From positions 62,001-126,000 of the forward strand of contig WSYJ01000005.1 in NCBI GenBank assembly GCA_020186115.1: a stretch of 64,000 nt of DNA, in the 5' to 3' direction. Below are positions 1-64,000 of the stretch, in pieces. How positions within the stretch are numbered: the stretch's first letter is position 1; every line of letters begins with the position of its first letter. Source of the stretch: Histomonas meleagridis (lineage: Eukaryota > Parabasalia > Tritrichomonadida > Dientamoebidae). The notes under the pieces were generated by a model. That model saw only the letters and a program-made list of their open reading frames with translations. It was not told the DNA's origin and searched no databases. The translations under genes and the position numbers were made by a program.

Positions 1-1328
1 ACTTGATTTGGAACGATGATCCAATAGCACAAAATCGCTGAAATAGCCGCAAACACAGAACCCGATCCAAGGATTGGCGCCTTTTTATCAGACAAAGCGC
101 CGATTCCAGATCCCAAAGCGAAACTCGAAACCTGTTGACCCAAAACGCAGAAACAGTTCAACACGCCCATATAAGTACCCATTGATTCACTTGCGACAAT
201 CATTCCGATGATTGCGAAAGGAACTGAGTTAAAGATCGCGCAAGAAATGCCAATCAATGAGAGTAACCCCAATGCTGCCCATTTGTTCTTCACAAAGAAT
301 ATCGGTATTAAACAAGCGGCTTCGATTATTTGCGAGATAGCATAAGCCCATTTCAATCCAAAGAACTTAATGACAGTTGGCTGGACAAGTGAAAATAATA
401 GAACTAACGCATTAGAAACAGCAATGGTCACCATACCAAACGCTTTTCCATCATCGTATTTCTTGGCCAGTTCTGGATCTGTTGATCCTGCAACACCACC
501 ATAAATATCAGATGCAAAGAAATCAGTGGTGGTGTTTTGGAATGGGAAGTTGGCAACCCACGAAAAGAAGTATACAATGGAAATTCGAAGAACAGGTTTT
601 GGAATTGTTTTGATGGCATTAAAAATCTTCTTGAATGGATTCTCATGAGGGAGTTCTTCGGTATATGTTTCTTCTTTACCGCAAAATATAGTTATGGTGA
701 CACAAATTACAATCAAAACAACTCCAATGATAAATGTAAGTTCATCATTGGTAAATTTACCGTTAGTATAATCGCCTAATTTAAGGCCACCAATCAAGTT
801 GGTGACAATGGAAGCAAGACCAAGCATTAATGACCCAATTGTATTTGCAATGATTTGTTGTGATTGTGGTACAATATCACCAACAATAGCACGTGAAGGG
901 CTCTGAAGAGTATTGGTAGCAACGTTAAGTTCTAAAAGACCAAAAACAAAAACAAATATTGACATTCCTTTCTTTGCTTTTCCGAATAAGCCGCCAATTT
1001 TTTCAACAAAATAAAGAAGCAGAAATCCAATTACAATACCAATACATCCAACAATGATAAAAGGTCTTCTTCTTCCCATTTTGAAATGAGCGATATCACT
1101 GTAATGACCTGCTAAAGGTTGAACAATAAATCCTGAGATAGGTCCTAAAAGCCATATAATTGCAGAAGCAACTTGAGAAACACCAAGACGTTTCATAATT
1201 GGAGTTGCAAGAGCGAATTCAACAGAATACGAAATTTGGTAAGCCATCATTGCACAACATATTCCTATAATGTGAATCTTTGAAATACTTTCTCGTTTTG
1301 CAAGTGGAATCCATTCATCACTTTTCAT
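1..1328 (-). CDS. SLC45/sucrose-type MFS transporter, 3' end beyond window
   Basis: Reading the minus strand from the ATG at 1328, the frame stays open to the first base of the window, so at least 442 codons are present and the C-terminus is missing. The protein has alternating hydrophobic segments. After the second one it carries the loop motif MGRRRPF, which is characteristic of the GPH/SLC45 sucrose-H+ symporter branch of the major facilitator superfamily (RxGRRRPF). The probable role is proton-coupled disaccharide or other sugar uptake across the plasma or lysosomal membrane. It is divergent from the beta-amylase gene at 1514, which fits a shared role in using starch-derived sugar; that link is inferred. 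Substrate cannot be read from the sequence. Confidence in the family is high. Confidence 0.85.
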   Translation of the reverse strand, partial: MKSDEWIPLAKRESISKIHIIGICCAMMAYQISYSVEFALATPIMKRLGVSQVASAIIWLLGPISGFIVQPLAGHYSDIAHFKMGRRRPFIIVGCIGIVIGFLLLYFVEKIGGLFGKAKKGMSIFVFVFGLLELNVATNTLQSPSRAIVGDIVPQSQQIIANTIGSLMLGLASIVTNLIGGLKLGDYTNGKFTNDELTFIIGVVLIVICVTITIFCGKEETYTEELPHENPFKKIFNAIKTIPKPVLRISIVYFFSWVANFPFQNTTTDFFASDIYGGVAGSTDPELAKKYDDGKAFGMVTIAVSNALVLLFSLVQPTVIKFFGLKWAYAISQIIEAACLIPIFFVKNKWAALGLLSLIGISCAIFNSVPFAIIGMIVASESMGTYMGVLNCFCVLGQQVSSFALGSGIGALSDKKAPILGSGSVFAAISAILCYWIIVPNQ

Positions 1329-1513
1329 GTTTGTTAACGTGCTCTACAAACGATGAGATCGAACGATCAAAGAACGTTTTTTATGGACAAATGTTGGCTT
1401 TTTCAAACAAATATAATCGTTCATATTCAATTTTAAATGCACAAAGAAAACCAACCTTCCGCATTGAAAATTGTGGCAGGAGGTGGAAGAGGTTAAACAC
1501 TTCAAAACTCAAA

Positions 1514-2785
1514 ATGTTTGCATTATTGTTCGGTACTGCATTATCCGGATGTGATGTATTCGTTATGGCACCACTTGCCATGTTCGATTCAAATCAAAAT
1601 CTTCTCGATTCAGGCAAATACGATTATTGGTTTGGCCAACTTCAAGGCGCTAATGTCAAAGGTATAATGATTGATGTTTGGTGGGGTATTTGCGAACAAT
1701 CACAAAAGAATTACAAGTTTTCAGGCTATAGAACAGTTTTCAATATGATGAAGAACAAGGGTCTTAAAATCATTCCAGTCATGTCATTCCATCGTTGTGG
1801 TGGTAACGTTGGTGATACATGCAATATCCCAATCCCAGACTTTGTCTTCCAAGGTTCAATGCAACCATACTTCATTGATGTTTTCGGTAACAAAGACTCA
1901 GAATATATTTCATTTGCTTACGATGATATCGAAGTTAATGGTCGTACACCACTCCAAATGTATCATGACTTCATGGTTGCATTTCGTGATGAGTTCATTG
2001 ATTTAATCAACGACGGCACAATCATCGAGATCGAAGTTGGCGCAGGACCATGCGGCGAAATTCGTTACCCATCATATCAACTTGACAAGTGGACGTATTC
2101 AGGCTGCGGCGCATACCAATGCTACGATCCAATGATGAAGAGCAAGTTCAAGCAAGCAGCGGCCGCCGCAGGTCATCCAGAATGGGATTCACCACCAACG
2201 GACACCGGCGACTACAACGTTCGTCCAGGGGGTTCATCATATTGGGCGAACGGCTGGAACATCGAATACGGCAAGTTCTTCAACAAGTGGTATTCCAATT
2301 TGTTAGTTGAGCACGGCGCAAACGTATTAAAAGACGCACGCGAAATCTTTGGCAGCTCTCTCCGCCTCTCGTGTAAAATCTCTGGCATCCACTGGCACTA
2401 CACCTCAAGCTGCCACTGCGCGGAGCTCACTGCCGGATACTACAACATTTGGGACTACGACGGCTACCAAGTCTTGATCAACATGTTCAAGCAGTACAAC
2501 ATCGAAGTCTGCTTCACGTGCCTCGAGATGACCGGCGAAGACTACAGCGCAGGAAGCAATCCGCCGGCACTCGTTGCGCAGATCTTACGCGACACGAAGA
2601 ACGCGGGCCTCAAGTTCGAGGGAGAAAACGCGCTCGAGAGATACGACTGGGCGGCGTACAACCAAATCAAGTCGTGGGTGCCGCAAGGACTGTCAACCTT
2701 CACGTACCTGAGGCTGTGCGATAACTTGATGAACAACAACTTTAACGAATTCAAGAACTTCGTCAACCAAATGAACAACGCTTAA
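1514..2785 (+). CDS. beta-amylase (glycoside hydrolase family 14)
   Basis: A 423-residue beta-amylase, which releases maltose from the non-reducing ends of starch or glycogen. Visible family motifs in order: DVFVMAPL near the start, VDVWWG-like IDVWWGICEQ, HRCGGNVGDTC, GPCGEIRYPSY with the acid catalytic Glu, FTCLEMTGEDYS, and GENALERYD with the base catalytic Glu. The open frame extends upstream to 1280, but that part overlaps the divergent transporter start and has no family similarity. The ATG at 1514 gives a short hydrophobic leader (MFALLFGTALSG) directly before the conserved fold, so I chose it; secretion is plausible. Soybean beta-amylase is about 495 residues, so this one is compact. 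From about 2030 onward the codons become distinctly GC-rich, unlike every neighbour. Confidence 0.93.
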   Translation: MFALLFGTALSGCDVFVMAPLAMFDSNQNLLDSGKYDYWFGQLQGANVKGIMIDVWWGICEQSQKNYKFSGYRTVFNMMKNKGLKIIPVMSFHRCGGNVGDTCNIPIPDFVFQGSMQPYFIDVFGNKDSEYISFAYDDIEVNGRTPLQMYHDFMVAFRDEFIDLINDGTIIEIEVGAGPCGEIRYPSYQLDKWTYSGCGAYQCYDPMMKSKFKQAAAAAGHPEWDSPPTDTGDYNVRPGGSSYWANGWNIEYGKFFNKWYSNLLVEHGANVLKDAREIFGSSLRLSCKISGIHWHYTSSCHCAELTAGYYNIWDYDGYQVLINMFKQYNIEVCFTCLEMTGEDYSAGSNPPALVAQILRDTKNAGLKFEGENALERYDWAAYNQIKSWVPQGLSTFTYLRLCDNLMNNNFNEFKNFVNQMNNA

Positions 2786-3316
2786 AGTAAATATGGTCTT
2801 TAGGCTGAATTTACTATGGAATAAATAATCTTTTGCAATTATATCCGTTTCAGTTTAAATTCTTTCGTAATAATATGCGCTGCATCGAAGAAAATAATTT
2901 ATATATTTGTTCATTTGAATGATTTTACATATATGTGTTTACATTTGGTGAATATACGAAGATGGATTTACTATTATATAAACAAATTAACAATATGAAT
3001 TATTCAATTGTATGTATTTTGTACAGTATGTGTCATAATAACAAGAGATCTCTTATAAATATATATTTGATGAAATGGAATTTGTACTTACAAATTAAAA
3101 CTAAATGGTTTTTCATATAGTTTCATTCATACCGCAAATTATATACAATAATATACATATGTATATAATATTATAAGAATTTTATTATCATCATATATGA
3201 TAAATATATCTGATTTTGTGATGGTGCCTATATATGTTTTCATTTGGGAATATATTATAACTGTGATTTGCATGAGCTGATAGGATTAATTTTCAAAACT
3301 AAAAAAATGTTTTCTT
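2786..3316. other. intergenic, no gene seen
   Basis: AT-rich DNA with many ATATAT tracts between the ends of two convergent genes. A 61-codon open frame at 2935-3120 has no protein-like composition and I do not treat it as a gene. Confidence 0.6.
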
Positions 3317-3763
3317 TTATTTTGTTCTTAATAAAGGCGATTGTTCCTTTGGTGTGTCGAGCATTGTGAGTATGAGTCTTTGAAAAGGATTCCTTATTTC
3401 TCTATGTTCAATAGACCTTCTTTTTTCTCTTGGTTTTTGGTTATCATTCTTATAAAATTCAGTGTTTGATTTACTTAAGCATTTGTAGGTATTGGTCTTA
3501 AGAGATATTGTTTTCTCATTGAAGTTGTTTACTTTTTCCCATGTAAGGACAAGAGAGTTTCTATTCTTATGTTTTTTATCCTTTGAATCCTTCTTCATTG
3601 CCCAATCAGCAGAATCCCATAGTGATATGTTTCTTCTTTTATTTTTAGCCTCGATATTAATTTCAATGTGTTTAAATCGTGGGGCTTTTGATTTTGCTTC
3701 CATATTTAATAATGAAAATGAGATTAATAAATTCAAAGTAAAATTTATTTGAAATTTTTTCAT
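3317..3763 (-). CDS. small secreted basic protein, unknown
   Basis: A 148-residue protein of unknown function. I chose the ATG at 3763 rather than the upstream one at 3814, because it puts a hydrophobic signal-like segment (MKKFQINFTLNLLISFSLL) at the N-terminus. The mature part is rich in Lys, Arg, Asn and Ser with no cysteine framework and no recognisable domain. It ends just inside the convergent gap with beta-amylase. It could be a secreted or granule protein, or a chance open frame in low-complexity DNA; the composition favours a gene only moderately. Confidence 0.45.
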   Translation of the reverse strand: MKKFQINFTLNLLISFSLLNMEAKSKAPRFKHIEINIEAKNKRRNISLWDSADWAMKKDSKDKKHKNRNSLVLTWEKVNNFNEKTISLKTNTYKCLSKSNTEFYKNDNQKPREKRRSIEHREIRNPFQRLILTMLDTPKEQSPLLRTK

Positions 3764-4172
3764 GATCCTCCATTTTTCAATCATTTCTTTGAATTTTCCT
3801 TTTAATTCGCTCAATTTTTAAATAATAAAAAACTGTTTTCCAATTTTATTCACATCTGGAAGTTTCTGTTAGTAACCGTATTCGTTCCATTTTATATTAT
3901 TTTTCGTTGTCCTAGCTCCAAATTCCAAGTTTATAAACTTTGATTTTTCATGCATAATGATTTTATAAATGAAAGAAATCTATTTTGCTTTTTTTTAAAT
4001 CTTCCAAATTATCGTCGGAATACTCATTTAAGAAATTATTACTTTTTGCCAACGACGTAAAGATAAAGGTACCTTTGGTTATTCTATAATTGATGACTAA
4101 ATGGAAAAATTGTTTAAATTGTTCTTTTTGACAAAAGTGACAACCATACGATGTAAAAAAGTGACAATCAAC
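3764..4172. other. intergenic between divergent genes
   Basis: Region between the starts of the small secreted gene and the SNARE gene. It should hold both promoters. The SNARE ATG is preceded by TCAAC within 6 nt, loosely like the trichomonad initiator (TCA-Py-T/A). An 82-codon open frame on the minus strand (3963-4211) overlaps the SNARE start and is judged spurious. Confidence 0.4.
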
Positions 4173-4787
4173 ATGTCTTTCAGGAATATCGCTGCAGAGA
4201 AAACAAATCAACTCTCAACCGAGGTAAACAGCTTTAAAACAATCTGGTTCACCAAAGTTAGGCCTAATTTAGAAAATTTAGAAGATCCAAAAATAAGGAA
4301 TACCGTCAAAATTTCAATGAAGCAATTGATCAGATTGTCCGGTATTATTGAACAAAAAATAGACAAAGGAAAAGATGGAGGTCATGATGAAGACATTCAT
4401 AGAGTTTATGATGGACCATATTATGAATTTTCACAAAAAAGGGAAAATATCTTGCAACAAATTCAAACAATTGATGACAGAGAGAGAGCACAAAAGGCTG
4501 CTGAAGAAGCAAAGGTTCTCCAACAAACTGAAGGCAATGCTGATCAAATACAAGTTCAACAAGAACAAGAAGACCTTGACTTTATTCAAGAGCAAACTGA
4601 ACAGATTGTGACTGATATGCAAGATCTCAAGGAAATCACGCAACAAGTTCATGATAAAATTCAATCAGATCATCAAGTTGTCGTCAGAATTGATGAAAAA
4701 ATCGAGGAAGCTAAAGTTGATATGGTTGAAGGAAATAAAGAATTGGAAAAGGCCGAACAAGATCAGAAAAAATGCAACATTTACTAA
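4173..4787 (+). CDS. syntaxin-like soluble SNARE with CaaX-like C-terminus
   Basis: A 204-residue SNARE-like protein that should act in vesicle fusion. The N-terminal 70 residues (from MSFRNIAAEK) are helical and resemble a syntaxin Habc region. A low-complexity Gln/Glu helix follows. The last 60 residues form a heptad-patterned coiled coil like a Q-SNARE motif (VHDKIQSDHQVVVRIDEKIEEA). The frame opens earlier at 4101, but the conserved-looking protein begins at 4173. Instead of a C-terminal membrane anchor it ends in KKCNIY, a CaaX-type box, so membrane attachment by prenylation, as in Ykt6, is likely. By alignment to the SNAP-25/syntaxin core, the zero-layer position appears to be Asp rather than Gln; this assignment is by eye. 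Confidence 0.7.
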   Translation: MSFRNIAAEKTNQLSTEVNSFKTIWFTKVRPNLENLEDPKIRNTVKISMKQLIRLSGIIEQKIDKGKDGGHDEDIHRVYDGPYYEFSQKRENILQQIQTIDDRERAQKAAEEAKVLQQTEGNADQIQVQQEQEDLDFIQEQTEQIVTDMQDLKEITQQVHDKIQSDHQVVVRIDEKIEEAKVDMVEGNKELEKAEQDQKKCNIY

Positions 4788-5180
4788 AAATGGAAATTCG
4801 ACACTTAAGTTTTTGACTTAAGAGTTTTTTGTTCAACATTAGCTGCAAAGTTTTGACGTTCTTATAAATCATTAAAGTTTGTTTATTGAGTTTATATTAT
4901 GACAATTTTTTAATCATTGAATTATATCATTTTTGAGACAAAATATAATGACATTTATTATTTTAAATTTTACTTTCCTAATCAAAATGATCAACTTCTT
5001 TTTTTTTTTAAAGAAATTATAGCAAACTATTTCACCTGAAATTCTTATGCCAGTTTTTTCTAAAAATATTATTTTTAACAACAAAATTTAATTAAATTAT
5101 TTTACTAATTTAAAGATTCATGAATTCAACACAATAGTAAAAGGTTTTAACATTATTTTAAGGTTTATTTATTAAGCAAA
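4788..5180. other. intergenic between convergent genes
   Basis: AT-rich with homopolymer T and A runs; no open frame or RNA gene seen. Holds the 3' ends of the SNARE gene and the small minus-strand gene. Confidence 0.5.
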
Positions 5181-5483
5181 TTAAACTTCAGTATCATGAA
5201 TCTCCTTCAGTAATTCATCAATTTCTTTCAATGTTTCTTCAGAAATTTGTTTTGTATCACTATAAACTTCCACTTCTTCGGCTTTATTTTTCTTTTTCAT
5301 AAATGATTCCCATGCTATGGAAGCAGAATCAGGTGTTCGAATTTTCGAAAATGTTTTTGCTTTATTAATATAAATCGTTTCAGTGAACAACCTTCGACAG
5401 CATTTTGGTTTCTCAGCCAAAGAGATCCCGTCCGGACGTGTGAATAAGTATAATCGCCTTCCAAACACAAAACAACTGATCAT
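5181..5483 (-). CDS. hypothetical protein, 100 residues
   Basis: A 100-residue open frame whose GC content and codon use are more coding-like than the flanks. The N-terminal half is Arg/Lys-rich (FGRRLYLFTRPDG), the C-terminal third is acidic and helical (ISEETLKEIDELLKEI). No family recognised. It may be a small soluble protein or the surviving piece of a longer gene. I saw no upstream extension. Confidence 0.5.
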   Translation of the reverse strand: MISCFVFGRRLYLFTRPDGISLAEKPKCCRRLFTETIYINKAKTFSKIRTPDSASIAWESFMKKKNKAEEVEVYSDTKQISEETLKEIDELLKEIHDTEV

Positions 5484-5807
5484 ATTTGTTAGAACATCAA
5501 AATTTGATGTACTTTTACATTTATTTCCAATTAATAATTTTAATAATTAAATCCAATTTCATGAAAATAAAAATGCAAAACATCTTCCCTTTAAGAGGTG
5601 AACATAAGTTTAAAAAAATAATTTTAATAATTTCATTATTATCTTTCTATCATAAAAAAAAATATCAAAGTTTATGGCTTCATCTTTATCTTTTAATTTA
5701 GTATAAATAAGCGAAATTATAAAGAATATCTGCATTGACGCCATGCAAATCTTAGACAACTTTGAAAACTTTTTGATCTAAAAGACAAAAATAAACGGGC
5801 GAATGAC
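5484..5807. promoter_or_regulatory. divergent intergenic region with AACGGG element
   Basis: Promoter region shared by the small minus-strand gene and the plus-strand helical-repeat gene. AAACGGG at 5793-5799 lies about 10 nt before the ATG at 5808. The same AACGG/CCGTT core recurs in other promoters of this window and matches the general Myb recognition core YAACGG. A 71-codon open frame at 5486-5701 looks random. Confidence 0.4.
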
Positions 5808-7181
5808 ATGTGCGACTACAAAAAAAATGAATCTCATAGGAATTACAGACGTCAGTACATCAATTTCCTTCGACAGAGTGATCAAGATAGGATGGTAAAT
5901 TTTGGTAATTTGTATGAAATTTTAAAAAAATTAATTTCGAATTATCAAGAAAATAATTACGGAAATACGATTCATTCTATATCTGAGCTTCACCGATACC
6001 TCCGTAATACAGCACAAATCCCAATAGAACAATTTAACATTAGTGGCATGAATTTTTTATTTTTTGATCTTCTACAAAATCCCTTATTTACTCTTTATTA
6101 TGATAACATATTTCGTGTTTTAATCATTCTTGTTAGTACTCCTGGGTTTGATCTTACTCCTTTTATAGATATTAATTTTATCAATTTTCTTTTTTCAGCA
6201 ATTTTCCCAGTACTTCGAGACAAGTCCAATATCTTTTCATTATATTCCATATTAATAACCAAAGTACCACCAAAAATCATAATTTCCAATGATTCAGTCC
6301 AACTGATCATTACAATTTATCATTCATGTAATGATTTTCTTACACAACTTTCCATTATAAGATGCTTGACCGTCATTGTTGAAAGGATTGATGCCAATTT
6401 TGAAAATGAAATAATTTTAATAGTTGGATTTGTTCAATCTGAACTTACCAATTTAACCAAAAGTGCTCCAGAAATATTAAGCCTCTTTTCCTGTTGCTTT
6501 GAATGCTTCCCATTTTGTGCTGAAAAGCTTCTCCAAGACTTCCCATATCAAGCGCTTTACGAAATGTGCCAATTTTCGAACGAACCCCTTCAAATCGAAA
6601 TCATGAAATTAATTCAATCATTTGCCAATTTTCATATTGAAAATGCGTTTGCTATATTCCGTTGGGATTATTTTTGTTTTGCATTGCATGATGAATCATC
6701 AGAACGTGTAAAAACAGGATTTTTTCAAATGGCCATTTCGATAATTAAATTCCGTCATACCATCTATACTAACATTGAAATCATATTACCAATCATTTTA
6801 AACTCTTTTCATAATTATGTATTTCCTGTTAAATCAATTTCCTTAAAATTTTTGTCAAAATTGATTTACAGAATTCCAAATATCGTTGCCAGTTATCTAT
6901 TAGTTAATGGCTATATGGACATATTGGACTTGTTCTTGCAGTCATCTGATGAGAATATGCTTAAAATCGTATTGAAATCTTATATATATTTAATCGAAAT
7001 CGCACACGACGGAATATTTCACGACCAAATAATGCACGAGTTGGATAAAGTAATACTACAAGTTGCGGATTTGGAGACAAAAGATGATAAGGTTATGGCG
7101 CTGGTGGATTGTTTCTTGAGTTTGTTCTTTTTGTCTGTAAACTTAGACTTAAAAGTAGACAATGAAGAAGAAGAAACATAA
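5808..7181 (+). CDS. ARM/HEAT-like alpha-helical repeat protein
   Basis: A 457-residue protein with no sequence-level family match I can name. It consists of repeated amphipathic helix pairs rich in Leu, Ile, Phe and Asn, from about residue 35 to 440, in the style of armadillo-like trichomonad proteins. The N-terminus is polar (MCDYKKNESHRNYRRQY) and the C-terminus acidic (DNEEEET). There is no signal peptide or membrane segment. A scaffold or transport-adaptor role is typical of the fold but is inference only. The promoter carries an AACGGG element 10 nt upstream. Confidence 0.75.
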   Translation: MCDYKKNESHRNYRRQYINFLRQSDQDRMVNFGNLYEILKKLISNYQENNYGNTIHSISELHRYLRNTAQIPIEQFNISGMNFLFFDLLQNPLFTLYYDNIFRVLIILVSTPGFDLTPFIDINFINFLFSAIFPVLRDKSNIFSLYSILITKVPPKIIISNDSVQLIITIYHSCNDFLTQLSIIRCLTVIVERIDANFENEIILIVGFVQSELTNLTKSAPEILSLFSCCFECFPFCAEKLLQDFPYQALYEMCQFSNEPLQIEIMKLIQSFANFHIENAFAIFRWDYFCFALHDESSERVKTGFFQMAISIIKFRHTIYTNIEIILPIILNSFHNYVFPVKSISLKFLSKLIYRIPNIVASYLLVNGYMDILDLFLQSSDENMLKIVLKSYIYLIEIAHDGIFHDQIMHELDKVILQVADLETKDDKVMALVDCFLSLFFLSVNLDLKVDNEEEET

Positions 7182-7969
7182 GTTTTATATGATTTATTTT
7201 TGGGGCTGAATATATGTTAAAATTAATTATGTTAAGAAAATCGAGAAAAAAGATTTTGTGTTAACGTTCTCCTTAGTGAAGTTAGTGAAAAATAGGAAGA
7301 TTGCAAAAATTACAAAATTAAATCAAAAAAAATTTATCAAATATATATTACTAAATATTTTCTCTATGAATAATGCTACAGTATAGGCGTGGGTTATAAT
7401 AAGGTGTCGGTCTACATGTTTTTCACGGCAGTGCTTATTGTTATTGTACAAAAATTGGAACTATGTGAGATTCTATAGTCAGAAAAGTTATAATTATTTA
7501 ACAATGAAACAGCAGTGCATATTTAGCACAAATGCATTTTGTGAATTAATTATATTTCCTACATATAACTAATTGATTAAGTCTTTTTGGGAAAATTATA
7601 GGGTGTTTATTATTGGAAATTAATTTACTAAATTGAAACTAATTAAATTCTTTTATCTTTTACGCATGAAACTAATGCGGCAATCAAATGAGTGAAGCAG
7701 CATCATTTCCTTTCGTGTTAACACTCTGATAAGACAAAACTGACACATAGATCGATAGAATTTTTGCTTTTGAATTACATTTGTAATAAATGATAAAGTT
7801 TCTTGATAATGTATTTTAAAATTAAAATAGAACAATGATGACAAAATAATTTTTATAACATTCATATAAGAATAGTTAAAGAAAAATATTATCATCCAAA
7901 TTAAAAAATTTTAGTTAATAAAAATTTAAGTTCCATGGATTTTGATGGAGTTTTTGTTAAGAAATCTTA
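7182..7969. other. intergenic, 788 bp, no gene supported
   Basis: Space between convergent genes. The stretch near 7378-7450 is less AT-rich (GGCGTGGGTTATAATAAGG) but I could not fold it into a tRNA, and no open frame covers it. An 80-codon minus-strand frame at 7653-7895 is hydrophobic low-complexity and unconvincing. Confidence 0.5.
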
Positions 7970-8953
7970 TTAAAGAGAATTGCTATAATTTCCTGACTTC
8001 TTGATAAGGAGAGTTACCAAAACAGCTATTACTACAAGAACCACAGCTGCGACTACTGCAATAATTATTATGACCTTCTTAGTAAAAAATTTTTGCTTGG
8101 TTGGTGATGTTGTTATGGATTCGTTTGTAGGATTTACTGGTCCTGGTGGAAGATTCTTATATTGAATTGGTCCATAATCTTCATTAACTTCTTCTAAATC
8201 AACAAAAGTTATTTGCAATTGAGTGGGAGAACTCTTTTTGTTCGTACACTGAGCTAATCCTTGTCCTTTTGTACAAAACATTGGATAAGGATTTTTCTTT
8301 ACTTTAAATCGTGTTGCAGGAGGATATAACATTGTATTTCCTTTTTTATTACTATAGAAGCCTTGAATGGATTTCATATTCCTTTTCCCAAATATTTGTA
8401 ATATTATATTAACTTGATCTTGAATTGGACCAAAATCATTTGTAACTATTGTAAATGCTCTTGTTGAAACAAAATTTCCTACATTAAATTGTGCAGGTTT
8501 AAAAGTTCTAACAGCTTTGTAAAATGTAGTAGGGTTTCCTTTAACGAGTTTATCAAATCCTCTCTTGATAGAATCAAAGAAACAATCAAATTTACCTGTG
8601 CTTCCTGAATTCAGTTCAAGATCGAAGTTATCAGTAATTTCTTGAATAAATAAATATCTAAAAACAGATTTTGCCTCATTTTCTGTTAATGGATTGTTCC
8701 CATTTTGAGAGATTACTTTAAGTTTTTGTGCATTAAAAAGTTGACTAAATTTATTATCCATTCCATTTAACTTTGCTTGTTGTACTACTCTTGACACTTC
8801 TTTACTTAGGCATTTTTGAACATTCTTATCCTTTGTATGAGGGAGTGCAGTTAAAGTATATACTTTATTTTTATCATTAGTTTCATCTGGAAAGAATCCT
8901 TTTGCTTCAATTGCTTGAATTTGATTTCCTAAAAGACAAAGAAAAATAAACAT
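7970..8953 (-). CDS. type I membrane protein, ADP-ribosyltransferase-like ectodomain (catalytic Glu missing)
   Basis: A 327-residue protein with signal peptide (1-17), ectodomain, one membrane helix (about 294-317) and a 10-residue cytosolic tail. The ectodomain follows the pattern of arginine-specific mono-ADP-ribosyltransferases (ART fold): a helical lobe (NPLTENEAKSVFRYLF), an Arg-bearing strand (YKAVRTF, R149), a Ser-Thr strand (FVSTRAFT, 163-165) and the strand before LYPPATRFKV (about 209-218). In known ARTs a Glu sits four residues before the PP; here that position is Thr207, so transferase activity is doubtful. A paralogue lies at 12187-13221 on the same strand. The fold assignment is by motif order only. 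Confidence 0.6.
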   Translation of the reverse strand: MFIFLCLLGNQIQAIEAKGFFPDETNDKNKVYTLTALPHTKDKNVQKCLSKEVSRVVQQAKLNGMDNKFSQLFNAQKLKVISQNGNNPLTENEAKSVFRYLFIQEITDNFDLELNSGSTGKFDCFFDSIKRGFDKLVKGNPTTFYKAVRTFKPAQFNVGNFVSTRAFTIVTNDFGPIQDQVNIILQIFGKRNMKSIQGFYSNKKGNTMLYPPATRFKVKKNPYPMFCTKGQGLAQCTNKKSSPTQLQITFVDLEEVNEDYGPIQYKNLPPGPVNPTNESITTSPTKQKFFTKKVIIIIAVVAAVVLVVIAVLVTLLIKKSGNYSNSL

Positions 8954-10026
8954 TGTAAAAATGAATATGATATTATAATTTTATAAAAAAAGCAGAAGTT
9001 CAAGGATACTTTTTCGAATATTTTTTATTTTAATTAACATTGAGCAAAAACAAGATCCAAAAGTATATAATTTTTATATTTCATAAGTTTCAAATTATAA
9101 ACATTTTCACAAAGCAAATTAAATATATTTTCATTAAAAAACAATTCACATTTTGTGTATATTTAAGATAACACTGTGTTACGCCTTATGAGGCTTTTCT
9201 CTGAACCACGTATTGCTAAATTTAAATCTGAAAAATGGGAATCATTTCTAAAGGGTGTTATGAAAGTTGTTGGATCCCAGCAGATAAACTCGCAATGGTC
9301 ACCAGGTTATTTTGTAAAGGAAAACATATATTTTTGTTTTTTCAACTGGCCCAAAATTTCTGTTCTCACTTTTTTTTTTTCTTTTTGCACTCCATTTTTA
9401 TTCACATGCTCAAAGAAAATACGTTATCGTAAAAATTTGCTTCTCAAAAACGGATTCGAGGGTTTTCAAATATTTTGATAAAAATACGACAACTTTTGTA
9501 ATCGGTTTTTGTGATTGTAAATAACTATCAAAAAGTTATATGGAACAAAAACCCTGAAACAAAATTAATGCACAATCTTCTTATCATTCAACTGATAGAA
9601 GTTATTATAATTGGTGTGACTGTACTTGCATGTAAAATTAGATTTAATAAATACATATTCGAATATGAAAATTTACAAATTCATCAAATCCAAAATAATG
9701 ACAAAGAATTTAAGATTCGTAGTAAGCACATAAATTATGCAATTAGCAAGTGCATGGATGTTGATAATATCATATTGATTCTAATAATATCAAAAAAAAC
9801 CACAACATACTTTCTTAAACAATTACAACTCTGGATTAATTACTATATCGTGGAGAAAAGTCCATTTGACAATACATATTATTCGAATTTTTTATCCCAA
9901 TATAAAAATAGCATTTTTTTTTATCTTTCATATGTTATAATATTTTTGGTTATTTTTTCTTTGATACATATTTTTAAAAAATGTAATATCGATAAAACGA
10001 AATACAATTTTCATGTCATTTCATTT
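8954..10026. other. long intergenic region upstream of BspA-like gene
   Basis: About 1.07 kb between divergent genes. It contains a coding-like fragment at 9176-9330 (separate entry). From 9511 it is an open frame in phase with the BspA-like gene, encoding AT-rich hydrophobic, Asn/Ile/Lys-rich sequence that I read as untranslated. Confidence 0.45.
9176..9330 (+). pseudogene. orphan coding-like fragment
   Basis: Roughly 50 codons with balanced composition (EPRIAKFKSEKWESF, VVGSQQINSQWSPG) inside otherwise AT-rich intergenic DNA. The frame continues to 9478 but turns into low-complexity sequence after FVKENIYF. I do not recognise the family. It looks like a remnant of a gene or mobile element rather than a complete small gene. 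Confidence 0.3.
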
Positions 10027-11604
10027 ATGTTTTTATTTTATTTATTTATTAAAAATTCATTTCAATTTGTCTATGTTAATGATAATCGAACATTAATATT
10101 AAATAATGAAAGTGAATTGCCAAGTGATTCTGAAAATTCTCAAAAATCAGCAAAACATTTAGTCATTGAAGGAATTGACACAATACCAAATTCAGCTTTT
10201 TCACAATGGAATTCATTGTTGTCAGTTGAAATTGGTAAATCAGTTTCTACAATTGGACAAAATGCATTTTCAAGCTGTGAGAAATTGGAAATTGTCATAT
10301 TAGGAGAAGACTTAACAACAATTGGAAAATATGCATTTCAAAATTGTATTAATATAAAAAATATCACAATTCCGCAATCAGTCACATCAATAGGAATCAA
10401 TCCATTTGTATATTGTTCAAAACTTCAATTTATATATGTATCTGAAGAAAATTTATATTTTTCTAATTATGAAAATGATGGAATTTTATATGATAAAAAT
10501 ATTACAAAATTAATTTGTTATCCAATAGGTAATATAACAAATTCATTTACAATACCAAATACAGTCGCATTAATTGGAGAAAAAGCATTTGAATCATGTA
10601 ATAATATAAAAACGATAATTCTTGGCGAAAATGTTGAAACAATTGAATCTTATGCATTTTATTCATGTGGTAATTTAGAAACACTTTTTATTGGCGGGAA
10701 GGTTAATACGATTGATGAATGTGCATTTTCTTATTACTCTTCACTTAAATGTATATATTTTAATGGTGATTCATCACCATCAAAAATTGATGATAAGGCA
10801 TTTTCTAATCAAATTGAAACCATTATGGTGCCTTCATCATATAAAAACAAAACATTTGGCAAAATCAACATTACCAGAGGAACATTCGAAGAGTGCATTC
10901 CGTCAACCCAAACATTCACCAAGTCAAATGTGTTTACACGCAGCGACTCATTTTCTAACTCAGATACATTCACTAAATCAAATTCATTTTCACAAAGTAA
11001 CACATATGCACCATCAAATACATTTACCAAATCAAATTCATTTACATTATCAAATTCATTTTCGCAAAGTAAAACATTTTCAAATTCAAATTCATTTACA
11101 TCATCGAATACATTTTCAGCTTCATTTCATGTCAATGAAAATTTAACATTTTCTATAACATTAACATATTCATTAATATTTACACAAACAATTTCCATCA
11201 ATACATTATATCTGAAAAATACATATTCACTCTCATTTAAGGATTCACATTCTTTCTACATTCCGACAGATATTTTTTATTATGATTATATAATTATTCG
11301 ATATTCGACGTATTCAGTTGTTTATTCGTATTTTTATACATTTTTCCACCAAATTAATAATGAAATCATAAATATCGACAATCCAATTTCTCCAACAATT
11401 TTAATTGGCGTCATTTGTGGAACAGTTTTCATCATCTTTATTATCGTTGGAATTATTACATATTTAATTCGACGAAATAATGCAACAAAATCAGCTTCAG
11501 GAACAGAATCATTTGAGGCAAACGCACCAACAGAACAACGAAGGGAGAAGGTCGACAAAGAAATTGGAAATTTAATTCATGAAGATGAAGACCAATGGAT
11601 TTGA
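10027..11604 (+). CDS. BspA-like leucine-rich surface protein
   Basis: A 525-residue type I membrane protein. I chose the ATG at 10027, which gives a hydrophobic leader (MFLFYLFIKNSFQFVYV), over the in-frame ATG at 9511. Residues about 45-290 are Treponema-pallidum-type LRRs of 23 residues (pattern TIGxxAFxxCxxLxxIxI), the BspA-like fold that trichomonads use for surface adhesion. A non-LRR insert with an ENDGILYDK motif is normal for the family. A Ser/Thr/Asn/Phe-rich stalk of about 70 residues follows, then one membrane helix (near PTILIGVICGTVFIIFIIVG) and a charged 40-residue tail ending EDEDQWI. The tail lacks the DPF motif of the other two stalk proteins in this window. Confidence 0.88.
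   Translation: MFLFYLFIKNSFQFVYVNDNRTLILNNESELPSDSENSQKSAKHLVIEGIDTIPNSAFSQWNSLLSVEIGKSVSTIGQNAFSSCEKLEIVILGEDLTTIGKYAFQNCINIKNITIPQSVTSIGINPFVYCSKLQFIYVSEENLYFSNYENDGILYDKNITKLICYPIGNITNSFTIPNTVALIGEKAFESCNNIKTIILGENVETIESYAFYSCGNLETLFIGGKVNTIDECAFSYYSSLKCIYFNGDSSPSKIDDKAFSNQIETIMVPSSYKNKTFGKINITRGTFEECIPSTQTFTKSNVFTRSDSFSNSDTFTKSNSFSQSNTYAPSNTFTKSNSFTLSNSFSQSKTFSNSNSFTSSNTFSASFHVNENLTFSITLTYSLIFTQTISINTLYLKNTYSLSFKDSHSFYIPTDIFYYDYIIIRYSTYSVVYSYFYTFFHQINNEIINIDNPISPTILIGVICGTVFIIFIIVGIITYLIRRNNATKSASGTESFEANAPTEQRREKVDKEIGNLIHEDEDQWI
10909..11130 (+). repeat. coding repeat: xTFTxSNSF stalk
   Basis: Degenerate 18-bp periodicity encoding about a dozen hexapeptides of the form (T/S)F(T/S)xSN. 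It links the LRR domain to the membrane helix. The same stalk type occurs in the genes at 41914-45288 and 46049-47989. Confidence 0.8.
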
Positions 11605-12186
11605 CTTTATATATCACATTTATATAAATATTAATTAGTTTTATTTCGATTTTTTATTTCATACGAATTTTTGTTACATTATTCAAAACGCTCGACTTTC
11701 ATGTGATTCTTGTGTTGGAATTTGAATCATTACGCATATTAAGATAAAGATGAAGAAACATTGGTTAAATTAAAGCTAAAAATCTGAGTGTAAACACTGT
11801 AACTTATCAACAAAAAGTAAATAAACAATTGTTACGATTAAAATTCCATTTTGAAATCTGTTAAATTAGTTCTATATAAACTGTATTCCTTGATTAAAAT
11901 CAATTTTTGACAAATGAGAAGCATGTTATACTAATTACTAATGATTTGTTTATTAATATAAATATGGTCATATTTTGAAAAACTTCAATTATTGCAAATG
12001 GATGTTTATGCACGATCAATTTTTTCTTAGAATAAATGGTGGCTACGCATTAATTATGGTTTTCTATATAAAACATGAATTTAATGAATTTTATCTAATA
12101 TACTTATTTTATGGATAATTAATTGTAAAATTGTAGCAAATAGGAAAATTATAGTTTTATAAATTAAGAATATTTTATGGTAATTT
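11605..12186. other. intergenic, no gene seen
   Basis: AT-rich convergent gap between the BspA-like gene and the second ART-like gene; no open frame or repeat worth naming. Confidence 0.5.
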
Positions 12187-13221
12187 TTAAATATTATTGC
12201 TTGATTTAGTTATTTCTCCACGTTTCCTATATAAGAAAAAAATAGTTAAAACCACAATTACTATAAGAACTATTACTGAAGCAACAGATGCAATAATTAC
12301 CACATTTTTCTTGGAATTTTCTTTACTTGCTGTTGTGGTTTCATCTAAATAATATTCTGTATCTTCAGAAAGATTAAAAGGTTCCACAGAAGGTTGCAGA
12401 GGTTCTCTATATATTAATGGGCCATATGGTTCATTAATTTCTTCGAGTTCAACGAAAAATGCTCCATAAAAACCAGATGAACCCTTCATTGGAAGACAAT
12501 ATCCTTCTTCATTAATTGGGTTTATTTTACAATACATAACATATGGTTTTATTCTAACTTTAAAATGAGTTGCAGGTGGATATATTGTTTCATATAAATC
12601 ATGAGGGGATTTCAACTCTGTGAAATAACTAATTATCCTTAAATTTCTTTTTGGAATCAATTTCATTATACACGGATGTCTTTCTTTAATTACAGAACTT
12701 AACTCATAGCTACACCGTGTAAAAGATCTTGTTGAAACATAAAAGCCAGGTTTAAAATATCCAGAATTAAGGTATTTATCAACTCTATATGTTGGTTTCC
12801 CAACGGATGATTTGCTTTTATCAAATGCTCTTCTGAGAGCTTCAAAGAAACAATCTAATTTCATTGTACTTCCTGCATTGAGCTCAAGATCTAAGCTATT
12901 TGCAAGTTCTGGTAAATAAATATAGTACAAGATTGTTTTTACATCATATTCTGTTAAAGAATTATCCTCATTTTCCGACATCTCTATAAGCTTTTCTGGA
13001 GAAAAATGTTCATCATATAAATCATTTAGTTCATTTATTTTTTCTTGAGGTACAACTTTTAATATTTCGTCCATGGAACACCTAAAAACATTTTCATCAT
13101 TTGGATGATCAGTTACAGTTAAAGTATATACATTATCCAGATTATCTGTATTATCAGGAAGGAATCTTATGATTTCATCTGCCTGAATCATTATCACTAA
13201 AATACATATAAAGAATAACAT
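12187..13221 (-). CDS. type I membrane protein, ADP-ribosyltransferase-like ectodomain
   Basis: A 344-residue paralogue of the protein at 7970-8953, with the same order: signal peptide (1-14), ectodomain, membrane helix (about 307-330), short basic tail. Shared landmarks are VYTLT, DLELNAGST, CFFEALRRAFDK, YVSTRSFT (162-168), IYPPATHFKV and VELEEINEPYGP. Here the position four residues before PP is Glu211, so an Arg146/Ser163/Glu211 triad of the ART type is possible, although the first Glu of the usual ExE is Leu. If active it would modify proteins outside the cell or in an endomembrane lumen using NAD. Cys pairs (C48, C124, C170, C184, C231, C242) suggest disulphides. Assignment rests on motif order, not on a search. 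Confidence 0.62.
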   Translation of the reverse strand: MLFFICILVIMIQADEIIRFLPDNTDNLDNVYTLTVTDHPNDENVFRCSMDEILKVVPQEKINELNDLYDEHFSPEKLIEMSENEDNSLTEYDVKTILYYIYLPELANSLDLELNAGSTMKLDCFFEALRRAFDKSKSSVGKPTYRVDKYLNSGYFKPGFYVSTRSFTRCSYELSSVIKERHPCIMKLIPKRNLRIISYFTELKSPHDLYETIYPPATHFKVRIKPYVMYCKINPINEEGYCLPMKGSSGFYGAFFVELEEINEPYGPLIYREPLQPSVEPFNLSEDTEYYLDETTTASKENSKKNVVIIASVASVIVLIVIVVLTIFFLYRKRGEITKSSNNI

Positions 13222-13525
13222 TTATAAACGCAAAATAATAGTGAAACTTTTAATTTAAATAGTGGTTTAAACCTTATTGTATAATTTAAAGTTGAAATAC
13301 ATATATTAAAACATTTATAATTAATCGAATAAGTCAAATTAAATTCTCCTAAAGTTAATCATTTAAACAGTAATATAAAAGCATCTAAATTTTAACACAT
13401 ATTAAAGCTCATTAAGCAGTATATTTTAAAATGTTTAATAATCTTTTCCAAAAATTTTATATTCGAATGATTTCACACGACAAAATATTACAAAAACGAA
13501 GATCAAATTCATAATTTATATAAAT
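13222..13525. other. intergenic, no gene seen
   Basis: About 300 bp of AT-rich DNA between two minus-strand genes, containing the promoter of the ART-like gene; nothing else identified. Confidence 0.5.
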
Positions 13526-14524
13526 TTATAATTGAATTCTGTTTTGATTTACGCTCATTTCCATTATATTTATCTGTTTTTCGCACGTTGCTGCTATTAA
13601 GTTCTGTCCAATATTAAATGACTCGATCGGCAGCTCGTACTGATTTATCATGTTCGCCTTCAGCTTCACGATGTTTTCGGCCATCGATGATTGATATATA
13701 TAACCTTTATTATCGGACGTAAAGAGCACATTATCGATCATATTCGACCACTTCAGACATGTCAAGTTTCCGATGTGCTCATTGCAAAATCCGCACGGAA
13801 CACCTGATCGACGAGTATCAATCACAACAACATAATTAGAATCTTTAGAAAACGTCGCAACTTTAAAGTTATCAATGGGCGAAACACTAACTCGCATCAA
13901 TGGCATCGCAGATTGGTAATAGATAAATGACGATTGGAGATCGCGTAAGTCAAAAAGACGCATGGAACCATCAAAGTCAACAGTAATAAAGGACGTGGGC
14001 CCGCAAAATTGGATATCATGAATGGGATGATCATGTGCAATTATTCGTGTAACAACTTGGCCTGACATAAGATCAACGGCTGTGACAGAACCATTACAGG
14101 AACCAACTATGACAAGAGATTGATCATATAATGACCAATCTTGACAAGTGATTGGATCTTTGGTGGTACTAACATCAATTTCACCCATTAAATTAATCCC
14201 ATCAAGTGAGATCTTCCATAATTTTAAAGTGTCCCCACATGTAATAAGGGAATCAAAAGAATCATTTGAACCTATTGATGAAAATAAACATGATGTTTGT
14301 GGAAACTTTACTGGAGCTTCAGATTCTTCAATAATGGAGGGACCAACGATTCGGAATATTTTGATCCTATTTTGCTCTTGTTGAAATGATGCAACTGCAA
14401 GTCTTAATTCTTTTGAGAATGGTGAATTGAAAGAAAGACTAAAAGGATTGAATTGTAAGGGAACTTTAGTTTGAGAAACAATTTTTCGTTGGAATACTGG
14501 TGCTCCAAATGGGTTTAATTGCAT
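13526..14524 (-). CDS. WD40 protein of the DCAF7/WDR68 (AN11/TTG1) family
   Basis: A 332-residue WD40 propeller, close to the 342 residues of human DCAF7. Family landmarks are visible: LRLAVASFQQEQN near residue 40, TGQVVTRIIAHDHPIHDI, DGSMRLFDLRDL, the Ile/Tyr-Tyr strand after it, and VVVIDTRRSGVP followed by HIGNLTCLKWS. In other eukaryotes this protein is a scaffold for DYRK/HIPK kinases and a substrate receptor of CUL4-DDB1, acting in nucleus and cytoplasm. The start at 14524 has two AACGG/CCGTT-type elements 50-75 nt upstream. There is no unusual insertion or loss. Confidence 0.85.
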   Translation of the reverse strand: MQLNPFGAPVFQRKIVSQTKVPLQFNPFSLSFNSPFSKELRLAVASFQQEQNRIKIFRIVGPSIIEESEAPVKFPQTSCLFSSIGSNDSFDSLITCGDTLKLWKISLDGINLMGEIDVSTTKDPITCQDWSLYDQSLVIVGSCNGSVTAVDLMSGQVVTRIIAHDHPIHDIQFCGPTSFITVDFDGSMRLFDLRDLQSSFIYYQSAMPLMRVSVSPIDNFKVATFSKDSNYVVVIDTRRSGVPCGFCNEHIGNLTCLKWSNMIDNVLFTSDNKGYIYQSSMAENIVKLKANMINQYELPIESFNIGQNLIAATCEKQINIMEMSVNQNRIQL

Positions 14525-14898
14525 TTAAATGTTTAATTGTGCTTTTCAATGGTGTACACAGAACATTTGTTATAAAACCGCCAATATTATAACGGTTACA
14601 AGCAAAAAATAAACGTTTCCATACGGGGTGGTCCGAAAACAAAATTCAAAATTTTAATGTTCATCTGAAAGAATTCGTCTGTAATTTCTTCGACAATTTG
14701 ATAAATAAAGTATTCTATTTTGATTTTTATTTGTATATCATATGAAATTTGAATTATCCAAAATTAAAATTAATAATCATTTCCATTCATATCCTCTTAT
14801 TTTTATCCTTATGGCTTGGCTAAATCATAAGAAATTCTTAGATTTTTCCAATTTTAAAAATTATTGACATTGAGTATGTGTTTCAAATTTTTATTTAT
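14525..14898. promoter_or_regulatory. intergenic with AACGG/CCG elements
   Basis: Space between two minus-strand genes. Read on the minus strand, ACCGTTATAA (14590-14598) and GGCGGTTTTA (14574-14583) lie upstream of the WD40 start. GGGGTGGTCC at 14626 recalls the mariner terminus, but the match is too short to call. Confidence 0.4.
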
Positions 14899-16026
14899 TT
14901 ATATTTTTTGATATGCTCCTGTAAACAATATTGTTCCATCCTTATGTGCAATCGAATAAAAGAAAGGATGATTCGCTATGAAATCAATAGGCTCTTCATC
15001 GAACATGACTCCACATTCATCTGCAAATGCAGCTGTTGCAGCTGCAGCAACTGTACCATCTTCATTTACTTCAATAAAAGCTTTTTGCTTTATTTCGGAA
15101 ATGAAAACGTAATTTGGATTTGTCACAAATACTTCTTTTATCCCTAAATTACTTAATACGTCATTAAGTGACGCATCCCATTCATGTTTAAACTTTGGTA
15201 TTTGCACACAAACTTTTTCTTTTTGAAGATTCTTTATATAATTTTCATAATTTAATAATAATGAATCTTTCAAATGATTAAAAGAAGTAATATCTTTTTG
15301 CTTGGGAAGAAATATATACATACGAAATCCATCATTATATTCCATACAAAGAAGTTGAAGATCGGAATTTTGATAATACAAAAAATCAGAAATTTGTATC
15401 ATCAATTCAGTTTCTTGTGTGGTACCATCAAAATGATAAAATGTTTGCTTTTTGGTTTCGTTAAGGTCAAATTTAGAAATCCATTCTGATTTGAAGTAAA
15501 TAGCATTAGTGATAACATATTTACAATCAATAAGATTATCTGGAGAAAGAAGATTTTTAATGCATCCTTCAGTTATATCAGATACTTTCTCATTGATTTG
15601 ATCACAACCAGGTTGAGGAAATTCAACAGGCGTGATTTCAATTCCGAATTTCATGAGTGGCTCGAAGAGCTTTGGATTATAATTTTGGCTATTTGGCCAT
15701 ATGTTATTACCACTTTTGATTGCAGTTTTGGTCGCAGACTTTTCAATCTTTTTGGCTAGATTGATTATGGAATTAAGAATATCATCTGGCGTCAAATCAG
15801 ATTGTAACTTGAATGAATCTAGGATTTCTTTTCGTGAAGATTCTGAACACACAGAAGCCACCATCATGAGGGTTACATAAGCTGAGTATGGAGAAAAAAT
15901 TAAGTTTTCATTCTCTTTTAAGAGAGTTGAAAGCATCATAAAAGATAGAAGATTAGCTGGTTCACAATCAACTTCTTTGAGATTAGCTTGGTCAACATGG
16001 GACAATGAAGATGAAGAAATTCCCAT
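14899..16026 (-). CDS. serpin (serine protease inhibitor), probably cytosolic/myristoylated
   Basis: A full-length 375-residue serpin. Features: N-terminal helices with LIFSPYSAYVTLMMVA, the shutter strand VITNAIYFKSEW, and the conserved C-terminal block FIEVNEDGT-VAAAATAAF followed by IDFIANHPFFYSI. The hinge (NEDGTVAAAAT) has the small residues needed for loop insertion, so an inhibitory mechanism is likely. Counting from the hinge Glu as P17, P1 is around Cys-Gly, but this is approximate. There is no signal peptide. The protein starts MGISSSS, a good N-myristoylation site, so it probably works at the cytosolic membrane face against an endogenous cysteine or serine protease. Confidence 0.92.
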   Translation of the reverse strand: MGISSSSLSHVDQANLKEVDCEPANLLSFMMLSTLLKENENLIFSPYSAYVTLMMVASVCSESSRKEILDSFKLQSDLTPDDILNSIINLAKKIEKSATKTAIKSGNNIWPNSQNYNPKLFEPLMKFGIEITPVEFPQPGCDQINEKVSDITEGCIKNLLSPDNLIDCKYVITNAIYFKSEWISKFDLNETKKQTFYHFDGTTQETELMIQISDFLYYQNSDLQLLCMEYNDGFRMYIFLPKQKDITSFNHLKDSLLLNYENYIKNLQKEKVCVQIPKFKHEWDASLNDVLSNLGIKEVFVTNPNYVFISEIKQKAFIEVNEDGTVAAAATAAFADECGVMFDEEPIDFIANHPFFYSIAHKDGTILFTGAYQKI

Positions 16027-16656
16027 TTTACATTTGCAAAAAACCCTCAGCTAGGGGATCAGGCAATTTTAAATGCTGAGTTTTGAGCTCTCGATCTGAT
16101 CAATTTTTCTCTTTTTTTGAAAATTTTTGAAAATGCTTTCTAATGATAAAACCATTTAAGGACTTCAAAGCAAATAGCAAACTTCATTTTGGTTACAGTC
16201 CTGGACATCAAAAAGCACCCATTGGCCAACAGGTTTTGGTTGATAAAAATCGATAAATAAACGGTTTTGGTCGGTTAAAAACCATTCAAAAATTTCGTAC
16301 GAAATTTCGTTCGTTTTTATATAATCATTCCTATTGACTTAGTCTTCTAACATGAAAACTAGGGGGGATCTTTATCCAATAACGTCTTCTCATTCAATCC
16401 AGGAATTTTCGATAAAAAATCGATTTTTTCAATAAAAAAGTGGCTTTTATCGAGTTTATCGATTTAATCGAGATTCAAACCGTTATTAACCGATTTTTAT
16501 CGATAAAAAAGTGACTCGTATCAAAAATTAATCGATTAACCGTGGGCCAACCCTAAGTACCAACAGGAAAATGTTTTTATTATTCCTCTGTACACTCGAC
16601 TTTTTGAATGGGGACCGTTTATCATCTATCAAAATACGGTTGTCGATAGGGTTGGG
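16027..16656. other. intergenic with ATCGAT-rich repeat
   Basis: About 630 bp between divergent genes. The middle part (about 16190-16545) is a degenerate repeat described separately. CCGTTTATC at 16615-16623 lies about 40 nt before the GTPase ATG and is a candidate promoter element. Confidence 0.5.
16190..16545. repeat. degenerate palindromic repeat (TTTTTATCGAT / AACCGRTTA), MITE-like
   Basis: The stretch is built from many imperfect copies of ATCGAT, TTTATCGATAAAAA and CGGTTAA words in both orientations. One edge carries GTGGGCCAACCCTAAG, which resembles hAT-type terminal sequences read inverted. No open frame is present. No matching far terminus or target duplication was found, so it is only a candidate for a non-autonomous element remnant. 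Confidence 0.4.
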
Positions 16657-17259
16657 ATGAATAGCTTGGATCTTATTGTGCACAATATAATAATTTTGGG
16701 GTCTGATTTTACTGGAAAAAGATCACTCAAACATGCTTTGGGTTGTCATGGCTTGTGCTTGAGTGCCCCACGTGAGACAGAATTAGAAGTCCATTTTAGC
16801 CTTGAAGTTGACGGAGTTACTCACCCTATTGTGGTTGACTATTCACGCGATATTAGAAAAAAAGATGGAGAGATTGCTTGGACTTTATTTCCTTTTGAAT
16901 ATGGATATTCGGGCATCATGATAATATATTCAATCGAAGACCTTGAAACATTCAAAACTGTTGAAAAACGATGCCAATCAATACGCGAATATTATGGTTA
17001 TGATGTACCAATAATTGTTATTGGAAACAAAATTGATCTCGAAGAAACAAGATGTGTAAGCACTGAAGAAGGTGAAAAACTTGCTCAAAAGTTTGGCGCT
17101 GATTTTATTGAAATTTCTATCAAAAATTTCCAGAATGTTAAAGAAGCATATATCATTCTCGTAAGAAAGATAAGAGAATACGCAAAAAATATTATTGTTC
17201 AGAAAGAGCTCAAACACCAACAAAACAAAGAAAAAGCAAACATCATAAAGTTTGTATGA
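16657..17259 (+). CDS. divergent Ras-like small GTPase, degenerate P-loop
   Basis: A 200-residue protein with the Ras-superfamily layout. The P-loop is GSDFTGKRSL where GxxxxGKS/T is expected, so the Mg-binding Ser/Thr is Arg. The switch II DxxG is replaced by DYSRDI. The base-specificity motif GNKID is intact, and ISIK stands where ETSAK is expected. The C-terminus is basic but has no CaaX cysteine. It may bind nucleotide weakly or act as a constitutive pseudo-GTPase. The start gives a standard beta-1 strand (VHNIIILGSD). A coiled-coil gene follows 75 bp downstream on the same strand. Confidence 0.8.
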   Translation: MNSLDLIVHNIIILGSDFTGKRSLKHALGCHGLCLSAPRETELEVHFSLEVDGVTHPIVVDYSRDIRKKDGEIAWTLFPFEYGYSGIMIIYSIEDLETFKTVEKRCQSIREYYGYDVPIIVIGNKIDLEETRCVSTEEGEKLAQKFGADFIEISIKNFQNVKEAYIILVRKIREYAKNIIVQKELKHQQNKEKANIIKFV

Positions 17260-17334
17260 TGTCATGATAAAAGTAAACTGTTGAAAAATTTTGTTATTAT
17301 ACGATTAAATTTAATTCAATTTTGATTTAAAAAA

Positions 17335-17724
17335 ATGTCAACACTTAGTCAAACAAATCCAATCGAAGAATTCGAATACTCAAAACTTGTAATAGAAAAC
17401 GAAAAACTTAAGCGTGAAAACAACGAATTAAAAAAAGAACTTGAAAGTCAAAAAAGATTTAATGAAGATATTTCAATACTTCTTAAAGAAGAAAGAAAAA
17501 ACACTAAGCATAAAAAGGCCATCATCCGTGATCTGAAATACACCAAGCAGAAATATCATGAAGAAATTAACAAATTAAATAATCAAATTCTCATTTCAAA
17601 CAATAGTTCAAATTCTCAGTCAATGCTTACCGATAACTCTGATCGTGACAAGCTTGAGAAAGCATATGCACTTATTGGAGAACTTTATCTTCAAAACAAG
17701 AAATTAATGGAATTGATTGAATAG
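17335..17724 (+). CDS. coiled-coil protein, 129 residues
   Basis: A small, highly charged protein predicted to be almost entirely coiled coil, with heptads through residues 20-90 (ENEKLKRENNELKKELESQ) and a final helix (EKAYALIGELYLQNKKLMELIE). A Ser/Asn linker (SNNSSNSQS) separates the two helices. No family name can be given. Its stop is 10 bp from the convergent stop of the Sec23/24-like gene. Confidence 0.7.
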   Translation: MSTLSQTNPIEEFEYSKLVIENEKLKRENNELKKELESQKRFNEDISILLKEERKNTKHKKAIIRDLKYTKQKYHEEINKLNNQILISNNSSNSQSMLTDNSDRDKLEKAYALIGELYLQNKKLMELIE

Positions 17725-17734
17725 TATTTTACAA

Positions 17735-19390
17735 TTATTTTTTGGCCATTTCTACGAAAACTTTTTCATAGATTGGCAATAATGTTTTGAACTCGTTTGG
17801 TATTTTATCACCGACTGGCAAAAATACTTCCATTTGCATCTGTCTTTTTCTTGCCTCCTTTGAAGGTCCTTTTTCCTTTGGATTTCTTTCTTCGTACACT
17901 CCGTTGAACGATTCACACATCCCGGACTGTATTTTCGGTATCATAGATAACATATTTGGTGATGAGTTGCATATTAAATCTATATATCTAAACGAATCTT
18001 CTTTTTTCTCATTGAGCGCTTTCATTGCTTCGAATGAACAAACTGCTTTCCTTAACTCTTCGTTTGGTTTTGCGCCGATTTGATTTTCAAGAAGCGCTGC
18101 AGTTCGAACAAGACTTGGCATAACTTCTCGCGTCGTCTTTCCAACAACTTTACGAGCCCAAAATAATAATATGTCATTCCATTGTATCGAGTTAATAATA
18201 TCTGTGATGTTTTCCGTGGTTGGTATACTGATTGATTGAACACGCATTATTAGTTCGGAAATATTTCCCGTATACCGAATATACTTAGAGACAAATTGAA
18301 AATAGGAAGAATCAGAACGCGTGAATTCTGGCGTGATTTCAAATACAAAAGGATAAGATTTTGTTATACAAACAGGAAGAAAAACCGTTTGCGAGTTTGA
18401 ATCAATAAATGGTCGCATTGGCTTAAGCCATGTAAGACGCGCACCCTTGGATTTGTACTTGAGAACCATCTGGAATTTGCACTCTTGACCTAGGAAATGA
18501 ATTGCTTGAAGTGAAATATTTTCTTCAGATAATTCAATTAATGACCCGGGTAGTTCAGATGCAAACTTGATTGCATATTGATTTACTTTGTTGACTATAA
18601 AATCGAAGCGGATTGGTGATATCCTGATTGGTTCAAGATCAATTGTCTTTCGAGTAATTTCATTAACGATTGAAAAAAAGCGGATTGAAGCATTTGATAA
18701 AAAAGAAGAGAACATTTGCGCTAGTACAGCACACTTCTTGTGAGGATCCGAATCTTTTGATGGAATTAAATTATCTATTGTTCTTTCAGCTGAGGCTGAA
18801 TTTTTGGATGTGAAATAGAAATGTGAAAGATCAAGCCCAATAAGTGATTCTACCGAAGGAAAGTTTGTAATTGATGCTTGAAGAAGACAATTAAGTACAT
18901 TTTCATGAATTTCAGATTGATCCATTTGTGGTGGTGTAAGTAATGAAAGTGGAAATTCGTCTGAGCCAATAATAACAAAACATTTTGAATTTTCAGGAAG
19001 ATGTCTTAATAATGAAATGGCAAATAATTTGGCTTTTGTAATATCAGATGAATTAAAGCCAAGAGAAATGTAAATAATAAAGGCTTGATCTGAATCATTT
19101 CTTGATTCCAAAATTATTTCAAAATCATTTTGTTGCGCTTGAACAAAGTTTTCTGAATGTTTTATTAAATTTTCAGTTCCACAAAATTGGCATTTCCATT
19201 TATTTGATTCTATTTGTGAAAAATTAGAAAAAAATGAATGGCATCTTGAACATGAAATTAAATCACTTTCCTTACAAGATATTCTTTGAGGACTATCACC
19301 AGAAGTTGGAGTCAATGTAATTGCATATGGGATACGAATTTGCTTCCGAATAGCTTCTGTTTTTGGCAGGAAATTTGTTGTTTTGAACAT
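17735..19390 (-). CDS. Sec23/Sec24-family COPII coat protein, divergent
   Basis: A 551-residue protein with the N-terminal zinc finger of the Sec23/24 family (CSRCHSFF...KWKCQFCGTEN, residues about 47-72). It is followed by a von-Willebrand-type trunk (AFIIYISLGF, CFVIIGSDEFPLSLLTPP), a beta-sandwich region and a C-terminal helical part. LTPP and the zinc-finger position favour Sec23 over Sec24. Sec23 is normally about 765 residues, so this protein is short and has lost most of the gelsolin-like C-terminus. It would act at ER exit sites. The divergent partner at 19468 shares the 77-bp promoter. Confidence 0.75.
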   Translation of the reverse strand: MFKTTNFLPKTEAIRKQIRIPYAITLTPTSGDSPQRISCKESDLISCSRCHSFFSNFSQIESNKWKCQFCGTENLIKHSENFVQAQQNDFEIILESRNDSDQAFIIYISLGFNSSDITKAKLFAISLLRHLPENSKCFVIIGSDEFPLSLLTPPQMDQSEIHENVLNCLLQASITNFPSVESLIGLDLSHFYFTSKNSASAERTIDNLIPSKDSDPHKKCAVLAQMFSSFLSNASIRFFSIVNEITRKTIDLEPIRISPIRFDFIVNKVNQYAIKFASELPGSLIELSEENISLQAIHFLGQECKFQMVLKYKSKGARLTWLKPMRPFIDSNSQTVFLPVCITKSYPFVFEITPEFTRSDSSYFQFVSKYIRYTGNISELIMRVQSISIPTTENITDIINSIQWNDILLFWARKVVGKTTREVMPSLVRTAALLENQIGAKPNEELRKAVCSFEAMKALNEKKEDSFRYIDLICNSSPNMLSMIPKIQSGMCESFNGVYEERNPKEKGPSKEARKRQMQMEVFLPVGDKIPNEFKTLLPIYEKVFVEMAKK

Positions 19391-19467
19391 TAGGAATTTT
19401 TTTAACGGCTTTTTGCACCATTTAAGGGAAACCGTTTATTAGGAATTGACCAAAAATTTATTTTAAA
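19391..19467. promoter_or_regulatory. bidirectional promoter with paired CCGTT elements
   Basis: Only 77 bp separate two divergent starts. It holds TTAACGGC at 19402-19409 (GCCGTTAA for the minus gene) and ACCGTTTA at 19431-19438 (for the plus gene), each about 12-36 nt from its ATG. No other conserved word is obvious. Confidence 0.5.
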
Positions 19468-20142
19468 ATGGAGACAAACATTGCAGGCCTTATATATTCT
19501 ATGGTATTTCTCATATCCACATTAATAATTGCATTTATTCTATCAAGGTCCAAAAGGATATCACCAGAATTCGTTAGGAAGTTTATTCACATTGGTGTAT
19601 CGAACTGGTGGTTCATCTTAAACAAATATAAAACAACTCTTAAATATGCCATAATTGAGCCAATAGTTTTTATCATTGTTAATTCACTTGCAACATTTCT
19701 TAACTGGACAAAAGTTTTTAAAATGAATGATCGAATCAGAAATCTTGGCCTGATTTATTTCCCAATATCGCTCACAATTTTGGTGATACTTACGTACACA
19801 GGGGTTATCCAAAATTACATTTGTGGAATGGCAGTTTTAATCATGGGATATGGCGATGGCTTAGCAGCGGTTTTCGGTATGAAGTTTGGGAAAAAGAAAA
19901 TCTTTGGGATGAAATCTTATGTTGGATCTGTTGCAATGTTTTTTACCTCTTTAATTGTGATGATTCTATTTTCAAATTATTATAATTTGGGATACACAAA
20001 CTCAGCTAAATCGTTTGCTATAACATTACTAATTGCACTTGCTGTCACAGTAATCGAGATCTTCACTCCATTAGGATTAGATAACATTACAGTGCCACTT
20101 TCGTCAGCATTCCTTTTGCATTTTTCGACAAGCTCATTGTAA
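19468..20142 (+). CDS. polyprenol/phytol/diacylglycerol kinase-like membrane protein
   Basis: A 224-residue integral membrane protein with about six to seven helices. Motifs of the CTP-dependent lipid kinase group (dolichol kinase Sec59, DGK1, phytol kinase VTE5) are present: RKFIHIG (residues about 38-44), GYGDGLAAVFGMKFGKKK (about 127-144) and EIFTPLGLDNITVPL near the C-terminus. The probable reaction is CTP-dependent phosphorylation of a lipid alcohol in the ER membrane; dolichol, phytol-like alcohol or diacylglycerol cannot be told apart here. Its length fits the phytol-kinase/DGK1 subgroup better than the longer Sec59. Confidence 0.8.
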   Translation: METNIAGLIYSMVFLISTLIIAFILSRSKRISPEFVRKFIHIGVSNWWFILNKYKTTLKYAIIEPIVFIIVNSLATFLNWTKVFKMNDRIRNLGLIYFPISLTILVILTYTGVIQNYICGMAVLIMGYGDGLAAVFGMKFGKKKIFGMKSYVGSVAMFFTSLIVMILFSNYYNLGYTNSAKSFAITLLIALAVTVIEIFTPLGLDNITVPLSSAFLLHFSTSSL

Positions 20143-20670
20143 TGTTATTTGAAATCAAGACTAATGTAAATTTAATCAGTAAATGTTCTTATACATACAC
20201 AATTCTTTTTGATTTCTCTGAAAACATTTTAATATGATTGATTAGCACTGTTGGTTCTAAAGATCAGCTTAATTATTTGTAATTCATAAAAAGATTTCAA
20301 TAACATTTCATGTTAATAGATATTATATTTTTGAATTTCTTTCAATATCACTACTAAAAGCTGATTTTCTAAATTTCTAAATATATAATAAATTTGATTG
20401 ACAAAAAATCACCTTCATCCTTTAATTCTATAATAACTATTAATGGTGAAAGCACCAACTAAAATGATATAGTTATTAATAACAAATTTTTAAGAAAAAT
20501 ATTTAAGCGACATTATCTGCAAATATTTATACCAAAGCTCTGAAGTTGCCTTTATAACGTCACTTTGTTTCAACATTCAAATTTATTATGTTGTAATTTA
20601 ATGTAATCTTTTATTTAACAGAAGATTTTATTTTTTATACTTGTTTACTTACCACCATTAATTAATTATT
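20143..20670. other. intergenic, no gene seen
   Basis: AT-rich gap between convergent genes; no coding or RNA signal recognised. Confidence 0.5.
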
Positions 20671-21933
20671 TTATCTATAAACTATAGCAACTAATCCCTT
20701 CGATATAGTTCCTTGGTCACCTCTTGCAGTTGACACTTTATACATTTTTTCTTTCGGATTGTCTTCCATTATAGCCACAAAATCACCAACGCCTACAACT
20801 ATACCTTTATATTCACCAGGCTTTGGTTCTCTAATGCATACGCCCAATACCTCACTAATTGGGTTAACACAGTAACTTGGAACATAACCTATAGCATGAG
20901 TGAATGGATGCATTACGCAACACCATTCATCATCAGGGAACTCCATCAAAAGCAACCGTTTACCTTTGACGCAGTTAATTTCATTTTCGCCGCTGCAAAT
21001 AAAGTTCTCAATTACTTCGGCTATGCCAACGGGGAACTCATTTTTGATTTCCTTTGACACTTTTGTCTTATCGAATTCGAATTCAATTTCTTCGAAATCA
21101 GGACATGTAATATTATAGCGAAATATGCGTTTTGACTCTGCGAATCGTTGAAAGTCTCCTTTTTTATCAATGGCTTTTGCACAATATCCAAATGTATCCG
21201 CAGATTTTTGTAAATATGACTTTAATTCTTCATATGCTAATGATAATTGATCAAAGATGATCAATATGAAATGATCGCGATTAAATAATAATCCGGAATA
21301 TGATGTAATAGCTTGGATGTATTGTTCTTGTGATATATGGGTGGAATCAACCAACATCTTTCGCTTCTTAGAGAACTCTTGACGCTTGGCAAGTGCTTCG
21401 GAATATTCTTTGGCTAGTTTGGCTAATGATTTGGCATTCGGTTTCTTGGCTTGGATAAGCTTACTGACTGAGCGTTCAATTTTCTTGGTTAAATCTGCGT
21501 ATGGTTCAGAAAATGATTTAATCATTGGTATCATTGCATTATTTTTATTAACCACACCTTCAGCTTCAGAAAATAAACGTGAAACCTGTTCGGGAGTGAT
21601 ACTTTGTTTGATCTTGTCTTGGGCAACAGATACTTGTTTTTGTATGGTTTTGGAAATTTCACTAAATTGAATATTGATCTGAGCAAAAATGGCAGCTATG
21701 TTAAAAATGCCATCCTTAATAGTGCCCGGATAACCACAAATCATTGGTTCATTGTATTTAGCACTTTTCTCTTTGATTTCTAGAAAGTTATCCAGAATAT
21801 CATAATTCTTTTCATGATCTTTGGCGTCAAGATTTAATATAGGAGCTAAACGTAAAAAATATTGAAAAATTAATTCGTTTTCTTTGATGCAAGCATCTTC
21901 TAATGCTTTTGCATATGATAGTCTTTCTTCCAT
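20671..21933 (-). CDS. coiled-coil (BAR-like) protein with C-terminal SH3 domains
   Basis: A 420-residue protein. The first 270 residues are long amphipathic helices (EERLSYAKALEDACIKENELIFQ; DLTKKIERSVSKLIQAKK) resembling a BAR/F-BAR dimerisation domain. The C-terminal third contains an SH3-like module (about 308-360), with a strand pattern ending in WCCVMHPFTHAIGYVPSYCV, where the family has W, GxxP and Y. A second partial SH3-like segment follows (VVGVGDFVAIMEDN...GDQGTISKGLVAIV). Such proteins couple membrane curvature to actin or endocytic partners. The BAR assignment is by pattern only; the SH3 is clearer. Confidence 0.65.
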   Translation of the reverse strand: MEERLSYAKALEDACIKENELIFQYFLRLAPILNLDAKDHEKNYDILDNFLEIKEKSAKYNEPMICGYPGTIKDGIFNIAAIFAQINIQFSEISKTIQKQVSVAQDKIKQSITPEQVSRLFSEAEGVVNKNNAMIPMIKSFSEPYADLTKKIERSVSKLIQAKKPNAKSLAKLAKEYSEALAKRQEFSKKRKMLVDSTHISQEQYIQAITSYSGLLFNRDHFILIIFDQLSLAYEELKSYLQKSADTFGYCAKAIDKKGDFQRFAESKRIFRYNITCPDFEEIEFEFDKTKVSKEIKNEFPVGIAEVIENFICSGENEINCVKGKRLLLMEFPDDEWCCVMHPFTHAIGYVPSYCVNPISEVLGVCIREPKPGEYKGIVVGVGDFVAIMEDNPKEKMYKVSTARGDQGTISKGLVAIVYR

Positions 21934-22670
21934 TTTTTATGTTATATATAAAATTGAAAACATTTGACAAACAAAACTTTTTCAATGGATTATTTGATTG
22001 TAAGTGGTGATGGCAGAACGCCAGAAAGTTTATTACAGTTAAATAAATACTTTTTTTGAACTTCATTTAATCAAGTAAAAAGACTTTACTTTACTTATGA
22101 TCTCAAATTTTTTAATCGTAACTTAAAAAAAATTAAGATTCTGAAATTAATTCACACATTCATTTTAATTGTATAATTTTCTTTCTTACTAATTATTCTT
22201 ACTAAATTTAGAACTTAAATTCTTTTGAAATCTGAACCCTATCATGTTTTGACCACCCTTTCTAATAATGAATTTGGATGATTACTGAATTTTCCCATAT
22301 GGAAAAACTAATTTATAGAGGATAAGAGACTGAATATAAATGAATGTGCTCAAAATATATTGTTATTAACATAAAATGCATAAAGTATATATTATTCTAT
22401 TATAAAAGTTTCACTCAGTCACCATTTGAAAGCTGCGAACTTGAAATAAAAGGGCCGTACAAAGTTTATGTGATTGCATACACAGCTATTCTCTCATACA
22501 CAGCTATCATTGAAGAAGAAAGCAAATCAGAGGAAGAAGAAAAACAAGGTTAAGAGAATTAACTCACAAACCCATTTGACACTGATTTAAAAATGTTATT
22601 AAATAAAGTAAATCCAAATTTTGATATTTTGTTCATGATAAATAATTTTTATTATTACATAAATAATCGC
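21934..22670. other. intergenic, 737 bp
   Basis: AT-rich. TTTTGACCACCC at 22247-22258 matches the last 12 nt of the mariner terminus at 27899-27909, which may be a solo remnant. A 69-codon open frame at 22344-22553 ends in an acidic tail (EEESKSEEEEKQG) but is otherwise unconvincing. Confidence 0.4.
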
Positions 22671-23006
22671 TCATGCTACTAAACTCATGAGTATTGGGTT
22701 ATCTGATTTTACGTTTTCATCTCTTTCTTTCTCAATTTCCTTTAGTCTTCGACAATACATTATAACAAACCCGCTAAAAATAATTAAGGCGAGAAACAGT
22801 GATCCAATAATTACTACAGTGGGCATTAAATTAGCCTTGTTTGTCATTATTCCAGATGTTTTTGTGGAATTTGAAGAATTTTTATCCTGAGAGAATTTAT
22901 ATATTTGTCTGTTTTTGTCTTTTTCAACTGAATGAAGCCACTGTGATTTTGTAGATCTTTTTGTATTTGATTTTGTTTTGAAGAAAAACAAAACAAAAAT
23001 CAGCAT
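22671..23006 (-). CDS. small type I membrane protein, unknown
   Basis: A 111-residue protein with a hydrophobic N-terminus (MLIFVLFFF), a polar Lys/Ser/Asn-rich ectodomain, one strong membrane helix (about 63-84, VVIIGSLFLALIIFSGFVIM) and a charged cytosolic tail (RRLKEIEKERDENV). No family recognised. It is divergent from the DUF3447-ankyrin gene, with 90 bp between the starts. Confidence 0.6.
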   Translation of the reverse strand: MLIFVLFFFKTKSNTKRSTKSQWLHSVEKDKNRQIYKFSQDKNSSNSTKTSGIMTNKANLMPTVVIIGSLFLALIIFSGFVIMYCRRLKEIEKERDENVKSDNPILMSLVA

Positions 23007-23096
23007 TTGACGAATGTAAACTGTTCAAAAACTTTCAAAAAATTTTCAGTATGACGATACATATTGTTCATTTGAAATCAAAAAAGCTACATTTCG

Positions 23097-24431
23097 ATGA
23101 CTGAAAGCACACAAACACTTGAATCAGAAAATGAAGCAAATAATACATCAATCAAAAGCCAATCTATATATATGCAAAAGTTGATTTCTTTAGAACAGAT
23201 TATATTTAATCTTACAGAAAAAAACTTTGAAATTTCTGTTGCAAAAACAATGAATTTATTTGATAAAGATTTTCCTTTTACATTTAATTATTGTATAATT
23301 GTTTTAATTTATTCAGCATTTTCATCTCAAAGAGAATCAATCCAAACATATTTAAATTATTTGCAAGAAATTCAAACACAAGAAGAATCAATTCTTCACA
23401 ACAATCCAAAAATTATTGAAATTTTTACTAATTATATATCAGAATTTAATACACAAGAGACATATTATATCATTGAAAAAATGATTGAAAACGAATTAAT
23501 TAATATAAATATTACCAATAACTTTCATACCAATTATTTTTCACATTATAAAACTGAAGAAGAAAACAAGAAAAACGATTCTAAAGATCCATTAAATAAA
23601 GAATTTAAAAATAATTACGAAAAATTATCAAAAAATGATTGGGAACTTCATAAGCAATTAGTTAAAGAAGGAGTTAATCCGAATGAAATATCAAAAATCA
23701 TTCGAAATGATGATATAGAGAAACTTCAAGAAATATCATCACAAGAAGATTTCGATTTTAATCAAACCATTAAACCATCACTTTATGAAAGATATTCATT
23801 TATTAACAAAAAAAATGTTACATTAATTGATTTTGCTGCATTTTTTGGAGCAATTCAATGTTTTAAATATTTATTAATGAATAATGCAAAAGTCGAAAAC
23901 ACAGGTAAATATGCAATTGCAGGTGGAAATCTTGAAATTATTTATTTATGTGAACAAAATCATTCGACATTTGACGATGTTTATGAAATAGCAATTAAAT
24001 TTCATCGAAATGATATCTTTAAATATTTTTATGAAAACAAAATCGAAAAACTAGATCAAAACAATCAACAACATTTATTAACATATGTAATTACAAACAA
24101 AATTCCATTTAAAAATTTTGGATATTATATTAGTAATACACAAACATTAACTGATATTAAATTCCAAGAACAAATTTATCATTGCATTAATATTGGTAAT
24201 TATGAAATTCTTTCATTTTTAGAAGAAGAAATCAAATTCGATGAATATTTAATTAATGTATCAGCGAAAACAGGTAATTTATATCTTGTCGAATATTTTC
24301 TTGAGCATAATCAAATTCCGAAAAACATTTTAGTTTTCGCATCAGAATCAGGAAATATTGAACTTGTTCAGTATATTATTAAACAAGAAGGGATTGATAT
24401 TAATGCTAAAAATATTAATTGTTTGTATTAA
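23097..24431 (+). CDS. DUF3447-ankyrin protein, head ORF
   Basis: A 444-residue open frame of the trichomonad DUF3447/ankyrin family. The N-terminal 150 residues are a helical domain. The conserved block DWELHKQLVKEGVNPNEISKIIRNDDIEKLQEISS is followed by SLYERYSFINKKNVTLIDFAAFFG, degenerate ankyrin repeats, and one canonical repeat (ASESGNIELVQYIIKQEGIDINAKN). The ORF stops 10 codons after that repeat, exactly where the first spacer of a 170-bp module array begins. Six further ankyrin units follow to 25422 in shifting frames, so this ORF is probably only the first coding segment of a longer gene. Its partners and function are unknown; ankyrin repeats mediate protein binding. Confidence 0.8.
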   Translation: MTESTQTLESENEANNTSIKSQSIYMQKLISLEQIIFNLTEKNFEISVAKTMNLFDKDFPFTFNYCIIVLIYSAFSSQRESIQTYLNYLQEIQTQEESILHNNPKIIEIFTNYISEFNTQETYYIIEKMIENELININITNNFHTNYFSHYKTEEENKKNDSKDPLNKEFKNNYEKLSKNDWELHKQLVKEGVNPNEISKIIRNDDIEKLQEISSQEDFDFNQTIKPSLYERYSFINKKNVTLIDFAAFFGAIQCFKYLLMNNAKVENTGKYAIAGGNLEIIYLCEQNHSTFDDVYEIAIKFHRNDIFKYFYENKIEKLDQNNQQHLLTYVITNKIPFKNFGYYISNTQTLTDIKFQEQIYHCINIGNYEILSFLEEEIKFDEYLINVSAKTGNLYLVEYFLEHNQIPKNILVFASESGNIELVQYIIKQEGIDINAKNINCLY

Positions 24432-25422
24432 AATATGTTTTAATGTTTTGATATTTTAAAATAATGTTTGGAATTTTGTTGAATTATTTAGAACATCATT
24501 AATGATAGCAACTATAAAAGGTTATATAGGAATTGTTCAATTTCTTATAGAACAAGAAGGTATTAACTTTAAATTAAAAGATATTCATATGTATTATAAA
24601 AAATTGACATTATAATTTCTGGGTTTAAATCAGAAATTTGGAATTTAATTGTTATATTTGATACCGCACTTTTATTGGCATCGCGAAATGATCAAACTGA
24701 AATATTTAAAATACTTCTTAAAAAAGAAGAAAACATTAATAATAAAAACATTGTTTTTGTTTATTTTATGTTAGTTACAATAAATTGATATTTTAAATTT
24801 GTATTAGGTAATTATTTTCAATATTTAAATCGGTATTATATTTTGAAACAGAAAAAAATCACATCGGAATGGTTAAATTACTTCTTGAACAAGAAAAAAT
24901 TGATATTAATGTTAAAGATGTTTATTCGTTTTATTTAATATTTGTTTTAATAATTTTGGATTTCAAAATAATATTTGGAAATTATTTAAAATATTTAAAA
25001 CAGCACTTATGTGGGCATCATTAAAAGGTAGTACAGAAATACCCAAATTACTTCTTAACAAGAAGGAATTGATATTAATGCTAAAGATATTTATTTTTAT
25101 TATTTAATATTTATTTTAATAATTTTATATTTCAAAATAATATTTGGAAATTATCTAAAATATTTAATACAGCACTTATATTAGCATCTGAAAAAGGTCA
25201 TATAGAAATAGTCAAATTACTTCTTGAACAAGAAGGAATTGATATTAATGCTAAAGATATTTATTTTTATTATTTAATATTTATTTTAATAATTTTATAT
25301 TTCAAAATAATATTTGGAAATTATCTAAAATATTTGATACAGCACTTATTCGAGCATCCTCAAATGGTCACAAAGAAATAATTGAATTATTCTCAAATCT
25401 AATAATTATAGAAATGATTTAA
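24422..25422 (+). repeat. ankyrin module array A (6 units, about 170-bp period)
   Basis: Successive ankyrin units, taken at the codon equivalent to Thr of TALM, start at 24493, 24663, 24830, 25000, 25169 and 25339, so the intervals are 170, 167, 170, 169 and 170 bp. Each unit is 99 nt (33 residues, ending GIDINAKDIY-like), followed by an AT-rich spacer of about 71 nt. The unit at 25000 has a 1-nt deletion in its LLLEQEG stretch (about 25057) that breaks its frame. The last unit runs into an in-frame TAA at 25420-25422. The first spacer ends TTATTTAG before the next unit, a usable AG acceptor, but most others do not. Confidence 0.85.
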
Positions 25423-25514
25423 ACATAAATTCCTTTTCTAAAAATTTTATATCACAATTTGAATTAAATTCAGATATAAAATTATCTAAACATTTAAACG
25501 TTTAATTTTTTTAC

Positions 25515-25730
25515 AGAATTGTATTTCCTCCAGGAAGTAGTAAATTCCTTTTCCTCCGTATCGTTCTCCGTTGGTTACCTAACCACTGTAAACTCGAAAC
25601 ATACGCCAGGAATGTAAGTTTTGACATCACAATAAGCCGAGTTTGTATTAGAAATACTTTATCTTTTGGTGATCCTGAAAATATAGCTCCAAATCTTTCA
25701 GCAAAACTCCCAGTGATCGAAGAGTACTAA
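25515..25730 (+). pseudogene. orphan 72-codon coding-like segment, unknown family
   Basis: An open stretch without its own ATG, of clearly richer GC than the flanks, encoding a coherent protein piece (RIVFPPGSSKFLFLRIVL, NHCKLETYARN, LPVIEEY) and ending at TAA 25728-25730. It is preceded by TTTTTTTACAG, which would serve as a 3' splice site. It may be the last exon of an unrecognised gene or a fragment brought in by recombination. I do not recognise the family. Confidence 0.4.
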
Positions 25731-26184
25731 AGAGAAAAAGGCCGTGAAAACTTGCCTATTTTTTGTTATCTTTTATCTCATATTTCAAACGGAATTCACA
25801 TAGGTAATCAAGTGGAACAGTGAAATCTGGCTCATGACTCTTTTTGATTTCAAATGTCATATTTCAAAATAATCTTTGGGAATTATTTAAAAAATTGATT
25901 ATCAGCACTGATAACAAAACACAGAAATCTTCACGTAAAAACAGGTAAGTTATTAATTTCTCAAATCTTCAAATTCGAGAAATGATTTACGTATAAACTC
26001 TAAAAAGTTTTTGCATATAGAAAAATAATTAATTTTTGTCACAATCTGATTAAATGCAAATAAAAAATTATAAATGTGTGTAGAGAACAATATAAAAAAA
26101 AGACATGTTTTCCATGGATTCAGTGAGATATTTTTATTAAAGTAACAGTTATACTTCATATATTGACTAAGTTTTTTGAGGCTT
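25731..26184. other. intergenic, no gene supported
   Basis: AT-rich stretch between the orphan segment and the tail of the minus-strand ankyrin pseudogene. A 68-codon minus-strand frame at 25953-26159 lacks protein-like composition. Confidence 0.4.
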
Positions 26185-26638
26185 TATGCTGTTCTAAATA
26201 TTTTAAATAACTTCCAAATATTATTTTGAAATATAAAATTATTAAAATAAATTATAAATAAAACAAATAAATATCTTTAGTATTAATATCAATATCTTTT
26301 TGTTCAAGAAGTAATTTAACTATTTCTTTATGACCATTATCAGATGCATAAATAAATTATTTCCAGATTACCACCTGCAATCGCATATTTACCTGTATTT
26401 GACACATTAGCTCCATTCATGAGTAAATATTTAAAACATTCGATTGATTTAAAAAATACAGCATAATCAATAAGAGTAACGTTGAGTTTGTTAATAAATG
26501 AACATCTTTCATAAAGCGATGGTTTAATCATTTGGTTAACATTAAAATTTGTTTATGATGATATTTCTTGAAGTTTTTTTATTTCATCATTTCGAATTAT
26601 TTTTGCGATTTTATCAGGATTGTATCCTTCTTTAATTA

Positions 26639-26662
26639 TAGGGTGGTCAAAAAGTTCGTTCG
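26639..26662 (+). repeat. left terminal inverted repeat of mariner
   Basis: 24 nt identical to the reverse complement of 27888-27911; the sequences diverge immediately inside. Confidence 0.93.
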
Positions 26663-26752
26663 CCAGCTCTTTTCTTTATACATACTTATGTGATCGAATG
26701 TAATAACATAAATATGGATTATATAAAGTGTATAGAATATTTTTTTATTTGA

Positions 26753-27838
26753 ATGTTTTTTGTTTTATTCAATGTATTTAGCATTATGCGCTTTAGAAAA
26801 TTTTATTGTACGTTAAAAATGTACGTTAAGAATCAAATGCTAGACAGTATGGTAGAAATTCGTGCCATAATTCATTATTTATGGCTAAAAGGCAATGACA
26901 ACAAAAGCATACATCAAGAAGTAATCGACACATATGGTCCTAAAGCGATAACTCTCAGAACAGTTCAGAAGAGAACAAAAGAATTCAAAGAAGGAAGAAA
27001 TACGTTAAATGATCTTCCAAGAAGTGGTAGACCCCAAAAACTAGATTTAATACCTATTCAAAATTATTTGTTGCACAATTTATACGCAAGCACTCGCAAA
27101 ATTGCTAAAGACATTGGGGAAAACAAAAATACTGTCAAAAAGGTTTTGATCAAGCATTTATCAATGAAAAAGGTCAATTTTAAATGGCTGCCATATGCTC
27201 TTACCGAACAAATGAAAGCAAAAAGAGTTGAAATTGCCAGCATCTTACTGGAATTCCTTACAAATGCATGGGAAAGGAAGCTTGCAAAAATATTCACTCA
27301 AGATGAGACATGGATCTACTTTAAAAATGGAAGAGATTCAATGTGGATGGAAGCCGGTGCACAAATACCAACAAAACCAAGGCAAACAATTGGGTCAAAG
27401 AAAGCGATGATATCAGTAATATGGGGAATCAATGGAATAAAATCAATCACCATGCTTACTCAAGGCAGTAAGTCCAACAAAAAGTTTTTATCCAATTGTG
27501 TGCTCGAAAAGTTGAACAAAAAAATTCGAACAAAAGGGACATATCTACACATGGACAACGCAAAACCGCACAATGTACCAGAAAAAGCAAGAGAATTAAA
27601 AATTAGATAACTTGATCATCCCCCTTATTCACCGGATATAGCTTGTTCTGACTTCTTTCTATTCGGCTACCTTAAGAAATTATTAGAGGGAATGGAATTC
27701 AGCAACGAGAATGAGCTTTTTGACAAAGTCCAAGAAATATTAACTTCAATACCAAAATCAATATTTAAAAATGCATATAATGAATGGATGAATAGGCTCT
27801 TTGCAGTAATCGAGACACATGGAGAATACATTCATTAA
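26753..27838 (+). pseudogene. mariner transposase with one in-frame stop
   Basis: The frame 26753-27838 encodes a mariner transposase. There is an N-terminal paired helix-turn-helix region (LPRSGRPQKL linker, then STRKIAKDIGENKNTVKKVL) and the catalytic domain: first Asp in FTQDETWIYF, second in HMDNAKPHN. A TAA at 27608-27610 interrupts it after ELKIR. Beyond the stop the same frame continues with HPPYSPDIACSDFFLFGYLK, which carries the third Asp, and ends at TAA 27836-27838. The stop removes the third catalytic residue, so this copy should be inactive unless the stop is read through. Likely true starts are the Met codons at 26837 or 26849. Confidence 0.9.
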
Positions 27839-27887
27839 TAAACAACTTTGAGAAAAAAAATTTATGGATTGACTGAAAAAAATTAGA

Positions 27888-27911
27888 CGAACGAACTTTT
27901 TGACCACCCTA
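27888..27911 (-). repeat. right terminal inverted repeat of mariner
   Basis: Mirror copy of the left terminus; followed by the TA duplication and the ankyrin pseudogene frame. Confidence 0.93.
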
Positions 27912-28552
27912 TAATTTCATATGAAGGTCCCAATCATTCTTTAATATCTTATTTTTTACTGTATTTGGTGAAACAAAACCTAATTCAACCATATTAAATA
28001 GTAGAAAATATGACTCTTGGAAATCTAAAGCGAGAAGAAAATCTACAAATGCGTTAATTAGTTCGTCTTCTTTTGCTTCAATTATCTTCATGAATTCAAT
28101 ATAAACATTTAATTCTTTATTCTGTGAGACATATACTGAATAAATAACTTCACATATTGTAAATTTAGGATAGCACGATCTAGTAGTACCGAATGGCTCC
28201 AATATTAATATAACAGATTCAAAGATATTTTCCTCATCTAAATTAAAAATAATTTCCTCAAGTGATTGGAGCATTTTTATGTGCTTGGATGAAGTGCTTT
28301 TAGGTTTGCAAGTTACATTGCTCTGCTTATTTCCCATCCAAATGTGGAAAAATATTTTATAGAAATTAAATGATAACCGCTATAACATTTGAATAAATCT
28401 CAGAAAATCAAAAAACAGAAAAACAAAAATTTTATAATATTTTCTTTAAGCTATCTAATGGAAATGAATTCTTTCAAATCATAATTTAAGGTATAGTTTT
28501 TTTTTATTGATAAAAAAGAAATTACATTATCAATCGCACATCGAAATTTATT

Positions 28553-30193
28553 TTATTCCTCAAGTACCTTATTTGCTAATGCCTCAGCCAAAAACACAAC
28601 AATCACCGAAATGTTATCTAAGGAATTTTTTTCGAATGCCATATCTCTCAATTTTTTAGCAGCCGTCAATGGTTCTATTTCAGCAGCTACAATATCACAC
28701 GCTTCTTGATCCGAAATCACATCCCACACACCATCACAAGCCAAAATCATAAACATATCATTTTCTGTTATCTCTACTTGTCTAAAGCTCGGCTTTGTAT
28801 TAAGAGCATCCCCTAATAATCCGTCTCCTAAAGCTCGCGACACAGACAATAATCCGCCGAGTCGACCCTCTTTAACAAATCCTCCTTTCGATTGTATGTA
28901 TTCCATTTCATCAGGTAAATCAGGCTTGTGATCCACTGTCAAACGAACTGCTTTTCCATCACGACATAAAACGCAACGAGTATCTCCGAGGTTTGCAACG
29001 CTGAGTGATTGTTCATCAACTATAGCAATTGCAACAGTAGTTCCAACATAGATACACCATTGCCGCATGTCGTTTTGTAATTGCGTAAAAGCTTCTTCAA
29101 TAGATTCACGAAGCGTTTTACCAGAAAGAATATTATCACTGATAAGTGAAGGAAGATTTTCCGATGCATACTCCGAAGCTTCACGTCCTCCATGGCCATC
29201 AAAAAGGCCAAAAAGCATCGACCCAATAGATGGTGTGTCGTTAAGAACAATGGAAACATCTTCCATTTTAGGGCGCCGGCCAATCATTTCTGCTTGGCCA
29301 CTACGAAATGTATCACTTGTTTGACGTGTTTCTTGTTTGTCAATTGTCGAAGCTCGTAAGTCAGCAAGCTCAATGCTTTCAAACAACTTAGTGCCACGAA
29401 TTCGTTCTTTTTGTTCTTGGCGGCCAACGGCCATTTGACGCCCTTTTACAGATTTAAATGATTCAACTTTTTCGCGGAAATTGCTCTGAAATGGATAGCG
29501 GGAAATAGAATCAACAAGATCGGATATGAAGCAGTTACGTGCAGCAATGGATATAGAAGGGTCATTGTCTTGTGATTTGAAGCTGACACATTTGAGATAA
29601 TTATTCAAAAAAAGAGAACTCGTAAGAAGATTAAGATTGCTCTTGGTTACTTTTAGAGGAGCAACAAGAAGGGATTCAAGCTTACGGTTGTTTCGGATGA
29701 GATTATTTAATGATGCTACTGAAGCATCGTTAATTTTAGTATTTTCAAGAATAAGAGCTTGGAGTGATGGATGGTCAACAGCAGCATCAATAAGTTCCTT
29801 GTTTTTATCTCCAAAATCATTTTCACTTGAATCAAATTGTTGAAGATTGGGAAGTGTTAATATGAGTTTTGAAATATACTTAACATGTGTACCTTTAAGT
29901 GAACATTTTCGTAATGAAATTTTGGTGAGAGTCTCTGGGAATATCAAATGAGGTATATAAAAATTAACGAAAACAGGTCCCATTTTTTTACCTATTACTG
30001 CTAGTCCAAAGTCTTCAGTAGACGAAGGGTTTCTCTTCAATGATTCATATATGATTTTCACTAATGTCTTATTTGATTTTTTCTTTTTTTCAGGAATGTA
30101 CTGTTGAACTTCCAGGAAAGACTCAAAAAAGCACCTTGCATTTTGATTTAAAACTTTTGTTAGCTGTATAGGAGAGCTGCTTTCTTGACCCAT
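28553..30193 (-). CDS. LRR-PP2C protein phosphatase (PPM family)
   Basis: A 546-residue fusion. I chose the ATG at 30193, giving MGQESSS, an N-myristoylation signal; the frame extends to 30283 but with no conserved sequence. Residues about 75-220 form leucine-rich repeats of the RNase-inhibitor-like type (LTLPNLQQFDSSENDFGD; ALILENTKINDASVASL). Residues about 290-540 are a PP2C domain with its metal-binding motifs: RRPKMEDV, FGLFDGHGGREASEY, VANLGDTRCVL, DHKPDLP, SVSRALGD, ACDGVWDVISDQEA and DNISVIVV. It is a Mg/Mn-dependent Ser/Thr phosphatase, probably membrane-tethered, with LRRs for substrate choice. All catalytic aspartates appear present. Confidence 0.93.
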   Translation of the reverse strand: MGQESSSPIQLTKVLNQNARCFFESFLEVQQYIPEKKKKSNKTLVKIIYESLKRNPSSTEDFGLAVIGKKMGPVFVNFYIPHLIFPETLTKISLRKCSLKGTHVKYISKLILTLPNLQQFDSSENDFGDKNKELIDAAVDHPSLQALILENTKINDASVASLNNLIRNNRKLESLLVAPLKVTKSNLNLLTSSLFLNNYLKCVSFKSQDNDPSISIAARNCFISDLVDSISRYPFQSNFREKVESFKSVKGRQMAVGRQEQKERIRGTKLFESIELADLRASTIDKQETRQTSDTFRSGQAEMIGRRPKMEDVSIVLNDTPSIGSMLFGLFDGHGGREASEYASENLPSLISDNILSGKTLRESIEEAFTQLQNDMRQWCIYVGTTVAIAIVDEQSLSVANLGDTRCVLCRDGKAVRLTVDHKPDLPDEMEYIQSKGGFVKEGRLGGLLSVSRALGDGLLGDALNTKPSFRQVEITENDMFMILACDGVWDVISDQEACDIVAAEIEPLTAAKKLRDMAFEKNSLDNISVIVVFLAEALANKVLEE

Positions 30194-30905
30194 TATTTCG
30201 CCACCACAAAATTCTAAACGTATTGAATATTTCTGTGTCCTTAAACGGAATTTCTTTGAAAAGACATAAAATTTATGGTTCAATAAAATAAATGAGTTGA
30301 ATCTGGATTTGTAAGGAACTTAGCATACTAATATTATTAAATATCATTTAAGTTATGTTAGATACAATGTTTTGTACTTGGGTCTTGAATAGTTTCTCAA
30401 AAAAGACTTATATTTGTCCTTCTGTCCTCCTAAAACTAAAAAATTTATAAGTATAACAAGGTGTAATTGATAGTTCTCTTTACAATTCTTTGGATTAGTT
30501 TTTTTATTGTGACCTTTGTTCATGTTGATTGAATCTTGTGCTATTACAATTATAAATTATATATTTAATTAAAATATAAGTTGAATAAGAATTAGAGAAA
30601 TTTTTGAATTTATTTGATGAAATATTTCATCTTTCGTTTTATAATGAATAAAACATATAAAATTACCTACTTAATAGTTTCTTCCCATCTTAATTAATTC
30701 TGAAATTCTGAAATATATTTTAATTCCTTAAAGTACATAATAAATGAAATCTACAATTGATCAAAGATATTTTTATATATATTTAAATTTTTCCTTATGT
30801 ATTTAGATTACTTTTAATAAAATATCAATTATTGATGACTAGAATTTGGAATTTATAATTTATCAAATATTTCATTGATGAAAATTCAATTTTTCACATT
30901 TATTT
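30194..30905. other. intergenic, no gene seen
   Basis: AT-rich DNA between two minus-strand genes; it is the promoter of the phosphatase gene on one side and the non-homologous flank of the broken prolyl-tRNA-synthetase-like gene on the other. No RNA gene or repeat recognised. Confidence 0.5.
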
Positions 30906-32018
30906 TTATTTTTTGTAAAGCGGCGTTCTTGTACGCTTTGAATCTAATCCAAGCATTTCTGGATAACAATCATGTAAATCTTCGATCTCTGCAACAACTG
31001 CACCTTCAACAACAGATGGATTTGTTGCAACATCAGCATAACGAATGAATTTGGATATCTTTTTGGTGTCACGTGCAACATTGAAGTTGATATAATGGAA
31101 GTCCTTCTTGTTGGCGCCCGTTACGCCGGCAGCGACCGTTTGCACAGAGTTGTCAACAATGATTGTGCACTCGCTTGCACGCTTGAGGCCGATTAAACCA
31201 GAGAAACCGGGGACAAGCCCATGCTTTTCAAGGAGCTCTGGTGGAGCAAGTTGAATTTCAATGTTGGTTCCAGATATTCCTAGAAAATGACGTAATTTTT
31301 CTTCAGAAACATCTAAATCACCACGGATATTAACAAAAACAAGACGACCATCAACTTTATACATGACTGCTTTGACCAAATCGGTTTTAGATTTGCCAGT
31401 GAATTTAGATAAATCTTCGATGGTTGAACAATCAGGTGTAGCAACTTCTGAAACAGGAGGGATTTCTATGTTTGGGTCATAAGGAGTATAGTTACAACTG
31501 TTTTGAATTGTTAATTCTTTCTTTATTGTTGGATCAATAATGAATGCACCGCCAAAATGTTTAATTACTTTAAAGTCCTGAGAGTAAAGTGATGAAAGTT
31601 TTTGGGAAAAATCTGCAACATCAATTGATGAATCACTAAAGTAATGATATACCAAATCAAATGAAGTGTGCGCTGGAAGAAGTGTTGGATGATTGGCAGT
31701 AGAAACAATTGGTTGGTTCTTAAGTAATATAGGAAGGGATCGAACAGTTCTACACATACCTGAAATTGCTGTTGACAATTCTAAGTCTGTTCGAGCTTGA
31801 ACAAAACACTTCTGAATCACTGCAAGTTTTTTCATGAATTCATCAGTTTCTTTAATAAGCTCATCTGAAAAAGCAAAGAATAATGGTAATAAGCTTAGAG
31901 AATATGTTGATTTTTCATATCTAATCATTGACGCTCTTTGCATGCGAAGCATATGCTCTGACGTTATATATGCTGGTTGTTCCTGTGATTGCTTTAAAAC
32001 TTGTTTTTCGAAATTCAT
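30906..32018 (-). CDS. bacterial-type prolyl-tRNA-synthetase-like protein with INS/YbaK domain, 3'-truncated
   Basis: A 370-residue frame resembling bacterial ProRS. The N-terminal block (EQPAYITSEHMLRMQRASMIR) aligns with the start of ProRS. Residues about 195-320 match the YbaK-type editing insertion (SKFTGKSKTDLVKAVMY, RGDLDVSEEKLRHFLG, HGLVPGFSGLIGL, FNVARDT). The class II motif 2 region (GPTHEE in active enzymes) is not recognisable and motif 3 lies in the missing part, so catalysis of proline activation is doubtful; an editing or pseudo-synthetase role is possible. The frame ends abruptly at 30906, just past a 145-bp stretch duplicated at 45880-46024, where the missing C-terminal part follows. 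Confidence 0.75.
   Translation of the reverse strand: MNFEKQVLKQSQEQPAYITSEHMLRMQRASMIRYEKSTYSLSLLPLFFAFSDELIKETDEFMKKLAVIQKCFVQARTDLELSTAISGMCRTVRSLPILLKNQPIVSTANHPTLLPAHTSFDLVYHYFSDSSIDVADFSQKLSSLYSQDFKVIKHFGGAFIIDPTIKKELTIQNSCNYTPYDPNIEIPPVSEVATPDCSTIEDLSKFTGKSKTDLVKAVMYKVDGRLVFVNIRGDLDVSEEKLRHFLGISGTNIEIQLAPPELLEKHGLVPGFSGLIGLKRASECTIIVDNSVQTVAAGVTGANKKDFHYINFNVARDTKKISKFIRYADVATNPSVVEGAVVAEIEDLHDCYPEMLGLDSKRTRTPLYKK
30913..31057 (-). repeat. 145-bp direct repeat, copy 1 (inside ProRS-like gene)
   Basis: Matches 45880-46024 with two differences that I can see (CGGCG/CGGAG near 30923 and CATGT/CACGT near 30973). Sequence similarity stops sharply at both ends. Confidence 0.95.
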
Positions 32019-32172
32019 TCGAGTGGCCAGAAACAGCCGATACGCCGATGGTATCGTCCACGTTTACAACAGCTTTTTTCACAACGTTGTAAAAAAAATT
32101 TAAATTTTCAGAATTCAATTTTCAATCGAGATCAGTATCGTTGGGGCACCCGAAATTTTACAAAATTTTTGA

Positions 32173-32541
32173 ATGATTTTCGAAATATTAGCAATACACA
32201 ATGTTACCGCAACATTCGATGGCATTGAACATCGCCCTTGCATGTTCAGAACGGCTTTATGCCCGGATCGTTGTAACCATGCAAAAGATCTTGCTGTATT
32301 TACAATTAATGAATACATAAATTACGAAAAAAAGAGTGAATATGGTGATGAAAAGCAAGAAAAGTTTTATGTTGACATTAATCCAAACGCAATAGATAAT
32401 AAGCAAGATCCTCAAATCCTTGAATTTATCAACAATCTTAAAAAAGGAGATAAAGTTAAGATATTATGGGAACATATATACGTAAACAATGAAGGAAATA
32501 TGTATCCAGAGAGACAAGTTCGTAAGATTGAATTTGCATAA
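32173..32541 (+). CDS. small conserved-looking Cys/His protein, unknown
   Basis: A 122-residue soluble protein with a protein-like, fairly GC-rich start. The N-terminal half has a clustered Cys/His motif (PCMFRTALCPDRCNHAKDLAVF) that could bind a metal. The C-terminal half has a beta-rich pattern (LKKGDKVKILWEHIYVN, ERQVRKIEF) like a small OB- or SH3-like barrel. I do not recognise a named family. It is divergent from the ProRS-like gene, with 154 bp between starts, and is 192 bp upstream of VPS13. Confidence 0.75.
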   Translation: MIFEILAIHNVTATFDGIEHRPCMFRTALCPDRCNHAKDLAVFTINEYINYEKKSEYGDEKQEKFYVDINPNAIDNKQDPQILEFINNLKKGDKVKILWEHIYVNNEGNMYPERQVRKIEFA

Positions 32542-32733
32542 ACATTCTTTTTTTTTTAATTTTTCAAAAACTAAAATGGTTTATGCCATAATCATGGAAT
32601 GCATGAAAAGAATTTGGTTTTGGCTTGCTTTTAAGGCTTGGATATTTTTGCCAAAACGTTGACTTTACATCAAAAAAATCCATTTCAAACCAATTGAAAA
32701 TTCTTTACCCGAAATAAAGAATCAGCCAAACAA

Positions 32734-35700
32734 ATGGGAGGGATTGTTTCTAAGATTATCATGCATTATTTAAAGGAATTCCTTGAACCTGCTTCAACAC
32801 AACAAATGAAGCTCAAGATTTTTAAAGGATCATTAGTTTTAAATAATATTGAATTAAAATCAACTGCTTTAACATCACAACTTATCCCATTCATAGTTCG
32901 GAAAGGAACAATAGGATACATAGACGTTTCATTCCCATGGAAAAAATTAAACAAAAATCCAACAATTATTACAATAAGAGATGTTTTTGTTGTTCTTCAG
33001 TTTGACGGAAGAATTTTATTAAAGAAAGACATGCAAGCAAGCAGGGATGCATTACATGTCGAACAAGAACAAACATCTCCAGTTGCAGAAAAGCAATCAT
33101 TTATCCAAGGAATATTTGAAACAATAATTGATAATGTTAGAATTAATATCGAAAACATCCACATTTGCGTTGAAATTCCAATAGAAGAAACAACAATCTC
33201 CATTGGCTTAGTAATCAAAAAAATTAATTTATCAACTCTTGACGAGAATGATAAAGTTATTACAAGTATCGTACATCCCAAATCAGTTCATAAAGGTCTT
33301 ACCATTACAGGACTTGCAGCATATTTTGACACATTTTCAGATCAAATTCCAATTGATTTATTCCAGCAAACCATGAAAGATCAGATCACTGGTGAACACC
33401 AATTCCTTTTAAGTCCCACTGACATCAGTACTATTCTTATTCATTCACATGATCCTCAAGATAAATACACAAATCAATTATCTGTCAATATTCCTAAAAT
33501 TAAGTTAGGTTTAGATTTTCACCAATGTCGTGCCTTAGTTTCATTATCATCTATGGTACGAAAACTTCAAAATTCTCGGAGATATGCAAGTTGTAATCGG
33601 CCCAAAAGCTTTGAAAATTGTTCGAAAGTATGGAGATATATGCATCGATGTGCACTTGTTCAAAACCATCCCATTAACTTCAAGCCTAAACTTGCTCTAA
33701 ACATTTTAAAAAACCGAATTCAATATTTGAAATATTTTCAAAAAGTTCGAAATTCAAAGAACACCACAAACCGAATAGGGTCCCCCAAATACAACCTATC
33801 GTCCTTTCAAAACAAGATCGGCAAAGAACCGAGTTTATTTTTACAAGAATATTCGGAAGCCATATGTATTAAAGAAGAAGCGTTAAAAGAAATCGGATCA
33901 TTAACCGATATCGATTTATCGGAATTAAAAAATTTCCGTCAAGCAAAAGAATTTATTTTTTCCATGAAACAATTATATGGATCATTAAATATTGATTCGA
34001 TCAAATTTGAAATGAAATATACTATTAATGAACCAATTATTAAAGGCAAGTTAAGTAAATTTACTTCTACTTTAGATAGTTTACCTACAGGTGCAAAAGC
34101 GAATCTAAAAATCGAAAAATTTTATATTAAATCTCCAAACAAAAATAATAATAATGAAATGTTCGAACATCTTAATATCGAAAATGAAATATTTTTAAAT
34201 GGCGATTGTATAATTCCTTCTACGCCTGATATGACTACAATTAATTTAACAATTTCACCATTACAAATTATAGTTGATCTTGATACTATATTTCATTTAA
34301 CAGAACTATTTACTGATCAAAGTATCCAATTCTTACCAGAGAAATTACGAATAACATATTTTGATTTTGGTGAAAAGATTCAACCGATAAAACTCATTAA
34401 AAATTATTCACTAAATTTAAATATTCCCTCGTTTCGAATTACAATTCCTTATACTACAAATCAAGAGAATGATTCTATTGATTTCATTCTTTATGATTTT
34501 AATTTAAGTAAACCTCAAACGAAAATAATTGCTGATAATGTACAATTGATACCAATTAATTTCGTGATCAATTTTTCATTAAAATTTTTACTCACTAATG
34601 AAATAGTAATGTTTGAAAGTCAAAACTTAAAAACAGATTTATCATTAGTACTTTATGATCAAAAAATTAACGCTGATATAACAATTGATTTTTCATTAGA
34701 TTCATTTTCTTTATATTTAGTACAAACAAATATTGTATCATTATTAAATGCATTACAAAGTATTACAAGTTTATCATTATTTCAACGGAAAAAGAATTCG
34801 AAACAAATATTTGTGTTTGGTAAGAATAAACTCTTTTTAACAGCTAAAATCCCAAACATTAATATAATTTTAGATGATGGAATTGCGGATAAATTAATGA
34901 AAATATCATTAGGACCAATAATATCCAAAATTACATATGAAGATGAAAAATTAAATTTAAATGCTAATATTATGCCAATTAAAATTAATCATATTAATGA
35001 ATTATTTATGGAAATACAAAATCCAATTAATATAACATTCGATTTAATAAATAATACTCAAACTATTACGATTAATATTGATAAAATTCATGGATTTTTA
35101 TTATTTGATACATTACAATGGTTATTAAAATATATGGACTCAATAATTAAAACAATTCCTAAACCAAAACAAATACAAAATCAAAATCAAATAAATAACG
35201 TTAAATCAAATATAAATTTAAATGTTCAAGTTACAAATACAATTTTCGAAATGAAAATTCCTAAAGAAAATTTGATGATTGATTTAAAGACTATCGAAGT
35301 TAAAAACAAAAATAATAATTTAAGTAGTTTAAATGTTAATATTTCGGATCTTTCTATATATAAAGGAAATCATTTCATATTAAAACCTTTTAACTTAAAT
35401 ATTCCAATTAACTTCCCAAATCCTTTTGACTTACAAATCGATTTCGTTGAAGTTGGAATTATTCCGGAAGATATAAATCCTTTATTCGATTATATTCCAC
35501 AAATCTTGAAATTTATGGTCAAACTTCGTGAAATGCCATTTATGCCTGAAAAGATTCAACTTTATTTGAAAGTTAAAAAAGTCAAATTATTAATATTAGA
35601 AAATATTGAAAGTTATATATCACAACTTTCGATTTTAAACATAAATTTGAACTTATTTTTAACTAGAAAATCAATAAAAACTAATGTCGACATAGATAAA

Positions 35701-38700
35701 ATAAGAGGATATTATTTAGATAAATTAAGTTTTATTAAAATACCCGATAAATTACATGTTGAATTTAATTTATTAGATAATAACATTGAAGTTTTAACTA
35801 ATTTATCTAAAACTAATGTTAAAGTTAAAGAAGAATTAATTTATTGGGCTTTAAGATTTAAGTTTAATACTGAAAATTTGAAAGGAAAAGATGAAACAGA
35901 TATAAATAAACCAAGTAAAACTATAAAAATTAATTTAAATTTAAAGCCTATAAATATAACATTACTTAAAAAGACGAAAAATTTAATTAAATTATTTATA
36001 GATGAAACAACTATCAATTTAACAAAAGATGAAAAAATTGGAATTGATTTAAATAGTAATGGATTAACTATTAAAACGGATTACATAAAGCAAAAAGTTG
36101 TTAAATTTGAACAATTAAAATTCCAATTATTAAAAGATCGATTATTTGCACGAATTCCTAAAGTTATAATTTATATATCAATTCCATATATCTTTAAAGT
36201 CATTAAATATATCAAAAATATTATCCCTAAAAATAACAATTTAGTACAATATAATACAATTTTAGATGAAACAAATAATAAACAAATGAAAATACCAATG
36301 ATTAATATTGATTTCTTAATGGAAGGAATGCAAATTAATATATTACCAAAACAAAACGATGTTAAAACACATTATTTATCAATTAATATACCAACGATTC
36401 AATTAGCTTTTAATTCTTTTTATAAGTTAATTGCATTAAATATTGGAAGTATAATAATATCAACAATTTGTCATAAAAGAAGACCAACAATAAAAATATC
36501 CGGAATTAAGTTATCTTTATCATTTTCGGATGATAATGATATAAATTTAGTTACATTTGATTATATAAATTCATTACCTACAAATAATAATAATAATGAA
36601 AATAATATAATCGAAAAAATAAATTTAACATTTAAAGTTGAACAAATACAAGTTTTATATACGAATTTATTTGCTTCAACAATAATTAATTGTTTAGTAT
36701 TTGATTTTAATATGTTACCTAAAAATAACTTTAATTTACCAATGAAAATGATTCCAATAAATTTGGAAGTGCAATTAAATGATTTCCAAATTGTTATGAT
36801 AATGGTTGAACCTATTGCAACATTTTTATTATCCGAAATTAATTTGAAATATAATTTCGGTGATTTAGATGCATCGATATCAAAAGTTAATGTTATATCT
36901 AAAGAAGGCGAATCAATGCCAATAATTAAAACATTAACAAATGATAATTTAATTAAAATCCAATTTAAGAACAAAGAATTATTTTGTATATTTTCGGAAG
37001 CACAAATTTATGTTGATTATCAATTATTAACATCAATTGTTACATTTATAATGTCATCACCTTTATTAGAATTAATGAAAAATGATAATACAAATACAAA
37101 ACAAATGATTAAACAACAATCTTCATTTAGTTCAATGAATTCATTAAATTCATTTAGTTCATTAAATTCATTAGAATCAATTGAAGGTTTACAAATTACT
37201 ATAATCGTTAGAATCCCTATAATTAATATTATTATACCTTCTTCATTAAATCCAGAAGATAATATGAATTTAAATATTAATTTTGGATGTCTTTTAGAAT
37301 TATCAAATAGAAGAACTTCGATAGCATTAGAAAACTTTAATGTATTTATATCTAATCCGATAACAAAACAAAGTTTTTCACCTTTAATTTCTGATTTCGG
37401 ATTTGTAGCAACAATTAGAAAAACTTCAAAAGGTCTTTCAATAACAATGAATATTATTGAATTAATTATAAAAATTTCTGTTTTTGATATATTATTATTT
37501 AAACAAATTATTGAATCAATACAGAAAACAGTTGAATTACGAACTTATACATATGAAGAAACAAATTTCAAATCGAAGTTCCAATTAGAAGACATTCGAA
37601 TTACATCAGAAAAAATCGAGTTAATATTATGTGAAGATAATAAATCATCGAAATCATTATTTATACCAATATTTCGATTTATTATACCACAAATTAATAC
37701 CATAGCTACATTAACACAAACAGTAAATACATTTATGATAGAATTAACACCTTATTTAGAGTTCTTTAATAATATTACTGGTTCATATGATTTTATTATT
37801 GAAACTTTTCCTTTATTATTAATATTAGTTTTAACAGAAGAAACAACACAAATCAATTTACAAGTACAAAAAGATTATAATATAAATATAAATTTACCAA
37901 TTTTTGCGATTACTCGTATTAAAAAAATCATAAAAATATTAAAAGCACAAATTAATTTCTCACAACGTTATTTACGTTCATCAGAATTACCAATATTATC
38001 AATATCAAATGAACTTGAATCATATATATTAATCAAACAAAAAGGTGTCGAACTTAAACTATTACCAACTGAAATATTACCTATTTTTAATGTTAATGAT
38101 TCTAATCTTAATATGATTGAATTTAAATATAAAAATTTACAATTTAATTTTAATCCAAATTCAATATCTTATCCAACATATATAACTTCATATCAAAATA
38201 AAAACATTATAATATGTGTAAATAAAATCCCTTATAAATGTGGATTATTAATAACATTAAAAAGTCCGGTACAAATCGAAAACTTATTAAGTGTACCATT
38301 TGATTTATATTATAAAAATGAAAAAGAAAATAAATTAATAAATTTAGGTACAATAAATCCTAAAAAACGATTTTCTTTAACACTTTCACCAAATGTTAAT
38401 AATTATTATACGATAATACCTATAAATATTAATTCGAATAATGTCCAAAAATATTTTTATTTTACAATTTCATATGAAAATGATAAAATCGAAATATTTC
38501 AAGTTCCTATAAATAAGTCATATTTTAATTGTATTAAAGTTCCATATATTGATTATTTATCAGGAATTAAAGTCTTTGCGATTAAATCACAATTTATTAT
38601 ACGAAATTATTTACCATATCATATCCATATTCGATCAAATGATAATGAAATTCCAATTACTATTAAATCGAATGGTAAAAATAATTTATATTTCGGTAAC

Positions 38701-41304
38701 ATATTAAATAAAGATACATTCATTATGTCATTATCTTATGATGGTGAACATTGGGCAAGTACTTCCATTAAATTAAAATATGAAAAACCTCAAAGAATCG
38801 AAATCTTTAATAATAAGTCAAATACTATTGATTCAATTGTATGTACAATTGAAAAGAATAATGAAGAAGAAGAACAATTCTCAATTATTATCTTTTCTCC
38901 TTGTATAATATTTAATGAATCAAGTTTATTCTTGATCATTAATAAAGAAATTCTAATAAAACCATTTTCGAATAGTAATTATTGTCCAAAAATGATATTT
39001 AATAATAATAGTGAATCATTAAAACTTAATGTAGTAGCTAAAGAAATATCTAAAGAAACAAATGAGTTCATAGATTGTAATAAATCCGGTTATTCAACAT
39101 TATTATTACCATCGATACAAAAGAACTTTTTTGTTCCTTTAACTTATAACTTAAATCATTCGATGAGTACTGTTGTCATCACATTTTTTTCATCGATCAA
39201 AATCATCAATAATTTAGACATAAACTTCAAGTTAATACCAACGGATAAGTTACCAATATTTAATGAGAAAGAATTAATGAATAATGTCGCGTCAAATAAA
39301 TTCATGGGCAAAAAGATCGGGAATTCAATATTATGTCAATCAAACACCGAAATATTAATCACGACAGTCACCAAAAAAGGATATTACTACATAAAAGTTA
39401 AAGGATTTTCGACATATCCAATAATATCATTATTCGAACCTAAGAAAACAGTATTTCGAGTCCAAAACTCAATGAAAAGTATATTAATGGAATTAAACGT
39501 CATTAAATCGGAAACAGGTTATACCATTAAGTTTAACCCAATCGAATTCCCGACGCCAATAACTATCGCGAATCAATTAGACGTGCAAATATTCGCATTC
39601 CAATTTATTTGTTTTAAGCCATTTGAAGTTTTACCAAATTCAACTTCTTTGTTTGCTTTCGATGAGCCGTTGGCGTATCCGTCAATGCAAATATTGTTCG
39701 ATAAATGTTGTTATAACATTTCATTGGTCGAAGATACGCAGCCGATTCAAATGGAACAAAAATATAAAAATAAATTCGTTTATGTTCAAGTGAAATCAAA
39801 CTCAATTGGTAATAGAATGGTGATAATAACTTATGATCCAAATCATTCTTATTCATTATTATCAAAGTTTTCATTATACTTACAAATACCAAGAATTTTC
39901 TTATCAGTAATCGATCAAAACATGAGAGAATTCATTTTAATTACTTTGAATTCTATAAATTTCGATTTCATTCAAAGAGAAAGCGGTTTGTCTGTAAAAT
40001 TCAATTTGAAAAATTTACAAATGGACGATCAGATTTCAATGAACTCAATTTTGTACGGAAGAAACGATTCGAACGATAGGCCGTTTATTTCTTTCCAATG
40101 TATATGTTCTCCTGATACACCGCTATTCACGTCATTCCAATTCATTTCATTGATATTACAAAGAATAGATATAAATATTAACTCCAATTTCATTTTCGAA
40201 TTAATTTGCGTTTTTAATTTGTTGAAGAAATTTAATAAAATGAAAATCGAACCGGCAAAAACGAAAAACTTTGAATCAATTTCATTGATTAACATTAATT
40301 GGTTTGAAGTTAGCCCAATATTTTTAGTAATTTCATTTAATAAATCGAATGATCGAAATTCGATTTATAATAATAAAATGCCAAGTTACTTCAAATATTT
40401 GAAATTGATATCGATAAATTCCAAGAAAATTTTAATTCCCGGAATTTTCATTGCACATTTAATTGATCAAATTCAATCATTAATTGAAAAAATTTCCGAT
40501 GATTATAAAACAGTTGCATTTAATCAAATGATTCAAATGCTTGGTGCTAGTGGCGTAGTCTTAAATGCATTTAATATTCCTTCGATCATTGCCACCAAAT
40601 ATTTAAATTTGACTTCATTAACGAGTGAATTGTCAAATGAAATTAACGACTTCACGCAAACGGTCGCCGAACGATACGATAACCGAAAAGTGCTTCACGG
40701 TTATTTTTCTGTTGAAATCATGAAACAACTTGTTCATCAATTAAATCAAAACAACTTTTATATAACTCCATTAGTTATCGGAGTATTACATAATAAGAAT
40801 ACTGGTATTCAAATCAAAAGAGTCTCAGGTTATAGTTATGGAGTTGGTGTTGCAGGTGTATTAACTAAATCATTTATTGAGAAAATGGAATCTACGCAAT
40901 CGATGCAAAACATATTACAAGCGAGGCCAATGAGAGCTTACATCGAGAATCGAATAAATATATATAATAACGAAGTTGCGAATTCGCAATTATTAATTTC
41001 GCGGAATTCGAATTCTAATGAACAAATCAAATTAATTATAAAATATTTAGGAAATAATAATTTGATATGTATCACAAACGTAAACATTTACATCGTGAAA
41101 TCGGATGTATCAGTGATATTGGATCATGCGCTGATCAAGTTAATGGTCGGAATCAAAGTGGAGGCAAACACATTGACAATTCTCTTTAAAGAAAGAAGCC
41201 CAATGATATTGAAAATAGATAGAAAATATTTGGATTCGGTAAAGTTGTTCCTGTTGTCACAAAATGAAATGCAAAGGATCTTTGGAAGATCTATAATTAT
41301 ATAA
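32734..41304 (+). CDS. VPS13-family bridge-like lipid transfer protein
   Basis: A 2856-residue VPS13 homologue. The N-terminal chorein domain is clear (GGIVSKIIMHYLKEFLEP, then KGSLVLNNIELKSTAL and RKGTIGYIDVSFPWKKL). A very long run of repeated beta-groove (RBG) segments fills about residues 400-1850. A VAB/SHR-like adaptor region follows (PVQIENLLSVPFDLYYKNEKENKLINLG, about 1850-2200), then an ATG2_C-like helical domain (LGASGVVLNAFNIPSIIATKYL) and a C-terminal PH-like domain with a family-typical RVSGYSYGVGVAG and IENRINIYNNEV. It would move bulk lipid between organelles at contact sites. The size is close to yeast Vps13 (3144). It lies inside the about 15-kb segment bounded by the ProRS-like repeats. 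Confidence 0.93.
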   Translation: MGGIVSKIIMHYLKEFLEPASTQQMKLKIFKGSLVLNNIELKSTALTSQLIPFIVRKGTIGYIDVSFPWKKLNKNPTIITIRDVFVVLQFDGRILLKKDMQASRDALHVEQEQTSPVAEKQSFIQGIFETIIDNVRINIENIHICVEIPIEETTISIGLVIKKINLSTLDENDKVITSIVHPKSVHKGLTITGLAAYFDTFSDQIPIDLFQQTMKDQITGEHQFLLSPTDISTILIHSHDPQDKYTNQLSVNIPKIKLGLDFHQCRALVSLSSMVRKLQNSRRYASCNRPKSFENCSKVWRYMHRCALVQNHPINFKPKLALNILKNRIQYLKYFQKVRNSKNTTNRIGSPKYNLSSFQNKIGKEPSLFLQEYSEAICIKEEALKEIGSLTDIDLSELKNFRQAKEFIFSMKQLYGSLNIDSIKFEMKYTINEPIIKGKLSKFTSTLDSLPTGAKANLKIEKFYIKSPNKNNNNEMFEHLNIENEIFLNGDCIIPSTPDMTTINLTISPLQIIVDLDTIFHLTELFTDQSIQFLPEKLRITYFDFGEKIQPIKLIKNYSLNLNIPSFRITIPYTTNQENDSIDFILYDFNLSKPQTKIIADNVQLIPINFVINFSLKFLLTNEIVMFESQNLKTDLSLVLYDQKINADITIDFSLDSFSLYLVQTNIVSLLNALQSITSLSLFQRKKNSKQIFVFGKNKLFLTAKIPNINIILDDGIADKLMKISLGPIISKITYEDEKLNLNANIMPIKINHINELFMEIQNPINITFDLINNTQTITINIDKIHGFLLFDTLQWLLKYMDSIIKTIPKPKQIQNQNQINNVKSNINLNVQVTNTIFEMKIPKENLMIDLKTIEVKNKNNNLSSLNVNISDLSIYKGNHFILKPFNLNIPINFPNPFDLQIDFVEVGIIPEDINPLFDYIPQILKFMVKLREMPFMPEKIQLYLKVKKVKLLILENIESYISQLSILNINLNLFLTRKSIKTNVDIDKIRGYYLDKLSFIKIPDKLHVEFNLLDNNIEVLTNLSKTNVKVKEELIYWALRFKFNTENLKGKDETDINKPSKTIKINLNLKPINITLLKKTKNLIKLFIDETTINLTKDEKIGIDLNSNGLTIKTDYIKQKVVKFEQLKFQLLKDRLFARIPKVIIYISIPYIFKVIKYIKNIIPKNNNLVQYNTILDETNNKQMKIPMINIDFLMEGMQINILPKQNDVKTHYLSINIPTIQLAFNSFYKLIALNIGSIIISTICHKRRPTIKISGIKLSLSFSDDNDINLVTFDYINSLPTNNNNNENNIIEKINLTFKVEQIQVLYTNLFASTIINCLVFDFNMLPKNNFNLPMKMIPINLEVQLNDFQIVMIMVEPIATFLLSEINLKYNFGDLDASISKVNVISKEGESMPIIKTLTNDNLIKIQFKNKELFCIFSEAQIYVDYQLLTSIVTFIMSSPLLELMKNDNTNTKQMIKQQSSFSSMNSLNSFSSLNSLESIEGLQITIIVRIPIINIIIPSSLNPEDNMNLNINFGCLLELSNRRTSIALENFNVFISNPITKQSFSPLISDFGFVATIRKTSKGLSITMNIIELIIKISVFDILLFKQIIESIQKTVELRTYTYEETNFKSKFQLEDIRITSEKIELILCEDNKSSKSLFIPIFRFIIPQINTIATLTQTVNTFMIELTPYLEFFNNITGSYDFIIETFPLLLILVLTEETTQINLQVQKDYNININLPIFAITRIKKIIKILKAQINFSQRYLRSSELPILSISNELESYILIKQKGVELKLLPTEILPIFNVNDSNLNMIEFKYKNLQFNFNPNSISYPTYITSYQNKNIIICVNKIPYKCGLLITLKSPVQIENLLSVPFDLYYKNEKENKLINLGTINPKKRFSLTLSPNVNNYYTIIPININSNNVQKYFYFTISYENDKIEIFQVPINKSYFNCIKVPYIDYLSGIKVFAIKSQFIIRNYLPYHIHIRSNDNEIPITIKSNGKNNLYFGNILNKDTFIMSLSYDGEHWASTSIKLKYEKPQRIEIFNNKSNTIDSIVCTIEKNNEEEEQFSIIIFSPCIIFNESSLFLIINKEILIKPFSNSNYCPKMIFNNNSESLKLNVVAKEISKETNEFIDCNKSGYSTLLLPSIQKNFFVPLTYNLNHSMSTVVITFFSSIKIINNLDINFKLIPTDKLPIFNEKELMNNVASNKFMGKKIGNSILCQSNTEILITTVTKKGYYYIKVKGFSTYPIISLFEPKKTVFRVQNSMKSILMELNVIKSETGYTIKFNPIEFPTPITIANQLDVQIFAFQFICFKPFEVLPNSTSLFAFDEPLAYPSMQILFDKCCYNISLVEDTQPIQMEQKYKNKFVYVQVKSNSIGNRMVIITYDPNHSYSLLSKFSLYLQIPRIFLSVIDQNMREFILITLNSINFDFIQRESGLSVKFNLKNLQMDDQISMNSILYGRNDSNDRPFISFQCICSPDTPLFTSFQFISLILQRIDININSNFIFELICVFNLLKKFNKMKIEPAKTKNFESISLININWFEVSPIFLVISFNKSNDRNSIYNNKMPSYFKYLKLISINSKKILIPGIFIAHLIDQIQSLIEKISDDYKTVAFNQMIQMLGASGVVLNAFNIPSIIATKYLNLTSLTSELSNEINDFTQTVAERYDNRKVLHGYFSVEIMKQLVHQLNQNNFYITPLVIGVLHNKNTGIQIKRVSGYSYGVGVAGVLTKSFIEKMESTQSMQNILQARPMRAYIENRINIYNNEVANSQLLISRNSNSNEQIKLIIKYLGNNNLICITNVNIYIVKSDVSVILDHALIKLMVGIKVEANTLTILFKERSPMILKIDRKYLDSVKLFLLSQNEMQRIFGRSIII

Positions 41305-41913
41305 AGAATCTTTCCCATAAATTTGTTTTTGGTATGAAAAGTGTCATTTATTCCACTTTTTCATAATGGTTTTGTGGAACGAATTCAAATTTATAAATTG
41401 AATGTAATTGTCTGTAGACATTCGAAAATTCCGGGATAATCAAACGATATTATACTCGTTATTTTCGATTGCACAATAAAACAAATGAATATATATTTTA
41501 AATGAATCATCGATTTTATTATTTATGGATTAATTATATAAATAATCAAATTTTTCTTTCAAAAAAATTAAAATATATTTTTGTTACACTCAATCTCAAA
41601 TTCTTTACACACAAGCAAAGACAATATGTTGAGTCAATACAAATATATTTCTGATGCGTACTTGCCTTTAAGAAATAGTACCACATCTTTCCTAAAAATG
41701 AAAAGAAATTTTTTTACATCTTATAATAATTCGAAGATTTTCATCAATTTACCATTGCATTTCGTCATGAATACACAATCCATTTCGATTAGGAGTCTTA
41801 TTGGAAAATATTTTTATCTAATTTCTGATTTTTTAAAAATTTTTTCTTTACTTTTTATCAAAATAATTTTTTATTTCAATAAAGTAATTCATAATTTACA
41901 TAAAAAGGAAAAA
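41305..41913. other. intergenic and in-frame upstream extension
   Basis: Contains the VPS13 3' end and promoter of the BspA-like gene. From 41581 the frame is open in phase with that gene, but it encodes AT-rich, low-complexity sequence before the signal peptide; I treat it as leader. Confidence 0.45.
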
Positions 41914-44900
41914 ATGAAATGTAAATTCATTTTTCTTTCGATTATTCTCTTTTTTGTGCAATCAAGTGAAATATTTAATTCTACTACACAAACACTTACT
42001 GTAAATACTTATGATGAATATTTAGAAAGGAGTTCATATAAAAGTCAAATAATATATATTATAATTAATGATGGTGTTGATGAAATCGAAGATTATGCTT
42101 TTTTCAAGTGGTCATCACTAATTTCGATTGAAATTGGTGACTCAGTTACTTCAATTCAAGGTTATGGATTTTATTACTGCACTAATTTAGAAAAAGTTAT
42201 CATTGGAGAAAATGTTAAATTAATTGATAATTATGCTTTTATTTACTGTTCAAATTTAGCAACACTTATCATTGGAAAAAGCGTAAAAACAATTGGAAAT
42301 TATGCATTTGAAAAATGTTCATCATTAAAAAATTTCACAATTCCATATTTAGTTACATCAATTGGAACTTCGACATTTGAGTCATGTACTAAATTGGAAA
42401 CAATTATCATTGGAGAAAATGTGAAAAAAATTGATAATTTCGGATTTAGATATTGTTCTTCGTTGAAAAATATTACAATTCCAAAATTAGTGTCTGAAAT
42501 AGAATCAACTGCTCTTATAGGATGCATTAGTCTCGAATTTATAAATGTTTCTAATGAAAATGGTTATTATTCTGATAATGATGGAATCCTTTATAATAAG
42601 GATTTCACAATAATTGTATGTTATCCAGCAGGTATTTCTTCTCAATCATTTGAAATACCAAATTTGGTAACATCTATTGGAAATAATGCATTTTATTCAT
42701 GCTCATCCTTAATAAATATTACAATTCCTAATACAGTCACATCAATTGGAGATGAAGCATTTCGTTTATGTACTAATTTATCCACATTAATCATTGGTGA
42801 AAATGTTAAAACAATTGAAGATTTTGCATTTTATTCTTGTTCATCATTGGTGAGTATTATAATACCAAATTCTGTTTCAACAATTGGTGATTATGCATTT
42901 GATTTGTGTTCTAAATTAGAAACAGTTATTATTGGAGAAAATGTAACAACAATTGGAAAAAATGCATTCTACAAATGTTCAATAAGGAATATTATAATCC
43001 CAAATTTAGTTACATCAATAGATGATTATACATTTTATTCGTGTGATAAATTAGAAACAATTACCATTGGAGAAAATGTAAATATGATTGGTACCAGCGC
43101 ATTTTATTTATGTTCATCATTAAAAAATATTACAATTCCAAATTTAGTTACAACAATAAAAGATAGAACATTTTATTCATGTACTAGTTTAGAATCAATA
43201 ATCATTGGAGAAAATGTGAGAACAATTGGAAACGATGTATTTCGATATTGTTCTTCTTTAAAAAATATTATAATTCCAAATTTAGTTACATCAATCGGTA
43301 ATAATTTATGTGAAAAATGTATTATGTTAGAAAAAGTTAATATTGGAGAAAATGTGACAACAATTGGAGATTCTGCATTTTTTTCATGTTCATCATTAAA
43401 AAATATTATAATTCCAAATTTAGTTACATCAATTGGAACTTCGACATTTGAGTCATGTACTAAATTAGAAACCATTATCATTGGAGAAAATGTAACATCA
43501 ATTGGTGAATATGCAATTCGATCATGTTCATCATTAATAAATGTTACAATTTCAAATTCAGTTACAATAATTTGTGCATATGCATTTGCATTATGTAAAT
43601 CACTAATAAGTTTTAAAATTCCAAATTTAGTTACGATAATTAATACATCTGTATTTAATCAATGTTCATCATTGACAAATATAACAATTCCAAACTTAGT
43701 TATAACGATTGATGTTTGGGCATTTCAATCATGTGCCAACTTGACCACAGTTATTATTGGTGAAAATGTGACAACAATTGGGAGTTCTGCATTTCAATCA
43801 TGTACTAACTTAGTAACAATTATCTTTGGTGAAAATATAGCAACGATTGGAAGTTCTGCATTTAGTTATTGTTCATCATTAAAAAATATAACAATTCCAA
43901 GCACAGTTACATCAATTGGAATTTATGCATTTAGTTCATGTACTAACTTAGTATCTATTACCTATGGTAAAAATATAACAATGATTGGAAGTTCTGCATT
44001 TAGATCATGTTCTTCATTAAAAAACATAACAATTCCAAACATGATTACAACAATCCAAGATTATACATTTCAATCTTGTACTAACTTGACTAATATTATC
44101 ATTGGAGAAAATGTAACAACAATTTGTTATTCTGCATTTAGATCATATTCTTCTTTAAGAAATATTATAATTCCAAATTCAGTAATATTAATTGAAAGTT
44201 ATGCATTTAAATTATGTGATAACCTCGAAACAGTTATCATTGGAGAGAATGTAAAAACAATTGAAAGTTATGCATTTCGATATTGTTCATCATTAAAAAA
44301 TATTACAATTCCAAATTCAGTTACTTCAATCGAAAGTTATGCATTTAATTCATGTAATAACTTAGAAACAGTTATAATTGGAGAAAATGTAACAACAATT
44401 GGAAGTTATTCGTTTGAAAATTGTACTGATCTCAAATGTATTTATTTTACTGGCATTGAACCACCAAAATCTATAAGTTCAAGTGCATTCAATGATGTCC
44501 CAACGAAATATATTATGACATCATATTTGTATCCAAGTGCAACATTCGGTTCACTCACAGTAACCCATAAATTGGTTGATGAATGTGATATATCTCTATG
44601 GCCAACTCTTACGTTTACAGAATCAAATACATTTACACAAAGCTATACATATTCAAATACATTTTCACAATCAAATACGTATACTATATCAAATACTTGT
44701 CCAAATACATTTACTAAATCAAGCGTGTTTACTAGATCAAATGTGTTTACAAACACATATATGTTTTCACACTCAAATACTTTTACAAGTTCAAAACAAT
44801 TCGGTGCAACATTTATTAATACATTAATTTTTACGCATTCAATCACACAAACAATAATTCAAAAATCTATTTTCTCGAATACTGTAACTATTTCTATATT

Positions 44901-45288
44901 TGATTCATCATATTATTATACAGAAACTTTATTTATTTATTATAAATATATAACTGTTAAATATTACTCATATATATCATATTATACAGGATTTTATACA
45001 ATTTTACAACAAAATGAAACGAATAATATTGTAAACCAAACGAATATGATTATTATCATTTGTGTTTGTATTGCGATAATTATTATTGTCTCAATCATTA
45101 TAATATTACTCATTCGTAAAAATAAACTAAATAAAGAAGAAAGTTTTGATGAAGAAAGCATAAAAGAAGAAAATATACTTGATGAAGAAACACCATCAAT
45201 GAATAATATTAATTTTATTAATTTGAATGATATTGAAGAAGATCCATTTGCAAAGGATTTCAAAGAAAATAATTTTGCAAAGATTTAA
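41914..45288 (+). CDS. large BspA-like leucine-rich surface protein
   Basis: An 1124-residue type I membrane protein. The ATG at 41914 starts a clear signal peptide (MKCKFIFLSIILFFVQSSE). Some 35-40 TpLRR units of 23 residues follow, with the consensus SSLKNITIPNLVTSIGxxAFxxC, interrupted once by the family-typical non-LRR DNDGILYNKDF segment. A stalk of TFTxSNTF hexapeptides (about 44600-44800) precedes the membrane helix (IIIICVCIAIIIIVSIIIILL). The cytosolic tail of about 60 residues has an acidic EEDPFAKDFK motif near its end, shared with the protein at 46049. BspA-like proteins bind host or extracellular-matrix partners in other trichomonads; the ligand here is unknown. Confidence 0.92.
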   Translation: MKCKFIFLSIILFFVQSSEIFNSTTQTLTVNTYDEYLERSSYKSQIIYIIINDGVDEIEDYAFFKWSSLISIEIGDSVTSIQGYGFYYCTNLEKVIIGENVKLIDNYAFIYCSNLATLIIGKSVKTIGNYAFEKCSSLKNFTIPYLVTSIGTSTFESCTKLETIIIGENVKKIDNFGFRYCSSLKNITIPKLVSEIESTALIGCISLEFINVSNENGYYSDNDGILYNKDFTIIVCYPAGISSQSFEIPNLVTSIGNNAFYSCSSLINITIPNTVTSIGDEAFRLCTNLSTLIIGENVKTIEDFAFYSCSSLVSIIIPNSVSTIGDYAFDLCSKLETVIIGENVTTIGKNAFYKCSIRNIIIPNLVTSIDDYTFYSCDKLETITIGENVNMIGTSAFYLCSSLKNITIPNLVTTIKDRTFYSCTSLESIIIGENVRTIGNDVFRYCSSLKNIIIPNLVTSIGNNLCEKCIMLEKVNIGENVTTIGDSAFFSCSSLKNIIIPNLVTSIGTSTFESCTKLETIIIGENVTSIGEYAIRSCSSLINVTISNSVTIICAYAFALCKSLISFKIPNLVTIINTSVFNQCSSLTNITIPNLVITIDVWAFQSCANLTTVIIGENVTTIGSSAFQSCTNLVTIIFGENIATIGSSAFSYCSSLKNITIPSTVTSIGIYAFSSCTNLVSITYGKNITMIGSSAFRSCSSLKNITIPNMITTIQDYTFQSCTNLTNIIIGENVTTICYSAFRSYSSLRNIIIPNSVILIESYAFKLCDNLETVIIGENVKTIESYAFRYCSSLKNITIPNSVTSIESYAFNSCNNLETVIIGENVTTIGSYSFENCTDLKCIYFTGIEPPKSISSSAFNDVPTKYIMTSYLYPSATFGSLTVTHKLVDECDISLWPTLTFTESNTFTQSYTYSNTFSQSNTYTISNTCPNTFTKSSVFTRSNVFTNTYMFSHSNTFTSSKQFGATFINTLIFTHSITQTIIQKSIFSNTVTISIFDSSYYYTETLFIYYKYITVKYYSYISYYTGFYTILQQNETNNIVNQTNMIIIICVCIAIIIIVSIIIILLIRKNKLNKEESFDEESIKEENILDEETPSMNNINFINLNDIEEDPFAKDFKENNFAKI

Positions 45289-45560
45289 ATTTCAATAAAT
45301 AAATAATGATTGTGACTTGCCACTATATTTTTTTCATGATTGATAATTCGCATAAATAAACAGGCTTTAGTGGAGTAAGTCGACATAATAAAACGAATAA
45401 ATTTTATAGTCATATATTAAAATTAAATTTGATCAAAAATGACACTCTAACCATAAAAATATTTTTGATAATAATAAGTTTTCTTTATGCATTTATATTG
45501 ATTTTTAATAAATATTACCATTTATGGTAAACAATTTTTTAATATTTATTTTTATTTTTA

Positions 45561-46024
45561 TTAATATTCAGTTAATGTTTTCAATTCACTGATAGCAACA
45601 GGTTGATTATCAACTGATACTGTGTCCTTGTCAAGTTTTGATGATATAACAATCGTATGTTTGAGCATTGATATTACTGCGGTTTGCATCTTTTGACCGA
45701 AATTTGATTTCGCTCGATTATCAACGATGATGCAGATTGGATTAACATATTTCTTCAATTCTTCAATTGTTCGTTCAAGTTTTTCTTCTTCCTTTTGAAC
45801 AAAAACAACATAAAATCCGTTAATTTTACGTCGTGTTCCAAGTAACGAAGCTGAAAGATCAACAAGCATAACTGTTATCTTGTAAAGCGGAGTTCTTGTA
45901 CGCTTTGAATCTAATCCAAGCATTTCTGGATAACAATCACGTAAATCTTCGATCTCTGCAACAACTGCACCTTCAACAACAGATGGATTTGTTGCAACAT
46001 CAGCATAACGAATGAATTTGGATA
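45561..46024 (-). pseudogene. C-terminal part of the ProRS-like gene, 5'-truncated
   Basis: Starts within the 145-bp repeat (frame KFIRYADV...LDSKRTRTPLYK) and continues past it with ITVMLVDLSASLLGTRRKING and an anticodon-binding-like domain (FVQKEEEKLERTIEELKKY, CIIVDNRAKSNFGQKM). It stops at 45561. This is the sequence the copy at 30906-32018 lacks. The first Met in frame is in PEMLGLDSK (45923), so the piece could only be translated as a 120-residue fragment. It begins 24 bp after the stop of the neighbouring surface-protein gene, without a promoter of its own. Confidence 0.8.
45880..46024 (-). repeat. 145-bp direct repeat, copy 2
   Basis: Same orientation as copy 1 at 30913-31057; recombination between the two would restore an uninterrupted ProRS-like frame of about 475 codons on the excised circle. 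Confidence 0.95.
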
Positions 46025-46048
46025 ATAAAATTTTCTTACAAAAATATT

Positions 46049-47989
46049 TTAGATATAAATGTGATTATCGAAAACGTCATCTTTAAAATCATTTGCAAAC
46101 GGATCTTCTTCTTGTATTTGCATAATATTAACATTTGTCAATCCATCGCTTATGGGTTTTCTTTCATTTTCACTATTTGATTCAACTTCTTCCAAATTAG
46201 AAAATTTTTGTTTGTGTTTTCGATGATGAATAATAAAAATAGTAATTAAACATATAATTATAATGATTATAACTACTGCGCACACAATTATTATTATATT
46301 TGTTTGATTGTCAGTTGCAATGTTTTCGTTATCCTCACTTAATGCAAAATAAAAATCTGAATAATAACTATATAATGTTGAATATTGGATAACTGTGTAA
46401 TTATAAAAAATGAATTCTGAATATGTGAAATAGATTTGTGAATTATTAAATGTAAATAACATTGAATGTGATATCATAGAATGAAGAGTAAATGTCTCCG
46501 TTATAATGATGGTTTGCTTCAAAACAAGTGAATGTGTTAAATATGGATTTGTGCTAAATGAATTTGATTGTGGATATGAATTTGTTTGTGAATATGTATT
46601 TGACTGTGTAAATGAATTTGTTTGTGAATATGTATTTGACTGTGTAAATGAATTTGTTTGTGAATATGTATTTGACTGTGTAAATGAATTTGTTTGTGAA
46701 TATGTATTTGACTGTGTAAATGAATTTGTTTGTGAATATGTATTTGACTGTGTAAATGAATTTGTTTGTGAATATGTATTTGACTGTGTAAATGAATTTG
46801 TTTGTGAATATGTATTTGACTGTGTAAATGAATTTGTTTGTGAATATGTATTCGATTGAGTAAATGAATTTGTCTGTGTAAATGAATTTGTTTGTGAAAA
46901 TGTATTTGTTGGTCCGTTTATATTAACAGCATAGAGAACTTTTTTCCCTGGTGTTAACTCATTTGAAGAAAATAAAAAATTGAATGTTTGGCCATTTAAA
47001 ATTGCTTTAAAATGAATTGTACCATGTGTTTGTGGAATGACATACAGATCATAAACCCTTGTTCCTGTTTCAATATCTTCTGTATGAACCGAGTCTGTAA
47101 TATCAAAATCATTAATTACCTCGGAATTCGAATCAACAGTTGCTTCGCACGTGAAGATATTAAATGTACCACTGTGTCGCAAACCACTTAAATAAAATTT
47201 CCAATTCGATGAAATTTGGTCAGGGCTGAATCCACCTATAAGTCTAATAGTGATTGAAAAAATTGACATTTTACAATTAAAATCAGCAAGAGGATATGGG
47301 TTATCATATGAACATTGTATTCCATTTGAAGAAATAATGTTTAATTGTTTCTGTACTTCAGCTGTTTGTATTACATTGGTACGAATATTAAAATCACCAT
47401 CCGAATTTACATTTGATGAATATGGAGTATATGCAGTAACTGTTAGAACTTCTGTTGTGCTCTCAAAATTGATATTTGTTTGTATTTCGTTGGAGAGATA
47501 AATGCACTCCACATTTCTCCACATATCACTGCTAATTGAATTGCTTATACTAACACCAAACCGATCCCCAGTATTGAGAATATCTGCATTTTCAACCATG
47601 ATAATAATGGTTTGATCCAATGCAAGTATTTTTTGATTATTTTTATTTTGATTTAAAATTATAGCACTCACTGAATTGTTATTCTCGCTTTTTGGTATAT
47701 GAATTGTAATTTTGAATTGCTCAGCTTCATCATTATCGGGAAGCAGAGGAGTAGAAATAGGTAAGTTTGTTGTTAATGCCTCTTTGTTTTGGTACAAGGT
47801 ATCTATTTCAATATTCTTAATTATCTTTTTTTCTATGTAATTGGAATAATTTGTGAGATTTGTTTTCATACAACTAGAACATACAGAATCATTATAAGTT
47901 TCTTTGTGAAGCTTGAAACTTATGATGAAGATGATTTGCACAAAATAATACAACAAAAAACAAATGAAATAATTTAATGGTTTACTCAT
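46049..47989 (-). CDS. stalk-type surface membrane protein with non-LRR ectodomain
   Basis: A 646-residue type I membrane protein, using the second ATG (MSKPLNYFICFLLYYFV) as start because it opens a signal anchor. The ectodomain (about 60-350) is beta-rich, with Ig-like or fimbrillin-like strands (GTIHFKAILNGQTFNFLF, TPGKKVLYAVNI) and no LRR. It is followed by eight 12-residue repeats NSFTQSNTYSQT, a membrane helix (IIIIVCAVVIIIIIICLITIF) and a tail with EEDPFANDFK. Stalk, helix and tail match the BspA-like protein at 41914, so ectodomains appear to be swapped on a common anchoring module. I do not recognise the ectodomain family. Confidence 0.85.
   Translation of the reverse strand: MSKPLNYFICFLLYYFVQIIFIISFKLHKETYNDSVCSSCMKTNLTNYSNYIEKKIIKNIEIDTLYQNKEALTTNLPISTPLLPDNDEAEQFKITIHIPKSENNNSVSAIILNQNKNNQKILALDQTIIIMVENADILNTGDRFGVSISNSISSDMWRNVECIYLSNEIQTNINFESTTEVLTVTAYTPYSSNVNSDGDFNIRTNVIQTAEVQKQLNIISSNGIQCSYDNPYPLADFNCKMSIFSITIRLIGGFSPDQISSNWKFYLSGLRHSGTFNIFTCEATVDSNSEVINDFDITDSVHTEDIETGTRVYDLYVIPQTHGTIHFKAILNGQTFNFLFSSNELTPGKKVLYAVNINGPTNTFSQTNSFTQTNSFTQSNTYSQTNSFTQSNTYSQTNSFTQSNTYSQTNSFTQSNTYSQTNSFTQSNTYSQTNSFTQSNTYSQTNSFTQSNTYSQTNSFTQSNTYSQTNSYPQSNSFSTNPYLTHSLVLKQTIIITETFTLHSMISHSMLFTFNNSQIYFTYSEFIFYNYTVIQYSTLYSYYSDFYFALSEDNENIATDNQTNIIIIVCAVVIIIIIICLITIFIIHHRKHKQKFSNLEEVESNSENERKPISDGLTNVNIMQIQEEDPFANDFKDDVFDNHIYI
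46578..46865 (-). repeat. 36-bp tandem repeat, 8 copies, nearly identical
   Basis: Each unit encodes NSFTQSNTYSQT on the minus strand. The central copies are identical at the nucleotide level; only the outermost copy near 46850 differs by a few bases. Confidence 0.95.
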
Positions 47990-48126
47990 ATCGTAACACA
48001 GAATTGAATGTATTAATGGTCGCACAAAGTGTTCATGAAAAATGTAAAAATGAAACGCTTAACAACACTTTAATAATAAACTATTGAATTAAAAGGAGCC
48101 GTTAATTCAAATATCGCTAAATATTT
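47990..48126. promoter_or_regulatory. bidirectional promoter with GCCGTTAA element
   Basis: Lies between the surface protein start and the DUF3447-ankyrin start. GCCGTTAA at 48098-48105 is 22 nt before the plus-strand ATG. Confidence 0.45.
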
Positions 48127-49305
48127 ATGAATCATTCTAACCAAAAAAATAATCTTATTTCATTATTAAAAGACATCGAATCAATTGTCTTTGACTTAAA
48201 TGAAGATAATATTGAGCCAAAAGTTGAAAGTATTATGAATTTATTTGATATTAATTTACCATATTCATATAATTTGATCATTTCACGTTTAATATATAGA
48301 TCTTTTATAGTTCAAAAGAAAGATATCAGAATATATTTATTATTCATAAAGGCAATCAAGTCAAAAGAAGAATCAATTCAAGAAAATTGTGATATAATTG
48401 AAGTTTTTACACATTTTCTTCTTCAATTAAATTCGCAAGAATCCTTTTATTTTTTAGAAAACATGATTGAAGAAAAATACATTTCTTCTAACGTAATTCA
48501 ATCAAAAAATACATTATATTTTGCCCATTATTTTACTGAATCTAAAATCAATCAATTGAAAAATTTTGAAACACCAGTTTTAAATTTCTTTAAAAATATT
48601 GAAGATCTTAAAAAAGACAACTGGAAACTACACAAACAACTTATTAAAGAAGGTGTTAATCCTATATCTGTCATTAAAGCAATTCGTAACGATGATATTG
48701 ATAAACTTCAAGAAATATCATCACAAGATGATTTCAATTATAATCAAATTATTGAACCATCAATTTATGAATCGTTTTCATTTATTAATGATAGCGATGT
48801 TTCGTTAATTCATTATGCAGCATTTTTCGGATCGATTAAATGTTTTAAATATTTACTTATGAATGGTGCCAAATTAAATAATGTAAATAAATATGCAGTA
48901 GCAGGTGGGAATATAGAGATAATTCATTTGTGTGAACAAAATAATCGTAATTTTAAACAAGTTCATGAAATTGCTTTAGAATTTCATAGGAATAATCTCT
49001 TTGATTATTTTTATAAGAAAAAAGTGATTCAAGCTAAAGAACTTACTCACTTAGAAATCAAATGTATTAAAAATGATAATTATTCTTTGTTTGTTTCATT
49101 ATTAGAAAAGAAAAAGTCAAAATTTGATTTAAATATCTTTAGTGAAACAGCAACAACAGGTAATATTTTTCTCATGAAATATTTCATGTATGATTGTAAA
49201 CTTCCAAAAAATATTTTAGTTTGTGCATCAGATTCAGGAAATTTAGAGTTAATGAAATTACTTCTTGAACAAAAAGGAATTGATATTAACTATGGAAGCA
49301 TTTGA
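48127..49305 (+). CDS. DUF3447-ankyrin protein, head ORF
   Basis: A 392-residue paralogue of the 23097 gene. It has an N-terminal helical domain and the block DNWKLHKQLIKEGVNP...IRNDDIDKLQEISSQDDF. SFINDSDVSLIHYAAFFGSIKCFKYLLMNGAKL and a final canonical ankyrin repeat (SDSGNLELMKLLLEQKGIDIN) follow. The ORF stops with YGSI at the first spacer of array B. Fifteen more ankyrin units follow downstream, the last ending in a normal stop at 51764-51766. If the spacers are removed from RNA, the full protein would have roughly 500 additional residues of ankyrin repeats. No signal peptide or membrane segment is present. Confidence 0.82.
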   Translation: MNHSNQKNNLISLLKDIESIVFDLNEDNIEPKVESIMNLFDINLPYSYNLIISRLIYRSFIVQKKDIRIYLLFIKAIKSKEESIQENCDIIEVFTHFLLQLNSQESFYFLENMIEEKYISSNVIQSKNTLYFAHYFTESKINQLKNFETPVLNFFKNIEDLKKDNWKLHKQLIKEGVNPISVIKAIRNDDIDKLQEISSQDDFNYNQIIEPSIYESFSFINDSDVSLIHYAAFFGSIKCFKYLLMNGAKLNNVNKYAVAGGNIEIIHLCEQNNRNFKQVHEIALEFHRNNLFDYFYKKKVIQAKELTHLEIKCIKNDNYSLFVSLLEKKKSKFDLNIFSETATTGNIFLMKYFMYDCKLPKNILVCASDSGNLELMKLLLEQKGIDINYGSI

Positions 49306-51766
49306 TTTAATATTTTCGAATTGAAAATTTTTATTTGGAATTTACTTAAATTAATTTATACTCCACTTATAATTGCATCTAAATATGGTAATATTGGAAT
49401 GGTTAAATTACTTCTTGAACAAGAAGGAATTAATGTTAATGCAATGAATATTTATTTAATTTGTTTAAAGTATTTTAATATTATATGATGTTTTTTTATT
49501 TAATTTGGTGAAACAGCTTTAATTATGGCATCTAAAAATGGTAATATTGAAGTGGAAAAGCTACTTTTAGATAATGATGAGACTGAGATTGATGAAAAAG
49601 ATATTATTTTGTTTTGTTCAAAGTTTATAAAAATATTATATTATTATTTTATACTTCATGTTTTTTTGATTTATTTGGTAAAAATGCATTAATGGTTGCT
49701 TCTGAACATGGGCATATAGAAATAGTTAAATTGCTTCTTGAGCAAAATTTAATTGATATCAATGATCCTGACGTATTTTTTTATTATTTGATTTCATGAT
49801 TTCGACTTAATATTTGGAAGTTATTTAAAATATTTCAAACAGCTCTTATTATTGCATCAGAAAAAGGTAATTTAGAGATAGTTAAATTACTTCTAGAGCA
49901 AAATGGAATTGATATCAATAAAAAAGATAATTATTTATTTCATTTAAAACTTATTTAAAAATCTTTGGATTTCAAAATCATTTTTAAGATTTATTGTTAT
50001 GACCTCGAACAGCTCTTATATTAGCATCTTGGTTTGGTCATACAGAAATAGTTAAATTACTTCTTGAACAAGAAGGAATTGATATTAATACTAAAGATAT
50101 TTATTTGTTTTATTTAGAATTTATTTTGATAATTTTATATTTCAAAATAATATTTGGAAATTATTTAAATTATATAAAACAGCACTTATTAGAGCATCTG
50201 AAAATGGTCATATAGAAATAGTCAAATTACTTCTTGAACAAGAAGGAATTGATATTAATGCTAAAGATATTAATTTATTTTATTTAAAATTTATTTTGAT
50301 AATTTGATGTTTCAAGATAATATTTGGAAATTGTTTAAATGAATTCAAACAGCACTTATTATAGCATTCGATTATGAAAACTTGGAAATAGTTAAATTAC
50401 TTCTTAATCATGAAGGAATTGATATTAATATTAAAGATACTTATTTATTTTATTTAAAAGTTATTTTAATAATTTGATATATCATAATAATATTTGGGAG
50501 ATATTTAAGTTATTTAATGCAGCACTTATGAAAGCAGCACATAAAGGACAAATAGAAATCATTAATTTAATTCTTAATAATAAGACATTGGATATTAATA
50601 TTAAAAATATTTATTTGTTTTATTTGAAAATTATTTTAATAATTTGATATTTCAAAATAATATTTGGAAATAATTTAAATTATTTGAAACATCACTTATG
50701 ATAGCAATTCAAAATGGACATACAAAAATAGTTAAATTACTTCTTGAACAAGAAGGAATTGATATTAATGCTAAAGATATTTATTTGTTTTATTTGATAT
50801 TTATTTTAATAATTTTATATTTTAAAATAATATTTGGAAATTATTTAAATTATTTTGGACAGCACTTATGTTTGCATCTAGAAATGGTCATACAGAAATA
50901 GTTAAATTACTTCTTGAACAAGAAGGAATTGATATTAATGCTAAAAATATTTATTTGTTTTATTTTGTGTTTGTTTTAATGATTTTGTGTTTCAAAATAA
51001 TTTTTGTAAATTGTTTAAATTAATTCAAACAGCACTTATTATAGCATTCGATTATGAAAACTTGGAAATAGCTAAATTACTTCTTGAACAAGAAGGAATT
51101 GATATTAATGCTCAAGCTATTTATTTGTTTTATTTAATAACAATTTTTCAAAATAATATTTGGAAATTATTTAAATTATTTAATACAGCACTTATTTTAG
51201 CATCTTCATGTGGTCATACAGAAATAGTTAAATTACTTCTAGAGCAAAATGGAATTGATATCAATAAAAAAGATAATTATTTATTTCATTTAAAACTTAT
51301 TTAAAAATCTTTGGATTTCAAAATCATTTTTAAGATTTATTTTTATGATTTCGAACAGCTCTTATATTAGCATCTTGGTTTGGTTATACAGAAATAGTTA
51401 AATTACTTCTTGAACAAGAAGGAATTAATATTAATGCTAAAGATATTTATTTGTTATATTTGATATTTATTTTAATAATTTTATATTTCAAAATAATATT
51501 TGGAAATTATTTAAATTGTTTAATACAGCACTTATTTTAGCATCTTCAAATGGTCATTCAGAAATAGTTAAATTACTTCTTGAACAAAAAGGAATTGATA
51601 TTAATGCTAAAGATATTAATTTATTTTATTTAAAATTTATTTTAATTATTTATTTCAATTTCAAAATAATATTTGGAAATTATTAAAAATATTTGAGACA
51701 GCACTTATGATTGCATCTAGAAATGGTTATACAGAAATAGTCAAATTATTTCATAAGCACGAATGA
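49306..51766 (+). repeat. ankyrin module array B (15 units, 170-bp period)
   Basis: Units begin (Thr codon of TALM or equivalent) at 49360, 49513, 49683, 49839, 50009, 50179, 50349, 50519, 50689, 50859, 51029, 51185, 51355, 51525 and 51698. Seven consecutive intervals from 49839 to 51029 are exactly 170 bp; others are 153, 156, 170 or 173. Coding part 99 nt, spacer normally 71 nt. About half of the spacers start GTTTTATTT, the rest ATTTTATTT or similar; their ends read TTTAA, TTTCA or TTTGA before ACAGC, rarely TTTAG. All fifteen 33-residue units are open, and the last ends FHKHE and a TGA. Confidence 0.9.
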
Positions 51767-51953
51767 TTTGCCTCAAAATTTAGGTGAATAAACAATTGGA
51801 TAATATTGTCTGATATTTAAATATAAGCTAATGAATTTTTAAAGATCTTCAAAAGATTTATAAGTCAACCATAGTTTGTCAAAACCGGTATATTCAAATG
51901 AACGTTTACCTCAAAAATAAAATAATCAAAAAGACGTATCGTTATCTATAGGT

Positions 51954-53654
51954 ATGCGCAAGACTCTTTGTGAAATTGGACCATTAAAAGAAATAACAAC
52001 AGAAAACAAAACAAACAAAGGATCACTTTCGATTGTGGTTCAAGATAATTGCACCAAAATTCATTGGAAAATTTTTAGTGATAATAATTCTTATTATCTT
52101 AATATTTCTGATGATGAAAAAGAAGATTTTCACGCAAATGAGTTCAATTCTTATGGGTCATTTACAATTTCACATCAGTCATTTGATTTTCTTACTCTTT
52201 CTGAAAATCCATTTTCAATAACATTAACTCTCAAAGATTCTTCACAGTATCGAAATTTTATTTTTACCGGAGACCAATTATTTCTTGTTTCTGTATTTAT
52301 AGAAAAACTTCTATATTTTGGCATAGGTGTTCCAACTTATGAAAAGCCATACTCTATTCGTTTTTGCGATGGACCCAATGAGCCCAATATCCAATCTTCG
52401 CCTGATATTCCAATTGAAGTTTTCGATGTTAATGATTTAAACACCTTATGGATAAATATCCAAACGTTTTATCTTAATTTTTTCAAAGATATCTCAACTC
52501 ATGATCTCCTATCATCATCTTATCCATATTCCATTGTTTCTAACACCTATAATAAACTTTTATTGTCCGAAATTAATTCCACCATTTCACAATATCCTAC
52601 ACATTCCCGTATTACACTTAAAGAATTCGAATCTTTTTTCGATAGTTCCACAGGTAAACTTAAAGAACCGGAGACATTTATGAGACGCGTTTATTTTTCA
52701 GGTGTTGAAACAGAAGTCTTGTCAAAAGCGCTTCCATTCATTTTAGGTCTTTATCCACTTACGAGTACATTCGATGAACGGAATCAAATTGATATTCGTT
52801 GCGCCACCGAATTTAACATTATCTTAAATCAAATGGAAACGAATGAAACGCTTCCATATCCTCGATCAAGTATTCAACGCGCATATCTTGTAATTCATCA
52901 TGATGTCGAACGCACTGATCGTAACATTCCTTTATTTAAGAAGAAAGATTGCGTTGGCCTTAAAATACTTCAAACGTTATTACGTACGTATACATTTTTT
53001 AATCCGCGCATATTATATTTACAAGGAATGAATGATTTAATGGTTCCATTAATGACTGTATATTATCCGAATGTTAATGAGGATGGTATACCCATTAATA
53101 ATGATGGAAGTATAATGGATTATGAAAAACTTTATCCAAAGATATTTTGGTTGTTTAATTCTTTCTTATATCGAGTTGGACATGCTAAATTTCTTATGTC
53201 GATAAATACAAGTTCAATGAGTAAGTTAACAGAAATTACAAAAGTTTTGGAAATGATTTCACCAACTGTTGTGTTTTGGCTGAAAAAAATGGAACTGTTG
53301 GAATACCAATGGTTATATTCGGAATATATTTTGATGTTTAAAAGAACTTTCGACAATATTTGGTGCGTTTGGATTAAGTTTTGCGCTTCGCCAATGCCGA
53401 AGAAATGGTTGAGGTATTTCTTCGTAGCAATAATCATAGATAACTTCGAGAAATTAACAAAGATTCAGAAGGTCAGCGTGGTGAAGATGATGAGCGCTTT
53501 CCCAACGATTTTAAGCGAAGTCGATGTGGAAAGAATTGGGAAAATAGCAATGTGGATATCAGAGAAATTGGGAAATGTGGGCGAAGTAGAGGAGGAAGAA
53601 GAGGAAGACGAAGAAGAGTTGGAATTCTTTTCACCATTAAACTGTGATTTGTAA
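51954..53654 (+). CDS. TBC-domain Rab GTPase-activating protein (TBC1D15/17-like)
   Basis: A 566-residue RabGAP. The TBC domain covers about residues 235-520: an N-terminal RRVYFSGVE...ALPFILGLYPL block, the arginine finger IHHDVERTDR (IxxDxxR), the glutamine finger YLQGMNDL (YxQG), then FWLFNSFLYRV, MELLEYQWLYSEYILMFKRTF and CVWIKFCASP. Both catalytic fingers are intact, so it should speed GTP hydrolysis on a Rab. The N-terminal 230 residues are a divergent beta-rich region (PH-like) as in TBC1D15/17 and Gyp7. The C-terminus is strongly acidic (EEEEEEDEEELEFF). It lies between two ankyrin arrays pointing toward it. Confidence 0.9.
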   Translation: MRKTLCEIGPLKEITTENKTNKGSLSIVVQDNCTKIHWKIFSDNNSYYLNISDDEKEDFHANEFNSYGSFTISHQSFDFLTLSENPFSITLTLKDSSQYRNFIFTGDQLFLVSVFIEKLLYFGIGVPTYEKPYSIRFCDGPNEPNIQSSPDIPIEVFDVNDLNTLWINIQTFYLNFFKDISTHDLLSSSYPYSIVSNTYNKLLLSEINSTISQYPTHSRITLKEFESFFDSSTGKLKEPETFMRRVYFSGVETEVLSKALPFILGLYPLTSTFDERNQIDIRCATEFNIILNQMETNETLPYPRSSIQRAYLVIHHDVERTDRNIPLFKKKDCVGLKILQTLLRTYTFFNPRILYLQGMNDLMVPLMTVYYPNVNEDGIPINNDGSIMDYEKLYPKIFWLFNSFLYRVGHAKFLMSINTSSMSKLTEITKVLEMISPTVVFWLKKMELLEYQWLYSEYILMFKRTFDNIWCVWIKFCASPMPKKWLRYFFVAIIIDNFEKLTKIQKVSVVKMMSAFPTILSEVDVERIGKIAMWISEKLGNVGEVEEEEEEDEEELEFFSPLNCDL

Positions 53655-54109
53655 ATAAAAATTAAATATTATTTATCTATAATAATTAAATCGCATAACA
53701 ATGTGAATATTCAGTACTTTAAATTCATGTACGGAGGCTTTATCTGAGATGTTTCACTAAGGAAAATATTAAAAAGTAATCTTGTTACCATAAGGTTGTA
53801 CATGAGTAACTTGATAGTTTCTGCCCATAGTAAAATACAAAAAATGTTTTATTATGTAGTCTATATACTAAATATTTTATTTATATTATGAATTTGGTGA
53901 GTTGTTTTCTCCTTATCGCTAAGTAAAAATCAAATGCATTTTTATTGATCACGAAAAAAAAATTAATCATAAATTCATATTGTTTTTGAGAGACTCAACA
54001 AATCTAAAATTAAGGTTTAAAACATAAATTTAATTTACAATAACTTTATATATAAAAATTTTCTCCATCTTTGTTATTATTCAAAAACAGGTAACCTGTT
54101 AACATATCA
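53655..54109. other. intergenic, no gene seen
   Basis: AT-rich gap between the TBC gene and the 3' end of array C; no feature recognised. Confidence 0.5.
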
Positions 54110-57100
54110 TTATATTCCATAAAACATTGGAATTAAATCATCATATCCCTTTTCAACTATCATTTGAAGTGCTGTATGAAATAATTAAAAAAAATTTCAA
54201 ACAAATTTAAAAAATTTCAATTCTTATAATAAAACTTTATATAATAAGTAGATATATTTTCAATACTCGTATCAATATCTTTATGTTTTAGTAATAACAT
54301 AATAATCTCATAATGATCATTCAAAATAGCAGACATTAAAGCTGTACAAAATGGAACTAATAGTTTCCATAAATTATTTTGAAATTTCTAGAAATAAATG
54401 AAACATATATCAATTATAGTATTTAAATATCAACAGCATTTACATCAATTCCATCTTGTTCAAGCAACAATTTGACTATCTCAGTGTAACCAAAATCAGA
54501 TGCATGCCAAAGTGACGTGCAAATTATTTTGAATAATTTCCTACTATTATATTGGAACCCAATCATATTAAAAGAAATTATAAAAACAACAAAAAAATAT
54601 TTTTCACATTAATATCAATTCCTTCTTGCTCAAGAAGTAATTTAACTATTTCAATGTAGCCATTTCCAACAGCATATATAAGTGCAGTATTAAAATATTT
54701 AAATAAATTCCTCATATTATTTTGAAATATATTATTATTATATGAAATCTCAAATATGCTCAATAATTTTTTTCTTTAGCATTAATATCAATTCCTTCTT
54801 GTTCAAGAAGTAATTTAACTATATCTGTATAACCTTTTCCAGATGCCCAAATAAGTGCTGTATTAAATATTTTAGATAATTTCCAAATATTATTTTGAAT
54901 TTTCAAATTATTAAAATAAATATTAAATAAAATAAATAAATATCTTTAGCATTAATATCAATTCCTTCTTGTTCAAGAAGTAATTTGACTATTTCTGTAT
55001 GACCATTTTCAGTTGCATTCATAAGTGCTGTTTTATATAATTTAAATAATTTCCAAATATTATTTTGAAACATAAAATTATTAAAATACACAAGTTTTGC
55101 ATTAATGTATATATTATTTTCTTTAAGAATTGATGTTACAATTTCAATTACACCAGCACTACAAGCACTCATAAATTTGGCTTTAATATTTTGTAACCAA
55201 TATCAAGATAAAAATTAAAACATAAAATATTTAAAAGATATATTTTCAAAATACAAAATAAAGACATCTTGTGTTGAATTTCGATATTTTCATGTTCAAG
55301 AAATGACATAACAAAATCTATAATTTGATTTTGAATTGATTTCATTGAAGGAATTATAAAAGCATGAAATTAAATCGAAAAATAAAATATCATTCATATT
55401 ACCATTGTTTTTCTTATCATTAAGTAATTTTAAAATAAAATCAAAAATCTTTTGCGATTTGATCATTGTTAAACTATTTAATGAATAAGAACATTGAAAA
55501 AAAGAAAAATAAATCATTCATTTTGTTATTAATATTTGTTTCAAGAAACAATTTTACTAAATTCGTGATATTACTATCTGATACATAGTCAAACAATTTA
55601 TCAAACAAAAATAAATGAAATAAATATATTTTTCACTGGATTTATATATTTTAAATTCAAGTAACTTTTTTATCACATTTAAAAATCCGTATGTTACAGC
55701 ATTTAATAATATTACATCAAATAAATTTAAGAAATCCCATAAGTTAATTAGAAATTAAAAGTCATTAAAAAATATATTATCTTCTAGTTGAATTTCTTCC
55801 TGTTCAATGAACTGTTCAAATGCATTCAGTATTCCGACGTAAAAATCTTGCATAAGGTGAGATTGAAATTAAATATAGAAACTTCATATCTATCATAAAA
55901 ATAAAAAATCACCATAAAAAACCATTTAAAATATATATTAATCTTTGAATTATTATGATTTTTTTCCTTTTCAGTTAAAATTTTTACAATTTGGAAATAG
56001 TTATTATTGTATGAAATCATAAGTGCCGTATTAAATAATATTAATAATTTCCAAATATCATTTTAAGATTTCATATAGTTTAAATAAATATTAAACAAAA
56101 TATATAAATATCTTGAGCATTAAGATCAATTCCTTCTTTCTCAATAAGCACTTTGACTACTTCAATTCCACCATATTCAGCTGCAGATATAAGTGCTGTT
56201 TTAAAATATTTAAACAATTTCCAAATATCATTTTAAGATTTCATATAGTTTAAATAAATATTAAACAAAACACACAAATATCTTGAGCATTAATGTCAAT
56301 TCCTTTTTTCCCAATAAGCAGTTTAACTATATCAGTTTTACCATATTCAGCTGCAGATATAAGTGCTGTTTTAAAATATTTAAACAATTTCCAAATATCA
56401 TTTTAAGATTTCATATAGTTTAAATAAATATTAAACAAAACACACAAAAATCTTGAGCATTAATGTCAATTCCTTCTTTTTCAATAAGCAGTTTAACTAT
56501 ATCAGTTTTACCATATTCTGCTAAAACCATAAGAATTGTATGAAATGGTTTAAATATGTTCCAAATATTATTTTGAGACAGAAAATGATTAAAACAAAAA
56601 TTATATAAAAGAAATAACTGTTTTTGACATTAATATCAATTCCTTTTTGCTTAAGAAGCAATCTAAGTATTTCCATACGATCTTTTTGAGCTGAAATCAT
56701 AAGTACTGTATTAAATAATTGAAATATATTCCAAATATTATAATGAAATCATAAATCATTAAAACATACAATAATTAAAGTGGATAAATATCTTTTGCCT
56801 CAAGATCAATCCCTTTATGTTCAAGAAGCAGTTTTACTATTTTTGTATAATCATAAATAGTCGCTAGCATAAGTTCAGTACGAAATGAATTATGAAAATT
56901 CCAAATATTATATTGAAAATAAAAATTATTAAAATAAATGCTAAATAAAATAAATAAATATCTTTTACATTGATATCAATATCTTTATGTTTGAGTAGTA
57001 CTTCAACAATTTTTGTGTAACCTTTACTTATTGCATAATTTAATGCATTTTTCAATAATCGAGAAAAATTTCTTATATTATTTTAGAAATTTGTGAATTT

Positions 57101-57385
57101 TGAAAAAATATATTTTTCATTAACATCAATACCTTCTTTTTCGAGAAGCATATTTACAATAGTTGTGTATCCTTTGATGCATGCGCATATAAGAGCTGTT
57201 TTAAATATGTTAGGAAAATTCCTTTAATAATAAATAAAAAAAATTAAATAAAACATATAAATATTTTTAATATTTACATTTATTTCATCATGTTCAAGAA
57301 GTAACTTTACAATATTGATTAAATTATACTTTACTGCATATAGAAGAGGTATTATCAATATTATATTTTGACACCAAATTTTATT
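54110..57385 (-). repeat. ankyrin module array C (about 20 units, 170-bp period)
   Basis: Belongs to the head ORF at 57386-58654. Unit starts on the minus strand include 57352, 57199, 57049, 56879, 56709, 56539, 56369, 56199 and 56029; the six intervals from 57049 to 56029 are each 170 bp. Toward the 3' end, 55031-54861 is 170, then 173, 170, 173 and 170 (54688, 54518, 54345, 54175). The terminal unit (TALQMIVEKGYDD...) ends in TAA at 54112-54110. The middle (55200-56000) is more diverged and I did not place every unit. Spacers conserve the layout of arrays A and B but have their own sequence. Confidence 0.85.
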
Positions 57386-58654
57386 CTAAAACATTAAATG
57401 ATGAATATAAAAATGGCTAAAATTAATATATATATCATTTTTCATAAGAAAAATAAATTTAATAAGTTCATGATTACATGACATAACTGAAAATAATAAA
57501 ATATAATTTGGAATATGATTGTTTTTAACAAAGTAATTAAAAATGAAAGTATTCCCAATTTTTAGTGATTCATATATGATATCATCACTAATTTGCATTC
57601 CTTCTTCATGCAAATATGAAAATATTTCGTAATTACTTGATTGAATACATTTCTTACCTAACTCTGTTAAATTAGAATTTTTTTCAAACTTGTTTTCATA
57701 AAGATATTTAAAGATATCATTTTGATGAAATTCAATTGCTGTTTCATATGCGCCTTCAAATGACGAATTATTTTGTTTACATAAATGAATGATTTCAAGG
57801 TTTCCTCCTGCAATTGCATATTTACCTGCATTAAATACATTTGCACCAGCTATAAGTAAATATCTAAAAATTTTAACTGCCGAAAAAAATGCTGCATAAT
57901 CAATTAATGTAACATTTTCTTGATTAATAAATGAATATCTTTCATACAGTGATGGCTTAATTGTTTGATTATAATCAAAATCATTTTCTGATGATATTTT
58001 TTGAAGTTTTTCGATTTCATCATTTCGAATTATTTTCGCGATTTTATTTGGATTAATTCCTTCTTTAATATATTCAGCATGAGCTCCATAGTCATATAAT
58101 TTTTCATTTTCATATAATGTATCAGTGTTCTCATTAACGCATTTAATTAAATTGATAACTTCTTGATAAAATAACTTTTTGATTTTTTTATTATAATTTC
58201 CATATTTTCTCTTAACTAAATAATATGGATTTCTTTTTGTAATATAATGTGCAAAATATATATTATTTTTATTAATGGCTATTTGAGGTGAAATAAGTTT
58301 GTTTACAATCATCATTTCAAGAAGATAATTTGATTCTTGTGTTTTTTCAAAAAATAATATAATTGAAAGTATTGATATTAAATTAGAATCAACATTATAT
58401 ATTTCTTTCTCTTTAATGTCAAGTTCATTTAAAAATCGAAAATATATTAAGAAATCTCTCCTACGTGATATATATGATCTATATATCAAATGACAAATTA
58501 AATAATTAAATGATACAGGATATTCAACATCAAATTTTTTAATTAAAATTTGGCTTATAATTTTATAATTATCCCAGTTCAAGTCTAGTACATTTTTTTG
58601 TATTTTAATAAGCCATTTGATCTCTTTCAGCTGAAGGTTTTTACCCCCAGCCAT
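57386..58654 (-). CDS. DUF3447-ankyrin protein, head ORF
   Basis: A 422-residue paralogue with the family blocks: N-terminal helices (WLIKIQKNVLDLNWDNY), KEGINPNKIAKIIRNDEIEKLQKISSENDF, SLYERYSFINQENVTLIDYAAFFSA and GKYAIAGGNLEIIHLCKQNNSSF, ending in ankyrin-like repeats and stopping at the first spacer of array C (DIYINFSHFY...). A basic insert (RNPYYLVKRKYGNYNKKIKK) in the middle is not in the paralogues. As in the other loci, the array downstream supplies many more repeats and a terminal stop. The start is 113 bp from the divergent exportin-like gene. Confidence 0.82.
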   Translation of the reverse strand: MAGGKNLQLKEIKWLIKIQKNVLDLNWDNYKIISQILIKKFDVEYPVSFNYLICHLIYRSYISRRRDFLIYFRFLNELDIKEKEIYNVDSNLISILSIILFFEKTQESNYLLEMMIVNKLISPQIAINKNNIYFAHYITKRNPYYLVKRKYGNYNKKIKKLFYQEVINLIKCVNENTDTLYENEKLYDYGAHAEYIKEGINPNKIAKIIRNDEIEKLQKISSENDFDYNQTIKPSLYERYSFINQENVTLIDYAAFFSAVKIFRYLLIAGANVFNAGKYAIAGGNLEIIHLCKQNNSSFEGAYETAIEFHQNDIFKYLYENKFEKNSNLTELGKKCIQSSNYEIFSYLHEEGMQISDDIIYESLKIGNTFIFNYFVKNNHIPNYILLFSVMSCNHELIKFIFLMKNDIYINFSHFYIHHLMF

Positions 58655-58767
58655 TTTCTGTACTGTTTATTGTAAGATATTGATTTTTTAAAAGTGCTTC
58701 AATAACGGCTTAATACACCTATCGTTTGTATTTCAGGCCACCCCATTACGAATAAACTTCACAATGG
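58655..58767. promoter_or_regulatory. bidirectional promoter with TAACGGC element
   Basis: TAACGGC at 58703-58709 (GCCGTTA for the minus gene). The plus gene ATG is preceded by TTCACA, which fits the trichomonad initiator TCA-Py-(T/A). Confidence 0.5.
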
Positions 58768-61191
58768 ATGCTTACTTCATTAATTGAAGAAAATCTAAAA
58801 GTTGTATTTCAAATTGGGGAAAACCCAAACAATAAAGAAGCTTTTAATAATGCTCTTCTTTATATTAATCATATTAATGAAACAATTGAAGGTTTTGATT
58901 TTTGTATTTCAAATTATTTCAACTTTCAATCAATTATTTCAAGAAAGTTTATTATGCTTATGATAAAAAATTGGTGTAGAACTAAATGGGAGCAAATTAA
59001 TCAAGAACTTTGTTTGAAGATCAAATATATTCTTTTTTCAGAAAACAATTTTAATGATGATTTAATTGAACTCATCAGTGATTCACAATTTGTTTTTATG
59101 TGGAGTACATATCCCAAAATATGGAATAATTTTTGGGATGATTTATTTCAAATGTCTGTAAAGACAATAACAAATTTTTTAAATTCATTTTGTATATATA
59201 CATCATCAATTTCAAAGACAAACTTTAAATTTCAACAATTAAAGAAGTCCATTCAAGAGAATAATATTGAAGATAAACTTATTTTATTTGTTTTTCAAGC
59301 ATTAATTAGCAAAGGAAATGCGCCAATTGGAATAACAATATTAAGTTCATTAGCAAAATGGATAAATATAAAATATTTGATTAACAATGATATGATAAAT
59401 CTAATAAAAAATGGAATCGAAAACTTTGAAACGATTTCATGTACATTTAATCTTTTGTCATCAATTATCAAAAGAAACATTAATCAAGAGTTAATTGATC
59501 AAATTATTATTAATTTACAAATACCACAAAAAATTATTATGATGATTTGTAACAATGTTGAAAATGAAATTTTGTTATCGATTTCAAATTTTGTTAAAAC
59601 ACTTGGAAACATAAATTATTTTAACAACGATTTAATATATCAAATATCATTACAACTTTTTACTAATCTTTTTGATTCGATATCTTTTAACGTGATAAAT
59701 TATCTTAAAGAATACTTAAAAATTCATCCAGATATATCACAAATTATCTTAAATATATCATATTCACGTTTAAAAGATTTTTATAATAATAATTCACTCG
59801 AAGATTTCGATGTTTCATATTATAATTCTCTTTTTGATATGATCTTAATGTGTTTTAAAGTTAATTTAAATGATTCACTTGAGTTTGTTTTAAATATTTG
59901 TAATACAATCGATATAATTAATGAGCCTTTTCATTGTATTACACTTCTTGAGATTTTAAGTTTAATAAATCCAAATCCGGAATTTATTAAATATTTTAGA
60001 TTTGTTTTAAATTTTAGTTATCCGTTGGAATTTACTCATATAAAAATAATTTATAGTTATGTTAAATATTTTATAAAAGTATATAATTGTTTTAATCCCG
60101 AAATTTCATCAACAATTTTTAATTTTTTATTAAATATTTATTTTTCTAATGAATTAAATGATTTATTCAAAAATGTCATTTCGAAAATAATTTTTTTGTT
60201 TGTCGAAAATGTTTTAATTCCTTTTTCATTTGATCCTATAATAACTTTAAATTTATTACAAACATTTAATGTAAATTTGATATCTTCATCTGCAATTTTA
60301 ATACAACGTTTTATAGGCGAAAATGAATTATATCAAAAATGTATTGAGTATTTGTTATCGGTTAAAAATTTTCATTTAATTTTTTCATTTTTAAAAGAAA
60401 TACATTTTGATTCGACATTTTTAATATATCAAAAAATTCTTCCTTTTATTATAACTAATGATGAGTTTCAAACATTATTTATATATTCATGTTATTCATC
60501 ATTAAAAGATAAATGTTTAGCTTTGATATTAGAATGTAATTCAACTTGTAAAACAATTTATTCACAAAAAGCACTTCTCTTTGTTTGTAAAAGTATTTTC
60601 TTAAATGGAAATAATTTTGAACAATTTCCATCAATTTTAACAAATTCTTTTGGATTAATTCGTAACTTTTTATCTAATAATATTGATTGGAATAATAAAG
60701 ATGACGAAAAAGTTGTACTTGTTGATCTATTTGAGATTTTTTTGTCGGCAATTTCATTATTTTTTGATCATATACTTGAAAATGATTTATTTTTAATTGC
60801 AAATTTTTCTGTAAATATTATAAATGAAATTTTTTTCGATTTTAAATTGTTCAAATGCATTTTAATGTTTTTATTTGAATTATGTAAAAAATATCCAAAA
60901 ATTACTCTAATGAATATAGAAAAAATATTTGTTTCTGTTGTTGGAAATAATATTTTTAATATTTTGGATGAAGATTTCGTTTTTTTGGTTATGAAAATTG
61001 CTGAACTTCAAAGAATTTTATTTATGCCTTTTCCTGCTGAAACAAAAAATGTTTTAATTGAATCGTTTAAAAAGATTTTTGTTGAACCAAATCAACAAAT
61101 ATTTGATACGTATATATCTATAATTCAACAACCAAATAATGAAGAAATTTTAACGAAATTTTATGAATCTTTAATGAATTATCTCACATAA
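58768..61191 (+). CDS. exportin-T-like karyopherin
   Basis: An 807-residue all-helical HEAT-repeat protein. The N-terminal region fits an importin-beta/exportin layout (SRKFIMLMIKNWCRTKWEQIN), and residues about 185-215 read LAKWINIKYLINNDMINLIKNG, which parallels the exportin-T/Los1 signature around IGWIDI. Exportin-T carries mature tRNAs out of the nucleus with RanGTP. It is shorter than human XPOT (962), and the family is divergent, so exportin-5 or another XPO1-like protein is possible. Its stop is one base from the convergent stop of the next gene. Confidence 0.65.
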   Translation: MLTSLIEENLKVVFQIGENPNNKEAFNNALLYINHINETIEGFDFCISNYFNFQSIISRKFIMLMIKNWCRTKWEQINQELCLKIKYILFSENNFNDDLIELISDSQFVFMWSTYPKIWNNFWDDLFQMSVKTITNFLNSFCIYTSSISKTNFKFQQLKKSIQENNIEDKLILFVFQALISKGNAPIGITILSSLAKWINIKYLINNDMINLIKNGIENFETISCTFNLLSSIIKRNINQELIDQIIINLQIPQKIIMMICNNVENEILLSISNFVKTLGNINYFNNDLIYQISLQLFTNLFDSISFNVINYLKEYLKIHPDISQIILNISYSRLKDFYNNNSLEDFDVSYYNSLFDMILMCFKVNLNDSLEFVLNICNTIDIINEPFHCITLLEILSLINPNPEFIKYFRFVLNFSYPLEFTHIKIIYSYVKYFIKVYNCFNPEISSTIFNFLLNIYFSNELNDLFKNVISKIIFLFVENVLIPFSFDPIITLNLLQTFNVNLISSSAILIQRFIGENELYQKCIEYLLSVKNFHLIFSFLKEIHFDSTFLIYQKILPFIITNDEFQTLFIYSCYSSLKDKCLALILECNSTCKTIYSQKALLFVCKSIFLNGNNFEQFPSILTNSFGLIRNFLSNNIDWNNKDDEKVVLVDLFEIFLSAISLFFDHILENDLFLIANFSVNIINEIFFDFKLFKCILMFLFELCKKYPKITLMNIEKIFVSVVGNNIFNILDEDFVFLVMKIAELQRILFMPFPAETKNVLIESFKKIFVEPNQQIFDTYISIIQQPNNEEILTKFYESLMNYLT

Positions 61192-61192
61192 A

Positions 61193-61570
61193 TTAAACAG
61201 AAATAGATTTTATTAACAAAGATAACGTGATTGGTGAGTTCCCATGGTTAACAAATGTAACTTCTTGATCACTTCGCCAAATTAATCTCATTATTTGTGA
61301 AGGGGAATGTTTAAATAAGCAGCATAAACAAACAGACCCCGTCCAATTTTCAGCAACCAAAACACCACGAACATCGTCTGGATCATCAGGTTTACTATAA
61401 GTTGTAACATTTGTTAAATAAACTACTTTTTGTGGAGGTTTTGCCCAAACATGTTCCGGGTCCAATCTAACATATTTAGATTCCCAATAATCGGCATCTG
61501 AATCTGAATCTTCAACCATATTTCCAGTAAAATTTTCCATTTGCTTTATTTGACCGTTTACAATCTCCAT
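61193..61570 (-). CDS. hypothetical protein, 125 residues
   Basis: A complete small soluble protein with good coding composition. The N-terminus is acidic (VEDSDSDADYWESK), and the rest is beta-rich with YLTNVTTYSKPDDPDDVRGVLVAENWTGSVCLCCLFKHSP. No family recognised. CCGTTAA lies on the plus strand at 61578-61584, 8-14 bp upstream of its start. Convergent with the exportin-like gene, with a one-base gap. Confidence 0.7.
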   Translation of the reverse strand: MEIVNGQIKQMENFTGNMVEDSDSDADYWESKYVRLDPEHVWAKPPQKVVYLTNVTTYSKPDDPDDVRGVLVAENWTGSVCLCCLFKHSPSQIMRLIWRSDQEVTFVNHGNSPITLSLLIKSISV

Positions 61571-61795
61571 TCCAAAACCGTTAAAATGTGATCAAAATCA
61601 ATTCAATTTCAGCTTCTTGAAGTTTCAAACATAAACAGGAAAATTCATTTTTTAGATGCAAATTATTTTAAATTATTTATGCCAAAAGATTTTATGCGTT
61701 ATTTTATTTTATTTAATTCATAGTCCGAATTTTAAAAAATAATTTCCATTTTTTATTTTACATTATATTTGTATATACAAATTCGTTCTTTTCAT

Positions 61796-64000
61796 TTACC
61801 ATTCAGCTGCGTCCACTATTTTAATATTTGGCGGATAATTTCTATCTCTTCCTTCTAACGGATGATTACTTTTTGTATTCTTAATTTCCTTCAAATTACT
61901 TACCGGAACATCATCGAAGCACTCGTTTTCACCATAATATTGATCAACTTCAACATTATGTGGAAGGAATTTTAAAGGTGGCGGATTCTCTATCGTCACG
62001 TCATAACCGTCAACTGATACCGATAAGTTTTTTTCTGATTCGTTGGCAAAATCCAAGTTAAATTCAGAAAAAGAACCGGACTCCAAACTTTTTGACATGC
62101 CGATAGAGTTTTGTTGGTCGTTTTGAATGAAGTCGATATCCAAATATTCTGACACTTTATGTCGACCGTTTTCCGAGTCTTCAGATTCTTCTTCTTCTTC
62201 TTCCAATTCGAATCCTGAATTCGCCAGTAATTCTATAACTTCTTTCATTTCTGGTGTTTTCGCAATTGGTTCGAATTTAATATTTTTAATTATTTCTTCG
62301 ATATTATTTACATTTTGTATATTTTCGAATGTGTTTATTTGTTGGTTTTGTGATATCGAATAAAATCCATGTTCAGTGCTTAGTCCTGTTGGCGTGTATT
62401 TCGGCTGCAGATAAGGCGGCACCAAACGCTTTAATTGTATTTCGCCCAAAGTTAAATCATTAAATTCATTATTCCGAGATAACAAAGTTTTCATTGATGA
62501 ATTATTATTATTTATAATCGGACTTAATGAATATTCGTCATAACTATCATATGAAAGTAATGACTGCGGATACGACTGAATGAATTGGAATAACTCGTCT
62601 AAGTCCATATCATTATTACTTGTGTTAATCTTACATAAGTAATATGAACGTAATGTTTGTGGTGTTGAGTTTTGTCTTGTTCGCATTGTCGTACAAAAGT
62701 TTTCAAGTTTCGATGGTGAAACTTTGTTTCTGTTTTTCTCATTGTTTGATAATCGCTTTAAATCGATATAAGGCTTACCGATTGCTGCGAATTTTAATTG
62801 GATTAACTCATTATAGAATTGGAAGAACTTATCATAGTTTGAGATTAATGAATCGTCACAAGACAATTCACATATACTACTGTTCTTTTGTAGATATGTT
62901 AATAAGACATCACTATCATTATCAGTCATCTTTTGTCCATTTATATTTAGTATTGTTAATTGTAATTTTGATAATACTTGGATTAAAAGTTTAAAATTAT
63001 TCGAGAAATTATTTTCTGTATTACCACATAATGATATACCCCATAATTTGTTTTTGGGTATATATGAAAATAATGTTTCGAGTTCTTTAAACTTGGTCGA
63101 ATTATACATATAACTAATCGATAAATAGCGGATCGGAGATGTCTCAAGAAAATATTTGCAAAAGATTTCGGTGGAATTAAGTGGTATTCGATTGCCACTC
63201 CAATCTAATTCCTTTAAGCATGTGATCGAAGGTAATGTCTTTAATGAATCGAAAAATGAGCTCCAATGTGCTTCTGGTAATGATATTTGTGATAAGATTA
63301 AACATAAAGGAGAATGGAATGTGGATAAGTTCTTGAATAAACTTTGGATGGATAAATATGTAAATGAGCATTCCGTAAAATCAAGTAAATAGATTTGTGG
63401 TGGGAATTTAAAGGTCTCGGAAAATGGACGTGTTAAATTTTGCTTAGCTAAAACAATGTTAGTCAATGTACTACATCCTGAAAATAAATCAAATCCAATT
63501 GATAAAGGATTGGTCCAGTTAGATAATGAGATGTCTTGTAAAAAGCGACAATGCTTAAATATGGAAATAATGTTTTGAATAATATTATCATTATAAAGAT
63601 CTTTGGAATCAATGTTGTCAAGTTCAAGCATTTCAATGGTACGATAGCAACGATGGAATAAAAGTGATTCAAAAAGTAAATTGAGTGAATCCTGAGTGAA
63701 TTGAATTGAATTGAAACTGATCCGCTGATAATCCCCTTTGAATTTGTTAAGCTCATTAATAAGAGTTGTAACAATTGTGACGGGAATAGAACAATGTGTA
63801 AAAATAAACGTTATGGAATAATTTGATGGTAATGAATTAAGACGTAATTGTTGTGGGATAAAGAAATCATAATCTTCAAATATTATCGTGCGAATTGAGG
63901 TTGATTTCTTAAGCATAAAATGTGCTATACGACAAACAGAATATGGTGAAAACCCTTTGAAGTGAATTGAGGTTATTCCTTCAATTTGAATGATTGGAGT
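61796..64000 (-). CDS. large leucine-rich-repeat protein, 5' end beyond window
   Basis: The frame continues without a stop through the right edge (28 codons beyond the first internal Met at 63916), so the N-terminus is outside; at least 734 residues are present. Residues up to about 400 are RI/CARMIL-like LRRs (TVLELD-type units such as ELDWSGNRIPLNS, LWGISLCGNTENNF, LTILNINGQKMTDND). The C-terminal third is Ser/Asn/Glu-rich and disordered (EEEEEESEDSENG), ending with a Pro/Tyr-containing segment. CARMIL-type proteins regulate actin capping, but no CPI motif was seen. Cytosolic scaffold is the safest call. Confidence 0.8.
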   Translation of the reverse strand, partial: TPIIQIEGITSIHFKGFSPYSVCRIAHFMLKKSTSIRTIIFEDYDFFIPQQLRLNSLPSNYSITFIFTHCSIPVTIVTTLINELNKFKGDYQRISFNSIQFTQDSLNLLFESLLFHRCYRTIEMLELDNIDSKDLYNDNIIQNIISIFKHCRFLQDISLSNWTNPLSIGFDLFSGCSTLTNIVLAKQNLTRPFSETFKFPPQIYLLDFTECSFTYLSIQSLFKNLSTFHSPLCLILSQISLPEAHWSSFFDSLKTLPSITCLKELDWSGNRIPLNSTEIFCKYFLETSPIRYLSISYMYNSTKFKELETLFSYIPKNKLWGISLCGNTENNFSNNFKLLIQVLSKLQLTILNINGQKMTDNDSDVLLTYLQKNSSICELSCDDSLISNYDKFFQFYNELIQLKFAAIGKPYIDLKRLSNNEKNRNKVSPSKLENFCTTMRTRQNSTPQTLRSYYLCKINTSNNDMDLDELFQFIQSYPQSLLSYDSYDEYSLSPIINNNNSSMKTLLSRNNEFNDLTLGEIQLKRLVPPYLQPKYTPTGLSTEHGFYSISQNQQINTFENIQNVNNIEEIIKNIKFEPIAKTPEMKEVIELLANSGFELEEEEEESEDSENGRHKVSEYLDIDFIQNDQQNSIGMSKSLESGSFSEFNLDFANESEKNLSVSVDGYDVTIENPPPLKFLPHNVEVDQYYGENECFDDVPVSNLKEIKNTKSNHPLEGRDRNYPPNIKIVDAAEW

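What the first reader, a model, noticed from the sequence alone, without database searches (positions are those of the whole stretch)
49306..51766. Ankyrin repeats split into 99-nt coding modules separated by fixed 71-nt spacers (170-bp period)
Fifteen units each encode one complete 33-residue ankyrin repeat and are spaced exactly 170 bp apart over seven consecutive intervals. Since 170 is not a multiple of 3, neighbouring repeats are in different frames and cannot be translated together, yet all fifteen are open. In AT-rich DNA stops should appear quickly without selection. The boundary phases (one nt before the Thr codon, two nt after the last Tyr/Asn codon) make every module a symmetrical exon. 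About half of the spacers start with GT but very few end with AG, and the trichomonad signals GTATGT and ACTAACACACAG are absent. This fits a set of non-canonical introns, or a cassette array not translated in place.
Basis: partly seen in the sequence, partly recalled or inferred. Interest (0 to 1): 0.92.

Follow-up and report, generated by a model that had tools for sequence, protein, structure and literature searches.

The report
Single-codon exons between 17-base introns
In the poultry parasite Histomonas, genes for ankyrin-repeat proteins appear to be chopped into exons as small as one codon by dozens of 17-base inserts that lack the usual splice signals, which points to a kind of gene-message editing not described before, although no RNA has yet been examined.

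Summary
The window lies in the Histomonas meleagridis genome. Each 170-bp unit is a 90-nt ankyrin exon followed by four single-codon (3-nt) exons, each preceded by a 17-nt non-coding element: D1|17|x2|17|x3|17|Gly|17|x5|Thr. So 34 codons (102 nt) + 4 x 17 nt = 170. In 157 distinct 80-nt spacers the four predicted codons never read stop (38 expected from base composition); three are sharp peaks of variability and the fourth is Gly in 136 of 157. Read in order they give the D-x-x-G-x-T hairpin seen in intronless ankyrin genes of the same genome. Spacer lengths change mainly by 17, 3 or 20. Other ankyrin loci carry one to nine elements per hairpin; the window gene has 56. The elements (RTTT...ATTT) lack GT-AG ends and any conserved fold; conventional introns here use GTATGT...CTAACACATAG. 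The best explanation is removal of fixed-length, non-canonical 17-nt introns from RNA, building hypervariable ankyrin proteins. The coding architecture is strongly supported by sequence statistics; removal from RNA, and the machinery, are inferred. No transcript evidence was available.

The parts
48127..49299 (+). head exon: 391 codons, DUF3447/ankyrin region, ending with the first array-type module (49210-49299)
   Evidence: ORF 48127-49305; Pfam Ank_2/Ank_4/Ank above and DUF3447 just below the curated cut-off; module 0
49300..49359 (+). spacer 1, 60 nt: [17]R[17]G[17]Y
   Evidence: parse
49360..49449 (+). ankyrin exon 1
49450..49512 (+). spacer 2, 63 nt: [17]K[17]D[17]GE
49513..49602 (+). 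ankyrin exon 2
49603..49682 (+). spacer 3, 80 nt: [17]K[17]I[17]V[17]K
49683..49772 (+). ankyrin exon 3
49773..49838 (+). spacer 4, 66 nt: [17]DFM[17]G[17]Q
49839..49928 (+). ankyrin exon 4
49929..50008 (+). spacer 5, 80 nt: [17]K[17]W[17]K[17]R
50009..50098 (+). ankyrin exon 5
50099..50178 (+). spacer 6, 80 nt, worked example: elements 50099-50115, 50119-50135, 50139-50155, 50159-50175; single-codon exons 50116-50118 (R), 50136-50138 (Y), 50156-50158 (G), 50176-50178 (K)
50179..50268 (+). ankyrin exon 6
50269..50348 (+). spacer 7, 80 nt: [17]K[17]D[17]G[17]Q
50349..50438 (+). ankyrin exon 7
50439..50518 (+). spacer 8, 80 nt: [17]K[17]D[17]G[17]N
50519..50608 (+). ankyrin exon 8
50609..50688 (+). 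spacer 9, 80 nt: [17]E[17]D[17]G[17]E
50689..50778 (+). ankyrin exon 9
50779..50858 (+). spacer 10, 80 nt: [17]D[17]Y[17]G[17]W
50859..50948 (+). ankyrin exon 10
50949..51028 (+). spacer 11, 80 nt: [17]C[17]C[17]V[17]Q
51029..51118 (+). ankyrin exon 11
51119..51184 (+). spacer 12, 66 nt: [17]NNN[17]G[17]N (the N's are Asn codons)
51185..51274 (+). ankyrin exon 12
51275..51354 (+). spacer 13, 80 nt: [17]K[17]W[17]K[17]R
51355..51444 (+). ankyrin exon 13
51445..51524 (+). spacer 14, 80 nt: [17]D[17]Y[17]G[17]N
51525..51614 (+). ankyrin exon 14
51615..51697 (+). spacer 15, 83 nt: [17]K[17]IS[17]G[17]E
51698..51766 (+). terminal exon: partial ankyrin repeat with its own C-terminal end and stop TGA
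23097..25422 (+). second gene of the same kind: head ORF 23097-24431 and array of 7 modules from 24324; two of its six spacers parse with one 16-nt element and one (24753-24829) parses poorly
55940..58654 (-). third gene: head ORF 57386-58654 (-) and array of 9 modules between 57352 and 55940; end of gene not determined
54256..55181 (-). further array of 6 modules on the - strand downstream of the third; a separate array or the continuation of the same gene

Best explanation
The head ORF, the 90-nt ankyrin exons and the single hairpin codons between them form one gene of Histomonas meleagridis. Between consecutive ankyrin repeats the pre-mRNA carries mostly four (range in the sample one to nine) intervening sequences of fixed length 17 nt, each between two codons (phase 0), with ends RUUU...AUUU. 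They are removed from the RNA before translation, so that D1, x2, x3, Gly4, x5 and Thr6 of the ankyrin beta-hairpin become contiguous. The product of the window gene would be about 895 residues (391 head, 62 hairpin codons, 14 x 30, 22 terminal; arithmetic, the protein was not assembled). Shown by sequence: the codon/17-nt alternation, the protein-level selection on the single codons, and the hypervariability of x2, x3 and x5 and of module positions 5 and 8. Inferred: that removal happens in RNA; that the fixed length acts as a ruler or as a very reduced splicing signal; that hairpin loops grow and shrink by whole 20-nt (codon + 17 nt) units; and that the proteins form a diverse binding repertoire.
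For: (1) In 157 distinct 80-nt spacers the triplets at offsets 17, 37, 57 and 77 have 0 stops (expected 8.6, 14.7, 0.9, 13.7 by column shuffling; none of 5000 shuffles was as low for 17, 37, 77). Offsets 17, 37 and 77 are the local minima of conservation (0.69, 0.61, 0.58, against about 0.9 over most of the 17-mers), and offset 57 is Gly in 136 of 157. Shifted one base left, offsets 16, 36 and 76 hold 124, 57 and 105 stops. (2) 28 contiguous hairpins in intronless ankyrin ORFs of the same genome read D(19/28)-x-x-G(18/28)-x-T(22/28), the same order. (3) Lengths: of 235 spacers, 211 parse with 17-nt elements only: 180 as 4x17 + 4 codons, the rest as 3x17+5 (9), 4x17+5 (9), 3x17+4 (7), 3x17+3 (5), 4x17+3 (1). 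In the 226 better parses there are 864 elements of 17 nt, 12 of 18 and 6 of 16. (4) Other loci: 17 of 20 usable spacers of L026, L027, L028, L032 are multiples of 20 nt (3 to 9 units), and phase 17 has 0 stops of 81 triplets (10.7 expected). (5) Ankyrin genes L034, L035, L038, L039, L043 have 1-3 elements per interrupted hairpin. (6) Three 153-bp intervals lack exactly one 17-mer and keep four hairpin codons (two in L018, one in L019). (7) At least 9 of 29 arrays have a terminal module with its own tail and stop.
Against: No transcript, cDNA or peptide was available; nothing here shows removal. The elements have no GT-AG or AT-AC ends, no trichomonad splice motif (GTATGT in 1 of 235 spacers, CACAG in 1 of 235) and no conserved fold (mean z +0.22 for 60 sampled spacers, -0.19 for the diverged ones). 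Removing 56 tiny introns from one RNA is without precedent as far as I know. Column shuffling assumes independent columns: offsets 11 and 45 (0 against 5.8 and 7.1), 12 (3 against 7.2) and 46 (2 against 10.2) also show low stop counts, within conserved stretches. The parser forbids stop codons and favours 17-mers, so parse counts are biased that way. 23 of 235 spacers need a 16- or 18-nt element (10 of them 81-nt spacers with one 18-mer) and one does not parse. Intervals are not independent: neighbouring units are recent duplicates. A scan for 17-nt excisions joining long frames showed candidates only in ankyrin loci and did not single out the length 17, so there is no sign of the elements outside this family.
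Confidence: 0.82

Rival explanations
1. Translational bypassing: the mRNA keeps the 17-mers and the ribosome hops over each one.
For: Fixed short length, no splice signals, position between codons; bypassed inserts (byps) are known from yeast mitochondria and T4 gene 60 (recalled; one search was a listing only).
Against: Known hops use matched take-off and landing codons (recalled); here the flanking codons are peaks of variability. No conserved structure. 56 successive hops would be needed for the window gene.
Confidence: 0.08
2. Decaying or non-translated array (pseudogene remnant or donor cassettes for gene conversion); only the head ORF is a gene.
For: Spacers break the frame in genomic DNA; a deposited H. 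meleagridis relative of the head ends soon after the hairpin region (P0016); the genome paper reports at most one intron per gene (PMC8529796, passages); some arrays carry internal stops (L008, L011).
Against: 0 stops at four codons per spacer in 157 spacers while three of them vary strongly; Gly4 kept; lengths change in codon- and 17-mer-sized steps; terminal tails in at least 9 of 29 arrays. A donor cassette would still need the 17-mers removed.
Confidence: 0.05
3. One 71-nt (or 68-80-nt) intron per repeat.
For: One removal per repeat is simpler; it would restore a frame.
Against: The codons inside the spacer avoid stops and carry the ankyrin hairpin pattern; without them the repeat lacks three residues; 17-nt and 20-nt steps in length are unexplained.
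Confidence: 0.03
4. DNA-level elimination: an expressed genome copy lacks the 17-mers.
For: Would explain the absence of splice signals.
Against: No such process is known to me in parabasalids (recalled). No spacer-free copy of one of these arrays was seen in the loci read; a related head gene, L040, has contiguous repeats without 17-mers, but with different repeat sequences.
Confidence: 0.02

Closest known systems
Trichomonad spliceosomal introns, including type B short introns (T. vaginalis 23-25 nt, T. stableri 23-28 nt; PMC12316389, passages)
   Same: Short, T-rich, in a parabasalid; type B ends are more variable than type A; U6 snRNA and conventional introns exist in this genome.
   Different: Those keep GT/AG and a branch site fused to the 3' motif; the 17-mers have neither, are nearly uniform in length, and occur up to nine per hairpin between single codons.
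Ultrashort spliceosomal introns of Stentor (15 nt) and Bigelowiella natans (18 nt) (as cited in PMC12316389)
   Same: Comparable size.
   Different: Those are spliceosomal introns with ordinary ends (recalled); I know of none with fixed 17-nt length, non-canonical ends and 3-nt exons.
Nonconventional introns of euglenids and diplonemids (PMC6221363 abstract, PMC4770533 start of abstract in a listing)
   Same: Non-canonical borders, unknown removal machinery, coexisting with conventional introns.
   Different: Those form a stable structure joining the ends; no structure was found here. Unrelated lineage.
Byps and other translational bypass elements (recalled; listing)
   Same: Short inserts inside coding sequence.
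   Different: No matched flanking codons, no hairpin, many per gene.
Designed and natural ankyrin repeats with variable hairpin positions (recalled)
   Same: The variable codons x2, x3 and x5 and module position 8 fall on hairpin and first-helix positions that are randomised in designed ankyrin proteins (recalled).
   Different: Here most hairpin residues have their own exon.

Membership tests
GT-AG spliceosomal intron of the trichomonad type | 5' GTATGT-like and 3' CTAACACAYAG-like motif | tested here: not met
   GTATGT in 1 of 235 spacers, CACAG in 1 of 235; conventional introns in kinases of this genome have both
GT-AG spliceosomal intron of the trichomonad type | Removed from mature RNA by the spliceosome | not testable with these tools
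   no RNA data; U6 snRNA candidate found (43.7 bits, gathering score 44), U1 not found
Nonconventional (euglenid-type) intron | Stable RNA structure bringing the intron ends together | tested here: not met
   mean z +0.22 (60 sampled spacers) and -0.19 (diverged spacers), folded as whole spacers; single 17-mers were not folded
Nonconventional (euglenid-type) intron | Non-canonical, variable borders | tested here: met
   RTTT...ATTT logo, no GT-AG
Translational bypass element | Matched take-off and landing codons | tested here: not met
   flanking codons are peaks of variability; the requirement itself is recalled
Ankyrin repeat protein | Ankyrin helix pairs with D-x-x-G-x-T hairpins | tested here: met
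   Pfam Ank_2/Ank_4/Ank above cut-off for the head; modules; hairpin order when the 17-mers are passed over
DUF3447 ankyrin family | PF11929 match above the curated cut-off | tested here: inconclusive
   window head 25.8 bits against 26.9 (just below); the two other heads of the window 35.1 and 34.8 bits (above)

The most novel reading that the evidence does not exclude
Histomonas meleagridis, and probably related parabasalids, has a second RNA-removal system that does not use GT-AG signals. It cuts thousands (extrapolated) of 17-nt elements by length, leaving single-codon exons, and a large ankyrin family uses it as a codon-cassette minisatellite (codon + 17 nt) to diversify the length and sequence of binding loops.
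Probability: 0.45. Interest if true: 0.98.

Novelty: categorically new. Interest (0 to 1): 0.95.

Why it matters
If confirmed, these would be among the shortest introns known, joined to exons of one codon, in a lineage regarded as intron-poor, and with none of the signals by which its own conventional introns are recognised. It would make testable how RNA can be cut accurately with almost no sequence signal, and would show a way to evolve protein loops one codon at a time. It also means that a large gene family of a poultry parasite is probably annotated far too short.

Tried and rejected
Single-intron models with boundaries at the Thr codon or at GT/AT...AC ends (U12-like): no invariant dinucleotide at both ends in 182 aligned units or in the 33 diverged spacers. 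In one search the 3'-anchored position labels are off by two for most rows, because the shortest spacer set the table length. Conserved RNA structure: not supported. Translation through the spacer: rejected, since the triplet at offset 49, in frame within the third 17-mer, is a stop in 129 of 157 spacers (TAA in 121). Canonical T. vaginalis 3' motif in this genome: 3 exact sites against 2 for the reversed control; the H. meleagridis form seen here ends ACATAG. U1 by Rfam: none. Relatives in viral contigs: none confirmed. A scan for 17-nt excisions joining long frames found 31 pairs, all in ankyrin loci, but lengths 11, 20, 23 and 29 give about as many, so the scan does not single out 17. Protein database: no H. 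meleagridis entry joining modules was recognised in the rows listed (68; best 120 of 299), and those searches were bounded by length.

Full report
WHERE IT IS. The window is G000:C5:62001-126000 of a 43.28-Mb assembly in 121 contigs. It is Histomonas meleagridis: a window protein is identical to a database protein whose longest contig is 457,256 bases, and an annotated H. meleagridis protein (P0016) is listed with the same longest contig; two other contig lengths (1,725,435 and 1,144,546) equal those of annotated H. meleagridis proteins; the published genome is 43 Mb (PMC8529796, passages seen). That paper says introns are scarce, 5.2-5.7% of genes having at most one; the genes were predicted with AUGUSTUS trained on a transcriptome.

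THE OBSERVATION. On the + strand, head ORF 48127-49305 (392 codons) contains ankyrin/DUF3447-like sequence and ends with an ankyrin module in frame. Fifteen further modules follow, with intervals 150,153,170,156,170x7,156,170,170,173. Three more arrays of the same kind lie in the window. In the window and 20 fetched loci there are 29 arrays with 267 modules, hence 238 intervals. A first census with a different seed gave 240 intervals, 182 of them 170. A genome search with P0003, a head protein of another species, scored 107 of 5499 candidates and gave 118 matching rows, 11 of them with stops inside; some heads give two rows.

THE KEY STEP. In the 170-bp units the 80 nt between the hairpin Asp/Asn codon and the next Thr codon looked like spacer, about 87% conserved on average. 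Three triplets stand out as variable, and with a fourth, GGA, they stand 20 nt apart. Read as codons at offsets 17, 37, 57 and 77 they never give a stop in 157 distinct spacers (181 in all); composition predicts 8.6, 14.7, 0.9 and 13.7. None of 5000 column shuffles was as low for offsets 17, 37 and 77. Their commonest residues are K/N/E/Y, Y/D/N/W/E, Gly (136 of 157) and K/N/R/D/E/Q. One base to the left (offsets 16, 36, 76) there are 124, 57 and 105 stops. Offsets 11, 12, 45 and 46 also show fewer stops than shuffling predicts, but they lie in conserved stretches, so the shuffle test alone is not unique; the combination of high variability and no stop is. The natural reading is D1 | 17 nt | x2 | 17 nt | x3 | 17 nt | Gly4 | 17 nt | x5 | Thr6, where D-x-x-G-x-T is the ankyrin beta-hairpin. 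In 28 contiguous hairpins of intronless ankyrin ORFs of the same genome the same order is seen: D in 19, G in 18, T in 22 of 28. Thus 34 codons (102 nt) plus 4 x 17 nt give exactly 170.

LENGTHS. Of the 238 intervals, 3 outside 120-180 bp were dropped, leaving 235 spacers. A parser that splits each spacer into codons and 16-18-nt elements (it forbids stop codons and prefers 17) reads 180 of the 235 as 4x17 + 4 codons. The others are 81 nt with one 18-mer (10), 66 = 3x17+5 codons (9), 83 = 4x17+5 (9), 63 = 3x17+4 (7), 60 = 3x17+3 (5), 77 = 4x17+3 (1), 13 more that need a 16- or 18-mer, and one that does not parse. In 226 parses above the score limit there are 864 elements of 17 nt, 12 of 18 and 6 of 16. 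Three of the 63-nt cases (two in L018, one in L019) look like the exact loss of one 17-mer with all four hairpin codons kept. In the window array all 15 spacers parse with 17-mers only, 56 in all; in the second gene of the window two of six spacers need a 16-mer and one parses poorly.

OTHER LOCI. L026, L027, L028 and L032 were not part of the count, although I had looked at them when forming the idea. Of 20 spacers with a recognisable start, 17 are multiples of 20 nt, from 3 to 9 units; at phase 17 there are 0 stops among 81 triplets (10.7 expected), with the largest number of different codons of any phase (19; next 18). Left out for lack of a listed start motif: three L032 intervals and also one L028 interval that one search had read poorly. 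Five ankyrin genes that are not 170-bp arrays (L034, L035, L038, L039, L043) have 11 interrupted hairpins that I examined. With a parser that rewards GG codons, 9 of the 11 parse with 17-mers only (1 to 3 per hairpin) and two need one 18-mer; a Gly codon appears in 7 of the 11; for L038, L039c and L043a the best-scoring parse puts the last element or the codons in an atypical place. A related head gene, L040, has contiguous repeats with no 17-mers between them.

THE ELEMENTS. The logo from 31 diverged spacers (124 elements) is R T T T ... A T T T: first base A 66%, G 21%; next three T 80-89%; last three T 76-87%. There is no GT-AG. Conventional introns of this genome were found as interruptions in kinases: 7 of 133 rows had stops inside and all seven were fetched. 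In L053, L054, L057 and L058 they run from GTATGT to CTAACACATAG and are 60, 60, 92 and 144 nt long; another of the same kind is visible in L059; L055 and L056 look alike in translation but were not resolved by the script. Among 235 array spacers GTATGT occurs once and CACAG once. The spacers fold no better than dinucleotide shuffles. A U6 snRNA is present just below the Rfam gathering score (43.7 against 44 bits), with an ACAGAGA box; U1 was not found.

WHY IT IS A GENE AND NOT A RELIC. The single codons are selected as codons. Module positions 5 and 8 and hairpin positions x2, x3 and x5 are far more variable than the spacer background, while Gly4 is kept. At least 9 of 29 arrays end in a module with its own C-terminal end and stop; others read on into a spacer and stop there or are ambiguous, and some of those probably have a further exon that the search missed. 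Some arrays (L008, L011) carry internal stops and may be decaying. The related heads from unnamed public contigs (P0001-P0015 and P0018, at 38-52% identity; P0016, P0017 and P0019 are annotated H. meleagridis) run to the hairpin Asp and stop or diverge soon after in 15 of 16 cases (all but P0008), so the arrangement is probably older than this species. This rests on protein sequences only; their DNA was not seen.

MECHANISM. Best: removal from RNA, phase 0, length-fixed, usually four times per hairpin in the 170-bp arrays; the machinery is unknown. A strongly reduced spliceosomal reaction (element centres often hold a TTAAT-like stretch) and a separate endonuclease/ligase route both remain possible. 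Translational bypass lacks its known requirements. No RNA evidence was available: the rows listed by protein-database searches showed no H. meleagridis protein that I recognised as joining modules (68 rows; best 120 of 299), which is expected if gene finders cannot model such introns.

LITERATURE. Searches for trichomonad introns, Histomonas with intron, Histomonas with ankyrin, very short introns, nonconventional introns and bypassing listed no paper whose title or start of abstract describes 17-nt introns or single-codon exons in parabasalids; full texts were mostly not read. PMC12316389 (abstract and passages) gives 23 nt as the shortest Trichomonas intron and cites 15 nt in Stentor and 18 nt in Bigelowiella. 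PMC6221363: abstract only.

Noticed in passing
L053, L054, L057, L058, L059 (kinase stretches of G000): Conventional introns of this genome use GTATGT...CTAACACATAG; four kinase paralogues (L053, L054, L057, L058) share the position just before the conserved LPF motif. T. vaginalis type ACTAACACACAG is nearly absent as an exact match (3 sites).
   Followed up: partly
G000:C78:376002-376739: A protein kinase match lies in an open frame reported as 22,955 codons long: a giant ORF.
   Followed up: no
L026, L027: Hairpins lengthened to 5-9 codons in some repeats by tandem copies of a 20-nt unit (codon + 17 nt), a coding minisatellite.
   Followed up: partly
window 41626-45288: Long ORF with 69/138-nt tandem repeats, of a BspA-like leucine-rich look (recalled, not searched).
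   Followed up: no
window 26753-27610: Mos1-type (mariner) transposase ORF next to the second ankyrin gene.
   Followed up: no
window 46558-46910: 36-bp tandem repeat, 9.8 copies at 94% match, inside ORF 46049-47989 (-).
   Followed up: no
L008 (+) and L011 (-): Paralogous arrays with internal stops and frameshifts, possibly decaying copies.
   Followed up: no
P0189, P0190: Long ankyrin/DUF3447 proteins named as from an alphaproteobacterium; possibly mis-binned parabasalid contigs (a guess).
   Followed up: no
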